Assembly: GCF_032854445.1 (NCBI RefSeq)
Contig: NC_088307.1
Coordinates: 5,270,001 to 5,334,000 of the forward strand
Length of the DNA stretch: 64,000 bases
Source of the DNA: Liolophura sinensis
Taxonomy: Eukaryota > Mollusca > Polyplacophora > Chitonida > Chitonidae
Reading direction: 5' to 3'
Part shown: piece after piece, positions 1 to 64,000 of the stretch
How the letters are laid out: every line of letters begins with the position of its first letter
Numbering within the stretch: position 1 is the first letter of the stretch
Made by a program: the position numbers and the translations under genes
The notes under the pieces: generated by a model
What the model was told of the DNA's origin: nothing
What the model saw: only the letters and a program-made list of their open reading frames with translations
The model's database searches: none

Positions 1-1500
1 CTACCGTAATCCCATTGACTTCCGGTGAAATAGCCTATTATGGGCGCACGTTTCTAGATTCATTTACCATTACAATGGTCTGTACTCGAGCAAGGGTTTT
101 TGTTCATGAAAGGGGTCGTTTTATTCTAAAAGCATAAAACATTATAACAGAAAAGTTATTTTCAAATTTGCTCCTAAAGGAAATCGAAAAAATATTTAAA
201 ACCATATTTACAAATAACTTTTGACTCTCTTCCATCTGTAGTTTACATCATTTTTTTTTGCCTTTTAATCTCCTTTAAGGACTAATGCACCATGTGCCGG
301 CAGAATGTCACGCCACACTTCCACCAAATTTCAATGACAAAGCACGGGCGAGGCAGATGGGATTTGTATAACTCACAGTTGTCTTGTTAACATAGCAATA
401 AGAAGCCATATCAAAATCTCAGACCCCTTCACGTTTAACTAGATATAGGACCCGAGACCACAAAACTGTTCCAGTCTAAACTTCAACCACTTTCTTCCAG
501 GAATTCAGTATATCGGTGTTTCCACTTTCAGGCTTGTCTGCAGGGGGCTGGGATTGTCAGAGTGGTCGGGGATATACGCTTTCCCGTCTCTCAGTCCTGT
601 GCTGCCAAGGATATAGAAATGCCAGTACTTCACTCACCACCCCGAAAGTACATAGTGTTATCTAGAAAAGAACAACTCTGTAGCGTATGCCAGCTTCATG
701 TCAGGAGAAATCAACTGAAATTCGTCGATGGCTGTCTGAAGGACCAAAACCTTGTTTACTGGACCGATATATAGTGGCTCATGTGCGTTAGAATGGCCAA
801 AACGTATGGTCGCATTTTATTGTTTTACCTAAATCCGCATAATTAAACTTTATATGTATACATACAAACATATATGAACCTAGAGTTGAATTTTTTTTTG
901 CTTTTATGTACTTTTTGAACTGCTGCGATGTACATGTGTTTTGTAAAGGCACATACAGTATTGGCCTACATCCAGAACATCGTATCTTAAATGTACTGAG
1001 ACTAAACAATGATATGGGCATTGGAAATTGTCAGTATATCATTGGTCAATAAATACCGAATACCAAAACGGTAGAAATTATCGTTCCACTTTTCATCTGA
1101 AATGGGCCACTTCTTCCCCAATCCACACCAGTAGGCCTACCCAACCTCTACCTCCCGACTGATCCTACGTACGAGCTAGAATTTCTGCGTACCGGCCTGC
1201 ATTTCAACTTAAATTTAGAAACTAAATGCATAATTTGTAAGGGGTTATAAGCTATGGACCAGAACCACGAAACAATACCATTTAATGAAAGAGGACAAAA
1301 GAGAATGGCTGTTGACAATTTCATCTCTCACATGTCAGACGATATTGCATAGGGCTATACAGTCTGTTGGGCATATGATTAGGCTACTGCTGTATGTGCC
1401 GGATGTGCACATGGAACTAAGGTAAACGATGGGAAACCAGTTAACTTCCGGGGTGTGACTGGTCGCAGTGTGGTGTTGTCTTTTCCTTCCTGTTTTAGTT
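1..1500. other. Upstream region without a recognised gene
   Basis: I see no convincing exon, RNA gene or mobile element here on either strand. A 70-codon open frame at 562-774 resembles no family I know. The last 100 bases before the ARPC5 start hold pyrimidine-rich stretches (around 1480-1495) and are the likely promoter and 5' UTR, but no TATA box is evident. Confidence 0.4.
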
Positions 1501-1543
1501 AATAACTCCGGCCGATTTAGGTTAAACCAAGAGGTTTTTTAAC

Positions 1544-4500
1544 ATGTCAAAAAATACAGGACAGTCCAGATTTCGCAAAGTCGACGTTGACCAGTTCGAC
1601 GAGGACAAATTTCAGGACGAAAATGTCGAGGAAGACGGCGAAGCCGGACCGAATGAAGGGGAGATCAACACACTTTTGTCACAATATCCTTTGCACGCTT
1701 CACTTGCAAGGCGTAAAGCCGTTTCATTCTTTCTATATTTTTACCAAGATACAAGTTCACCGTCGTCGCTTTAACTTGCAGGAGTTCTCTTAAATATCGT
1801 TTAAATGTTATTTCATGTTTTTAAAGTAGAATTAAAGTACTGACTGTGTCTTCAGTTTATGAAGTGTAATGACTCATCCCAGTTTGTCGTAGGACTAGGG
1901 GAGAGTTTATTCATGATGCAACGTTAAACCCTTCATATTGCTGTCTTGTAGTACTTGATAGGGTTCTTCTGCATTATATAATATACCAAAGCAATATTAA
2001 TATTTGCAAGTATTTCAGCACTTTGTCATAATGAAAGTTCACTTGATTTCTCAATCCTTGTCTGCCCTAATTGCCTGAATGTAATCACCTGATGACCTCA
2101 TGGCTCATTGGTTGAAAGGGTCACTTTTGCCATAACAGATAGTCGCTAAAGTAACTAGGTAATTTGCTCATTTGCTAATTTTGATGTAATGTCACAGCTT
2201 TTCTCGCGCAGTCATCAGCACTCCCTTTAGTTGTGTAAGGTTACTAGTGGAGATGTCATCAAAGCGAATTTTAACCTGGGTGAGAATGTCTTTGAATAAG
2301 ATGTCATGATAAAAAATGTAGGACATAATGTGCCCTTTAGCCCTTGTTATTTATCACCTCTAGGAGCCCTGCTAATTGCCAAAAAAACCCCCAAAAAACA
2401 AAAACAAAAACATATGTTCAAAAGTTTGAATTTCAGTTTCAAATCCATGAGGTTTTTCACTTATTTGGTGATGGTTTACTTCACCGATAGTCCTGATCTT
2501 TTTACTGTATTTTAAGTATTTTTGTCTGCTCTTTAAATTCCGGGTGAAACAATTTCATGTAAATGAAACCAGCGCCCCCCCCCCCCCCCTCCCACCCTCA
2601 CCCCCCGATATGTATGTTTCAGATATTTTAATATATTCATACTTTTTAAGTTTTGGTGTAATATATTATTGTGGAAAAGTAAACAGGTCAAATTATTTGG
2701 TTAGAAATTGTTGCAACGATGGTAAAATCGTACATCTAACATTGCTTTTGTGTACTAAATTTATGAAATCACATGAGCTAAAATATCACATGTACATGTG
2801 TTGTTTACGCTACGGTACATCCCTGTTGCTTAAATTTCCTTGACTCGTAGCCACGAACAGACAAGCTGAGGCCCTGAAACATGTATTAAACCACGCCCCT
2901 CTCCTGAGCAAGAACACAACAATCAAGGTAAGAATGGTCGTCTTGTTTTAGTCACCTGATTTTTACCTGAAGACAGAGTGATGCCACAGGCTTGAATCCA
3001 GCTCTTACTTGTTTGGCTGCAGCTTTAAGTCAGAGGGTTTGTCAGGCGTTTGGTGAGTGGCTGTGATGAAGCATTCGGCTAAAGCACGGCTCTTGTTGCA
3101 TTGCGCAATCAATCAGCTTCTAACCAGTGAGCTGTCACTGTTGTGGCTGTAGCTTTCAGTCAGACGGTTTGTCAGTTACATGGTTAGATGTGGAGATGGA
3201 ATCCTTTCTGGAGGCAGTTTTTAAATACTTCCTTCCATGAATATGACCAGGACCTTATATTAAGTGAAATTTTGCAGATTGAGTTGTGTTGTAACAAATG
3301 TTTAATCCATGTTTCAAAGCAAACGAACTTAGGCCAGTTATTTGTTGACAAAATTTACCATTTTTACACTTCATGCATAGGTTTTCTGTTCATATATAGG
3401 ACCGAGCTGCTCAGTTAGCCCTCAGAGTGTTAACTTCCTTCAAAAGTTCTGACATAGAGCCAGCGGTTAAATCTCTGGACGAAAAGCAGACGGATATGTT
3501 GATGAAATACATTTACCGGGGATTTGAGGTGCCGTCAGAGGGTAGCAGTGCTGTCCTCCTTACCTGGCATGAAAAGGTGTGTGCTAATTCTTGAATTTGC
3601 CCTGAAAATTTGCAAGGAAAAATACATTTCATAAGCAAGTAAAGGTTGTTAACTTTGGTACTGAAATTAACATTGTGCCAGTAGAATACTGCCCTACCTT
3701 CCAAAAAAACTTGATGAAATCTTACCAAGATGACCAGAACTGAGAAAAAATCAGGCAAAATATGTATCTTTGTATTTTAGGTGAAAAACAGAATTTTCAC
3801 GCTGTGCTAATGTGCATGAAACTATCTTAAAATGCCACATTCCTTTGATATGTTACCAGATCTTAGAGACTGGGAGACTTTTTTTAGATTTTTATAAGTG
3901 TGGTACCATCAGGTGTAACTGAAGTAAAGGCTGATAATTTACAGGCCAGTTGAACCATTGCTCGTTTAACTCTACCAGCCCGACCAAATTTACTGGCCTC
4001 TGACCAGCAATTAATGTATAAAATCCATTTGGGTTTTGAGTCTTTTAATATGTGGTTTTAGTAACCGAAATGTTCAGAACTTGCTGTTCAAGGCCCACTT
4101 TCGGCTTTGTAAATCAAATTTTTCCCAACTTTTCTGGTATAAAGTCACATTTGCATTACGGCGCTATAACCCAGACAGTGCCATATATACAAAAAGAAGT
4201 TCTGACTTACAGACATTTGTGAAAGTGTCCCCTGATTTGTACCATATGATGGCTTCATGGCTAAACTGTATGTATGGAGAAGTTTTAAATTAATGTTTTT
4301 TTCCATCTCTCTGATGTTGTCATGCATTTTGAGTTTATCAGTAAGTTATTGAATTTGTCATCAAGTCAAAAGTTCCTAGATATTGGCATGTAGCTCAAGT
4401 CGTAAGGTCTTTGAATCCCAGCCACAAAACACACCAGGTTTGTGCTCAGTCCTGACCTTGATTAGCGATCTTGATCAAAGTCACATGTTGAACAACAATT

Positions 4501-4605
4501 CATAAATCTGTCTATAATACCTTCTTCATTCCCTTTTTTCAGACATACCGAATTGGTGGACTGGGTAGTATTGTTAGAGTTCTGGCCGACAGAAAACGAG
4601 TGTGA
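1544..4605 (+). CDS. ARPC5: Actin-related protein 2/3 complex subunit 5 (p16-Arc), four coding exons
   Basis: Encodes the smallest subunit of the seven-protein Arp2/3 complex, which nucleates branched actin filaments in the cytoplasm. Coding exons are 1544-1712, 2851-2927, 3400-3576 and 4543-4605, with compatible phases and GT-AG borders, giving about 161 residues against about 151 usual for the family. The N-terminus [20 protein letters not shown], the acidic stretch [12 protein letters not shown], the segment [20 protein letters not shown] in exon 3 and the end [13 protein letters not shown] are family hallmarks, so identity is secure. Exons 2 and 3 supply the helical core. The exon 1/exon 2 join is the least certain point: the chosen donor at 1713 gives about ten more residues than the vertebrate protein between the acidic region and the helices. 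No frameshift or stop is seen. It stands alone, with satellite DNA downstream. Confidence 0.93.
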
Positions 4606-5687
4606 CCTCCTTACCCGTGGAATCCAGGAATATTTCAGACTCTGTTTTGTAGTCTCTGTAAAATATGATTCATGGAGAAAAAAACTGTGTCATGTTTTCA
4701 TCTGTAGCTGAACTGGAGCAGGCCAAAGTCGGGACTACAAACCAGTCAAAAAATGGATGTGTTCTGTTGTACATTTCATTATTAACCAATAAGAGCGAGT
4801 CTAACAAAAATTGTTGCATGCTGACATCATGGATATGATTGGCTTATCCAGAGTATGGTTGAAGATGAAGATTTTCAGAAAGTGAATTCTGATTGGTGCA
4901 TTGCATGATATGTAGTTGTCAAGGACTTTGAACTCTTGTGAGAAACTAGCATTCCAGATACGTAGACACTAGCAATATATGTACCAAAAACATGAGTGGT
5001 GCAGATCTTCGATCATATTTAATAGGTCAAAGGTCAGACAAATCTCCATCTTGTCTGTGTAGGTGGAATGCTGATATCGCTTACTCACGTCCTTATCAAA
5101 TCTGTGCGAGCCTAAACTATGTTTTGGTACATAGTATTTATACATTATAATTTCCTGGTAGTTTTGATGAGCTGATCACCCTGCTGTTTGAACATTCATA
5201 CAGAAGGGTGATCAGTTGGTAAAAAGTTGTGTGAAGTTACAGGCAATTTGCTAATAATCACATGAAATTTCATGTGGTTATTCACCAACGTTGTACAGCA
5301 GTTCGCTGGTGAAAAATACCATGACAATTTTCTGCAATGCTGTACAGTTACCAAAAACATAAAAGAAGAATAAATTGCAAGAAAATAAGATTAATAAATA
5401 TAATGATACAGTATACAGATTTCATAAAGCCCTTGTACTGTGCAGGAATACGTGTGCTAATGCAGCCTAAAACTGAGACAAATCGGTGGAGTTATCTTCC
5501 TTGACTTCCTGCGATGAACTAGCTACGTACGTATTTAGGCATTCACAGCTATGTTTTTGTCAGTTTTAATGTTAATGATACGACCGTGTAGATTTTATGA
5601 ACCTATTTACACAAAAGCACCAGTTTCTCACTTCTCACATACCAGTGCTACGAAACCCTGACCAAAGGGTATATTGAAGGTTTTCGT

Positions 5688-5693
5688 AATAAA
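5688..5693 (+). promoter_or_regulatory. Possible ARPC5 polyadenylation signal
   Basis: An AATAAA hexamer lies about 1.1 kb past the ARPC5 stop codon. Earlier AATAAA hexamers near 5368 and 5394 are equally possible, so the true 3' end is not fixed. Confidence 0.3.
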
Positions 5694-5929
5694 CAGATAT
5701 TTTGATACTCCGTACGATTTTTGTTCTTTGTGTGACAGTTATGAAATACCACCCAGCAGTTTGTTGTTTGGTTTGTTTCTTTTCAGTTTAATGTTGTGTG
5801 TATCTTGTACAGATCAGTCCTAATTCAGACATAAAACCTCACTAAAATGTCATGCCAAAGACGCCAGAAATGATGTATAGTAGACAAGTAATAGATATGA
5901 TGTCTCATTCAGTCTTAGTATACAGACAC

Positions 5930-8900
5930 CAGATTTTGTCCCACCTAGTCAAAGTATTCTCATACTAGACATGGTGGCCAGTATAATCACAGTAAGCTAA
6001 CACCACACAAGATGTCCCATTCGCTCACAGTATACTAACACCACACAAGATGTCCCATTTGCTCACAGTGTACTAACACTAGACATGATGCCCCATTGGT
6101 TCACAGTGTACTAACACCACACAAGATGTCCCATTCGCTCACAGTATACTAACACTACACAAGATGTCCCATTCGCTCACAGTATACTAACACCACACTA
6201 GATGTCCCATTGGCTCACAGTATGCTACCACCACACAAGATGTCCCATTCGCTCATGGTATACTAACACCACACAAGATGTCCCATTCGCTCACAGTATA
6301 CTAACACCACACTAGATATCCCATTCGCTCACAGTGAACTAACACCACACAAGATGTCCCATTCGCTCACGGTATACTAACACCACACAAGATGTCCCAT
6401 TGGCTCACAGTGTACTTACACCACACTAGATGTCCCATTTGCTCACAGTATACTAACACCACACAAGATGTCCCATTGGCTCACAGTATACTAACACCAC
6501 ACTAGATGTCCCATTCGCTCACAGTATACTAACACCACACAAGATGTCCCATTGGCTCACAGTATACTAACACCACACTAGATGTCCCATTCGCTCACAG
6601 TGAACTAACGCCACACAAGATGTCCTATTCGCTCACGGTATACTAACACCACACTAGATGTCCCATTGGCTCACAGTGTACTAACACCACACAAGATGTC
6701 CTATTTGCTCACAGTATACTAACACCACACTAGATGTCCCATTCGCTCACAGTGTACTAACACCACACAAGATGTCCCATTGGTTCACAGTGTACTAACA
6801 CCACACTAGATGTCCCATTGGCTCACAGTGAACTAACACCACACAAGATGTCCTATTCGCTCACAGTATACTAACACCACACTAAATGTCCCATTGGTTC
6901 ACAGTGTACTAACACCAGACATGATGTCCCATTGGTTCACAGTGTACTAACACCACACTAGATGTCCCATTGGCTCACAGTATACTAACACTACACAAGA
7001 TGTCCCATTGGCTCACAGTATACTAACACCACACTAGATGTCCCATTGGCTCACAGTATACTACCACCACACAAGATGTCCCATTCGCTCACGGAATACT
7101 AACACCACACAAGATGTCCCATTCGCTCACAGTATACTAACACCACACTAGATATCCCATTCGCTCACAGTGAACTAACACCACACAAGATGTCCCATTC
7201 GCTCACGGTATACTAACACCACACAAGATGTCCCATTCGCTCACAGTATACTAACACCACACAAGATGTCCCATTCGCTCACAGTATACTAACACCACAC
7301 TAGATGTCCCATTCGCTCACAGTATACTAACACCACACAAGATGTCCCATTCGCTCACAGTATACTAACACCACACTAGATGTCCCATTTGCTCACAGTG
7401 AACTAACACCGTATACTAACACCACACTAGATGTCCCATTGGCTCACAGTGTACTAACACCACACAAGATGTCCCATTCGCTCACAGTATACTAACACCA
7501 CACTAGATGTCCCATTCGCTCACAGTATACTAACACCACACAAGATGTCCCATTGGCTCACAGTATACTAACACCACACTAGATGTCCCATTTGCTCACA
7601 GTGAACTAACACCGTATACTAACACCACACTAGATGTCCCATTGGCTCACAGTGTACTAACACCACACAAGATGTCCTATTTGCTCACAGTATACTAACA
7701 CCACACTAGATCTCCCATTCGCTCACAGTGTACTAACACCAGACATGATGTCCCATTGGTTCACAGTGTACTAACACCACACAAGATGTGCCATTCGCTC
7801 ACAGTATACTAACACTACACAAGATGTCCCATTGGCTCACAGTATACTAACACCACACTAGATGTCCCATTGGCTCACAGTATACTACCACCACACAAGA
7901 TGTCCCATTCGCTCATGGTATACTAACACCACACAAGATGTCCCATTCGCTCACAGTATACTAACACCACACTAGATGTCCCATTCGCTCACAGTGAACT
8001 AACACCACACAAGATGTCCCATTGGCTCACGGTATACTAACACCACACAAGATGTCCCATTGGCTCACAGTGTACTTACACCACACTAGATGTCCCATTC
8101 GCTCACAGTATACTAACATCACACAAGATGTCCCATTGGCTCATAGTATACTAACACCACACTAGATGTCCCATTCGCTCACAGTATACTAACACCACAC
8201 AAGATGTCCCATTGGCTCACGGTATACTAACACCACACTAGATGTCCCATTCGCTCACAGTGAACTAACGCCACACAAGATGTCCTATTCGCTCACGGTA
8301 TACTAACACCACACTAGATGTCCCATTGGCTCACAGTGTACTAACACCACACAAGATGTCCTATTTGCTCACAGTATACTAACACCACACTAGATGTCCC
8401 ATTCGCTCACAGTGTACTAACACCACACAAGATGTCCCATTGGTTCACAGTGTACTAACACCACACAAGATGTCCTATTCGCTCACGGTATACTAACACC
8501 ACACTAGATGTCCCATTGGTTCACAGTGTACTAACACCAGACATGATGTCCCATTGGTTCACAGTGTACTAACACCACACAAGATGTCCCATTCGCTCAC
8601 AGTATACTAACACTACACAAGATGTCCCATTGGCTCACAGTATACTAACACCACACTAGATGTCCCATTCGCTCACAGGATACTAACACCACACATAATG
8701 TCTCATTCGCTCACGGTATACTAACACCACACTAGATGTTCCATTCGCTCACAGTATAATAACACCACACAAGATGTTCCATTCACTCACAGTATACTAA
8801 AACCAGACATGATGGTGCACCCAGCCACAGTGCTAACACCAAACAAGATGTCCCATTCGCTCACAGTATACTAACACTACACAAGATGTCCCATTCGCTC

Positions 8901-9700
8901 ACAGTATACTAACACCACACTAGATGTCCCATTCGCTCACAGGATACTAACACCACACATAATGTCTCATTCGCTCACGGTATACTAACACCACACTAGA
9001 TGTTCCATTCGCTCACAGTATAATAACACCACACAAGATGTTCCATTCACTCACAGTATACTAAAACCAGACATGATGGTGCACCCAGCCACAGTGCTAA
9101 CACCACACAAGATGTCCCATTCGCTCACAGTGAACTAACACCACGCAATGTCTCATTTGCTCACAGTGTACTAACACCACACAGGATGTTCCATTCACTC
9201 ACAGTATACAAACACCACACAAAATGTCCCACTCGCTCAAAGTGAACTAACACCACACATAATGTCTCATTCGCTCACAGTGAACTAACACCACACAAGA
9301 TGTTCCATTCACTCACAGTATACAAACACCACACAAGCTGTCCCTTTCGCTCACAGTATACTAACACCACACAAGATGTCCCATTCACTCACAGTATACT
9401 AACACCACAGATAATGTCTCATTCGCTCACAGTATACTAACACCAGACATGATGTTCCATTCGCTCACAGTATATAAACCCCAGACATGATGTCCCATTG
9501 GCTCACGGTATACAAACACCAGACATGATGTCCCACCCAGTCAAAGTATTCTAACATCAGACATGATGGTGCACCCAGTCACCGGATACTAACACCAGTC
9601 TTCATGCCCCACACAGTCACAGTATACTAAAACCAGACATGATGTCCAACCCAGTCACAGTATTCTGACATCAGGCATAGTGAAACCAAACATGACACAC
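5930..9700. repeat. Satellite array, unit about 38 bp, roughly 95-100 copies
   Basis: Head-to-tail copies of a 38-bp unit containing GATGTCCCATTCGCTCACAG followed by TATACTAACACCACAC. Two main variants (CACAAGATG with TTCGCTC, and CACTAGATG with TTGGCTC) mix along the array. Larger segments are also repeated: a run of about 265 bp starting near 8675 with the variant CACAGGATACTAAC recurs near 8940. Truncated units such as the one at about 7405 mark unequal crossing over. It is non-coding and lies between ARPC5 and the GH3 gene. Confidence 0.97.
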
Positions 9701-10622
9701 CACTCAGTCACAATTTTCAAACATGACACCCCACTCAGTCACAATTTACAAACATGACACCTCACTCAGTCACTATTTAAACCATGAAACCCCACTCAGT
9801 CACTATTTACAAACATGACACCCCACTCATTCACAATTCTCAAACATGACACCTCAATCAGTTACAATTCACAAACATGACACCGCACTCAGTTACAGAT
9901 TACAAACATGACACCCCACTCAGTTACAGATTACAAACATGACACCCTACTCAGACACAATTTACAAACATGACACTCAGTCACAATTTACAAACATGAC
10001 ACACCACTCAGCCACAATTTACAAACATGACACACCTCTCAGTCACAATTTACAAACATGACACCCCACTCAGTCACAATTCACAAACATGACACCTCAC
10101 TCGGTTACAATTCACAAACATGACACCTCACTCAGTCACAATTTTCAAACACGTCACTCCACTCAGTCACAATTTACAAACATGACACCACACTCGGTTA
10201 CAGATTACAAACATGACACCCCACTCAGTCACAATTTACAAACATGACACACACTCAGTCACAATTTACAAACATGACACACCTCTCAGTCACAATTTAC
10301 AAACATGACACCCCACTCAGTCACAATTCACAAACATGACACCCCACTCAATCACAATTTACAAACATGGCACTCCACTCGGTCACAATTTACAAATATG
10401 ACACCCACTCAGTCACAATTCACAAACATAACACTCGCTCAGTCACAATTTACAATCAAGACACCCACTCAGTCACAATTTACAATCATGACAACCCGCT
10501 CAGTCACAATTTACAAACATGACACCCACTCAGTCACAATTTACAAACATGACACTCCACTCAGTCACAATTTACAAACATGACACCCCACTCAGTCGCA
10601 ATTTACAAACATGACAACCCAC
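9690..10622. repeat. Minisatellite, unit about 31 bp, roughly 30 copies
   Basis: Tandem copies of a 31-bp unit with ACAAACATGACACCCCACTC followed by AGTCACAATTT. It directly continues the 38-bp satellite. Intermediate units at about 9530-9720 (CCCAGTCACAGTATTCTGAC, then CCACTCAGTCACAATTTTC) show that the two unit types are related. Open frames across it are products of the repeat. Confidence 0.95.
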
Positions 10623-10990
10623 CCAGTCACCATGAACACAAAACACAGTAAAGTAAACAGTTTTTATTTGTCTTGAAACACGTTATAGAAGCTTGACATG
10701 GGACTGCCGTGTATACGTACAGCTGTAACATGGGATGCATTAAAAGGCTCATATTATGGGAAAATACGAGATTACCCCCACTCGTCGTTGTAAACACAAA
10801 CGAGAGTGCAAGAAAGTTACCGACATGTTTAAGGCGCTTATCTCGGTTTGAGATTTTCCTTCTCAAAGGTCATGCTAAAGTTTAATAACCTTTTTCTAAT
10901 TTTTTTGTCCAACAATGTGCAATATGGAGAGTTCGAAGAGTTGTACGTACGTGCGAACTGATTCATAGCAAACATTTTTTCTCTGTAAAT

Positions 10991-11283
10991 ATGACTGGCT
11001 TTCTTGCCCCAGTGTTGCTTCTCGTATTTTACTCCTCTGCCGTTATCGCGGACTACCCTTTTCGAAACGCTTCCTTACCATGGCAGCAGCAGGTAGATAA
11101 CGTCGTAGGCCGTCTGACGCTACCAGAGATCCAAACTCAGCTGTCTAGTTGATAGGGTGCCGCCCCGCCGATAGAGCGTCTGGGAATACGGGAATACGCC
11201 TGGTGGCCCAACTGCGGTAGGGGGGATGTCGCACAGAACTCAACGGCCTTTCCACCGTTCATCGGCCTGGACGCTTCCTTTGA
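10991..11283 (+). pseudogene. First-exon copy 1 of the GH3 beta-xylosidase-like gene, disabled
   Basis: This 293-bp copy is co-linear with the exon at 12539-12831, starts with the same signal peptide (MTGFLAPVLLLVFYSSAVIA) and ends at the same donor phase. At codons 54 and 55 (11150-11155) it has TGA then TAG where the intact copy has GGA CAG. By eye I count eight base differences between the copies, seven of which change an amino acid or create a stop, a pattern expected of an exon no longer under constraint. It could still act as an untranslated first exon, or readthrough could occur, but a normal product is not expected. Confidence 0.85.
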
Positions 11284-11479
11284 GTAAGTTTAGAAATGCT
11301 GTTGTTTTCATACCTCTAAACTCAAAGATAAAAGGCAGCAAAATGAAACTTATACAGGCAGAAAATTATTGAACTATTCATATAACCTGTCTACCTTTCT
11401 TACAACTGCCACAAACTTAATTTAAGTGGAAGAACTTGAGCTAAAATTATATATTGGGCAGTGATTTAAGTATCAGTAC

Positions 11480-11606
11480 TATGCATTGTTATGGTGGGAG
11501 GAAACCGGGCAGAGCCCGGGAGAAACCTACGACCATCCGCAAGTTGCTGCCAGACCTTCCCACATACGGCCGGAAAGGAAGCCAGCATGAGACATGCACA
11601 ATAAAG
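11480..11606 (-). mobile_element. SINE family A fragment (copy in duplication unit 1)
   Basis: Reverse-oriented fragment of the SINE body with GGTGGGAGGAAACCGGGCAG at one end and the CTTCCCACATACGGCCGGAA segment further on. It was duplicated together with GH3 exon 1, so the copy at 13028 is not an independent insertion. Confidence 0.75.
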
Positions 11607-12286
11607 TTATGAGCACAATGTAGAGCTATGTATAAGCACAATGTCGAGCTATGTATAAATACAATGTAGAGCTATGTATGTGCACAATGTGGAGTTTGCA
11701 TGAGCACAATGTAGAGCTATGTAGCACTATGTAGAGTTTAGTATGGACATGATGTAGAGCTATGTATGGACACAGTGCAAAGATATGTCTGAGCATAATG
11801 TAGAGCTCTGTATGAGCACAATGTAGAGCTATGTATGAGCACAATGTAGAGCTATGTTTGAGCACAACGTAGGGCGGGGTATGCGCATAATGTAGGGCTA
11901 TGTATGAACACAGTGTAAAGGTATGTATAAACACACTGTAGACCTATGAGCACAATGTAGACCTATGTATGAGCACAATGCAGAGCTATGTATGAGCACA
12001 ATGTAGCGCTAAGTATGAGCACAATGTAGGGCGAAGTATGAGTATAATGTAGAGCTATGTATGAACACAATGTAGAGTATGTATGAACACACTGTCGAAC
12101 TATGTTTGAGCACAATGTAGAGCTATGTATGAGTACAATGTAGAGCTATGTATGAGCACAATGTAGAGCTATATATAAGCACAATGTAGAGCTTTGTATG
12201 AGCACAATGTGGAGCTAAGTATCAGCACAATGTGGAGTTTGCATGAACACAATATAGAGCTAAGTATCAGCACAATGTAGAACTCT
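11607..12286. repeat. 23-bp minisatellite, first array
   Basis: About 28 copies of a 23-bp unit reading GAGCACAATGTAGAGCTATG plus TAT, with variants ending GTGGAGTTTGC. It lies in the intron after disabled exon copy 1 and belongs to the same family as the array at 13141-14640. Long minus-strand open frames across it are repeat artefacts. Confidence 0.95.
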
Positions 12287-12538
12287 AAAAGGCCCATATT
12301 ATGGGAAAATACGAGATGTGATATTACCCCCACTCGACGTTGTAAATACAAACGAGTGTGCAAGGAGTTGACCGACATATTTATGGCGCTTATCTCGGTT
12401 TAAGATTTTCCTTCCCACACGTCATGTTAAAGTTTGATAACCGTTTTTCATTTTTATTTAAACCACGTGCAAATCGAAGAGTTCGAGTTGTACGTACGTG
12501 CGAACTGATTCATAGCAAACATTTTTTTCTCTGTAAAT

Positions 12539-12831
12539 ATGACTGGCTTTCTTGCCCCAGTGTTGCTTCTCGTATTTTACTCCTCTGCCGTTATCGCGGA
12601 CTACCCTTTTCGAAACGCTTCCTTACCATGGCAGCAGCGGGTAGATGACGTCGTAGGCCGTCTGACGCTACCAGAGATCCAAACTCAGCTGTCTAGCGGA
12701 CAGGGTGCCGCCCCGCCGATAGAGCGTCTGGGAATACGGGAATACGCCTGGTGGTCCAACTGCGGTAGGGGGGATGTCGCACAGAACTCAACGGCCTTTC
12801 CACAGTTCATCGGCCTGGGCGCTTCCTTTGA
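12539..12831 (+). CDS. Alternative first exon (copy 2) of the GH3 beta-xylosidase-like gene
   Basis: An open exon of 97 codons plus two bases. It encodes a signal peptide with a hydrophobic core (residues about 5-18, FLAPVLLLVFYSSAV), then DYPFRNASLPWQQRVDDVVG, the start of the GH3 N-terminal domain (motif GRLTLPEIQTQL). It ends at GA|GTAAGT, leaving phase 2, which fits exon 2 at 18123. It could be an alternative first exon with its own promoter, giving a different signal peptide and N-terminus from the exon at 16615, or the leftover of a partial gene duplication. Transcript data would decide. Confidence 0.75.
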
Positions 12832-13027
12832 GTAAGTTTAGAAATGCTGTTGTTTTCATACCTCTAAACTCAAAGATAAAAGGCAGCAAAATGAAACTTA
12901 TACAGGCAGAAAATTATTGAACTATTCATATAACCTGTCTACCTTTCTTACAACTGCCACAAACTTAATTTAAGTGGAAGAACTTGAGCTAAAATTATAT
13001 ATTGGGCAGTGATTTAAGTATCAATAC

Positions 13028-13141
13028 TATGCATTGTTATGGTGGGAGGAAACCGGGCAGAGCCCGGAAGAAACCTACGACCAGGTTGCTGTCAGACCTT
13101 CCCACATACGGCCGGAAAGGGAGCCAGCATGAGACATGCAC
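13028..13141 (-). mobile_element. SINE family A fragment (copy in duplication unit 2)
   Basis: Near-identical copy of the fragment at 11480, carried along by the 1.55-kb duplication. It differs by a small deletion near 13085, where several bases before the GTTGCTG motif are lost. Confidence 0.75.
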
Positions 13142-14640
13142 AATAAAGTATGAGCACAATGTAGAGCTATGTATAAGCACAATGTCGAGCTATGTATAAA
13201 TACAATGTAGAACTATGTATGAGCACAATGTGGAGTTTGCATGAGCACAATGTAGAGCGGGGTATGTGCATAATGTAAAGGTATCTATGAACACAATGTA
13301 GACCTATCTATGAGCAAAATGTAGAACTTTGTATGGACACAATGTAAAACTATGTATGAACAAAATGTTGACTTATGTTTGAGCACAATGTAGAGCTATG
13401 TATAAGTACAATGTAGGGCTATGTATGAGCACAATGTAGAGCTATGTATGGGCACAATGTAAAGCTATGTATGAGCACAATGTAGAGCTATGTATGAGCA
13501 CAATGTAGAGCTATGTATGAGCACAATGTGGAGCTATATATGAACACAGTGTAGGGCTATGTATGAGCACAATGTGGAGTTTGTATGAGCACAATGTAGA
13601 GCTATGTAGCGATATGTAGAGTTTAGTATGGACACAATGTAGAGCTATGTATGGACACAATATAGAGCTTTATATGGATGGAATCCAAAGCTTTGGATCA
13701 GCACAATGTAGGGGAAGTATGCGCATAATGTAGAGCTATGTATGAACACAATGTAAAGCTATGTATAAACACACTGTACACATATGTTTGAGCACAATGT
13801 AGAGCTAAATATGAGCACAATGTAGGGCGAAGTATGAGTATAATGTAGAGTTATGTATGAACACAATGTAGAGTATGTATGAACACACTGTTGAGCTATA
13901 TTTGAGCACAATGTAGACCTATGTATGAGTACAATGTAGAGCTATGTATGAGCACAATGTAGAGCTATATATAAGCACAATGTAGAGCTATGTATGTGCA
14001 CAATGTAAAGCTATGTATGTGCACAATGTGGAGATATGTATGAGCACAATGTAGAGCTATGTATGAGCACAATGTAGAGCTATGTATGAGCACAATGTAG
14101 AGCTATGTATGTGCACAATGTGGAGATATGTATGAGCACAATGTAGAGCTATGTATGTGCACAATGTGGAGATATGTATGAGCACAATGCAGAGCTATGT
14201 ATGTGCACAATGTGGAGATATGTATGAGCACAATGTAGAGCTATGTATGTGCACAATGTGGAGATATGTATGAGCACAATGTAGAGCTATGTATGAACAC
14301 AATGTAGAGCTATGTATGTGCACAATGTGGAGATATGTATGAGCACAATGTAGAGCTATGTATGTGCACAATGTGGAGATATGTATGAGCACAATGTAGA
14401 GCTATGTATGTGCACAATGTGGAGATATGTATGAGCACAATGTAGAGCTATGTATGTGCACAATGTGGAGATATGTATGAGCACAATGTAGAGCTATGTA
14501 TGTGCACAATGTAAAGCTATGTATGTGCACAATGTGGAGATATGTATGTGCACAATGTGGAGATATGTATGTGCACAATGTGGAGATATGTATGAGCACA
14601 ATGTAGAGCTATGTATGAACATCGGGGCTATGCATGAGTA
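13141..14640. repeat. 23-bp minisatellite, second array
   Basis: About 65 copies of the unit GAGCACAATGTAGAGCTATG plus TAT. From about 13990 to 14600 a two-unit higher-order repeat (46 bp) dominates: GAGCACAATGTAGAGCTATG alternates with GTGCACAATGTGGAGATATG, showing recent local expansion. Confidence 0.95.
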
Positions 14641-14724
14641 CAATGTGAGAACTACGCATTTTAGTGACTGATGGCGTTCATTTTTTACTCATTTACAGTA
14701 AAGTGTGAACACCATTTACAGTAA

Positions 14725-15321
14725 ATATAAGCGTCATGTCCGACATTCGTATACCATTCGTAGCCCCTTAAGGGCGTTCCAAGTCGATAATCGCAAGATC
14801 CATTTCCACAACAACGTTTGACACTAGCTCCCAAAGACAAAGGTATGTGAGAAACTATACAAATAGGAAATAAAGCAGGTAACATACAAGAGAGAAGCGG
14901 TCATCAGTTTTCAATGACGCCGGGCAGACAGTGGATATTCACGGCATGAATTCCATATCAAAGTTTAAATTCGTAGTCAATGAATGAGTTCCAGGTCAAA
15001 TAGCAATTAAGCAAGGTATCTCAGTCTTTGATTACAACTGTTTATAAAGACATCATACAGATGTAATGGGCACGGCTGCATTTACGGCCCCTAGCCTCAG
15101 GTTAAGATATAGTTCGAAAATGACAAGCGTTACAGACCTTAAACGAACAGATTGTGATTCAAAAGTAACGGACGAGTACGTCTTTCCCGTTAGTATCTAA
15201 GGATCTCATACTACAAGAGGCGCCATCTATGATGTTGCACATGGCATGCTGGTCTGTATAAAATCTGTCTAAATGGGAGACGGTTACACTCGGCAACCAG
15301 CGCCATCTATGTTTTTAAATA
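14725..15321 (-). mobile_element. Retroelement 3' end (copy A), embedded in a minisatellite
   Basis: A block of about 597 bp matched along its length by 38314-38879. Both copies start at ATATAAGCGTCATGTCCGAC and end near CAGCGCCATCTATG, and neither edge shows a terminal inverted repeat. At the second locus the block follows, on the minus strand, a reverse-transcriptase-type C-terminus, so I read it as the 3' untranslated end of a 5'-truncated retroelement. Here both sides carry pieces of a 23-bp repeat (CATTTACAGTAAAGT). Confidence 0.6.
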
Positions 15322-15455
15322 AAAAGTATGAACCCCATTTACAGTAAAGTATGAACAACAGTTACAGTGAAGTATGAACAACAGTTACAGTGAAGTATGA
15401 ACAACAGTTACAGTGAAGTATGAACAACATTTACAGTAAGGTATGAACAACCTTT
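15322..15455. repeat. Short 23-bp minisatellite
   Basis: About five copies of AGTATGAACAACAGTTACAG plus TGA. Related units occur on the other side of the preceding repeat block (14690-14725), which implies that the block was inserted into this array. Confidence 0.85.
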
Positions 15456-15572
15456 AGTTACAGCGTATGCCAGGTGGTGTGCGGTGGCACCATCTGATAT
15501 ACCCGGTATTATGCACCCATAAACCTGGCCGCTTTTATATAAGTAAAATTAAACCGCAAAATACGAAATAAT

Positions 15573-15722
15573 TTGATTTATTTGATTGGTGTTTTACATC
15601 GTACTAAAAAATAGTTCAATATACGATGGCGGCCAGTATTATGGTGGAAAGAAGCCGGCCAGAAACCCACAACCATCCGAAGGTTGCTTTCAGACATTTT
15701 CACATACGACAAGAGAGGAAAA
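15573..15722 (-). mobile_element. SINE family A, diverged copy
   Basis: Reverse-oriented SINE. TTTATTTGATTGGTGTTTTA at its left edge is the complement of the family's 3' tail, followed by GATGGCGGCCAGTATTATGG and the body motif CCACAACCATCCGAAGGTTG. It is diverged from the other copies and lacks a clear tRNA-like head. Confidence 0.75.
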
Positions 15723-16614
15723 CTTAAGAAGTAAATATATTCATAAATAATAAAAAGTTATGTATTTGGTGCGTAAATACTGATTGTATCGAGTTAAGGC
15801 AGCGCACGTGTACCTGGGTTAAAGGTAGTTAGACAATGATCGTCACGTGGCTTGTTATCTATATACTAGTCTGGTGAAGTAGACACGAACCTGCCACGAA
15901 GGCACTACACCAAATCACTGATTAGAATAGCGCGCCTACTTGAATGACAACCCCTCTTCTCAACTCTTTGTTTGACATAATGCCGATTGCAGCATTGGCG
16001 TCTCTGTTTTGACACAGTTAGCTTTGTCGTACGTTTAAGCTGTATTCAGTGAGTTTTTAAGAAATATTAAAATATAGAGTATTTAAAAGAAACGCACGCA
16101 GATATGGAGGACCCAAGTGATCATTCGCGTTCTTCAGCCGCGTCGTTTAAAAACCGATAGAAAGAAAAACCGAATCGAGATTAACAAAACAAATTAGTTA
16201 ACCAGAATTCGAAATATTGAAACCGGAGGATAATATAATTTCGCGCAGTTGGTCAAAAACCGCGAGAATTCTCGCGCACAACTTCCCTTTTTGGATTTAA
16301 GTAATCGAACAGAATTACAGTTCAGAAGTTCAGGCTTATGTGTTGTGTCTCTCAGATATCATTCAAAACAACCAATTGGGTTATCTTTTGTGCTGTCTGG
16401 CAAGACCCAAAAAAACAGGGCTTCACACACAAGTTAACCCACACGGGTATATCGACATCTCAACAAGTGAACAGTTTTTATCTACAGTAGGCGTATGTGT
16501 CAGTTTATATGTCTTTTTTATCTACCTGTTGTAACAACGGCCTTCACAGATCTTCTGATACTCCTGACGGTTGTTGGCTAGAGATTACAATAGTTCCCAC
16601 ACGTCTGCGGAAAG
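15723..16614. other. Upstream region of first exon copy 3
   Basis: Single-copy sequence as far as can be seen. It should contain the promoter and 5' UTR for the first exon at 16615. No TATA box or initiator is placed with confidence, and the short open frames here look random. Confidence 0.35.
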
Positions 16615-19600
16615 ATGGTGGGCTTTGGCCAGGTGTTGGTTGTAGCGTTTTTGACGCCCGCAGTCATTGCGGATTACCCTTTCCGAAACGCTTCGTTGCC
16701 ATGGCAACAGCGCGTGGAGGATTTGGTGGGTCGTCTGACGTTGGAGGAGATCCAGATGCAACTGACGAGCGGACAGGGCCCCGCTCCACCGATACAGCGT
16801 CTCGGCATACGGCAGTACGTTTGGTTGACCAACTGTGGTCGCGGGGACGTCTTTCAAAATGCCTCTGGCTTCCCACAATTTATTGGTTTGGGCGCTTCCT
16901 TCGAGTGAGTGGGAAAACGTTTAACTTCACTTCGTAGCAGACATGTATTTAAAGACTGTTTGGTTATACCGGCACAGAATCAATAGAATTTCAAGGGGGG
17001 GGAAAGTTAAAATGTTTCACTCGTGAAAGAACTTTTGAATGGTCACATGGCAAATATCTAGAGCCTATTGACATCTTGTCGTCTGCTTGATGACAGAGTA
17101 CTAGTGTACCTAAAGAGATACGGCGACCTCCGATCGTTTCCCATGTCTTTCGACAGATATTGTTCGAAAAATCTGCACATGGCAAAGACAGTACCAACAC
17201 ATGTGCGCTCAGTATGAATTTATTTTTCGACAAAGCCCTTACTGAAATGCTTTGTAGAAGAACAACAGACTTGACGCCCATGCAATCCACCAGGTTATAT
17301 CGACACCCTATTGGCCAGTACTTGTTAGAATAAATGAACAGACAATAGACAATCAATAGACAATGTTGCCGGATTTCAAACTGACGTATGCATTGTTCTT
17401 TTCTTTGAGATTGTTATATCACCTGATATGTCATATTTCTGTGACATTGTTGCGGTTTTCTGTTCCCTGCCGTCGTTACATTGTTCTATTCTTTGACATT
17501 ATTATATTTTTCTATGCTGAATGCGGCTTTGCTATACATTGTTCTGTTTTCTGACATGCCTGCAGTAATCAATTCTCTGACTTTGCTAAACTGTACTGTT
17601 TTATGACATGGCTACATTACTCAATTCTCCGACTTTGTTAGATTGCTCTGTATGTGTGTGCGACATCCCTTTGTTTTTTTTATTCTGTAGTTACATTTCA
17701 TAGTGTTCTCTTGTGCGACATATATTGTTATATTGTTGTGTTCTGTTAGATTGTTCTATCCACTGGCACTGTTATATTCTGTGCCACTGTCAAATTGCTC
17801 TATCCTGTATCGTTGTTGTTACATTGTTCTTTCTTGTATCGTTTTTATTACATTGTTCTTTCCTGTATCGTTGTTGTTACATTGTTCTTTCCTGTATCGT
17901 TGTTGTTCCATTGTTCTTTCCTGTATCGTTGTTGTTACATTGTTCCCCTAGTCCTTACAACCGTAAAGGAATGAACAAACTACGTTACTTTCAACCATGC
18001 GCAAGATGAAGACTTAAAAGACTGCTTTCAGAGAGAACGACTCATGCATGACACTTAGCAAACCGAAGTATTCGGAATTAAACACTGTTGTTTTCTTTGT
18101 TCTTTCTTTATACTCTTTTCAGTGCTGATCTCGTCCAGAGCATCGCTGAGGCGGCCAGTATCGAAGTTCGTGCTTACTACAACTACTTTATCAATCATAA
18201 CATTCCCCTAGACACCCACCGGGGTCTCAGCTGCTTCAGCCCCAACATGGACCTCTTCCGGGACCCCAGATGGGGTCGTGGTCAGGTAGGGGGACTTAAT
18301 ATTGATATGTTTTTACGATTCCAGGTGTACCACAACCTTTCACGAAGCACGCAATATTTTGTCGGGATGATTTTACGTTAACCTCTCGGTGCATACTTAT
18401 CAACCGTCTACACCACACGACCACGAGACCTCCAACAATAATCTATTAATGTGGCAAACATTCTTGGCGCGAAGAGTGGCAGGTGATTCGAAAAAAAACC
18501 CAACGAAAATATAGATTTTTCTCCCGAAAATCTGTAAGCTGAATAAAATAACAATTTCTGATTATTGTACAGAATCCACTGATGCAGTGCTTTTTTTCAA
18601 CTCTACTTATTTCTATAAATCTTGAATCCATGATCCTGTAAGAGGCAGGTCCCTTATTAGTAACATCGGTAGTATAGAATACAGAAAGGTTTTGTCATGG
18701 TTGAGCACAAGTTAAATTACACTGCAGTCAAGAGGAAAAACCGTGCTTCCAGTGAGTGAGTGCCTGGGGTTTAACGTCGTGCTCAACAATTTTTCAGTCA
18801 CATGGCGACGAAGGAATACCTAGGGTGTATGTAATGTGCCTCTTTGTTACAGAACGGATTTCCACCGCTCTTTTATCTAGTGCTGCTTTACTGAGACGAC
18901 TTACCGAAGGTAAGTAAGCCGCCCCGCCATAGTCATTATACTGATACGTGTTAACCAGTCATTGCACTATCCCCTTCATGCTGAACGCCAAGCGTGGAAG
19001 TTACAACTTCCTCTTTTAAAGTCTTAGGTGTGACTGGATCCAGGATTGACCCTGGATCTACCGCTCCCGAAGCAGACGCTCTACCATGGTTCGATATTTT
19101 AGACTACATTGACGTGTTTTATCTGTATGACTTTTGTCCATCATGGTTAACTGATGGTATATATATGAATGTTTCTTTCGACGCATAGGTTACCATGACG
19201 ACGTACTATATATATGCGTTCGCAAGGATCTCGCGCTGGCTCATTCGTTTAACGAACCTTGCTCGCTAAAGCAGACGACCTTGGACCAGTGGAGTTAAGT
19301 GTTCGAATTTGACTTACTTTAGCTCTGCCACGGCTTTACGTCTTTATGTTTGTTTGGTATACATGGTCAGGGGCAGTCGCTTAAGGTTCTGCCCTGTGCA
19401 TAACGCCACTAACTGTTCCCATAAAACTGACCGCAGAATTTCCGGTGAACTTGCTGACTACGATGCAAACTAGTAACCAAATGAATTACATTCTTTTTTA
19501 CATAATTACATTTAATTTAACACATCGAATCCTGTCACATTTTCCAGGAGACGTTTAGCGAAGATCCCTACCATGCCGGAGAACTTGGATTTCGTCACGT

Positions 19601-22600
19601 GAAAGGTCTCCATGGAAAACAACACGCGGTACTTGCGCAACAGTGCCGGATGTAAGCATTTTACCGTTTCCGGTGGACCTGAAAATATCCCTGTCTCCAG
19701 ACAAGTGTTTGATGCAAAGGTGACATGACTTTGAAAAGCAGCTCTCACTACTTTTTTAGTAACAGAACTATTTTATTGCATGTTAAATACACGAGATGAC
19801 CTCTTTTATTTGCACATGAACTTTCATATTTGTAACCAAACTAGGCCAAGACCCATATTTATCAAACGTCTTAAGACTTAAGGTAAAAATTTAAACACAG
19901 TTACGCTTAAAACAAGTACTTGCTCTACAAGTAAAAATTCATTTCAGTTTATTAATGAGCCCACAAGATATAGCAATGGAACTTCATATATTTTAGATTT
20001 AATCATAACAGCTAGTATCGGTTATGTAACTGAATATGGAGTAGCTTCGCCAATGGTCAATCTTGACCATTATTCTGTATATTGTAACTTAAATATTCTG
20101 GTAAATGATAAACCAAAAGCATATAAAAGAAACATATGGGATTTTAAATGTGCTGACTTAATACAGCTTCAGTCAATTATCTCTACCACTCCCTGGGAAG
20201 CATCATATTTGATGATATGGATGATAAACTGTGTGTTTGGAACAATCTTTTCTTATCTTGTTGTGCGGAAGCAATACCAAATAAGCAAGTAACAAAACGA
20301 CCAAGGGATAAACCATGGATGACAAATGATGTTCGTTATAAATTAAGAGTAAGAAATAGAAGTTTTACAAAATTTAAGAAGACTAAGTCAGAGGGAGACA
20401 GATTTCGTTTTTATATATCTAGGTGTGCAGCTATTACCACTACGAGAAAAGCAATATTAAAGATATGGTGAAAAACTAAATGGAAAACTTTCTAATCCCA
20501 ATTTACATGCCAAGTTTTATTGGTCTATAATGAAATCTCTACTGGGTTCAAAAGCGAAACCACCCCGTCCCTTCTTTAATCGTTAACGATAAAAATGTAT
20601 GAAGTGATACTGAAAAAGCTAATGAGTTCGTTAGGGTGTTTGTAAGCATTCAACTCTTCCGTTAGTAATACCAGTTTTACCTCCATTGACCTATTATATT
20701 GGTACACGCCTTAATTGTGTACAAGGAAGTGAAAGGGAAGTAGCTGATTTTCTGTCCAAACTAAACATTCGAAAGCTTCTGGTGCTGATGGAATTAGTAA
20801 TTTCATGCTCAAAACTACAGCGGAAAATATAGCACCTTACCTCACTAAAACTATTTCATTTCTCACTTCAGTCAGGAGTCTTTCCATCAACTTGGAAACT
20901 ATCTAGAAAAGGGCACGGAACAATGTACCAACAAAACCACACTATGAGGTGTTTTCTGTTCTGTGTTTGAGTTTATAAACACTTGCGTTTCGCGATTTAA
21001 GCCTTACGTTACATCGCCTTATCATTTTCAGGAATTTTTAGATATCCGTTAATGAGCGAGTCTTCAATACATACAGTTATTCATTTATTTATTTATCTGA
21101 TTGGTGATATGCCGTACTCGAGAATATTTCACTTAAACGACGGCGGCCAGCATTATAGTCGGAGGAAACCGGGCAGAGCCCAGGGGAATCCTACGACCAG
21201 CTGTAGTATACAGTTATTCAAAGTTTTACCACTAAACAAACAAACAGACTTTGAGTCTATGTTAATTACATGACAACATAGGTCAATTTTGTAAATTATG
21301 TAGGTATAGATATGAAGGACTATATCAGCCAATCATTGTCCAGGTGACGGAAAGAACATGGAGGACGTACTTCCTGCCGGCGTTCGGCGTTGTGTGGAGG
21401 CTGGAAGTCTCAGTTTGATTTGTGCTTACAACAGGTATGTGGGTGTCATGTATGGTGTCTTCTGCTTTCTGTGTCTTTGGTAATTATGCTCATGTGTGGG
21501 GGTGTCATGTACGGTGTTTTTACATGGTGTTACTTGGTAATTATATAGTTAGGTAGGGTGTCGTGTGTGGTGTCTTCTACATGTTGTGTCATTGGTAATT
21601 ATTATGTATATTCATGTAGAGTATCATGTGTCCTGTCTATTGCATGGTGTCTCATTGATAATTTTGTACTTGTGTCGGTCATGCGTGGTACTCCTTGCTT
21701 TGTTTTATGGCAACACAGCGTTTTGAGTTATTCCGGACTAATAACTTGTCGTCCTTCATAGTTATACATACACAGGTGCGCCCATCCCCACCCCCAACCC
21801 CCACCCTTCTCCCCCATACAACTAACAGGCATATATAAGTTGTTGTTTTTTAGTAAAGCGTTAAATAACAATTAAATCTAACTACATCAATCTTCAACTT
21901 ATGCTCGTCAGTTAGTTACTTGCCAAAGGTAGGTGGTTAACCTCGGCTACTCAGCTTTTCTCCACGTATAAAACTGACCGCCATATATATGTTAATTTGT
22001 TTGGCAAAGCTATAGGCAAAAATCAAATCCAATTACTTTTATCTCTCTAATACTGACAGCATTAACGGCGTTCCAGCGTGTGCTAACAAAAAGCTGCTCA
22101 CGGATATTCTTCGCGGCGAGTGGAACTTCACCGGGTACATCGCCGCAGACGCCGGCGAGCTGAGAAGAACCATCACCATCCATCACTACTACAACAACAC
22201 CTTGGACGCCGCCGTGGGCTGTCTGTCTGCAGGCTGTAACCTGGAGGTGGAGGGCTCTAACCAAAGAATATACTACTCACTGAGTAAGTTCTGGGAGGGT
22301 CAAACACCAGGATATGCTACTCACTGAGTAAGTTCTGGGAGGGTCAAATACCAGGATATGCTACTAACAGAGTAAGTGCTGGAAGGGCTCTAACCAAAGA
22401 ATATACTACTCACTGAGTAAGTTCTGGGAGGGTCAAACACCAGGATATGCTACTCACTGAGTAAGTTCTGGGAGGGTCAAACACCAGGATATACTACTCA
22501 CTGAGTAAGTCCTGGAAGGGCAGTACACCAGGATATGCTACTCACTGAGTAAGTGCTGGAAGGACAGTACACCAGGATATGCTACTCACTGAGTAAGTGC

Positions 22601-25600
22601 TGGGAGGGCCGTACACCAGGATATGCTACTCACTGAGTAAGTGCTGGGAGGGCCGTACACCTGGATATGCTGCTCACTAAGTGCTGGGAGGGCCGTACAC
22701 CAGGATATGCTACTCACTGAGTAAGTGCTGGAGGGCCGTACACCTGGATATGCTACTCACTGAGTAAATCCTGGGAGGACCGTACACCAGGATATGCTAC
22801 TCACTGAGTAAGTGTTGGGAGGGCCGTACACCTGGATATGCTACTCACTGAGTAAGTCCTGGGAGGACCGTACACCAGGATATGCTACTCACTGAGTAAG
22901 TGTTGGGAGGGCAGTACATCTGGATATGCTACTCACTGAGTAAGTCCTGGGAGGGCCGTACACCAAGATATACTACTCACTACTCACCATTGGTTCTCAT
23001 TTTCCAGTTCCCGCTATCCAGCAGGGCCGCCTGACGGAGCAGTTTGTCCGGGACAACATCAAGCCCATGTTCTACACCCGCCTGCGACTCGGAGAGTTCG
23101 ACCCTCCTCAAATGAATCCTTACAACTCGCTGGACGTTAAGGACGTCGTCCTGAGCTTATCACACAGACAACTCGCCGTGGAGGCGGCCATGAAGAGTTT
23201 CGTCCTTCTTAAAAACTTACAGGGTGGCCTCCCCTTCACACAAAACTTCCAGAAAATTTCGGTCAGTACCTTGTAAACACATTTCTTTATTTTCTTTGTT
23301 TCCCCGCAGAAATCTAAATGGTTTCCATAAAAACATTTACCATTTTCACCATTTCATCCAAGTCAAAATTTCAACTCCCAGTACCAAACACTAAATAGTG
23401 TGAGGAGATCAGAAAGAGCTTCACGAAGTATGCCCCAAGGACACATTTGCAACTATGTTTGCAATAGTGGCGCGTGATTTTACGATATCTTGCCATTGAT
23501 ACCACGCTACGTGCAAGGTCCAGCAACTTCGTAAAACGGGTCTCAGAAGATTTGTTGCGATTTGTTGAATATTACGTTCATCATTCAGCACCAAAACAAG
23601 GTTTACAATAAAAGATGGAATGCTGAAACACCTCAGCCGAATACACCAGACATGATGTTCTGTCCAGCCTTAGTAAACTTACGTCGAGTTATTTCCCTTA
23701 TACGAGGCAATATGAGTATCTCTGACTTCATGATAATTGTTTGAGAGACTCTTTGGACCTGCATTCGACTTTCGTATTTACGTTCATATAGGTATCCAAA
23801 CTATACTGACCCTTATAAACACATTTTGTTATTTGTTTCATTTTCTGTTGTCTGTAAAACGTTTATGCGTCCAAGTTAGTTCAGTATTGTAAACAGCGTC
23901 CATCGACAGTAGAAAGGATGAAGACGTTGTCTGTTGTGTGCTATCGTATGCTGTATAACCTATAGCATTTCCCTACTGAAATTTCAGTTTGACATCTTGG
24001 GTGTAACCCAAATCAGGATTTACGGAAATTTTTTGAGCAAGTTATATAGTTTTCCTTCGCGTACAATTCTCGCTATATTATAGGTTGCAATTGTATAATA
24101 AATAACACTATTATTCATTCGTCGCTTCAAGGATGACTCTGACAACTTCTCTGGGTGATTCGAGTTCAGTTCAAACAAAATGTAGCACATTTCGACCAAT
24201 GAATTGCCAGAGCGAATGATCTGTTGTGACCAATCAGAGAATCTGTCTTCACATGAACAGCTCCTTTCTACTTATCACTGCCCCCTTTTTTTACGTTATT
24301 CTGCTTATATCATGGTGCTAGGGGGCATGTAAATTGCTACTATTTATGCATTTAAATGAACAGTTAGAATAAAACCTTAACTGAGATAAATTGACAAGAG
24401 GCCGTATTTTACGTGTGACCATTTGCCAGCTATCACACTGTCGCCTCTTCCCCGGCTTTGCTCTCTATGCTGTACGTCTTAATTATATTGTAAATATTAA
24501 ATGTGATTACAAGACAGCATTTTGAGTTATTCAAGACCAGAGAGGTCTAATAACTAGCAATTCACATCACTACATTTTTTTACCTAATTCTGCCTAAGCC
24601 GTGGTGCTAGGAGGCGTGTAATTTGCTACTATTTATTCATTTACATGAACAGTTAAATTGACAAGGAACCATATTTCACCGGTTATGTGTTACCATTTGC
24701 CACCTGCCACGCTGTCGGCTGTGTCCGGGCTTTTCTCTCTCCGTGATGTACGTCTATAATTGTATTAAATATTTAACCATGTAGCTGCTAATTTCTTTAT
24801 CTTTTCAGACCGTATTATCTTTTTGGTTTTTGGTTTAAACATATGACTTCAACCTCAACGTCCTGATTCCAGGTGGTGGGCCCAATGGCGAACAATTCAG
24901 CGCAACTTTTTGGAGATTACACCTCTAAAACAGATCCTAAATTTACTAGCAATCCGCTTCAAGGACTCTCTGGGTTGGCGCCCAATGTCGCGTTCGCCGC
25001 TGGATGTAAAGACACGTTCTGCACGCGATATGACGCTGATGACGTCATTGTGGCGGTATCTGACACTCAGGCGGTCTTCATATGTTTAGGAACAGGTAGT
25101 TGGCATTGTTACGAAATGTATATATCATGATGTCACATAATGCAAACATTGCCTATGTAGCCTGATATTGAACGCATCCTGGACATTTCCATGCATATAA
25201 CCAATATATTCGATAAAATATAAAGTGTATTTATCGTTGTTTTACCATATAGTACACTTAATTGTATCTGCTCAAAACATTGTTGGACAAAAACATATAG
25301 GTGTGTTGTGCCTGGTTTTACATGTGTATTCTAGAGGTAAATGTCCGGTGTTGAGGGGGGGGGATTGTTCATGAGGGGGGAAATGTCCAACGGGGGGTCA
25401 ATGTCCTCTCTCTGATATTAATCAAAAAAGATACTTACATGTTAGCGGAGAAACTCTATGAAAATATTGGCAAAACAGGCTATATTTACATTCATGAAAT
25501 TTAATCCGTCAACAAGTGTCTACATCAATCCCTCGAAACATTAATTTTATTTCAGGCCAGGCCATCGAAGCGGAGGGAAACGACCGTAAGGACATTGAAC

Positions 25601-28600
25601 TTCCGGGACAACAATTACAGCTGTTAAAAGACGCTGTGACGTCAAGTGAGTGACACCAGAGTTTTGAGTGACCCATTGTTAAGGATTTTTCTCATTTACT
25701 GATGCCGGTGGCTTTTAAATCATTACTTTTCCTGTCACCGCATGAGAACATTCCTGGAAACGGTTCTATGTATTCGATTGTTGTTTTACGCCGTTCTTCA
25801 AGAATGTTTCTCTCATAAGACGGCGGCCAGCATTATGATGTTTTCCACCTTATTCAACAATATTTCACTTATTTCACTTCCACCATTTTGTAACACAACC
25901 GAAGAATGATTTGGTGCCAGAATAACATACCATGGGTTGATTAAGTCAGAATTTAAAATGCGGTCTAAAAGCTTATTTATCGGCTTTAGAACTGTAACTT
26001 TTCTCCACCTTATCAATGTTATCTTAAGATAAATGGGGTTTTAAATTCATGTTTGATGATGTGTTGTGTTTTTTTTTTAGCTCCCTTGAACGTACCAATC
26101 GTCCTTCTGCTGTTTAATGGCGGCCCTCTGGACATCTCGTGGGCAGTCGAGAGTTCTCGCGTGACCGCTATCCTTGAGTGTTTCCTGCCCGCCATGAGCA
26201 CGGGCGAGGCGCTGAATGGCGTCATCAGAGGTTCCGGGCCATTCTCCGTGCCTGCAGCGAGATTGCCATACACATGGCCAGCTAATGACGCTCAGGTTAG
26301 TCTAACTGTAGATTCTCTCACCATGGCCTGACGCCAAAAAACTCATCAGATTTCATGATTTGAAAGGATATGAACACGACGCGTTTAGCCTGAGACATGA
26401 GTTTAAGGATGGCTTATGTATAGGCCTACTTGAACGCGGGGATCGCTGGCCACCCTTACGCCTTACCCCATATTAAAAGATCACAGCCGAGATCCTTGGC
26501 TAGACTCGTTATGCCTAAAATATCACTTAAACCTCGGTTTACTCAAATGAGGGTTTATCCACTAAAATCAGATCTAGTGGCAGTTTTCCTCGATCTCACG
26601 AAAGACAGATCTAGTGACAGTTTTCCTCGATTCACGAAAGTCAGATCTAGTGACAGTTTTTCTCGATCTCACGAAAGTAAGATCTAGTGGCAGTTTTCCT
26701 CGATCTCACTAAAGTCAGACCTAGTGACAGTTTTCCTCGATCTCACGAAAGTCAGATATAGTTGCACTTTTTCTCGATGTCACGAAAGTCAGATCTAGTG
26801 GCACTATTCCACAATGTCACGAAAGTCAGATCTTGTGGCAGTTTTCCTCGATCTCACTAAAGTCAGATCTACTGACAGTTTTCCTCGATCTCACTAAAGT
26901 CAGATCTAGTGGCCGCTCCATATAATGAATTGTCATTTACTAGACCTGGAGTAAAACTTTTCCCCAGTTCGTCTGATTGTTCACCCAGTCGAACCGGATT
27001 GGTTGTTCAGTGAAAGGTTAGGGAGGACTGAAAGTATGCGTTACAACAGATCTAGTAAATGACAAGTCATTATACTACTAGATTTAACGTTAGTTTTGTT
27101 GAATTTTTCCCTTATGGTGGGGAACCTTTCCTTATATGAACCATTCAACGCACACTTCATATGTTAAACATGTAAAATATGAGCGATTTTTCTTTCCTCG
27201 AGATGCATATTCTGCAACTGTTAAATATTTGGATGAAGGATTTCTTATCTGTATCCATCGGAAAGATTTTTATTTTACCTTTCTATCGGGAAGAGTGTGA
27301 CTTTTTACCATCCCATTGGGAACATTGTTGCTTTACCTTCCATAGAAACATTGTTGCTTCAAGTTCCACCCGGAACATTGTCTCTTTACGTTTCAATCAG
27401 AAGTAGTATAGCTTCTCATCCCGCCGGATACATTATTGCTTTACATTCCCATTCCGCGGGATACATTGTTGTTTTACTCTTCCATCCCGCCGGATACATT
27501 GTTGTTTTACTTTTCCAACCCGCCGGATACATTGTTGCTTTACCTTCCATCCCGCCGGATACATTGTTGTTTTACTTTTCCCTCCCGTCGGATACACTGT
27601 TGCTTTACTTTTCCATCCCGCCGGATACATTGTTGCTTTACTTTTCCATCCAGGCGGTTACATTGTTGCTTTACTTTTCCATCCCGCCGGTTACATTGTT
27701 GCTTTACTTCTCCAACCCGCCGGATACATTGTCTCTTTACTTTTCCATTCCACCGGTTACATTGTTGCTTTACCTTACCATCAGGAATATTATTACTTTA
27801 CCTTTATATCTGAAAATGTTAGTTTAACTCGCCACTGTTATTTTCCCTTTCCATCTATTTCTTTTCCTTTCCATCCTGTACATTGTTGTGTGTTCGTTCC
27901 AATCTCGAACATTGTTGTTTCCCTTCCCATATTCAATATTGGTGTTTCCGTTTCCCATCTAGAACATTGTTCACACCCTTCCTATTTAGAACATTTTTTT
28001 TTTGTTTTTCATTCCCTCTGAAACTGAGTTATCTGTTCTTGCTTCAGATTCCCAATATGACGGACTACTCGATGAACAACCGGACGTACTGGTATTTTGA
28101 GGGTCAGCCTCTATTCCCGTTCGGTTATGGCTTGTCCTATACGACCTTCAGTTACTCCGAACTGAACATCCAAGCTTCCGCTATCCAAGCCGGCAACCCG
28201 CTGAACGGTTCTATCGTGGTGACCAACACGGGAAAATACGACGCGGACGAGGTATACACAGTAACTCTCGTGGTAGACGCCTCCGTACCTAAACCATTTT
28301 TTTTTGTTGCAAGTGCTGTTGCCGAAAAGATCCTGGAGAAAAGGAATTATTCTATTTTTTAAATTGCTTTCAAGGCTTTCCAAGCGATGCAGATGTATAC
28401 AAGGTGCTGGATAAGGGGAATTCTTTTTTTACAGGTAAAAACAACATTAAATATATCCTTATCGGACACATAAAGGTAGGAATTTAGATGATTTTGACCA
28501 TAGTCACACCGAATATTTCATATGTTTCACACAGGTAAAACATGTGCACATTTATGCGACAGCGAATTCGATCCTGTCAATGGTAATACATTTTCAGATG

Positions 28601-29815
28601 TAATTTAGATGTACATGTAATGTAATGGACAGGTAATGCATTTCCTTTGTGACAAAGAGGTTCGATGCTGTCACACTTTTTAATTATATTTCATGCATAC
28701 ATGTAATGCAGATATACATTTTGAGCCGGTTAGAGGGTTCAAACCTGTCAGTGGTCACACATTTTTCTTCGTTTTATCTCACACAGACAGTCTGGATGTA
28801 CATTTATGTGGCATAGGGTTCGAACCTGTCAGTGGTACACTTTTTCCTTCCGTTTTTATCTCTCATATAAACACTCTTGATGTATATCTCGAACCTGTCA
28901 GTGGTTACACTTTTTCCTTCCGTTTTATCTCTCACACAGACAATCACTATGTACATTTATGTGGCATAGGGTTCGAACCTGTCAGTAGTAACCCCTTTTT
29001 CTTCCCTTATCTCTCTCTCAGGTAATGCAGGTATACATCTCGTGGCAGAAGCCTAAACATCCCGCCCCTAGGGTACAGCTGTCAGGGTTCGGCAGAGAAC
29101 ACATCACCGTCGGGTCCTCCTACACTTTCTCTTTCTCTGTCTCACCCAAGAGCCTGGCCATATGGGACGACGACCAGGGATGGGTAGTTTATCCAGGTAA
29201 AACTAGTCTATACAGATGCTTGTGTAAACGAATTTGTGTTAATCAAGCGTCATAAGGAACGGCAGGCTACAATACAAAAAGGCCCTGGACTACTTCCGTT
29301 CAAAGAAGCTGTGTTAATTTTTTTATTATTATTATTTATTATTTGTTTTATTAAATGCAAGTCTTAAGAATACTACTAGACATCTGAAACAGCAACCTGC
29401 GAATGAACTTGGGTTTCCCCCGGGCTCTGCCCGGTTTCCTCCCACCATAATGCTGGCCGCCGTCGTATAAGTGAAATATTCTTGATTACCGCTTAAAACA
29501 CCAATCAAATAATTAAATAAATCTGAAACAAGTGTCGAAGCACATTAGACCATTTATAAAATAGGAAAGTTTGCATGTAAAATACTAATTATACGTTATG
29601 CTTGTATCAGCCAGGTGATGTAGCAGCGCCCCCTATCCCGACAAATTGGTCGAAGGCGATCATGGAAGGTAACCCACTGTTTCAATCTCTTCTCCCCAGG
29701 TATGATGAACGTGTACGTGGGTGGTCAGCAGCCAAACGTCAAGCCAGCTGTCAGCTCAAACGTTCTCTCAGCGGAGTTCCAGATAATGGGAACGAAAGTT
29801 CTAGGGAAATACTAA
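16615..29815 (+). CDS. Secreted glycoside hydrolase family 3 protein, beta-xylosidase type, 12 exons, two cancelling frameshifts
   Basis: GH3 enzymes release sugars from the non-reducing ends of plant or microbial polysaccharides by a retaining mechanism; a signal peptide suggests secretion, perhaps in the gut. Exons: 16615-16904, 18123-18285, 19548-19719, 21344-21434, 22060-22283, 23008-23261, 24873-25095, 25556-25645, 26081-26295, 28048-28251, 29022-29196, 29700-29815, about 739 residues, the usual length. Order: N-terminal barrel (RDPRWGRGQ, GCKHFT, FTGYIAADAGEL with nucleophile Asp at 22148-22150), second alpha/beta domain (VVGPMANN to ILECFLPAM), linker FPFGYGLSYTTF, and a fibronectin-III-like end (VVTNTGKYDADEVMQVYIS). 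All borders are GT-AG with matching phases, except for a one-base gain in exon 3 and a one-base loss in exon 4. Upstream exon copies 1 and 2 could replace exon 1. Substrate (xylose, arabinose or glucose) cannot be settled from sequence. Confidence 0.88.
17395..17950. repeat. Pyrimidine-rich minisatellite in GH3 intron 1, unit about 26 bp
   Basis: Degenerate tandem copies of GTTGTTACATTGTTCTTTCC plus TGTATC. They are clearest at 17800-17945 and decay leftwards. The block lies 170 bp upstream of the exon 2 acceptor; its open frames are repeat artefacts. Confidence 0.85.
18123..18285 (+). CDS. GH3 gene exon 2
   Basis: Begins one base into a codon, matching the phase-2 end of all three first-exon copies, to give SFDADLVQSIAEAASIEVRA. 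It ends with the GH3 signature RDPRWGRGQ directly before the donor at 18286. It encodes the barrel strand with the conserved Arg and Asp around the substrate pocket. Confidence 0.92.
18742..19095 (-). mobile_element. SINE family B, near full length
   Basis: Reverse-oriented tRNA-derived SINE. The left edge has GAGTGAGTGCCTGGGGTTTA, the middle has CGGATTTCCACCGCTCTTTT and ACTGAGACGACTTACCGAAG, and the right edge is the complement of a tRNA-like head with GCAGACGCTCTACCA (A-box side). It sits in GH3 intron 2. Related copies are at 31465, 41450 and 57285. Confidence 0.85.
19548..19719 (+). CDS. GH3 gene exon 3, with a one-base insertion
   Basis: The first part reads ETFSEDPYHAGELGFRHVKG in frame. 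The last part (about 19623-19719) reads YLRNSAGCKHFTVSGGPENI in the next frame, which is the conserved GH3 block. The switch falls at the run of four A bases at 19615-19618; three A bases would restore one frame and make the exon 171 bp, the length the phases require. Without it, a TAA appears at 19653-19655. Either an assembly error or a real mutation. Confidence 0.85.
19941..20920 (+). mobile_element. Non-LTR retrotransposon fragment (endonuclease end to start of reverse transcriptase)
   Basis: Broken frames in GH3 intron 3 read like the region joining the endonuclease and reverse transcriptase of a LINE: YILDLIITASIGYVTEYGVA with DHYSVYCNL (endonuclease end), KRPRDKPWMTNDVRYKLRVR (linker), and later FLSKLNIRKASGADGISNFM (start of the reverse transcriptase). 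There are several stops and frame changes, and the catalytic part is missing. It is inactive and lies in the same direction as the gene. Confidence 0.8.
21080..21203 (-). mobile_element. SINE family A fragment in GH3 intron 3
   Basis: Reverse-oriented tail and body with CGACGGCGGCCAGCATTATA and GGAGGAAACCGGGCAGAGCC. Its left edge carries TTTATTTATTTATCTGATTG, the complement of the AATAAATA-type 3' tail. Confidence 0.8.
21344..21434 (+). CDS. GH3 gene exon 4, with a one-base deletion
   Basis: Reads VTERTWRTYFLPAF in the frame continuing from exon 3's second half, then RRCVEAGSLSLICAYN in the next frame. The change is at 21383-21387, where TTC and CGG share a C; one missing base explains it. 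Uncorrected, a TGA arises at 21416-21418. With one base added the exon is 92 bp and its end phase fits exon 5 (AYNSINGVPA). The loss cancels the gain in exon 3. Confidence 0.85.
21435..21700. repeat. Degenerate repeat beginning at the exon 4 donor
   Basis: About four imperfect units of 55-65 bp, each with GGTGTCATGTA(C/T)GGTGT and ending in TTGGTAATTAT. The first unit begins at the donor itself (GTATGTGGGTGTCATG). Confidence 0.6.
22060..22283 (+). CDS. GH3 gene exon 5, with the catalytic nucleophile
   Basis: Encodes INGVPACANKKLLTDILRGE, then WNFTGYIAADAGELRRT. The Asp of AADAG (22148-22150) aligns with the GH3 nucleophile in the usual SDxxxV context, here ADAGEL. It ends SNQRIYYSL at a GTAAGT donor that has been copied many times into the following intron. 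Confidence 0.92.
22284..22985. repeat. Minisatellite derived from the exon 5 donor, filling intron 5
   Basis: About 16 units of roughly 44 bp, each holding ATGCTACTCACTGAGTAAGT and then a CTGGGAGGG(C)CGTACACCAGG part. TACTACTCACTGA is the end of exon 5 and GTAAGT its donor. One unit near 22385 carries more of the exon (GGCTCTAACCAAAGAATATA). About a dozen exact copies of GAGTAAGT follow the real donor. The array runs to within about 20 bp of the exon 6 acceptor. Confidence 0.95.
23008..23261 (+). CDS. GH3 gene exon 6
   Basis: Encodes the link between the two main GH3 domains: GRLTEQFVRDNIKPMFYTRL, then LGEFDPPQMNPYN and AVEAAMKSFVLLKNLQGGLP. The block SFVLLKN is the family's entry to the second alpha/beta domain. 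Ends in phase 0 before GTCAGT. Confidence 0.92.
24284..24775. repeat. Two copies of an unnamed dispersed repeat in GH3 intron 6
   Basis: Neighbouring copies at about 24284-24500 and 24500-24775 of a 200-330 bp element marked by ACCTAATTCTGCTTAAGCC, GTGTAATTTGCTACTATTTA, CATGAACAGTTAGAATAAAA and GTGACCATTTGCCAGCTATC. Four more copies lie in introns of the NB-ARC/TPR gene. I find no tRNA-like head, inverted ends or open frame. Confidence 0.85.
24873..25095 (+). CDS. GH3 gene exon 7
   Basis: Starts the second domain with VVGPMANNSAQLFGDYTSKT and continues with APNVAFAAGCKDTFCTRYDA. The VVGPMAN start matches the family's usual V(I/V)GPNAN strand. Ends LGTG in phase 1 before GTAGTT. Confidence 0.92.
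25556..25645 (+). CDS. GH3 gene exon 8
   Basis: Short 90-bp exon: GQAIEAEGNDRKDIELPGQQ, then LQLLKDAVTS. The EAEGNDR block with LPGQQ is characteristic of GH3 xylosidases and precedes the strand in exon 9. Phases 1 and 1 agree with its neighbours. Confidence 0.92.
25771..25839 (-). mobile_element. SINE family A tail fragment in GH3 intron 8
   Basis: Only the 3' part is present in reverse orientation: TTGTTTTACGCCGTTCTTCA and AAGACGGCGGCCAGCATTAT. Confidence 0.7.
26081..26295 (+). CDS. GH3 gene exon 9
   Basis: Encodes NVPIVLLLFNGGPLDISWAV, then ILECFLPAMSTGEALNGVIR and the proline-rich AARLPYTWPANDAQ. The GGPLDISWA motif and the (G/A)RLP.TW motif are standard in the second GH3 domain. A poly-T acceptor precedes it. 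Confidence 0.93.
26545..26910. repeat. 37-bp minisatellite in GH3 intron 9
   Basis: About nine copies of CAGATCTAGTGACAGTTTTC followed by CTCGATCTCACGAAAGT. The open frame across the first copies is accidental. Confidence 0.93.
27290..27835. repeat. 33-bp minisatellite in GH3 intron 9
   Basis: About 15 copies of CCGCCGGATACATTGTTGCT followed by TTACTTTTCCATC. It decays at both ends (AACATTGTTG remnants up to 27980). Three overlapping open frames, up to 176 codons, exist only because the repeat lacks stops. Confidence 0.95.
28048..28251 (+). CDS. GH3 gene exon 10
   Basis: Encodes IPNMTDYSMNNRTYWYFEGQ, then PLFPFGYGLSYTTFSYSELN and SIVVTNTGKYDADE. The FPFGYGLSYTTF motif marks the join to the C-terminal fibronectin-III-like domain. 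The exon is 68 whole codons. A longer frame reading into the intron to 28362 is not supported beyond the donor at 28252. Confidence 0.94.
28500..29020. repeat. Degenerate 75-95 bp repeat leading into the exon 11 acceptor
   Basis: About six decayed units, each with GTTCGAACCTGTCAGTGGT, a pyrimidine stretch (CTTCCGTTTTATCTCTC), an ACAG or similar, and a piece such as GATGTACATTTATGTGGCA. The last unit is the real acceptor region and the start of exon 11 (GGTATACATCTCGTGGCA). Confidence 0.75.
29022..29196 (+). CDS. GH3 gene exon 11
   Basis: Encodes VMQVYISWQKPKHPAPRVQL, then SGFGREHITVGSSYTFSFSV and WDDDQGWVVYP. V(M/V)Q(V/L)Y and the closing acidic and aromatic motif are typical of the GH3 fibronectin-III-like domain. 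A second possible acceptor nine bases on would remove VMQ, so the first is preferred. Confidence 0.9.
29388..29523 (+). mobile_element. SINE family A, 3' two-thirds, in GH3 intron 11
   Basis: Forward copy with GGTTTCCCCCGGGCTCTGCC, CACCATAATGCTGGCCGCCG, TCGTATAAGTGAAATATTCT and an AATAATTAAATAAAT tail. The tRNA-like head is absent. Confidence 0.85.
29700..29815 (+). CDS. GH3 gene exon 12 (last)
   Basis: Encodes GMMNVYVGGQQPNVKPAVSS, then NVLSAEFQIMGTKVLGKY and a TAA stop. The YVGGQ motif ends the fibronectin-III-like domain. The acceptor has a good pyrimidine stretch (CTCTTCTCCCCAG). Confidence 0.92.
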
Positions 29816-29830
29816 CCCAAAGTGTTTGTT

Positions 29831-29836
29831 AATAAA
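29831..29836 (+). promoter_or_regulatory. GH3 gene polyadenylation signal
   Basis: AATAAA lies 16 bases after the GH3 stop codon. The implied 3' UTR would be very short. Confidence 0.55.
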
Positions 29837-30149
29837 CATGTGTACATATATTGATACTTTATAAGGAGTTTCGTCTCTGTTTGTCCACCACAATACAATT
29901 CCTGACAACCGTTACAACGCAATTTCTTCGAATCTAGTCTGATCTAATCCATCTTTTATTGAATTAACTGGTTCAGTTGTTTAAAAGGTTTTGAAAAGTT
30001 AAGCCTGAAATTTTAATACCAGTCTGATTCCAATACAAAATCAGATGGACTTAAGTCTGGGACTAAAGTTATATACCGGATTGAAACTGCTATATATAAT
30101 ACTTTTGAACATTTGGGTCCAGGTGGTGAATCACTCAAGTCTAATTTAC

Positions 30150-30405
30150 ACTCAAAAAATGAATCTTAATTTTAATAGAAAGTCTATGGTGTCAAAATGT
30201 ATTATGTTATTATAACGCAATATTGTGTCGTATACGCCATGTTATTTTCTTAATTTAATAGAATATTTGTGTTGAATTAATGGAATGTGTGTGCTGTATT
30301 TAACAGAATAATCTGCTGCAATATCAGAATATTTTCTAGCGTCACTCAGACAACAGACGTTCTGCTAAATTTAACAGAATGAACGACACGTTCTTCCTTT
30401 AGTAC
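30150..30405. mobile_element. MITE-like inverted-repeat element, decayed copy
   Basis: The left side TTAATTTTAATAGAAAGTCT pairs imperfectly with the right side CAGACAACAGACGTTCTGCT and AAATTTAACAGAAT. The inner sequence (TGTTGAATTAATGGAATGTG) resembles the better-kept element at 44605. Confidence 0.6.
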
Positions 30406-30549
30406 TCTCCTGTGAAGTTAGCTGCCAAATTACTCAGGGCCCGACTTGTGCAATTTACTGAACTCAACAAGTTTTGTGAAACAGCCTACATGCGCATTTG
30501 AGAAGAATAAAAAAAAGGTGAGAATCTGCGGTGCAGTAAAGATTCTGAT

Positions 30550-30665
30550 AACTATATTTCTACTTTCACTTTCGTGAAACCTGAGTCATGATGGTTACAT
30601 TTCTACTTTCACTTTCGTGAAACCTGAATCATGATGGTTACATTTCTACTTTTATTTCCGCCAAT
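30550..30665. repeat. 43-bp tandem repeat, about 2.5 copies
   Basis: Copies of ACATTTCTACTTTCACTTTC followed by GTGAAACCTGAGTCATGATG. No other feature is seen around it. Confidence 0.8.
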
Positions 30666-30669
30666 CTTA

Positions 30670-31464
30670 TCGCTTATAGCTATATACTTCTACTTTCAAC
30701 ATGAATAAACATTGATATGAACATCTGTATTTTGATTGGATGTTGCAATATGATAGAGCAAGAACGAACATTAAAAAGGAACCTGAGGCACAAACCTCAT
30801 TATTTATTATTCTTTTTAAATGTTTGTGTACTGTTAACACACATGTAAATAAATGTGAAAATCATATCTGAAATCTGCTTGAAATTCTCTTTAAGATGCA
30901 TGACGCATATTTCATCTAGTCGTGGTTTGCTGTTTTAAACTAACTTGAACCCTACTGTAGGCCTATACTTCTCGCCTCGGTTCACTGATAGGTCGATGAC
31001 TAACTATTAGGCTACTTCCCCAAAATAGATTAATATCTATTGTTTGTTGGAGTAGACCCTAAATCTAAAGGTGTGCTTTATACCTGTATCAACCTATCCA
31101 CTGCGTAGTTGGACTCTGAGACTAAGTTGGTGCCCTTGAAAGCCGTTTCACACTGAAAACGATTTGGTACCAGTCACGTGACACGTATTGGCCTCGTGAA
31201 TATTTCAAATTTGGCAAACAGCCAAACTGTTGTGTACACGCCATGTGGCAAAGGAGCATATTTTCTGAGCTGTGGCAAAGGGCCATATTCCTGAACATCA
31301 TGCACTGCTCCACCAGACCAGCTTGATCTTTGGAGACTGTGCGGCCCACGTAGACTGGTTTAGGCTTAACCACATCTCTAATGTTCTTTTGCCGACATGT
31401 AATCAGCATTCGTCAATAAAATTCTTTCAGTTGTCCATTATACTGAAGTTGCGCATACTTTGGA
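30670..31464. other. Intergenic stretch, nothing recognised
   Basis: Short overlapping open frames on both strands (31122-31475) show no domain or family I recognise and no exon-like borders. Confidence 0.35.
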
Positions 31465-31772
31465 AAAGTGAGTGAGTGACTACGAATGAGTCCTTAGAAT
31501 GCATGTACGTGTAATGTGCCTCCTTGTTGCAGGACGGATTTCCACCGCTGTTTTATCTAGTGCTGCTTCACTGAGATGACTTACCGAAGGCAAGTAAGCA
31601 GCACGGCCCATTATACTGGTACACTATCGATGCACTTTCGCTTAATGATGAACACCAAGCCAAGAAGTTACATCTTATTCTGTTAAAGTCTTGGGTGTGA
31701 CCAGACCCAAGTTTGATCCTGGATCTTCCGCCCCGAGGCGGAGGCTCTACCAACTGAGCCATAGGGGCCCGG
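31465..31772 (-). mobile_element. SINE family B, with good tRNA-like head
   Basis: Reverse-oriented. The left side has the TGCCTCCTTGTTGCAGGACG segment and ACTGAGATGACTTACCGAAG. The right side is the complement of a tRNA-like promoter with GCTCTACCAACTGAGCCATA, reading TGGCTCAGTTGGTAGAGC on the minus strand (A-box). Confidence 0.85.
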
Positions 31773-34700
31773 TTACTTCAGATAAGAAGAGCGCTGCCTG
31801 TGCTGTAAGCAGTAGCGTGGTGAAGGTGAATTGTGAGTTGGCTGTTGACCACAGCGCGAAATACGCTGGTTATGATATGTCGAATGTATGCACGTGGATG
31901 ACGTCATCGAATCTATCTCTGTAAAGGCAGATATTTTGTTGTGTAACACTGTGTTATTTCCACCACAAAGCTGTAGTTGTTGTTGGGGAACCCCCTAACC
32001 GAGTCCGTTTATATGTTTAAAGCAGTGTGAGTTGTAAGTCGGTTATGAATAAGAACTCATTGTCATGTATACCGTTGTTCGTTTCAGGCTACCCTTTGTG
32101 GGACATTTATTCTCGCATTGTATGCAGGTCAAATAAGAGCCCTTAAAGACCGTGTACTGTATGATTGGACAATACCGTAGGCCTACAATACGGTGTAACA
32201 TTAGCTATAGTGGTACAGCATACAGTGCATACACCGGCGGCTAGACGAGAAGTGGAGCGGCTTTGGTCACGGGGCAGTGTTCGTGAAGACGTCAGCTTTT
32301 GGACTCCCTATACCAGCTGTTCTGTCAATGACAGGCCCCCCGGCATTCATATCACTCTGCTTTCTTAGGTGGATTCCATCCTTTTTCCTTTTGGAGTATG
32401 TTTAGTCGTAGATTCATTTATTGGAGCTTCTCCATCATTATACATGACAGACCTATACTATAAGTTTATCGCAGAACCAAGACAAGCGGAGAGACTAACA
32501 GGATGCACAAATAAGGTAAGTAAGTTTTATAGAAAGATACACACAGCAAGAAATCTAGCTACCTAAAAAAGACCACATTTTTTGTAATTTTTGCAGTGAC
32601 AAATTTAAGCAGTCTATAGTGTTCTAACTGTAGAACAGCACAACCTGTGAGCTTTGAAGTCGCGGGTTCAAATCCCCACTTTTCACCGTATCCTCCCCTG
32701 CTCCCACACCTCCACCAACCGATGCCCCAGGTACAGCATTTTACACAAAGGTAACTAAGGTGCGAAGTAAGGTGAATTACGTTCGGAATTTTTAAATTTT
32801 ATTTTCTTTAGGGCTCCTATATATACATATGTTTATACTCCTTACAGTGCATGCGCCACTCCGTACACTCACTTTGCATCGCTGTCACCACTAGATAACT
32901 TTGACCTTTACTGCGTGTGCGACGCACGTGCGATTGTTTTGTCTTGGCCTCATCATGAACACCCTCCCGCTGATCTATTATCAGCGTTCGTCACTACAGT
33001 TGTTTCAGGTACATGTCCGTTAGAATGACGTTGGTCATCCTTCAGATAAAATGAACACGTCTTCAAGCATAAAATACAGACAAATCGAGACAGAGTGTTT
33101 GTGTTTTCTGACATGCCTACTTCCTGCCTTATCACTGTTACCCCTTTGGCCGTGGCGATGCTCAAGATTTCTGTACAAAATTTGCTAACGGCGGCGGTAA
33201 TCTGGGATTAAGATAGATCTGTCGTAATCCCAGCAGTAATGTAAAATGAAGGCAGATTGCGGCGCATGCGCTGCGAGGAGTATGATTTGCTTATTGCACC
33301 ATTTTTAAATCAAGTTTAAAAAGATTGCACAATGCCTCAGGGATCACATAGGTCAAAGTGTTGCATCAGTCATAGTTGTTACACGCACGTGGGATGAACT
33401 GGCGCTATTTCGTGCCTGTTTTACGTTCCCTGTACAGTCTGGCTTGGTGACATGATGCGATCAATACTGGGTCATGGCACCGGGCTGGCGTGCTTTTCCC
33501 CCCGACCAAGGAGGCCCCACTATCGTTTGTTTAAGACCACTTGTTTACCACCAATAAGACGTGCACCTCTGAAAGCCACTGCAAAATTGACCGACATAGC
33601 ATAATATTAAAATTCTAGAGTATTTCGACAAACAAAGATCAAATAAATACACGGTGTGGCTTCAAACGTATGTAATGAAAAAGTTACGACCGAAATTTCT
33701 AAGAATGAGAAACTGAAAGGCGCCTTTGAGTTGTCTTGTGTCTTTTGTAAATAAATTGTTTGCGTGGAACAATGTCAGAGATGTTCAAGTACAGAGGTAT
33801 TGATTTTTAATTTGTGTTAGGCATTGATTCGTCTTTGACCCTAGTATGCTATTAGTATCTCAAGTTTCTTTTTTCATTTTTTTTTGTTGGTGTGGAAAAC
33901 TACACTAAAGATTGTGGATAAGCTTTATATCCTTTGATTGCTGTTTAACATGGCATCCTATCTATGCCAGCAAAAAGCACTCGTAGGCCTATCAACCTCT
34001 AAATCTTAAAACTAAACGCATTCATGTTTGTACGGGTTAAGGTACTGTTTAAAACACGAAGTCGACTTTCAAATAGGCCTTTAACGTTTTGAATCCCGAA
34101 ATATGAAACGAGACCGAGAGTGTTGAATTCGTCATCCTCTTTTAAATGTAAAACGCAAATATAGGTTGTTTCTTTGTTTGTGGCTCTCTAGCAACTAGAC
34201 ATTCTAAGTATAACTCTCTCAAACTATACCTACACATGGAGGCTAAAAATAGTACTCGGTGGATTAGTTATTGTCGTCACCAAATACTCAGTGATGAGCC
34301 CATATCAAACATATACGGTATTTCCTTCTGTAAGTAGTAACCTTCTATGGACTAACCTCATCGGTGAGCAAACATTCCCCACTGTTGCTTTACACAAAAC
34401 TGTGTACAGTTGACCCAATTGATTGAGGTCATGTAACCGGAAGTAGGCATATATACACGTTGATTGTTGTCATTCAAAATGACTTGAAATATACCTTGGT
34501 TTATCCCACCTGTCTTTATTGTACCTTTCACAATATCTTGTTCCTTCTGCAGCAATCACACTTTACTCTGCTATAGCCTATCTACTTCTGTATACGGAGA
34601 AAAAAGTTTAGGTCACACTGATTCAAGATTCTGAATTGTTCAAAAGATGTAATTCATTTCAGAAAGCAGAATACTGTTAACAGATAGGCCGTCCTTGAAG

Positions 34701-34800
34701 ACTCATCTTTTATGACTCATAAAAAGTAGATACAGTAAGTCGCCAAGATGAGTCTCCAAACTGAAACAATTAAAGACGTTCAAATATTGTTTGATTGATC
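31773..34800. other. Intergenic stretch, nothing firm
   Basis: No gene is supported. A B-box-like motif (GGGTTCAAATCCCC) at about 32665 suggests an old tRNA-derived repeat, but no cloverleaf fits. Short open frames (32165-32566 and others) are unsupported. Confidence 0.35.
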
Positions 34801-34844
34801 GATTTTATTCACCAAGATGGAGTATGGATTGACAACCATGATTA

Positions 34845-35955
34845 AATCATGGTGGTGGAAATAAATCATTCAGTGAGCATGTTCTATCCGGTGGCAATGG
34901 AACAGTTATATATACACATAGATCATGGTGGTGGAAAATGAGCTCTCAGTGAGCATGTTCTATCCGGTGGCAATGGAACAGTTATATATACACATAGATC
35001 ATGGTGGTGGAAAATGAGCTCTCAGTGAGCATGTTCTATCCGGTGGCAATGGAACAGTTATATATACACATAGATCATGGTGGTGGAAAATGAGCTCTCA
35101 GTGAGCATGTTCTATCCGGTGGCAATGGAACAGTTATATATACACATAGATCATGGTGGTGGAAAATGAGCTCTCAGTGAGCTTGTTCTATCCGGTGGCA
35201 ATGGAACAGTTATATATACACATAGATCATGGTGGTGGAAAATGAGCTCTCAGTGAGCTTGTTCTATCCGGTGGCAATGGAACAGTTATATATACACATA
35301 GATCATGATGGTGGAAAATGAGCTCTCAGTGAGCATGTTCTATCCGGTGGCAATGGAACAGTTATATATACACATAGATCATGATGGTGGAAAATGAGCT
35401 CTCAGTGAGCATGTTCTATCCGGTGGCAATGGAACAGTTATATATACACATAGATCATGGTGGTGGAAAATGAGCTCTCAGTGAGCATGTTCTTTCCGGT
35501 GGCAATGGAACAGTTATATATACACATAGATCATGGTGGTGGAAAATGAGCTCTCAGTGAGCATGTTCTATCCGGTGGCAATGGAACAGTTATATATACA
35601 CATAGATCATGATGGTGGAAAATGAGCTCTCAGTGAGCTTGTTCTATCCGGTGGCAATGGAACAGTTATATATACACATAGATCATGATGGTGGAAAATG
35701 AGCTCTCAGTGAGCTTGTTCTATCCGGTGGCAATGGAACAGTTATATATACACATAGATCATGATGGTGGAAAATGAGCTCTCAGTGAGCTTGTTCTATC
35801 CGGTAGCAATGGAACAGTTATATATACACATAGATCATGGTGGTGGGAATAAATCATTAAGTGAGCTTGCTCTATCTGGTGGCAATGGATCAGTTTTATA
35901 TACACATAGATAATGATGGTGGGAATTGAGCTCTCAGTGAGCTTGTTCTATCCGA
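34845..35955. repeat. 77-bp minisatellite, about 14 copies
   Basis: Very uniform units holding CATAGATCATGGTGGTGGAA, AATGAGCTCTCAGTGAGC, TTCTATCCGGTGGCAATGG and AACAGTTATATATACAC. Point variants (GGTGG/GATGG, GCATG/GCTTG) run in blocks. The end units are more diverged, as expected when the centre is homogenised most. 77 is not a multiple of three, so it is not coding. Confidence 0.96.
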
Positions 35956-35979
35956 TGGCAGTAAAACAGTTATATAAAC

Positions 35980-36067
<88 letters not shown>
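35980..36067. repeat. (TA)n microsatellite
   Basis: About 44 uninterrupted TA dinucleotides between the 77-bp array and a SINE. The minus-strand poly-(Tyr-Ile) frames come from it. Confidence 0.98.
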
Positions 36068-36071
<4 letters not shown>

Positions 36072-36074
36072 TAA

Positions 36075-36216
36075 TTTTGATTCGTGGGAAGCTCTGCCAG
36101 CAACCTGCGGATGGTCGTGGATTTCCCCCGGTTTCCTCCCACCATAATACCTGCCGTCGTCGTATAAGTGAAATATTCCTGAGGTACGGCCTAAAACACC
36201 AATCAAATAAATAAAT
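36075..36216 (+). mobile_element. SINE family A, 3' two-thirds
   Basis: Forward copy with CAACCTGCGGATGGTCGTGG, GGTTTCCTCCCACCATAATA, TCGTATAAGTGAAATATTCC and the tail AATAAATAAATAAATAAAA. Confidence 0.85.
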
Positions 36217-37680
36217 AAATAAAAAAATCATTCAACCAAGACAGTTGTATATATTACATATATTACTTGCAAGTTTTGTGCTCGCACAGTATATAGGTCG
36301 ACATGTCAGGTGCATAGTTCCTTTTTTGTGAAACGTAAACGGTAATATTTTACACGTATGTAAAAACGTAAGTTGTGCGTTGGCAAGTGTCACGTGTATC
36401 AAATGTACGATGCTACGTCAGGAGGATTTTCAGTTACCTAGGGAAGGTGCCATTCCCTCGGACACATCTCATCTCCCACCACCCTTAATCCTAACAGCCC
36501 TCAAACAAGTGAAATATTCTCCAGTAGGACGTTAAACACTAATCAAATCAAACAAAATGTAATACGCTTGAATGTGTACATCATGAATTCGTGACTGAAA
36601 ATGACCTATAGACAAATGTGGTGACAAAATAATATGTATTTTAATACACTTAAACATAATTTTGTCTTCATTTATTCTCTTTGTTCTGTTTTATTGCAAA
36701 GTTTCCTTGGCGACATGTTTTGCTGGTGTATATGACCTTACAACCTTCCAGGCCCAGGGGGAATTCCCATAGGTTTCCTTTAAGGGGGAGGGGATTTCCC
36801 ATTTTGTCGATCTCATTTTCGCCATGATTCCAGATTATTCCGCGTACGCTTTGCGCAATCGTGATTTGTTAATGTCACTATGTCGATTATCCAATCGGAA
36901 TGTATTGATATTTACCAGTAATAAATGTCGACCCTGTTTTTTCGCTTTTCACGAGTTATTTCCTCACATGGTGTGAAGGTCCACTTGTTCTCACTTTTGG
37001 CAGACCGCTTCAATACAACAAAGTAAACAGATCAGGTTATATCTGTACATTTATTATCTGCATCACGTAATTAGTCAGGTGATGTGTGAAAATAGGTCAG
37101 TGGGCGTGACTTACTCTTCTGTATCTAACTGGTCGTTTATACATAACGTCATTAGAGTTATGAGAAACCCCAGCAAAACTGGCTTACAAGGTCACATCGT
37201 TACATGTACATTGTTCGTACAGGGCGTACCGAAACAAGCTTAATCAAGCTTTGTGAGCGTTTTGACGTGATAGAATCCTATGTTATAGACAAAATGTTCC
37301 TAAAGACAAACAAGACAAAGGTATTCACGGTTGTTGCAAATTATTTGGTAGCCACGAATCATTTCTTCAAAGACAAAACACCATTGGTTAAAAAGTATTG
37401 GGGTAAAAAGGCCTATTAGGTCTATCACACACTTTGATGATACACGGAGACATCGCATATAGTAATACGCAAGGTATAGGCCTATGTGCACGATTTACAC
37501 TTAATCGCGACACCAGCTGCATGACAAGAAAGTCGAAATTTCATCTTTTCATCCCAATTTTTTTCCACCGTGACAGTAATGGGTTTGCGTATGTACATGT
37601 ACTTCTTCCTATAACCTTAGCGAGTCCCTTATATTTCTTATTATTTCATATTAAGAAATAGTGTTAGTCAGTCTCAACGG
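36217..37680. other. Intergenic stretch with a weak SINE remnant
   Basis: A diverged SINE-type tail (AAGTGAAATATTCTCCAGTA then GGACGTTAAACACTAATCAA) lies at 36508-36550. Nothing else is recognised; open frames near 37204-37660 lack any known motif. Confidence 0.4.
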
Positions 37681-37682
37681 TA

Positions 37683-38313
37683 ATGTCATTTCACACTGAG
37701 AGATTCTGTCATGTTACACAGGTATACTGTTCTGCCAATCTCAGGGATACTGTCGTGTCACACTCAAGGGTACTGCCATGTTACATTTATGGATATTGTC
37801 ATGTCACACTCATGGATAGTGTCATATCACTGTCAATCATATTCCCGTGTCACAGCCCGGGATACTGTCATGTCACACATCGGGATGCTGTCTTGTCACA
37901 CTCCGGGATACTGTCATGTCATACTCAGGGATATTGCCATGTCACACTCAGAGATACTGTCATGTCACACTGAGCGATACTGTCATACCACACTCAGACA
38001 TACTGTGATGTCACACTCAGGGATATTCTGTCAACTCACACAGAGGGATATTGTCATGTCATACTCAGAGATACTGTCATGCCACACACAGGATACTGTC
38101 GTGTCACACACAGACATACTGTGATGTCACACTCAGGCATACTCATTACTGTGATGTCATACTTAAGGAAAGCGTCATGTCATACTCAGGATTCTGTCGT
38201 ATCACATTCAGGATACTGTCACGATACAATAAAGATTCACGGCATGTCACTCACTGAGCTGCTGGCATGTCACACTCAGAGATCATGGCATGCCAGAATC
38301 AGGGGGTACTATC
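37683..38313. repeat. 23-bp minisatellite, left block
   Basis: About 26 imperfect copies of ATACTGTCATGTCACACTCA plus GGG. The array stops at a retroelement 3' end and resumes at about 39205. Confidence 0.93.
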
Positions 38314-38879
38314 ATATAAGCGTCATGTCCGACAATCGTATACCATTCGTAGTCCGTAAAGGGCGTTCCAAGTCGATAATCGCAAGATCCATTTCCACAA
38401 CAACATTTAACACTAGCTCCCAAAGACAAAGGTAAGAAATTATATAAATAGGAAATAAAGCCGGTAACACACAAGAGAGAAGCGGTCATCAGTTTTCAAG
38501 TCATGAATTCCATATCGTCCAAATTCGTAGTCCATGAAGGAGTTCCAGGTCAAATAACAATTAAACAAGGTATCTCAGTCGCGCTTTGATTGCAACTCTT
38601 CATAAAGGCATCATGCAGATGTAATGAGCACGGCTGCATTTACGGCCCCTAGCCTCAGGTTAAGATATAGTTCGAAAATGACGAGCGTTACAGACCTTAA
38701 ACGAACAGATTGTGATTCAAAAGTAACGGACGAGTACGTCTTTCCCGTTAGTATCTAAGGATCTCATACTACAAGAGGTGCCATCTATGATGTTACACAT
38801 GACATGCTGGTCTGTATAAAAGCTGTCTACAAGATAGACGGTTACACTCGGCAACCAGCGCCATCTATGTTGTTAAATA
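38314..38879 (-). mobile_element. Retroelement 3' end (copy B), embedded in a minisatellite
   Basis: Matches 14725-15321 along its length and shares both edges. On the minus strand it follows the reverse-transcriptase-type C-terminus at 38958-39167, so it is probably that element's 3' untranslated region. The edge near 38314 has no poly-A tail and directly abuts the 23-bp array. Confidence 0.65.
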
Positions 38880-39190
38880 CCGCGTAGGCGATAGATATGT
38901 ATAAAAGGATAACAGCGCCGTCTTTGTTGAACACATTGCAAATCCCCAGAGATGTTGCTACCTGCTAACGAGAGTGTTATACTCATTGTAAAATTTGAGA
39001 AACTTAGAATGAAGACGTTTGATGGAGTATCCTTGACAAACTAGTTTTCGAACAAACAACTTGTGACGCAGATTAAATTCATCACAATTAACGCAAGATC
39101 TGACAAATGCTACAAGGCGAGATATGTGTACGACATATTCAGGACCCTTTGGTATATTGCTATCCAAATAAGGATAATTTACAATATCAA
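38880..39190 (-). pseudogene. Retroelement reverse-transcriptase C-terminal fragment
   Basis: Minus-strand frame 39167-38958 includes HISRLVAFVRSCVNCDEFNL, then QGYSIKRLHSKFLKFYNEYN. This pattern (arginine-rich helix, QGY, KF.KF) recalls the C-terminal part of animal retroelement reverse transcriptases. The polymerase core is absent, so the copy is 5'-truncated. A related fragment is at 45965-46060. The element class cannot be assigned with confidence. Confidence 0.6.
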
Positions 39191-39204
39191 AATTGAAATT
39201 ATTA

Positions 39205-39475
39205 TTATACTGTTGTCATGACACACACAGGATATTGTCATGTCACACTCAAGGATACTGTTGTCATGCTACACACGGAGACACTGTCATGTCACACACA
39301 GGATATCGTCATGTCACACTCAAAGATACTGTCGTCATGTCACACACAGAGATACTGTCGTAATATATAATATAAGAAATAACGTAGAAAGTAAGCCCAG
39401 TGTGATAAATGAAAAACGGTCACACATAACCAGTGAAATATGGCCATTTGTCATGTCACACTTGCTATCTTTTTG
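39205..39475. repeat. 23-bp minisatellite, right block
   Basis: Continues the GTCATGTCACACTCA repeat on the far side of the retroelement, so the two blocks were probably one array before insertion. Interrupted by unique sequence at 39360-39445. Confidence 0.85.
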
Positions 39476-39534
39476 TCATTATCACCCAGTTCGGTTTTTA
39501 TGTCAATGTCAATGTGGTTCATGTCAATGCTAGA

Positions 39535-39750
39535 TACTTACACACACACACACACACCCTAGAACCATGGCTGATATTGTCATGATACTTATACACAAAC
39601 CCTAGAACCATGGCTGATATTGTCATGATACTTACACACACACCCTAGAACCATGGCTGATATTGTCATGATACTTACACACACACACCCTAGAACCATG
39701 GCTGATATTGCCATGATACTTACACACACACACCCTAGAACCATGGCTGA
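39535..39750. repeat. 46-50 bp tandem repeat with (CA)n
   Basis: Five copies of CCTAGAACCATGGCTGATAT followed by TGTCATGATACTTA and a CA run of variable length. Confidence 0.92.
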
Positions 39751-39949
39751 AATAGAATTACATTCCAGTGACGGGCGAAAGAGTACCAGTTCGATATGAT
39801 ATGTGTAATCCCTCGTAAATAATTAAATCTGATTAATATTGTCGGTTAATCCCGTTCGTGTTATTACATCATAATTGTCAGATTGGGGGCCATTTCGCGT
39901 AATTAATCAGAGATATTTTAACAATTAAGAATATAACATTTATAATGGA

Positions 39950-40625
39950 AAAAACATAGTGCGTGCTCATCTTGTACAGTTGAAAGAACTTCAAAAATTT
40001 CTATCTCCATCAATTATTACTACGTCTAGTGATTTAATATCGTTATATAATGACTTTAGCAACTTTTCGTCTGTCCAGCACTGCAGAATGAGAATGGGAC
40101 TCAGCGCTCTTCGGGCAGACCTTTTTAAGTATAATATTATCGAAGATACTACTTGCCATTACTGTAATGATACATGTGAAGATACCTTTCATTATTTTTT
40201 TATTTGCCCTCAATTTGCCACCCACAGGAAGCACATGCTACATACTCTCACACAAATTATTTCACCCGGTGTAAATTATTCTGTTTTTATTCCACAATGT
40301 TCACGATATATATGTAATATACTTTTGTTTGGCTCTAAAGATCTAAATTACGAAGTTAATAAACTTGTTTTTGAATGTGTGCATAAATTTATCAATGATA
40401 CAGAAAGATTTTATGACCATGGTAGTGATAATAACGATGTTAACATTGTAAATAATAATTAATTTATTTCAACTTATATCTGAAATATGTATTCTCATAT
40501 TTATATGTATGTACTTGTAAATGTTAGTTATTATGTTGTTAATTGTTGCGTTGAGGAGATCTCCGTAGTAGCAATTAGGCTGTGAGAAATCCTCGTTAAA
40601 TAAATAAAGAATTAAATTAAATAGT
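39950..40625 (+). mobile_element. Non-LTR retrotransposon 3' end
   Basis: A frame running to the stop at 40462 encodes LRMGLSALRADLF-type sequence (RMRMGLSALRADLFKYNII) and a zinc-binding C-terminus: CHYCNDTCEDTFHYFFICPQ. This is the classic end of LINE open reading frames. A 3' UTR follows, with GAGGAGATCTCCGTAGTAGC and the tail AAATAAATAAAGAATTAAAT. It is 5'-truncated and upstream parts are missing. It could be the same family as the fragment at 19941, but they do not overlap, so this is unproven. Confidence 0.85.
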
Positions 40626-41440
40626 TGAATTGAAATAATTAACAGAAAGTCAATGCCGGTTTATAATCGCACGCATTTAGACACTATTTGTGCGTGAAGT
40701 ATTTGCATTCTTCCTATGTAGTAAGCTCAGAAAAATTTACATTTCCGGTTGACGACTTAAGTGTTCGTGACTTTTCATGTGACTGAAGAGCTTTAAATTT
40801 ACAACGTGCCGGAAGTATTGTGGGGAATTTTTCCACCGCTATATTACTAAATTTGACAAAATCTGTCATATGGTTTAAAAATCAGAGTGATGATCGACAC
40901 GTGAGGGACCAAAATCGGATCGACAAAAGCGCGCGTGCTGCCCTTTGCTTTTCCATATAAATGACACATGTGGGTTCAAAGCGGAAGTCCCTGGATGGGG
41001 TCACGTGATCTGTTGGTCGTGAGTAGCGTGTATCACGATTCTTTTTATGAAGCGTAACTGGACGAACACAAGAGCGAGACATAACTCTGATTTTTACTTT
41101 ATATGCTGCAAGTCTTATATATTATGAAGACACAGCTGAGCATTATATTTGAATTAATACGGTTACGCCTTCTTCAGCTAGATGCACATTTATGTTCGAG
41201 GGCTTTGACACCTGTAATCTACAACGTTTGCTCTCTTGATAGATCTTCTTGATCGTATGCAGACACTGTAATAGTAGCCCTTTGAAAGAACGCCTCGAGT
41301 ACATTTGCCCAGTGGATGGTTTACTTGCCTAGTTTTTGTCTCATTAAGCAGACGCAACGGTAACCGCAAAATAACATTGCATCATTTGTGAGAAATGCCC
41401 TTTGTAGGATTTCCCTTTTGAAGCAAAACCGGCTCGAGCG
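40626..41440. other. Intergenic stretch, nothing recognised
   Basis: No exon, RNA gene or repeat family is identified with confidence; the open frame at 40882-41082 on the minus strand is unsupported. Confidence 0.35.
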
Positions 41441-41449
41441 GGGCCGGCT

Positions 41450-41620
41450 TTCTTGCTTTCGGTAAGCCGTCTCAGTAAATCAGCACAAGTTAAAAGAGCC
41501 GTGGAAATTCGTCCTGCAACAGGGAGGCACATTACATATGCTTCGTCGTCATATGACTGAAAAATTAAGTACGACGTTAAACCAAAAGCACTCACTCACT
41601 CACTCACTCACTCGTTTTAA
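41450..41620 (+). mobile_element. SINE family B, 5'-truncated
   Basis: Forward copy with CTTTCGGTAAGCCGTCTCAG, GGAAATTCGTCCTGCAACAG, AATTAAGTACGACGTTAAAC and the terminal repeat CACTCACTCACTCACTCACT. The tRNA-like head is missing. Confidence 0.85.
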
Positions 41621-41665
41621 AGTGTTATGGCAGATTATAAATACAGCAGAAAAATCAGACTGCTA

Positions 41666-43196
41666 AACTCTGTCAAAAAAGAAACGCAACCCCTGTCCTC
41701 GGATATCAAAAATTCGTTCGAATAAAGTTATTGCTTCCAAACTAAATTTTAGCCAATGTAATGAAATTTATACACGTTTTAATGAAGATTACCATCCAAA
41801 CAACTGCCTTTTCTCTCCTAAGTGTATTTTATTGCTTATTACGTCACAACGCATGGACTGACCCTGTTGACTTCGCACACAGAACCATTCACCTGCAAAT
41901 CATGTCAATGGCAGTTATAGTGTGGGGGTGTATTAAAAGCCCATGTGCTTTCGTATTTTATTCATTCATTCGTCGACGAAAGGCAGTCGGTAAAATGCCG
42001 CGACTGAGTGCTGCCGACCGAAATATCGCCATTGGTCGTCTTCAAGCCGGAGAAAGTTTTGGTACTATTGCACGACACCTAAATGTTCACAAAACAACGA
42101 TATCCCGACTTTGGAGCCGTTACAAACAACTTTAATTCGACCAATCGATCGTCCGAGAAGTGGAAGGCCAAGAATCACGACCCCACTTCAAGATCGGTAC
42201 ATCCGGTCCTTCACCTACGTAATCGGCATGCCCTACCAACCGTGACTGCCACACAAATACCAGGTTTAAGGAGAGTGTCGGCTCAAACGATTAGGAACCG
42301 TCTGAAATAAGCGGGTTTACGTGCCTGTAGACCAGTTGTTGGACCTGTACTACGCCCCCTTACATCGACGCCTACGACTCAGGTGGTGCAACAACGTAAG
42401 GATATGGACTTTACAAAACTGGAGGCGCATCTGGTTTTTCTGACGAATCCCGTTTTCTTTGACACGTCACGACGGAAGACAGCGTGTGTATAGGAGACGT
42501 CATGAACGCTTTGCGCCCATCTGCGTCCGGCAGTGGACATATTTGGCGGAGGCAGTGTTATGGTTTGTGGGAGCCATCTCGTACAACCAGAAAATCAGAC
42601 TTGGTGATCGTTCCAGGGAACCTGACAGTCCAACGTTACATCAACCACGTGTTACAGCCTCACCTTCTCCCGATTATTGACCTACAGGGCACAGCTTTTT
42701 CAACAGGACAACGCCAGGCCTCATACTGCACGTGCAACAATGAACTTTCTGCAGGATTCCAACGTCAATGTCTTGCCGTGGCCCTCTAAATCACCAGACG
42801 TCAACCCTATTGAAACACCTGTGGGATACTCTGGATCGACACGTGCGTCAATGTCAGCCACCGCCACAGACACTTCAACAGCTCGCCGTTGCGTTACAGG
42901 AGGAGTGGAGGGCTATTCCCCAGGAGAGAATCCGGCGTCTTATCCGTTCTTGTCCAAGGAGATGTCGTGCAGTGATTGCAGCTCGTGGTGGTCATACGAG
43001 ATACTGAGGAAGACGCCCCCTGGTGAGCAACTGGTGTCTGTGAGATGACGAAAAGACAGTTTTAAACATGACCATCTTGATTATTATTCTGCCAAATTTC
43101 TGACTTCTGTCTTCAATAAGAAAAAAGTTGTGCCGTCCTAAAACCTAAATATTAAAATCTCTAAAATACGGGGTTGCGTCTCTTTTTGACCGAGTT
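41666..43196 (+). mobile_element. Tc1-type DNA transposon, about 1.53 kb
   Basis: The left end AACTCTGTCAAAAAAGAAAC and the complement of the right end (AACTCGGTCAAAAAGAGACG) form terminal inverted repeats of about 27 bp running into GCAACCCC. Each is flanked by TA (41664-41665 and 43197-43198), the Tc1/mariner target duplication. It carries a broken transposase. Ends are well kept, so insertion looks fairly recent or cross-mobilisation possible. Confidence 0.92.
41995..43025 (+). pseudogene. Tc1-type transposase, several frameshifts
   Basis: Frames in series read MPRLSAADRNIAIGRLQAGE with HLNVHKTTISRLWSRY (helix-turn-helix DNA binding), then LPTVTATQIPGLRRVSAQTI, then WFSDESRF-like residues near 42430 (first catalytic Asp), FQQDNARPHTARATMNFLQD (second Asp) and PSKSPDVNPIE (catalytic Glu), consistent with the DD34E class. 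The frame changes at least four times (for example near 42125, 42305, 42590 and 42815), so no active enzyme is encoded. Confidence 0.9.
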
Positions 43197-43535
43197 TATT
43201 TGATCAAACGGACCCTGTATAGCCTAGTGTTCCGGTTTTCTAAGGAACACTATACAATGAATACCCAGTACATTATATGATGAATATCTTTCTCGAAACA
43301 TACAGACACTTGTCTCTCATTGGTTTCGGTTTTGATTTTGGGAGATTTAACGGTAAACCGTACCGTAATTATAGTTGTGACCTGCTTTACAAGGTGCTTT
43401 TGATACGGTTTTTCGTGTTTTTACCTGTCTGATTCACCTGTCATTAAAGGGCCAGGACATTTTCACGGGAAGTGCGGCTTCCGCAAATGTAACGTTTCAC
43501 GCACAGCATGATGGGGCATGATTCAAACTGAAATT

Positions 43536-43790
43536 GGGGGCCTTCATGGCCGAAGTGGTTAGCGAGTCAGCGCGGCGGAATGACCCAGGGGCTGCTCACC
43601 AATGCAGTCGCTGTGAACTCAAGTCCAGATCATGCTGGCTTCCTTCCCGGAAGTACGTGGGAAGGTCTGCCCGCAACCTGCGGATGATCGTGTTTTTTTC
43701 TCTGGATTTTCCACCATAATTCTGGTCATATAAGTGAAATATTTTTGAGTACGGCATAGAACATCAATCAAATAAATAAATACATGAATT
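43536..43790 (+). mobile_element. SINE family A, full length with tRNA-like head
   Basis: The best complete copy. The head has CATGGCCGAAGTGGTTAGCG (Pol III A-box) and a weak B-box region GTGAACTCAAGTCC. The body has CTTCCTTCCCGGAAGTACGT and CCTGCGGATGATCGTG, then the tail CATATAAGTGAAATATTTTT and AATAAATAAATA. It lets the truncated copies elsewhere be recognised. Confidence 0.88.
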
Positions 43791-44600
43791 AAACAAATGG
43801 AAATTCATGTAATGTGAAATCTCTTTTTAGACTGAGACTTACGTGTTGTCAGGTCTGTCATTTGGAAGGAAATTTATCAATACATATCTCATCTCAACGC
43901 CATCATTCGGGCGTTGATTTGAATTATTATATTCAGTGTGTGATGCGCGCCTGAGAGAATTACAAACACAAAAACCCACTGATACGATGCCTATATTCAC
44001 ATCCTATCTGTCCTAACTATACAAAATGAATCTCAATCTGTCCTTCAGTCTTCTCCACAACCATTCCACGGATCGGCTTCACAAGTGCATGTATTGTTGA
44101 GGATTCAAACAAGTACTGTTGCATATGAGCATAAGGAACAGATGACGTCACGAACTTGTACTGCTTGTGCTGTGAATTCTGGGTATTATTCCGTGTGCGG
44201 AGATTGTTGTTTTCGGAGAACTTTACCATATGCTCCATATCTTAATTCGGTGACATACCGTATACCATAAAGATGTGGTATGTATCTCAACATACACACT
44301 ATGCGGATGAGATGAACAAGGTCATTTCTCTTTCCTGTTGTAATTTATTGGTAAGGAGATGTAGTATATGGTTTCAGTATTCTATACATTGCAGGAGTGA
44401 CGAATATTCTTCTTATCGCCATGTAAAGCTTGTAGAAGCTGATTGCAACCACAATTATAATGGCTGCCTTCACGTAAAACCTTATTACTGTTCACCTCTA
44501 ATTACATTTAGGCCTGTATAAAATTATCAGATATTTGATAGGTCACGCAAGCCGTTGGTTTCAATCCAGTTCTCGGACAGGGCATTTTTTACATTCCCCT
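43791..44600. other. Intergenic stretch, nothing recognised
   Basis: Short open frames on both strands at 44017-44521 show no known domain and no exon-type borders. Confidence 0.35.
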
Positions 44601-44604
44601 GATA

Positions 44605-44845
44605 CACTAAAAATTAATCTGTTAATTTTAACAGAAAGTCTGTTGTCTGTGTGATGCTAGAATGCATTTTGTTAATATGACACAATATTCAACACAATAT
44701 CATGTTAGTCTAACGTAATCTTTATGTTGAAGTAATAGGATATATGTGTTATATTTAACGAAACAGTCTGCCACAATAACACAATACATTCTAGCATTAC
44801 CCAGACAACAGACTTTCTTTTTAAAATTAACAAATTAATTTTATG
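44605..44845. mobile_element. MITE-like element with long inverted ends
   Basis: The left arm TTAATTTTAACAGAAAGTCT, GTTGTCTGTGTGATGCTAGA and ATGCATTTTGT pairs with the right arm ACAATACATTCTAGCATTAC, CCAGACAACAGACTTTCTTT and TTAAAATTAA. Arms are about 60-65 bp around a centre of about 110 bp. It has no coding capacity and is related to 30150-30405. Confidence 0.85.
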
Positions 44846-45964
44846 AGCGTACCGTTGTTTTCGGAGCCATGGAGGCAGTATACTGTCAAAGATCGTTTGT
44901 GACTTCTTAATTGCTTTACACTCATATGATGTTAGTCACACGTGTCATGGTTCACCACTGATTTGTCGATGACTTGTCCAAGTGTCGATCAAATACAGCA
45001 GACACTAGAGGCGTATTCGAATCGCTGCACTCGTGTTGATCCCACACGAGAACGAGGTTTCCAAAGGCAAAGTGTAACACGACATCATGAACAAAATTTT
45101 AGCTCCCCATTTTTCCAGAGTTAGAACGGATTGCAACAAGAACGATTTTGAAATAAAGTGCCCTGTGTGCTCTATTTCACTTTCACATATCAGCTGACGC
45201 AAGACCCCTGCACTCGACTTACACACTTACCTGGATTCGAACGCAACCTCTGGTTTCTTTCAATCATAAAACTTTGTAAGTTTATAAGTATTCGTTAATC
45301 GTCAGGCGTGTATCTTAGTTGCGCATTGATTGCCTATTATTTAGCACGATGCGAATATATTTTTCTATTGAGGAAAAGATCATACTAGCATGAAGTAAAT
45401 GTCAGATGAAACACCATTAAATATTGTGGGGTAAAATAATATGACTGATTTTTTTTAGAATATTTTTCCACCAAGTAAAATGCATTTAAAACTTTGGATT
45501 CTATACTGTGGCCTCTTCTTCCATACAGGGAGAAGTGATGTCGCTTTAGCTTTTGGCCACTTGGCAGACATATATTGCTATATTTTATCACCCAAACTGC
45601 ATCTTCATTTAGAGCTGTGCACGCATTCAGCAAGTAAACCTTAAAGCGAACTATTCCAAGCCAAAAAAAAAATGATGTCAGGTGATTGATATACCCTCTA
45701 TATCCCAACAGACCCAAAGAGAATCCCATGTTTTAAATGCACTTTAGCCAGTTAGAGAAATTCCAAAACAATAAATCCAACTATTTTCAGTGTTAACAGT
45801 GTTTAATGGTCTTTCATCTGACAAATACTTTCATCTGACAAATACTTTATTTTAGTGTTTTTTGTTTCCCTTTAAACGGAGTAAGACATGGTTATTTAGG
45901 CACTCCTTCTATACATATGTACAAAAACAACTAAAAAAAAACAACCAAAATTTTTGTAGTAATA
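44846..45964. other. Intergenic stretch, nothing recognised
   Basis: The longest open frame is 114 codons on the minus strand (45385-45729). It is AT-rich with no recognised motif, so I do not call it a gene. Confidence 0.35.
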
Positions 45965-46060
45965 AATTGTGACGTCGATTAAAATCACACAACACACAGG
46001 ATCTAACAAATGCCACAAAGCGAGATATGTACATACACTATGCAGTACTTCGCGGCTAAA
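45965..46060 (-). pseudogene. Second reverse-transcriptase C-terminal fragment
   Basis: The minus strand encodes ISRFVAFVRSCVLCDFNRRH, matching the fragment at 38958-39167 at most positions. Differences change few residues, which suggests a once-coding retroelement rather than random repeat DNA. Only about 30 codons remain. Confidence 0.6.
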
Positions 46061-46918
46061 TCAACATTTAATCCAGAATTTTCCGTATAGATACGGAGCC
46101 CGTCATAATTCAGACAATTCGGTGTTATTGGTACCCAAGTATAAATAGTTAATTGTGCAGAAATCAGTATTATATACCCCTCAATGTTTTGATGTGCATG
46201 ACCTATATAATGCGTCAGAAAATTTATAACTTATATTAAAATGATATTGCCATTGTATATGTAAGCCTATAGATACACTCTATGTGGTTAGACTCTCTGT
46301 ACTGTTGTCAGGCTATGCTCCATTATAACGGCGGTTTGACCTTGTTGTTCTACCACTGGGACAGAATTGCTCAAAATGCCGATTTTTCATCACATTGAAT
46401 AGAAATTCCTTAATATTTGTTAATATCTGTGTTATTAAAGTGGTTTAATTCTGATAGGAAAACCTCTCCTTTTAGGGTAGCGTAGCCACGTTTCTTTGTA
46501 AGAACATGACATATTCTTGTGACGCACTCAGTTCTGAATTACAGGGCCACTGACTTTTTTATGGTGTGACCCAAAGCATGCGTCCTAGGTCTCTATCTAG
46601 GACTCATCTACCCTGTAAGTTAAGCCGTTGCTTACAAATAAAGAAAAAAAAAGGATGAAAATAACTCTAGTAAATATACAACATCTGTATGAACGTGCGA
46701 AGAATACACTCATGTGCTTCGTGACCGGCGGCTTTATATCTGAGATAAGTTACATTCACACAACTGCTATCGTATGAATTCTCACAACAAAAGTAGAAGT
46801 CTTTTTTTTTTACAGGAGTTCTTTGAATACAGGCGTGAGCTCGTATGTTGTTTACCATGGATTGCGTCATCCTCACGTGTTGTAGCCAAGATGGCCGCTC
46901 GGCGCCGATCTTATGATG

Positions 46919-46950
46919 TTATATAAAACCGTACGAATTCACTCAGACGA
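46919..46950 (+). promoter_or_regulatory. Possible core promoter
   Basis: A TATATAAAA box (46920-46927) is followed after about 20 bases by an initiator-like TTCACTCAGA. The region downstream (47164-47191) holds a short ATG segment ending at a GTAAGC donor. It could be the start of the NB-ARC/TPR gene 5 kb away, but the phase does not fit the first exon I can place, so this is tentative. Confidence 0.35.
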
Positions 46951-47429
46951 GTCTATCGATCACGGCCACAATGATAAACGGAATTTTAAACACTACAGCC
47001 ATAATGACGTAGAGCGCACCAGTGACAGACGTTCAGTGTGCTAAGGACCTACATTACAGTCAGTAAAGAGCACACAGAGCCAGCCAAACATACCGATGAT
47101 GTAAAATACTAGGGTTTAAAAGCAACGACGCAGTATAGCGTGTAGTGTGTTACAAGACAGGACATGCTCCGTAACTGGCTGACATTTACCGGTAAGCACT
47201 TTGTATGCTTCGTTATATCACTATCCGGTCTTTAATACATATATGTATATGAACACTGATATCCAGAGTTCAAGTTAGCAACTAAAGTCGCCTAAAACTA
47301 TGTTTTCACGGCGTTTATTATTTGATATATCGTTCTTATGTCGACTATATTAACACTGCACGTTAATTCTCATTTGTTTTCTTTATACACATGCTCTTTA
47401 ATCTAAAACAAAATTAACCTGAATGGAAG

Positions 47430-49050
47430 CAAATGCAAACACTTTCTCATGGTATTTACTGAGGCAAATGTATACACGTTCTCATGGTGTTTACTGAAGC
47501 AAATGCAAACACGTTCTCATGGTGTTTACTGAAGCAATTGCAAACATGTTCTCATGGTGTTTACTGAAGTTAATGTATACACGTTCTCATGGTGTATGTT
47601 TACTGAAGTAAATGTATACACGTTCTCATGGTGTTTACTAAAGTAAATGTATACACGTTCTCATGGTGTTTACTGAAGCAAATGCAAACACGTTCTCATG
47701 GTGTTTACTGAAGCAAATGCAAACACGTTCTCATGGTGTTTAGTGAAGTTAATGTATACACGTTCTCATGGTGTTTACTGAAGCAAATGCAAACACGTTC
47801 TCATGGTGTTTACTGAAGTAAATGTATACACGTTTACATGGTGTTTACTGAAGCAAATGCAAACACGTTCTCATGGTGTTTACTGAAGTAAATGTATACA
47901 CGTTCTCATGGTGTTTACTGAAGTTAATGTATACACGTTCTCATGGTGTTTACTAAAGTAAATGTATACACGTTCTCATGGTGTTTACTGAAGCAAATGC
48001 AAACACGTTCTCATGGTATTTACTGAAGTAAATGTATACACGTTCTCATGGTATTTACTGAAGTTAATGTATACACCTTCTCATGGTGTATGTTTACTAA
48101 AGTAAATGTATACACGTTCTCATGGTGTTTACTGAAGCAAATGCAAACACGTTCTCATGGTGTTTACTGAAGTAAATGTATACACGTTTACATGGTGTTT
48201 ACTGAAGCAAATGCAAACACGTTCTCATGGTGTTTACTGAAGTAAATGTATACACGTTCACATGGTGTTTACTGAAGTTAATGTATACACGTTCTCATGA
48301 TGTTTACTAAAGTAAATGTATACACGTTCTCATGGTGTTTACTGAAGCAAATGCAAACACGTTCTCATGGTATTTACTGAAGTAAATGTATACACGTTCT
48401 CATGGTATTTACTGAAGTAAATGTATACACCTTCTCATGGTGTATGTTTACTAAAGTAAATGTATACACGTTCTCATGGTGTTTACTGAAGTAAATGTAT
48501 ACACGTTTACATGGTGTTTACTGAAGCAAATGCAAACACGTTCTCATGGTGTTTACTGAAGTAAATGTATACACGTTCTCATGGTGTTTACTGAAGTAAA
48601 TGTATACACCTTCACATGGTGTTTACTGAAGTTAATATATACACGTTCTCATGGTGTTTACTGAAGTTAATGTATACACGTTCTCATGGTGTTTACTGAA
48701 GCAAATGCAAACACGTTCTCATGGTGTTTACTGAAGTAAATGTATACACGTTCTCATGGTATTTACTGAAGTTAATGTATACACCTTCTCATGGTGTATG
48801 TTTACTAAAGTAAATGTATACACGTTCTCATGGTGTTTACTGAAGTAAATGTATACGTGTTCTCATTGTGTTTACTGAAGCAAATGCAAATACGTTGTCA
48901 TGGTGTTTACTGAAGTAAATGTATACACGTTCTCATGGTGTTTACTGAAGTAAATGCAAACACGTTCTCATGGTGTTTACTGAAGTAAATGTATACACGT
49001 TCTCATGGTGTTTACTGAAGCAAATGTATACACCTTCTCACAGTGTTCAC
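47430..49050. repeat. 35-bp minisatellite, about 46 copies
   Basis: Units of CGTTCTCATGGTGTTTACTG followed by AAGTAAATGTATACA. Two variants alternate irregularly: GCAAATGCAAACAC and GTAAATGTATACAC. Longer units with an extra GTATGTTT insert appear about four times (e.g. 47595, 48090, 48440, 48795) at roughly regular spacing, pointing to a higher-order repeat of about 350 bp. Confidence 0.96.
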
Positions 49051-51035
49051 TTGAATTGAATGACTGTGTCATTTAGTTTATCAAGAGGAAGCCTTCTGGT
49101 GGTGTTCATCTGAAGTTAACATTAACATGTTAATTATGTGCTGACTGTAACGGAAGTAAAAATCAGCAATTTTTAATGGCCTTTTTCTTGTCTGAAATAA
49201 TAAACGTAAATACCTTTGCATGATTACTTTATCTGAAGTAAACATCAGAACAAGCTTATGGAGATGACGTTATCTGAACTAATTTACATATTTTCTGTTC
49301 AAGCATGATGCTTATTTACCTGAAACCCAATTTGTTGTCATGATGTTTACTTAATATGGAAAAAATTAACTTGTTCCCCTGGTGTTTATCTGAATTTAAC
49401 AGTCTTCAATTATTTTTTTTTTGGATTAGTTTATGAGACGTTTACTTTCTGAAAAACCTGAACGCGTTTTCATATTATTTTCTTTTTTATTTTTTTTGAA
49501 ACATCAATACATTCTCGTAATGCTTACCTGATCGAAATAATCATCAACACATTCTTGTTGATTGGCTCTACTGAAACGCTACGGAGACGTCCATACCACA
49601 CGACCGTAACCTATAGGTCGGAAACAAAGTACTTTTTTCTATCGCCCTTTGCGATAAGCCGTTAATGTCACCTGTTGAAAAAAATGAACGTGAGTAGGTA
49701 GCCCCTGTGAATGGAGATTTTAACATTCTGTGTTATCTATGGAAGAATAAGTTGGCATCATGCATGAGTGGAATCCTCGATTTTTTTTGGCGTTCACTGG
49801 TTTAGTGTCGCACGTGTTTCTGTGGGTAGTCCAAACAGCATATATCGCTGATGTTCGTAACAGTTTTCACCTTTTTGAGGAAAATGTGGTATAATTGCTA
49901 TATATTTCCTTATAAAGTTACATTTATTCGGAATAGTATAGAGCGCTTTAATTTCTGAGAAATCAAACATAACCTTCTCTCAAAGGGACACAGAATCAAC
50001 GCTGATTGGTTGACAGTGGAGATTTCCTGGGTTAACTCTTTCAGCCTCAGCCCCGTGTGAATAAATGTAGGATGCGTAAATTTCGGCTTAGGCAAGGGAT
50101 AGCTTAGACTTACCTATCTCTCACAAGAGCCAATTAGAGTTCTGTATCCCTTTCAAATGATGAAATTTTCAACATTTTCTAACAGTTAAAATTATACAAC
50201 ATGTTAAATGCTGGAGAATGTGTGGCATTATTTTAAAGTGTTACCCTGTGTAACGGGTCAGTATTATATTACAAGATTTTTAACTCTTATAATGCGGAAC
50301 ACATTACCTAAAAGAGTTTATTCGACTTAGGATAGTGTTATAGATTACAACATTTTCTAAACATTTTGAAAAGCGCTCAATTTCTAATACCTTACAAGGC
50401 ATTGACCTAGAATACTGTAATTTTATTAGAATTATGCATTTATGCGTCGAAACAGACATTCCTATACCAGCCGTCAACCAATGTGGACGTTCAAGGGCAT
50501 GTCCCAGAATACTTCAGCTTTAAGACAGCAAGTATGTTGTCAAAACACTTTTTTTCAGCTAATTGTCATATCGGCGCACCTGCTGTTTTTTCACATCGCC
50601 TCCATTTAGGTACGTGAATGGAGCGTTAACTTCTGAGAAATAAATCCACATATTACATGCCACCTTGCGCAATACACTGCAGTCTATATATTTCATTAAG
50701 AGATGTTATTTGATGCCGTGCTAATACACAGCTATATATAGACCACTATATAGCCTTACACCAAAATACGGATATATGCAGATTATCACGTCATTCTGTT
50801 GTAACAAATTTCTTTTGAGTATATAGGTCAACTACATTGTTTTGTCTGCTTGTCACTGGCTGTGGGACATACATGTGCCGGAATGGCAGATTGTGACCAC
50901 AAAACAGCAGGATAAGCCGGCGTATCGAGAGAGTGACTGTTTTTGCGGTCATTGTAATCGCGTTTTCCAGTTCCGCCCACGTTTGTTTGGTTCCAGGTCA
51001 TATTATGTTGGCGAGTTGCCAAAACAATAGTCTAC
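49051..51035. other. Intergenic stretch, AT-rich
   Basis: Decayed units of the preceding 35-bp array fade out to about 49560. No exon, RNA gene or mobile element is recognised after that. A missing 5' exon of the NB-ARC/TPR gene could lie here. Confidence 0.35.
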
Positions 51036-51084
51036 TTTCTCTCATATTTCACAAAATATGTCTGTACGTTTGTCTTTCCGTCCG

Positions 51085-51255
51085 ACTGCTTATCCATATC
51101 CTTTTGTTCCATTCTGAACTGTATTTCCATATCCTTTTGTTCCATTCTGAGCAGTATTTCCATACCCCTTTGTTCTATTCTAAGCTGTTTTTCCATTCCC
51201 CTTTGTTCTATTCTAAGCTGTATTTCCATACCCCTTTGTTCCATTCTGAACTATA
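51085..51255. repeat. 33-bp minisatellite, about 5 copies
   Basis: Copies of CATACCCCTTTGTTCTATTC followed by TAAGCTGTATTTC. Since 33 is divisible by three, repeated open frames appear on both strands, but there is no sign of a gene. Confidence 0.92.
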
Positions 51256-51540
51256 TCTCCAAAACGGTTAAATGCGTACTGGTCGCCATTCTATAAGTGA
51301 AAAGCTCTTGAGTATCGTTTAAACAACGGTCTATTGTAGGCATAAATAAACCATAACACTGCAAATAAAGAATCTAATCCAGCCTTGTCACAAATCGTTA
51401 TGTTGTTGATGTTGACGCTATTGTTCTTCTCTCCTTTTTCCGAGTAAAATTATATAGTCACTGTCTTATTTTGTCTTCACCTTGAAAACCTTTGTTTAAT
51501 CAAATATAACAGAAAAGATCCTGCCTGCTCTTTAGTTAGA

Positions 51541-51716
<176 letters not shown>

Positions 51717-52114
51717 AACTACACTCTGGTTTTAACAATTTGCCAGTACACGATTTAATACTGAAACTGAGTGCAACTCCCATGCTTTCTGGTAACACAT
51801 ATTAAAGACATCTTCTACCACCGTAGTTAAAATCAACATAGCCTACGATCGCTTTGTGGAATGTTACTCTGGTTCCACACAGTGATCGTGGGCTAAGCAG
51901 ATGGTAATTATGTTGGCAACAGATGTTTTTAATATGTAGTCATGATAGTTACAATGAAGATTTGTAAAACCATGTAAATTATAATGTATCTGTTTTTTCT
52001 TTCTTTCTTTTTTTTTTGCTTTTATTTCTCTTTGTCAGGAAAATGGTATTAATTTTTGTTTTATTTCTGATAAAAGAGGAGATACCTTTTGTTTCATATG
52101 TCATTCATTCTCAG

Positions 52115-52307
52115 GAAGTTCGAGATGTTTGAAGCTGTAGATGAGAGGGATGAGGGTGTCCCGTTGCCCAATGACACGGGCTACCAGACACGCTTTGTGG
52201 GTCACCATCAAACCAGAGAGGAGTTAAAAACTGCCATTAAAGGCAAATGTCGGCTCCTTCAAGTGGTGGGGGGACCAGTGGTAGGAAAAAGTCGGCTGGC
52301 TGAGCAG
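52115..52307 (+). CDS. NB-ARC/TPR gene, first identified exon (Walker A)
   Basis: Reads FEMFEAVDERDEGVPLPNDT, then RFVGHHQTREELKTAIKGKC and VVGGPVVGKSRLAEQ. FVG....REEL is the usual lead-in to NB-ARC ATPases. The acceptor (CATTCATTCTCAG) requires an upstream exon ending in phase 2; alternatively translation could begin at the ATG at 52126. Confidence 0.85.
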
Positions 52308-52451
52308 GTAATAAAACAAAATTTGATGATGCTAGTGTAACAGAAACCGGCAAACACCCAAGAGAAAAATGAGTGTTTGTTGTTTAGTCCAAGACAGTCA
52401 TATTCCAGGAGTTTTTTTTATTTCTCAACCAGTGTAAGACATTCAGAATTA

Positions 52452-52520
<69 letters not shown>

Positions 52521-55500
52521 GTGAAATCGGTCTGCACCGCTGAATAAAATAGTATGGAAATATTTGATTATATAAAGCTCATACTCAAGGACGCCGGAAT
52601 AAACCTCCGACCTATGGCAAGTTACTGACGATTTTTTCCACGTTTGACGTAGTGATACTAGTATGTTCACCATATTGATGAAAGACCAGTGGTCTTTTAA
52701 CGGACATTACACTACACAAACGCCCACACGAGCGTCGCCGTATAAACTTAAAGTCACCCAGGCCCCATCAGCACTGAGAGCAGGGGCACCTACAAATCCC
52801 ATGACGGAAGCTGAAATTGAACTCATACCTTGTGTGTCGCAGAGACTGACAGACAAGTGCCTTAACTATACTCAAAAATATATAAAAACGCAGGAAGCGA
52901 TTTTCTATTGTTTTCTCTGTCCTAAATAACGTGTTAACTCAATAATTAGGGTAAATGATTATTATCAGTTGTGGCTTCTGATTTTCATATTGTAGGATAA
53001 TAATTCTGGAGATACGGCAGCGCGAAAACAGAGTGGTCGGTAATCACATTTCACTGCACTCAGTACCCAGTGTGTCCACTTAAGTAAAAACTTCAAACCC
53101 TCATAAAACTGTTGTTTCTTATGTAACAAAGTCAAAACATTACTTGGCAACGTAAGTTCTGGGTAAGTTATTGTGCAACAGTTTTCAGCCAATTATAACG
53201 GACAGGAACATACGAGATATAACGGTTAAGGTCTGTTAGCAACCTGCGGCTGGTTGTGGGTTTCCCCCGGACTCTACCGGATTTATTCCCACTATAATGC
53301 TGGCCGCTGTCGTATAAGTGCAATGTACAAGTACGTTGTAAAATACAAATCAAATCAAATAAATATAAAAATTTAATGCTTGAAGTTTCGAGTTCGAACT
53401 CTTTTATCGCTAAAGATAAAAAAAGACCTTCTGTATCATGAGACTTGTTAAAAATGTTAGGCAACTATTGCAGGATCACATTTACTATAACATAGGGGTC
53501 TGAAAAAAAGTTTCACAAGAAGTCATTTAGATTAGTCAAACGATGGAGAAAATTGTGGAGCTGACTTGAGAAGTTTCTAAAGGAAAGGGTTGTCATATGT
53601 GCCTTTCGAACACAGTGAGACAATTGATCGGTAAATCTATGCCTTCAAAGGTTCAAAACTTGCGGACGGTCGTGGGTTTCCGCCGGGCTCTGCCCGGTTT
53701 CTTCCCACCATAATGCTGGCCGCCGTCGTTTGCGTGAAATATGCTTAAGTACGGCGTAAAACACCAATCAAATAAATAAATAAAGCAAGGTTCAAACATT
53801 TTTCACAAGTCACATGATACAGGAAGACTATTTTTACCTTCAACGACAAAAGAGTTTAAACTCGAAACTCCCCGAACATGTCGGCGTGGGGTTTTTTGGC
53901 GTTTAGATACACTTTTTATGAAAATATAAAGAAAAACTGTAAGAATATGTTTTATTGTCTTAGTGTATCGCTTCAGGGTCTCATACGTGTATTTGTTCAG
54001 GCTATTTATCTTGTTACCGTGTCGAAATTGTCGAGCACGTATTGACTTGACAGATTTAATTGACAGATTTGTAAAGAACTTATAGAGGAGTCAGAAGACA
54101 CCGGCACGAAGCTAAAATTCGTCTCAATCCTACTGAGGAACGCACAGAGTCTGCGATTGGTCAAAATGAAAATCCTACAAGAGTTCTCTCAAAAGAGTAC
54201 GTCCTTCTCCATTGTTGACTTCCAAGACGATATAGAATGGATACTGAAGAGTCAAAAAAAGACATACTTCATGGTTTTGTTTAACGACTGTGACCAGATG
54301 ACCTCGACAAATTCTTTGAGAACAGCTTTCTTGGAAATAATTTACGCCTTAGTCACTTTCCCAAGAGTTAAAGTCATCATCACAAGTCGGGTTCAGTTTT
54401 CGTTACCAAGAATTAACGGTAGTTTTCAGAAAACTTGCCGCTTAAAAGGTTTGGAAGACGAAGAAGCTATGGAACTTCTGTCGCAAGTAGCTCCCAACGT
54501 GGATTTCACATCCCACTACGAGGTCATACTGGACATATGCTGTCGCCTTCCCCTTCTACTGATTATCGTGGGCCAAAAATTAGAGGAAAAACGCCACATG
54601 CTCTCCGTCAAGGAACTTTGCGATTTTTGGGAGACGTCGCCTCTGGAGGGATTAAGCGCAGACTTTGGTTCGGATGAAGACAACATCAAGAAAATCATAG
54701 CGAAGTTCGTGGCCTCACTTGACAATTGCCTTCAGAAATTCCTCTCCGTATTTGCATATTTTCCCGGTACGTTCAGTGCGGACGCCGCCGCTTACGTCGC
54801 CGCCTTACCGAAGGTGTCCCATGCTAAGGTGCTGGCGCTGATCCCTCTAAATGATACATCGGCTATCGAGTATGACAAGGGGCGCTACTCTATCTTGCCC
54901 GTTATCAGACGCCATGCCAACGAAAATCTGACGCACCTCAGAGACACAGACAGCGTTCGACACCGGTTTTGCCATTTCTTCAGCAAATTGCTGACCAAGG
55001 CAAACGCTGATCTTGTCCGCCGGTCTACCGACGCCGTCTTTGGCCAGGTCTTTGAGGAATGGGTGAACGTAGAGAAGGTGTTACGCGAAGGCGCCTTGCC
55101 CACAGCTGACCTTTTCAGGGTCAACATGGAGGTAAATACATGCACCCTTAATCTTTCCATGTGCTTGTCCTTTTGCGTTGTTTTAATGTATTTGTATGTT
55201 CAATGTGATGACAATACTTCTAGTACTTCCTGTTGGGACGTGTTGCTACTATATAAGCATTTACATGAACAGTTAGAATACAAACTTAACTATGGTAAAC
55301 TGACAAAAGGCTGTATTTCACCGGTTACGTGTGACCATTTGCCAAGCATTGCAAACTATTATTTACTTGTTTATTTGATAGTTGCTTAACGGTGTATACT
55401 CAGGAGAGTCGGAGCTCAACAAGTTTGTTCATTTCATGAGTCTAGTGCAAGGTTTGAGAATGACCCAGACAAACACGTCAATTTCTTGTCTGTGGGTTTC

Positions 55501-58500
55501 ACTCCAGATTATCACTGTTGATCTAGCACGTGGGCCTACACCACGTGGTCGCGGCCCGGTGGGCATCCACTCTTGTCAAGTGATGGTGTGGGGGTGGAAG
55601 TGGTGGAGATATGCTTGAACGCTCCCTGCCCTTCCCACACATACTCTCTTTACTGTACTAATATAAAAAATAAAGACGAGATAAGAGTCATTATAGAGTC
55701 AAGTAGATTTAATGCTTACATGAACTGCGTCTGGCGAAATCCAGACCTTTGCCTTGTATGCAATTTAGAGACAGATTTTCTTTGGCCATACATCTCGCGG
55801 CACTTATTAACGTTCAATGGCTGAAAACTCGCCTGTGCAACAACCTTGGTTTGCGGAGCTTCCTGGGCCCAGGAGGCCCCTGGACCCTGGCTTAATGTAC
55901 TCGGATAGACTTTTACGCTGCTATCAGCCACCGCCCACTTTTAATCTTTTACATTTTTAACCATGTCGCTTTCACGCCTCTCTGCTCTTTAAGCGCCTTG
56001 TCTCGATGCCCCAACTTTTCCTACCTGCTCAAGAATATGTCTATGGCAATCTAAGGTCGCGGGTTTTCCGGATCCTAAGTGACCCCTGTGACCCTCGTCT
56101 AAACTGTTAGGGTGTGACCTTGTAAAACTTTCATTTTTATTGTGTCACATTTACTGTTCTACACGTTACAGGTCCCATCTCTGGATGCCTCAAAATGGCT
56201 TATCTCACCTACAGCATTGTCGCGGAGATTCCGGGGCCTAGGCGACCCCGAGACGCTTGGGGAGACTTTTACACTGTCATCCCCCACCACCCACCCTAAC
56301 TTTTAGTCTTTTACATTTTTTAACCATGTCTCTTTTACGCCTTTCTACTCTTTAAACCTCTTGTCTCGATCCTCCAGCTTTTAATGTCTGCTCAAGAATA
56401 CGTCTATGGCCTAAGTGGCCCAGGGACCTTCGCCTAAAGTGGCAGGGGTATAACCCCTCAACACTTTCGCCCTAAAATGGCGAAGACCTCATCTATTTCA
56501 ATTTAGTCCAGCGGAGCTTCTGGGGCCCCTGGGCTTGTGACAGTCTCGACCCCCTTCCCCAGGCCTGTACTTTTAATTTCCTTAAACTGTAAGCCTTAGC
56601 ATTTTCACTGGTGAGAAAGCAGTGAAGTTCAATGGGAGGATGAAACCATGGTTATTTATAGATGGATAGGTTTTGATAACGAACTGATGTCTGTCAAACC
56701 TTTCAGATAATCCGAGATGCCCCGGACATTATCACGGTAATGGTGCCGGAGTCTGCGGAGCCATTCTATCGCCAGTGCTTGTCAGCGGCGGAGATATTTG
56801 GGACGGAGAAGGATATTGGTTGTATTGAAGCTTGTATAGGTTCTGCGGTGGGATATTCTAGAGGTAGGTAGACTCTGTATTATAGTCCATTTCTTTTAGA
56901 GAGTTGCCTATATTCAAGTGTCTGTAAAATCAATCATACTCGCTACCAAAATTACCTTTAGCCAGTGCCAGGTGCCAACCCAAGCTTTTCACATCGACTA
57001 TTGGGCCTTCATATTTTAAAAAAAAAATTGCAGTTAGAATACTTTTTTTTATAATGTTAAACTCCATAAGGTCACTTTCGACAGCAAGAACTCACCTCGG
57101 GTGACGTCATAATTATTCAAAAACAAGTTGCGTGTTCGACACTGGGCGTTGAGAGTAATTTGTTTTACAATGGCTGCACCAGACAGCGGTTAGAACAAAC
57201 TCCATGCCATAACACAGCCTGCACTACCGTTTATAACTAGATCGCTTTAATTTCCTAGTATCCATCTCTAAAACTATTCTCATATGAGTGAGTGCTTGGG
57301 GTTTAACGTCGTACTCAACAATTTTTTAGTCATATGACGACGAAGGAATCCTTAGGGTGCATGCACGTGTAATGTGCCTCCTTGTTGCAGAACGGATTTC
57401 CACCGCTCTTTTATTTAGTGCTGCTTCACTGAGACGACTTACCGAAGGCAAGTAAGCCGCCCCGCCCGAGCCATTATACTGATACAGGTCAACCAGTCGT
57501 TGCACTATCCCCTTCATGCTGAACGCCAAGCGAGGAAGTTACAACTTCCTCTTTTAAAGTCTTAGGTGTGACTCGATCAAGGATTGATCCTGGATCTACC
57601 GGTCCCGAAGCAGACGCTCTACCAACTGTGCTATCCGGGCCGGTCTATTCTCATATGCTACAAGAGATAAATTAAATTCATTTAGGCTATATTATATCAA
57701 AACGTGATAACGATTTCAAATATGAAATACACTACGGTCTCTGTGAATAGCTAGATGGCTTTAATTTCCTAGTATCCATCTCTAAAACTATTCTCATATA
57801 CTACAAGAGATAAAGTAAAATTCATTTATTTAGGCTATATAATACTAAAACGTGAGAATGATTTCAAATATGGCGGTGTCAGAGTTTGGGTTTAGGGCAA
57901 AGTCGACAGCAGTTCAGGTAACTTGTGTCACCCTGCTTCAAAACATGTTGAACTCCGCCCAGTACCCAGCATACCATTGATTTTTTAATAATTATGACGT
58001 CACCCGAGGCAATTGGTTATTGCTGCTGAAACCGAACTGATTGACTTTAACATTATGAATTAGAAAAAGTGCTCTAACTTCATTTTCCTAGCAAGAATAA
58101 GAACTTCAAAGTTATCTATGTGCAGAGGTTGTGTTGTTACGTGTCACTGACTGAAGGCAATTTTGGTTGCGAGTATGACTGCCTTTACAGACAGCTACAT
58201 ATAGGCGACTCTCTAAAAGAAATAGACTATAGTTCTCTCTCTCTAACGTCAGATAAACCAACCGCGTACTATAAAAAATTGTGGAACAATTTACCTGAGA
58301 AGAGCATGTCCTCATTAGTGACGCCATTGTCGTATTGAGCCGTTCTTTGTTCGTGGTTCCAGGCATCACATCACTTATTTGTGTCCTCAGCATCTCACCC
58401 CCTTCCCAGGTCTTCATTGTGAAAAACGGACACGAATGAGTGAAATCATGCCTGATGAAATTAGATGTACAACAAACACCTGAGATCAATGACGTCTAAT

Positions 58501-61500
58501 AAACTGTAATTAACATCTCTGTTTTCCTTTTTTTTTACCTAATTCTGCTTAAGCCTTGGTGGTTGGTGGTGTGTAATTCGCTACTATTTATGCATTTACA
58601 TGAACAGTTAGAATAAAACCTTAATGACGTCAAATAACTCTAGGCCGTATTTCACCAGATACGTGAGGCCATTTGCCAGCTGTCACACTGCTGTAAGTCT
58701 TAATTATATTAGCACCATATACGGCTTATAGAAAATTTTATGAAAACATAACAGACGTGTAGAGTTATCAGTTCACGTGAGATTTCACAAACTTCTGTAA
58801 ACAAATCAAAATTTATTAACGTTGTTTCTTGATTTGAGCTTTCAGAAGTTAATCACGATTGGCTAATTTTGGTCACATCTCTCGTGATTTCCAGGAAATG
58901 GGCTACGGGAAGGCATTGAATTCCTTAAGAAAGCCGAATCTAAATTAACTCCAGAGGACGGTTACCAATATGTGAAACTCATGGCTCATTTTGAGTGGAA
59001 TTATTTCAGACAAGGCAACATGGTGGAAGCTGCGCGGTAAGGCATTTATGACTTTGTTGTGCTTTTTATCATAAGTGTTTTTGAAAAAATGAAAAGTGTC
59101 TGAGTTTTTTTTAGAAGGGACTCGCATGGTACAATATGGAACTACTAGTGAAATTGTTTACTTTGACGCTTACTTTAGGGTTGTTTAATACATAACAATT
59201 GTAACTAAGAAGTAAAACCTGAACAACACCTCAAATCTGCAGGCTGCAGACTAAAACACTTTAAGCCGGAAGTAGCTTGAGTGAAGGGTGAATAATGCAA
59301 AACTGAGGCTTACCGAAGTTTAAAACATGCCTCAATTCTACAGAGGGTTTAAAGGGTACATGAAAAGCTACTACAAAAAGAATAAGATGGTTTTTAGGAA
59401 AATGAAGAAATAAACCTCAAGGTGTATTTTATATTTCTTAATAATACCCCCACTTTATGCATGTTTTCGGGGGTGTCATATACACCAGAAGTCATATACA
59501 CCAGAAGTCATATACACCAGAAGTCATATACACCAGAAGTCATATACACCAGAATTGAAGTTATGAAATGCTCACCTCCAACTAGAGAGATACCAACGCC
59601 AAATACAATAGCATGTCATTCAACCGTAGAGCAAATATATGTCGCGCGTTATGAACATCGTCTTGAGGAATTTGACTATTGATATTGTGTTATGTCCCTT
59701 TGCATTGTTTTAATGTGATTGTATGTTAAATGTGATGACAACACAGCACTTTGAGTCATTCTAGATCAGTGACGTATAATTGCAATTAACATCACTGCAT
59801 TTTTTATCTAATTCCGCTTAAGCCATGGGGCTAGAGGGTGTCTAATTTGCTACTATTTATTCATTTACATGAACAGTTAGAATAAAACCCTAACTGAGCT
59901 AAATTGACCAGAGGTCATATTTCACCGTGTGACCATTTGCCAGCTATCATACTGTCGTCGCGGCCCTGTTCTCTCGCTGTAGTCTTAACTGTATTGATAA
60001 CGTGACCTGTGATCTGGACACTTATCATGCCGTGAACAAAGTTTAAAACTGTACTGTTTACACACCTGGTTAGGTATCAGCGGAAAGGCCTGGAAATCAC
60101 ACCGTCAGGCCCTGAGGAGAGGCGGACGATGAGACAACAGATCGCTATACGTAACCACCAAGCCCTGAGGCTCATACGTATGGGTGAGTACGTAACCACC
60201 AAGCTCGGGGGCTCATTTGCAATTATGAATAAGTAACCATAAAGCCCTGAGGCTCATCTACAAGGATCAGTACGTAACCACCACGTTCTGAGGCTCATAT
60301 ACAATGTCTAATACGTAACCAACAAGTTCTGAGGCTCATCTGCTGTTGTTAGTACGTAACCACCACGTTCTGAGGCTCATCTACAATGTCTAATACGTAA
60401 CCACCACGTTCTGAGGTTTGTCTACTGTTGTTAGTACGTAACCACCACGTTCTGAGGCTCATCTACAGTTGTCAGTACGTAACCACCGCGTTCTGAGGCT
60501 CATCTACAGTTGTCAGTACGTAACCACCGCGTTCTGAGGCTCATCTACAGTTGTTAGTACGTAACCACAAAGCTTTGAGGTTCAGTCTTATCGCATAAAA
60601 TTATTTGGAGTATATTCAAGCGCGTTTTATTGTATGAACTGAAGTGCGTAACTGGTGTTGTTGATGAACGTGTGGGCAAGTGCTCTCTTGTGAATACTAT
60701 AGCTTTACTACTTGAAGCTTTTCTGTGCATGTTTATTTAATGAAGACAACGTTCGTGAAATGCAATCGTTTGACATTTTAAAATAGCCAGCAAATGAATA
60801 AAGACGTATACGGGTAGATAGATAAAAAATAGCTACAAATTATTTATTTCTGGGTTTTATTTTGTGAAGGGAGATGTAAAGAAGCGATCACTATACTACT
60901 TGACACCATTGAATATGCTACCCAGAACTTCGAGTACAACCCCACTATCAGAGTCATGCTGAACTCCCTTGGATTAGCCTATGATGGGGGTAAGTATGTC
61001 TTACTTACATGTCTACTTTTTAAAGTTGTACTGACCAAAAAAAAAACACAAAAGGGTCACGCTGGGTCAGATGTTTGAAACGCTGGCAGACTGCAATTGT
61101 CAGGCCCTTTACCAGTTAGTTGAAGGGTTTCCAATCCAGTTCTTGTTCACTCGGTAGCGTTAAAAGTTAAGATGGGTTGTCTTGTATGTGACAAAGGCTT
61201 GTAGTTTAGCTGGTTTCCTCCACCCGTAAACTTTTTTACCGCCGCATAAGTGCAAAGTTCTTGAGTACGGTGTTAAACACGACTAAAATAAATAAAATAT
61301 ATAAATGAAAACAACCAGTTTAGTCCAAGAATGGTCCCGAGTTTACCTGTTGTTATTCTTTCTCAGAATGGCTTGTTTTATTGTTTTGGTAATGTTTGCT
61401 TTTGAGTGTTGTCAACACACTGCTGCGATTAAAAAAAACAAAAATATATCCCCCAAAGCACTGGTGGGAACATAGGTATTTAAATTATGTTTTTGGCATG

Positions 61501-64000
61501 ACGAAATATAACGAAAAGAGGTTTTATTCCAAGTGAAATCCTTCCATTATTACAGGAATGGCGAACATTTTCCATTTAAACAAGCCGCTTCCAAGCTGTG
61601 TAAAAACACATTGTCCGGTGTCGCGCTGCAGTGCTTGTGAACTGCTTCTTTGCTTTACAAGTACGAGTATGAAGAAGCAGTGATGTATTACAGAAATTGA
61701 GATTTCCTTTAGGCGGTATATGTTCGCCGTTGAGATCTGACTGTAAGCTGAGACTAAGTCCACCATTGTTGCTATGGTTACAGTGAAGCAGAGAGACAAA
61801 GCTCTGAAGTACTGCAAAGCCTCACTGGCTGAGAGGCGGAAGTATGCCAAGTGGTCAGTGCGAGATCTCGTCATCCCACTCTGTAACTTGGCCGTCATGA
61901 TCAGTGACAACAAGGAATTTGGTAAGCCAGCGTTAGTTACAACTTGTGCGATAGCTAGATTAGAGCATGTTCATCCCTTAGCATTGGTTTAATGTTATTG
62001 TATGTTAAAGATGACAATACATCATTTTGAGTAACTCTAGACCAGTGACATCTAATCAATTGCAATTAACATCACTGCATATTTTTTTACCTAATTCTGC
62101 TTAAGACATGGTGCTAGAGGGCGTGTAATTTGCTACTATTTATGTTTTACAAGAGCAGTCAGAATAAAACCCTGACTTAGCTAAATTGACAAGAGGCCGT
62201 ATTTCACCTGTTACGAGTGACCTTTTGCCAGCTATCACACTGTCGTCGCTCCTCTGGTTTTTTCTCTCTATGCTGCGTGTCTTAATTATATTGTGAACTC
62301 CTTGAATCGTTGACTAAGATCTGAAACAAACCATGAAAAAGCAAACAAGGGAAATTAACAGATTGGCTAGTTTTGTAGTCTCTGAGAGAAGTTTGAGAGA
62401 TTTAATTTTCTCAGTTGCGTGGTAGTTTTCGCTAGCTTTGTTGTTTCAAGAACCGAATTTATGAACTTGTAGTACAAATAATATTAAAAGTGTCACAAAC
62501 CAGGACACAATGATCGTAAGTGTTGTTTGTACTGCTTGCAGGTATTGCCATTAGGTTAGTCGACGAAGCTTTGGAGATTCGTGAGAAGATCGCCTGGGAA
62601 CACTTGGACACGGCCACAGCCCTCTGCAGCAAGGGAAGAGTACTAAAAAAGTGGTAGGTCATCTGTCCAGCTGCATGATTTTACCTTTTTCTTTTACTGA
62701 AATTTGCAATTCAAGCATCATCAGTTGTCTGATGACCGCTAAGACGGCGGCGATGAAAAGCTCCAGCATACTCCAACGCTGAAAGTGTGTGTGTGTGTGT
62801 GCAGACAATCAAAGATCTCTTGCAAGACGCATGTCTTACTGAAGATTTATCTCTGGTAGCAATCGAAATGTCGACGGATGATTGACACAAGAACTAATTG
62901 AACGATAACGTTTTCATCACAGACCACTGAATAGTTTGGCAAGTGCTTGCTTCGTTGTTAGTATGACAATAAACATAGAATGGAACTGTGAAGTCTACCT
63001 TCCTTAACTTAAAGGTAGGTAGATGGACGTTTTCCATTGAGTAGTACGCGGATAAACTCCAGGCCTTCCACTTGTAAGCTGAAGAACAGTTCGTCAGCAA
63101 CTTTACACAGGATGTTGTCTTTGGTGAAAATAAGCCGCCACTGCTGCTCATGGGGGCTTTCATGCAGTGTTCGTTGAGGACAGCTTGCTTTTCACCAATA
63201 TATGCCGTGCAGCTCTATACCTCACTCATGGGGAGTTCATTAATAACTTGCATGGAGGTCACTGGTTTACTCCTGATACTCCGATTTCATCCCCTGACCT
63301 CCACCAGATAATTGAAAACTTCTTGAGCATGGCGTTAAATAGCAAGTAATTTATACATGCAGAACAGGGGCGTGTTTTACGAAGTTGCCTAAAACTTCGC
63401 CAGGCATAGCTTCTATGTCGACATATGATGAAGAGATAAGTCACCATATTAAATGTTCTTGACCTAGTGTTGCGACAGCTTTATAAAACGTAACCCAGAG
63501 ACGTTCAACTATTCATTTTCATACAACATCGACATAAGTCCTTCCTAACACCTTAAGTTGCCTTGGGTTTCAGATGATAATTGAACAAAACTAAACATGA
63601 TTTTATTTGTGCTTCCATTTTTTTTTGCAGGAGGAAGTATTCGGAAGCCATCGAGTATTTTGAGAATGCTTATCGTGTCCAAGAGGCGTGCGTTAAGACG
63701 CATCACGCCCTAGCAGACATCGGTAATGAGATCGCATTTTGCTTGACAGGCCTTGGGCGGGTTCAAGAAGCACGTGACCGATACCAACAAGTGATCAACA
63801 GCAGACATAGGTTACAACAACAGGAAGAGCTGAATGCCCTTGTTCTGCAGGCATTTGGCCGTTTGCTTGAAATATCAGATGACGATGACTGGTCAAGGAC
63901 AGCTGCAGACATGAGCCAGTTCTTGGAGAGTCTTATTGCCGCCGAAGAAACTCTCGACTCTGAGAGGAGTGTAAGGTTCAGAGATAAATTGTACGACATT
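52115..64000 (+). CDS. STAND ATPase with NB-ARC domain and tetratricopeptide repeats, partial
   Basis: Nucleotide-switch proteins of this class (APAF1, NLR and AfsR relatives) sense a ligand or damage signal and oligomerise; TPR helices usually do the sensing. Exons: 52115-52307, 54067-55131, 56707-56863, 58895-59036, 60074-60183, 60870-60989, 61784-61921, 62542-62653 and 63631-64000 or beyond, all with matching phases; about 800 residues so far. Visible motifs: Walker A GGPVVGKS (52269-52292), Walker-B-like MVLFNDCD (about 54270-54293), sensor VIITSR (about 54373-54390), CCRLPLLLIIVG in place of the usual GLPL, and the winged-helix LSVFAYFPGTFSADAAAYVA. TPR-like helices follow (EAITILLDTIEYATQNFEYN, KALKYCKASLAERRKYAKWS, YSEAIEYFENAYRVQEACVK). 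The 3' end lies outside the window and the 5' exon is not identified. An effector domain, if any, would be in the missing parts. Confidence 0.85.
52451..52517. repeat. (AAT)n followed by (ATT)n, perfect palindrome
   Basis: About eleven AAT triplets run directly into about twelve ATT triplets, which could form a long hairpin with almost no loop. It lies in the intron between the Walker A exon and the large NB-ARC exon. Confidence 0.96.
53225..53370 (+). mobile_element. SINE family A, 3' two-thirds, diverged
   Basis: Forward copy with AGCAACCTGCGGCTGGTTGT, ATAATGCTGGCCGCTGTCGT and a tail of AAATCAAATCAAATAAATA. Confidence 0.8.
53655..53786 (+). mobile_element. SINE family A, 3' two-thirds
   Basis: Forward copy with CCGGGCTCTGCCCGGTTTCT, CACCATAATGCTGGCCGCCG, AGTACGGCGTAAAACACCAA and an AATAAATAAATAAA tail. 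Confidence 0.85.
54067..55131 (+). CDS. NB-ARC/TPR gene, large NB-ARC exon
   Basis: 355 whole codons holding most of the ATPase: Walker-B-like MVLFNDCD, sensor VKVIITSR, the GLEDEEAMELLSQVAP helix, CRLPLLL, then the winged-helix part LSVFAYFPGTFSADAAAYVA and RYSILPVIRRHANENL, like the LHDLLRxYA helix of bacterial AfsR-type proteins. A frame continuing to 55389 reads into intron repeat DNA; GAG|GTAAAT at 55132 is the likely donor because the next exon fits in phase 0. Confidence 0.9.
55160..55370. repeat. Unnamed dispersed repeat, copy 3
   Basis: Diverged copy with CATTTACATGAACAGTTAGA and GGTTACGTGTGACCATTTGC, starting about 30 bases after the NB-ARC exon donor. Confidence 0.75.
55845..56590. 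repeat. Diverged tandem repeat, about 330-370 bp, two to three units
   Basis: GCGGAGCTTCCTGGGCCCAG (55855), GCGGAGATTCCGGGGCCTAG (56222) and GCGGAGCTTCTGGGGCCCCT (56513) start successive units. The shared inner part has TTTTACATTTTTAACCATGT and CTGCTCAAGAATA(T/C)GTCTATGG. It is GC-rich relative to its surroundings and non-coding. Confidence 0.8.
56707..56863 (+). CDS. NB-ARC/TPR gene exon 3
   Basis: Encodes IIRDAPDIITVMVPESAEPF, then YRQCLSAAEIFGTEKDIGCI. Helical and probably the first part of the TPR region. Phase 0 start and phase 1 end fit its neighbours. Confidence 0.85.
57070..58045. mobile_element. Probable non-autonomous DNA element with inverted ends
   Basis: The left end has CTCGGGTGACGTCATAATTA then TTCAAAAACAA; the right end has TTTTTTAATAATTATGACGT then CACCCGAGG, an inverted repeat that extends more weakly outward and inward (CACTGGGCG against CGCCCAGT). 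The inside holds a duplicated segment of about 130 bp and a SINE B. No coding capacity is seen. Confidence 0.6.
57285..57645 (-). mobile_element. SINE family B, complete, with target-site duplication
   Basis: Reverse-oriented full copy with GAGTGAGTGCTTGGGGTTTA at the left and the tRNA-like GCTCTACCAACTGTGCTATC at the right. It is flanked by direct copies of CTATTCTCATATG. An empty version of the same site is present in the duplicated segment at about 57785. Confidence 0.9.
58480..58715. repeat. Unnamed dispersed repeat, copy 4
   Basis: Contains TTACCTAATTCTGCTTAAGC, CGCTACTATTTATGCATTTA and GGCCATTTGCCAGCTGTCAC. Lies in the intron before the exon at 58895. Confidence 0.85.
58895..59036 (+). 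CDS. NB-ARC/TPR gene exon 4
   Basis: Encodes GNGLREGIEFLKKAESKLTP, then YVKLMAHFEWNYFRQGNMVE and AAR. The paired helices fit a TPR. Ends GCG CG|GTAAGG, phase 2. Confidence 0.87.
59470..59555. repeat. 16-bp tandem repeat, about 5 copies
   Basis: Exact copies of GTCATATACACCAGAA. The open frame over it is accidental. Confidence 0.95.
59685..60000. repeat. Unnamed dispersed repeat, copy 5
   Basis: One of the longer copies: GTCCCTTTGCATTGTTTTAA, GATGACAACACAGCACTTTG, AATTGCAATTAACATCACTG, TAATTTGCTACTATTTATTC and ACCATTTGCCAGCTATCATA in order. Confidence 0.87.
60074..60183 (+). CDS. NB-ARC/TPR gene exon 5
   Basis: Encodes YQRKGLEITPSGPEERRTMR, then QQIAIRNHQALRLIRM. The last 30 bases are the source of the minisatellite in the next intron. 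Donor ATGG|GTGAGT, phase 1. Confidence 0.85.
60184..60580. repeat. 41-bp minisatellite derived from the exon 5 end
   Basis: About ten units of AGTACGTAACCACCACGTTC followed by TGAGGCTCATCTACAGTTGT. The exon end reads ACGTAACCACCAAGCCCTGA then GGCTCATACGTATGGGTGAG, so the repeat grew from the exon and donor. Units nearest the exon (60190, 60225) look most like it. Confidence 0.92.
60870..60989 (+). CDS. NB-ARC/TPR gene exon 6
   Basis: Encodes RCKEAITILLDTIEYATQNF, then EYNPTIRVMLNSLGLAYDG, a good TPR. The acceptor (GTGAAG) has a poor pyrimidine stretch, but the phase fits on both sides. Confidence 0.82.
61195..61296 (+). mobile_element. SINE family A tail fragment
   Basis: Forward, diverged: AGCTGGTTTCCTCCACCCGT, CGCCGCATAAGTGCAAAGTT and a TGAGTACGGTGTTAAACACG tail with AATAAATAAAATA. 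Confidence 0.7.
61784..61921 (+). CDS. NB-ARC/TPR gene exon 7
   Basis: Encodes KQRDKALKYCKASLAERRKY, then AKWSVRDLVIPLCNLAVMIS and DNKEF. A TPR with the usual small residue positions (A-L-K-Y, L-C-N-L). Phase 1 at both ends. Confidence 0.87.
61965..62300. repeat. Unnamed dispersed repeat, copy 6
   Basis: Full-looking copy: CCCTTAGCATTGGTTTAATG, ACCAGTGACATCTAATCAAT, TTTACCTAATTCTGCTTAAG, GGGCGTGTAATTTGCTACTA and GACCTTTTGCCAGCTATCAC. Confidence 0.87.
62542..62653 (+). CDS. NB-ARC/TPR gene exon 8
   Basis: Encodes IAIRLVDEALEIREKIAWEH, then LDTATALCSKGRVLKKW. This is a kinesin-light-chain-like TPR (A...L.....G.....). Phase 1 start, phase 2 end. Confidence 0.88.
63631..64000 (+). CDS. NB-ARC/TPR gene exon 9, cut by the window edge
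   Basis: Encodes RKYSEAIEYFENAYRVQEAC, then HHALADIGNEIAFCLTGLGR and QEARDRYQQVINSRHRLQQQ, two more TPR helix pairs. It continues as a helical, acidic region (ISDDDDWSRTAADMSQFLES). The frame is still open at the last base. Confidence 0.88.

Follow-up and report, generated by a model that had tools for sequence, protein, structure and literature searches.

Which of several competing, equal donors the spliceosome will take is a long-standing question, mostly addressed with a few artificial copies. A stretch of the Liolophura sinensis genome raises it in natural form: the fifth intron of a GH3 (beta-xylosidase-like) gene is built almost entirely from repeated copies of the exon/intron boundary at which it begins, and one may ask how such an intron arose, which of its donors is used and what becomes of the others. 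We consider it likely, with a probability of about 0.78, that the intron holds a boundary-spanning minisatellite, or mirage, that is a tolerated by-product of duplication and is spliced at the exon-proximal donor.

The gene and its fifth intron

The window, meaning the whole 64-kb stretch that was analyzed, is C13:5270001-5334000 of a genome of 609 Mb in 632 contigs, and profile matches place the GH3 gene on its + strand. The same genome contains eight Haemocyan_bet_s (PF14830) domains in tandem, a feature that none of 14 control genomes has; for one such domain, the 14 PDB matches listed all bear the name haemocyanin, and the family is molluscan. On this ground the genome was taken for that of a mollusc, and an amphioxus origin, which the precedent of the mirages had suggested at first, was rejected. 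The parts of the GH3 gene that concern us are as follows, in window coordinates.

22060..22283, + strand: exon 5 (PF00933 match; start taken from the frame plus AG)
22284..23007, + strand: intron 5 (724 bp, array almost throughout)
23008..23261, + strand: exon 6 (3' end putative, placed from a GT)

Exon 5 matches PF00933 over 22061-22282 with 42 bits against a cut-off of 27 and ends ...TACTCACTGA at 22283, in phase 1 (CTG A|). The intron starts with GTAAGT at 22284 and ends with TTTTCCAG at 23007, its final 26 bp lying beyond the array, and exons 5 and 6, once joined, give a match to solved GH3 enzymes that is continuous over the junction. As assembled, the gene changes reading frame twice, within 19540-19730 in exon 3 and within 21330-21440 in exon 4. 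Pseudogenization or assembly indels may lie behind this, and the two switches mean that splicing constraint is possibly absent from this copy. What we say of the structure is independent of them, whereas what we say of splicing depends on the state of the gene and on RNA.

Structure of the array

The array was delimited into copies at a GGAGGG-like motif, and the following features are referred to below.

22268..22981, + strand: 44-bp minisatellite across the exon 5/intron 5 boundary (TRF)
22249..22293, + strand: copy 0, 45 bp (35 bp from the end of exon 5, then the opening 10 bp of intron 5)
22647..22686, + strand: copy u9, donor lost by deletion
22730..22773, + strand: copy u11, donor GTAAAT
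22950-22981, + strand: partial last copy

TRF assigned the interval 22268-22981 a period of 44 with 16.3 copies, 87% matches and a score of 1025, so that the sequence-only reading was right to describe the 724-bp intron as a minisatellite of its own 5' splice site. Copy 0 is the exon's own and contains the donor GTAAGT at 22284; it is followed by 15 complete copies in the intron, 40-46 bp long (nine are exactly 44 bp), and by the partial copy. That reading had each unit hold the last bases of the exon plus GTAAGT; the exon contributes more than its last bases, namely about 34 of the 44 bp. Intact GTAAGT occurs 14 times, at 22284 and at 13 sites downstream (22328, 22372, 22417, 22461, 22505, 22549, 22593, 22637, 22721, 22808, 22852, 22896 and, furthest, 22940), and stands in the context TGA|GTAAGT in all of these apart from 22372, where it is AGA|GTAAGT (13 of 14 against one).

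The word TGAGTAAGT occurs in the 64-kb window on the + strand only, and since it is confined there to 13 array sites plus 11281 and 12829, the array is not a product of chance. An 88-base query against the 609-Mb genome, in a search that passes over very common words, gave eight matches, every one at the GH3 array locus. The locus has the marks of a mirage: a head-to-tail array on the minisatellite scale, a boundary-spanning unit whose first copy is the exon end, and a splice signal retained in many copies.

History of the array

Traces of blockwise growth are visible in three features.

22381..22426, + strand: copy u3, exon-like (98% identity to copy 0)
22384..22481, + strand: repeat of an exact 98-bp block that stands first at 22251-22348, across the exon end
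22774..22949, + strand: 88-bp higher-order period in the 3' part of the array (u12 and u14 100% identical, u13 and u15 95%)

The 98 bases that start at 22251 recur exactly 133 bp downstream, and copy u4 is identical to u1; together with the likeness of u3 to copy 0, this argues that the intron received a copy of a block including the exon end, probably not long ago. The earlier remark that one unit carries more exon sequence than the rest is borne out by u3, with the correction that this unit is part of the duplicated block. An exact internal duplication of 98 bp suggests recent turnover, and allele-length variation, which is expected of minisatellites generally, is plausible for this locus, which is represented by a single assembly. 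GGAGGG is present at 22249 and at 22294, a spacing of 45 bp, and this pair may have mediated the first duplication, although the second GGAGGG may itself be a copy. We propose that the array was founded when some 45 bp astride the exon 5 donor of an old GH3 intron were duplicated in tandem, and that unequal exchange or slippage would then have enlarged it block by block, with the real exon end recopied once.

Similar arrays elsewhere in the genome

The genome was searched for patterns of three donor words within a fixed period range, with the reversed word as the control. Three copies of AGGTAAGT at a period of 16-46 gave 482 matches against 258 for the reversed word, and three of AGGTGAGT at a period of 28-58 gave 1277 against 507, counts that are dominated by long arrays. 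The donor word of the GH3 array itself, GAGTAAGT, showed no genome-wide excess of arrays (308 against 427 reversed); this result and the frame switches of the GH3 copy are counterpoints to the reading of the locus as a mirage.

The arrays examined were among the matches listed and all lay on contig C1, whose first 10.45 Mb contain 14 AGGTGAGT arrays, 12 of them at 4.1-7.0 Mb, and five reversed-word arrays, excluding one with both words. The 27 donor-word arrays (13 of AGGTAAGT and 14 of AGGTGAGT) include two, L040 and L065, in which the start was not reached. Peptides chosen by eye from the open frames at the first donor were scanned against Pfam for 19 of the 27; the other eight (L037, L040, L055, L065, L076, L078, L079 and L081) had no promising frame and were left out. 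For seven of the 27, the exon at the start of the array had firm homology.

GH31 (PF01055): firm homology up to the donor
RNA polymerase III RPC1: firm homology up to the donor; array of 44 bp x ~39
Ankyrin repeats: firm homology up to the donor
SNF2-related domain: firm homology up to the donor
Iron-hydrogenase-like (Fe-hydrogenase-like): firm homology up to the donor
2-Oxoglutarate dehydrogenase: firm homology up to the donor
Core-2/I-branching enzyme (PF02485): firm homology; match ends 13 residues before the donor

At these seven loci, 30-47 bases of the exon end are matched in the copies. Homology is weak at two more, deoC (E 0.0023; no solved structure matched) and a HEAT repeat (score under the cut-off), and three (L067, L068 and L086) look coding by reading frame alone: none of the three has a Pfam match, L067 and L068 have no NCBIfam match, and a PDB search with L067 gave a chance-level match only. 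The seven, the two and the three make twelve mirage-like loci besides GH3, with 16-47 exon bases common to the copies. L085 is a coding-like exon that is not counted among the twelve, a fucosidase array (L082) was rejected as a mirage with 3 exon bases in common, and no exon was recognized at the remaining donor-word arrays. The exon donor is GTAAAT in RPC1 and GTATGT in GH31, and many copies in both arrays read GTAAGT, in part because GTAAGT was the search word. Across the 13 loci, GH3 included, the sequence examined contains 120 downstream consensus donor words, of which 109 meet a stop first, four shift the frame only and seven are open, five of these in GH31.

None of the 13 reversed-word control arrays had recognizable exon homology, although they were scanned less than the donor arrays: the longest open frames of seven were scanned (one trimmed to the last 80 of its 104 residues), those of the other six being at most 17 residues long. 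One edge of each control was examined and one control, L095, itself contains donor-like words, so that the comparison of donor and control arrays is not even-handed. In a Mann-Whitney test (p 0.007) that took in 26 of the 27 donor arrays and the 13 controls, open frames running through the array start were longer in the donor set; the starts of L042, L063 and L040 were misplaced there, which lowered the values of L042 and L063.

These loci bear on the possibility that the GH3 array is an assembly artefact, a collapsed or expanded repeat, or belongs to a dead gene that is free of splicing constraint. The two frame switches noted above are of a kind typical of long-read indels or of pseudogenization and keep this explanation in view, but we hold it to be improbable: the copies differ from one another and have an ordered block history, which is unexpected for an artefact, and the same architecture is present in the conserved genes for RPC1 and 2-oxoglutarate dehydrogenase. 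Even in a dead gene, moreover, the structure would remain.

Consequences of the additional donors

In silico splicing to exon 6 left the frame open from the donor at 22284. From every one of the other 13 it ran into a single, shared premature stop after 14 extra residues.

22325..22327, + strand: in-frame TGA reached from any of the 13 downstream donors (open frame 22016-22327)

We regard 22284 as the donor most likely to be used in the cell; a transcript spliced now and then from a downstream donor would contain a premature stop and be a candidate for nonsense-mediated decay. The added copies would be nearly neutral, since use of the exon-proximal donor leaves them within the intron. Counting against an exon-proximal choice, intron-proximal donors are favored in vitro when all sites are strong.

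Competing donors could also tune expression, in the manner of a decoy or poison exon, by sending to decay a share of transcripts that depends on copy number, so that array length would set the enzyme level. With 14 intact donors, and with every downstream isoform a candidate for decay, the means for such control are present, but properties of the array argue against it and we think it unlikely. The donor nonamer ranks only 17th of 46 nine-base windows in conservation between copies, so that the donor columns do not stand out from the remainder of the unit and give no sign of selection for the copied donors, and two copies have a broken donor. Predicted pairing is alike at all 14 donors, the mean unpaired value being 0.17 at 22284 and 0.12-0.26 at the 13 copies. 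The predicted folding of the array RNA (z of -4.8 against 60 shuffles) is matched by tiled shuffled units: 25% of these were as stable in a set of 150 trials, and 35% in a repeat of 40. Masking of the extra donors by RNA structure was also considered and was rejected, given that the authentic donor is predicted to be as paired as the copies and that tiled shuffles reach an equal energy.

That the donors might feed alternative splicing at the protein level, which the sequence-only reading had named as one possibility, seems most improbable. Thirteen intact downstream donors are on offer, human IFI6 provides a precedent in which downstream repeat units are described as donors (PMC4526556, accessible text), and in the GH31 array five of the 13 donors further down preserve the frame and leave it open. 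At the GH3 locus, all 13 reach a single shared stop instead of giving productive variant mRNAs of the IFI6 type, and 44 bp, the distance that usually separates them, is no multiple of 3; protein-diversifying splicing is therefore not supported.

Age of the intron

A protein search of the genome gave 25 GH3 exon matches, two of which belong to the gene with the array. An intron is present at the same position in 10 of the 11 GH3 paralogs read, L010 being the one without it. Both intron ends are in phase 1 in seven of the 10 (L023, L024, L026, L027, L028, L029 and L031); in L025 and L032 the donor is in phase 1 and the acceptor was not placed, and in L033 the exon match contains a stop and the intron ends disagree. 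TRF, run on 12 paralog loci, reported no array where exon 5 meets intron 5; L033 has a 31-bp array within the intron, distant from the exon. An intron common to 10 paralogs that lack a boundary array must be old, with the array a later growth, and a newly gained intron was rejected in view of the paralogs that have one at the same position. Between conserved residues, the exon end of the C7 paralog is, by eye, of the same length as that of the array gene, which makes the 45-bp form of the exon the likely ancestral state and the 44-bp form of the array a derived one. That an AG/GT proto-splice site was duplicated in tandem to give the intron itself, as proposed for amphioxus globins in the accessible text of PMC3087553, has almost nothing left to recommend it here and appears largely refuted by the common position of the intron in 10 paralogs without a boundary array, seven of them clearly in phase 1 at both ends.

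Significance and comparison with known systems

Taken together with the similar arrays elsewhere, the reading of intron 5 as a mirage invites a wider and far more tentative one, namely that minisatellites in Liolophura sinensis arise preferentially at exon/intron boundaries, in dozens to hundreds of genes, and that the exon-proximal donor is reliably taken. If this doubtful generalization held, housekeeping genes too would have rows of near-identical donors, the number of genes being an extrapolation, and the exon-proximal donor would be chosen even where it is seemingly the weaker, as with GTAAAT in RPC1 against its GTAAGT copies. Natural rows of donors, most of them productive at the first only, would form a ready experiment on the positional rule of the spliceosome, and boundary-spanning minisatellites would then not be peculiar to amphioxus.

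Human IFI6 (6-16, G1P3) has a minisatellite that is said to supply multiple splice donors (Turri et al., 1995), the tandem donors reportedly sitting at the exon end; the GH3 minisatellite likewise presents tandem donors. According to the accessible text on IFI6 (PMC4526556), splicing draws on two downstream units and yields three mRNA species, whereas every downstream donor of the GH3 gene reaches a stop. Gain of introns by tandem duplication has been described, in the parts of the reports available, for potato RdRp (PMC4974935) and Drosophila (PMC2891723); these cases share with ours a tandem duplication that carries splice signals and differ in that the GH3 intron is old and common to paralogs. 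Minisatellites inside introns are on record for abalone TSSK, with a polymorphic 27-bp unit for which the accessible text describes no contact with an exon (PMC6905558), and for earthworm metallothionein, in which exon-4 duplications are, in the portion available, missing from transcripts (PMC12783039). No molluscan mirage was recognized in a literature search that mostly lacked subscription papers and is thus weak evidence of absence.

The closest counterparts are the amphioxus mirages of Adh3, troponin C, the globins BflGb6 and BflGb9, and PGBD5, which the accessible text presents as tandem duplications of exon/intron boundaries that are variable in length and reportedly leave normal splicing undisturbed (PMC3087553, PMC3902484). 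Like those mirages, as far as they are described there, with their many copies carrying AG/GT, the GH3 array is a minisatellite-like duplication of a boundary; unlike them, it belongs to a mollusc, is known from its sequence, has 14 intact donors in one intron and is accompanied by several further loci.

Integrity and surroundings of the GH3 gene

The glycoside hydrolase 3 (GH3) gene, on the forward strand, switches reading frame inside two of its exons, a feature that may reflect either a pseudogene or indel errors in the assembly, and its first exon has an extra copy roughly 4 kb farther upstream.

12539-12832, extra copy of the first exon
16615-16905, the gene's own first exon
19540-19730, stretch of exon 3 that holds its frame switch
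21330-21440, stretch of exon 4 that holds its frame switch

Neither first exon gave a Pfam match when scanned alone. Near-identical 23-bp minisatellites, detected by a tandem repeat search of the window, flank the extra copy (11608-12281 and 13148-14618). Tandem arrays identified by TRF occupy approximately 22% of the 64-kb window, and about 30 are distinct after manual merging of 44 TRF rows. On visual inspection, an open frame of 441 aa (54064-55389) resembles a portion of an NB-ARC/NACHT-type ATPase.

Boundary arrays elsewhere in the genome

Tandem repeats copying the 5' splice site (donor) of the exon that they overlap also occur on contig C1.

C1:4179500-4181800, array at an SNF2-domain exon
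C1:4191800-4193800, array at a HEAT-like exon
C1:14889112-14889553 and beyond, exon-end array in RNA polymerase III RPC1, 44 bp, about 39 copies
C1:26351900-26354400, array in a GH31 gene, 39-bp unit, 19 copies

The first two lie on the same strand, about 12 kb apart, and both exons resemble BTAF1; the two arrays may therefore belong to a single gene. In RPC1, the donor at the exon itself reads GTAAAT and seems to be a weaker site than the GTAAGT present in many array copies, a word that was used in the search and is thus partly favored by it. Five of the 13 downstream donors of the GH31 gene are predicted in silico to be in frame and open, so that isoforms would be possible of the type known from human IFI6, whose minisatellite supplies several used splice donors.
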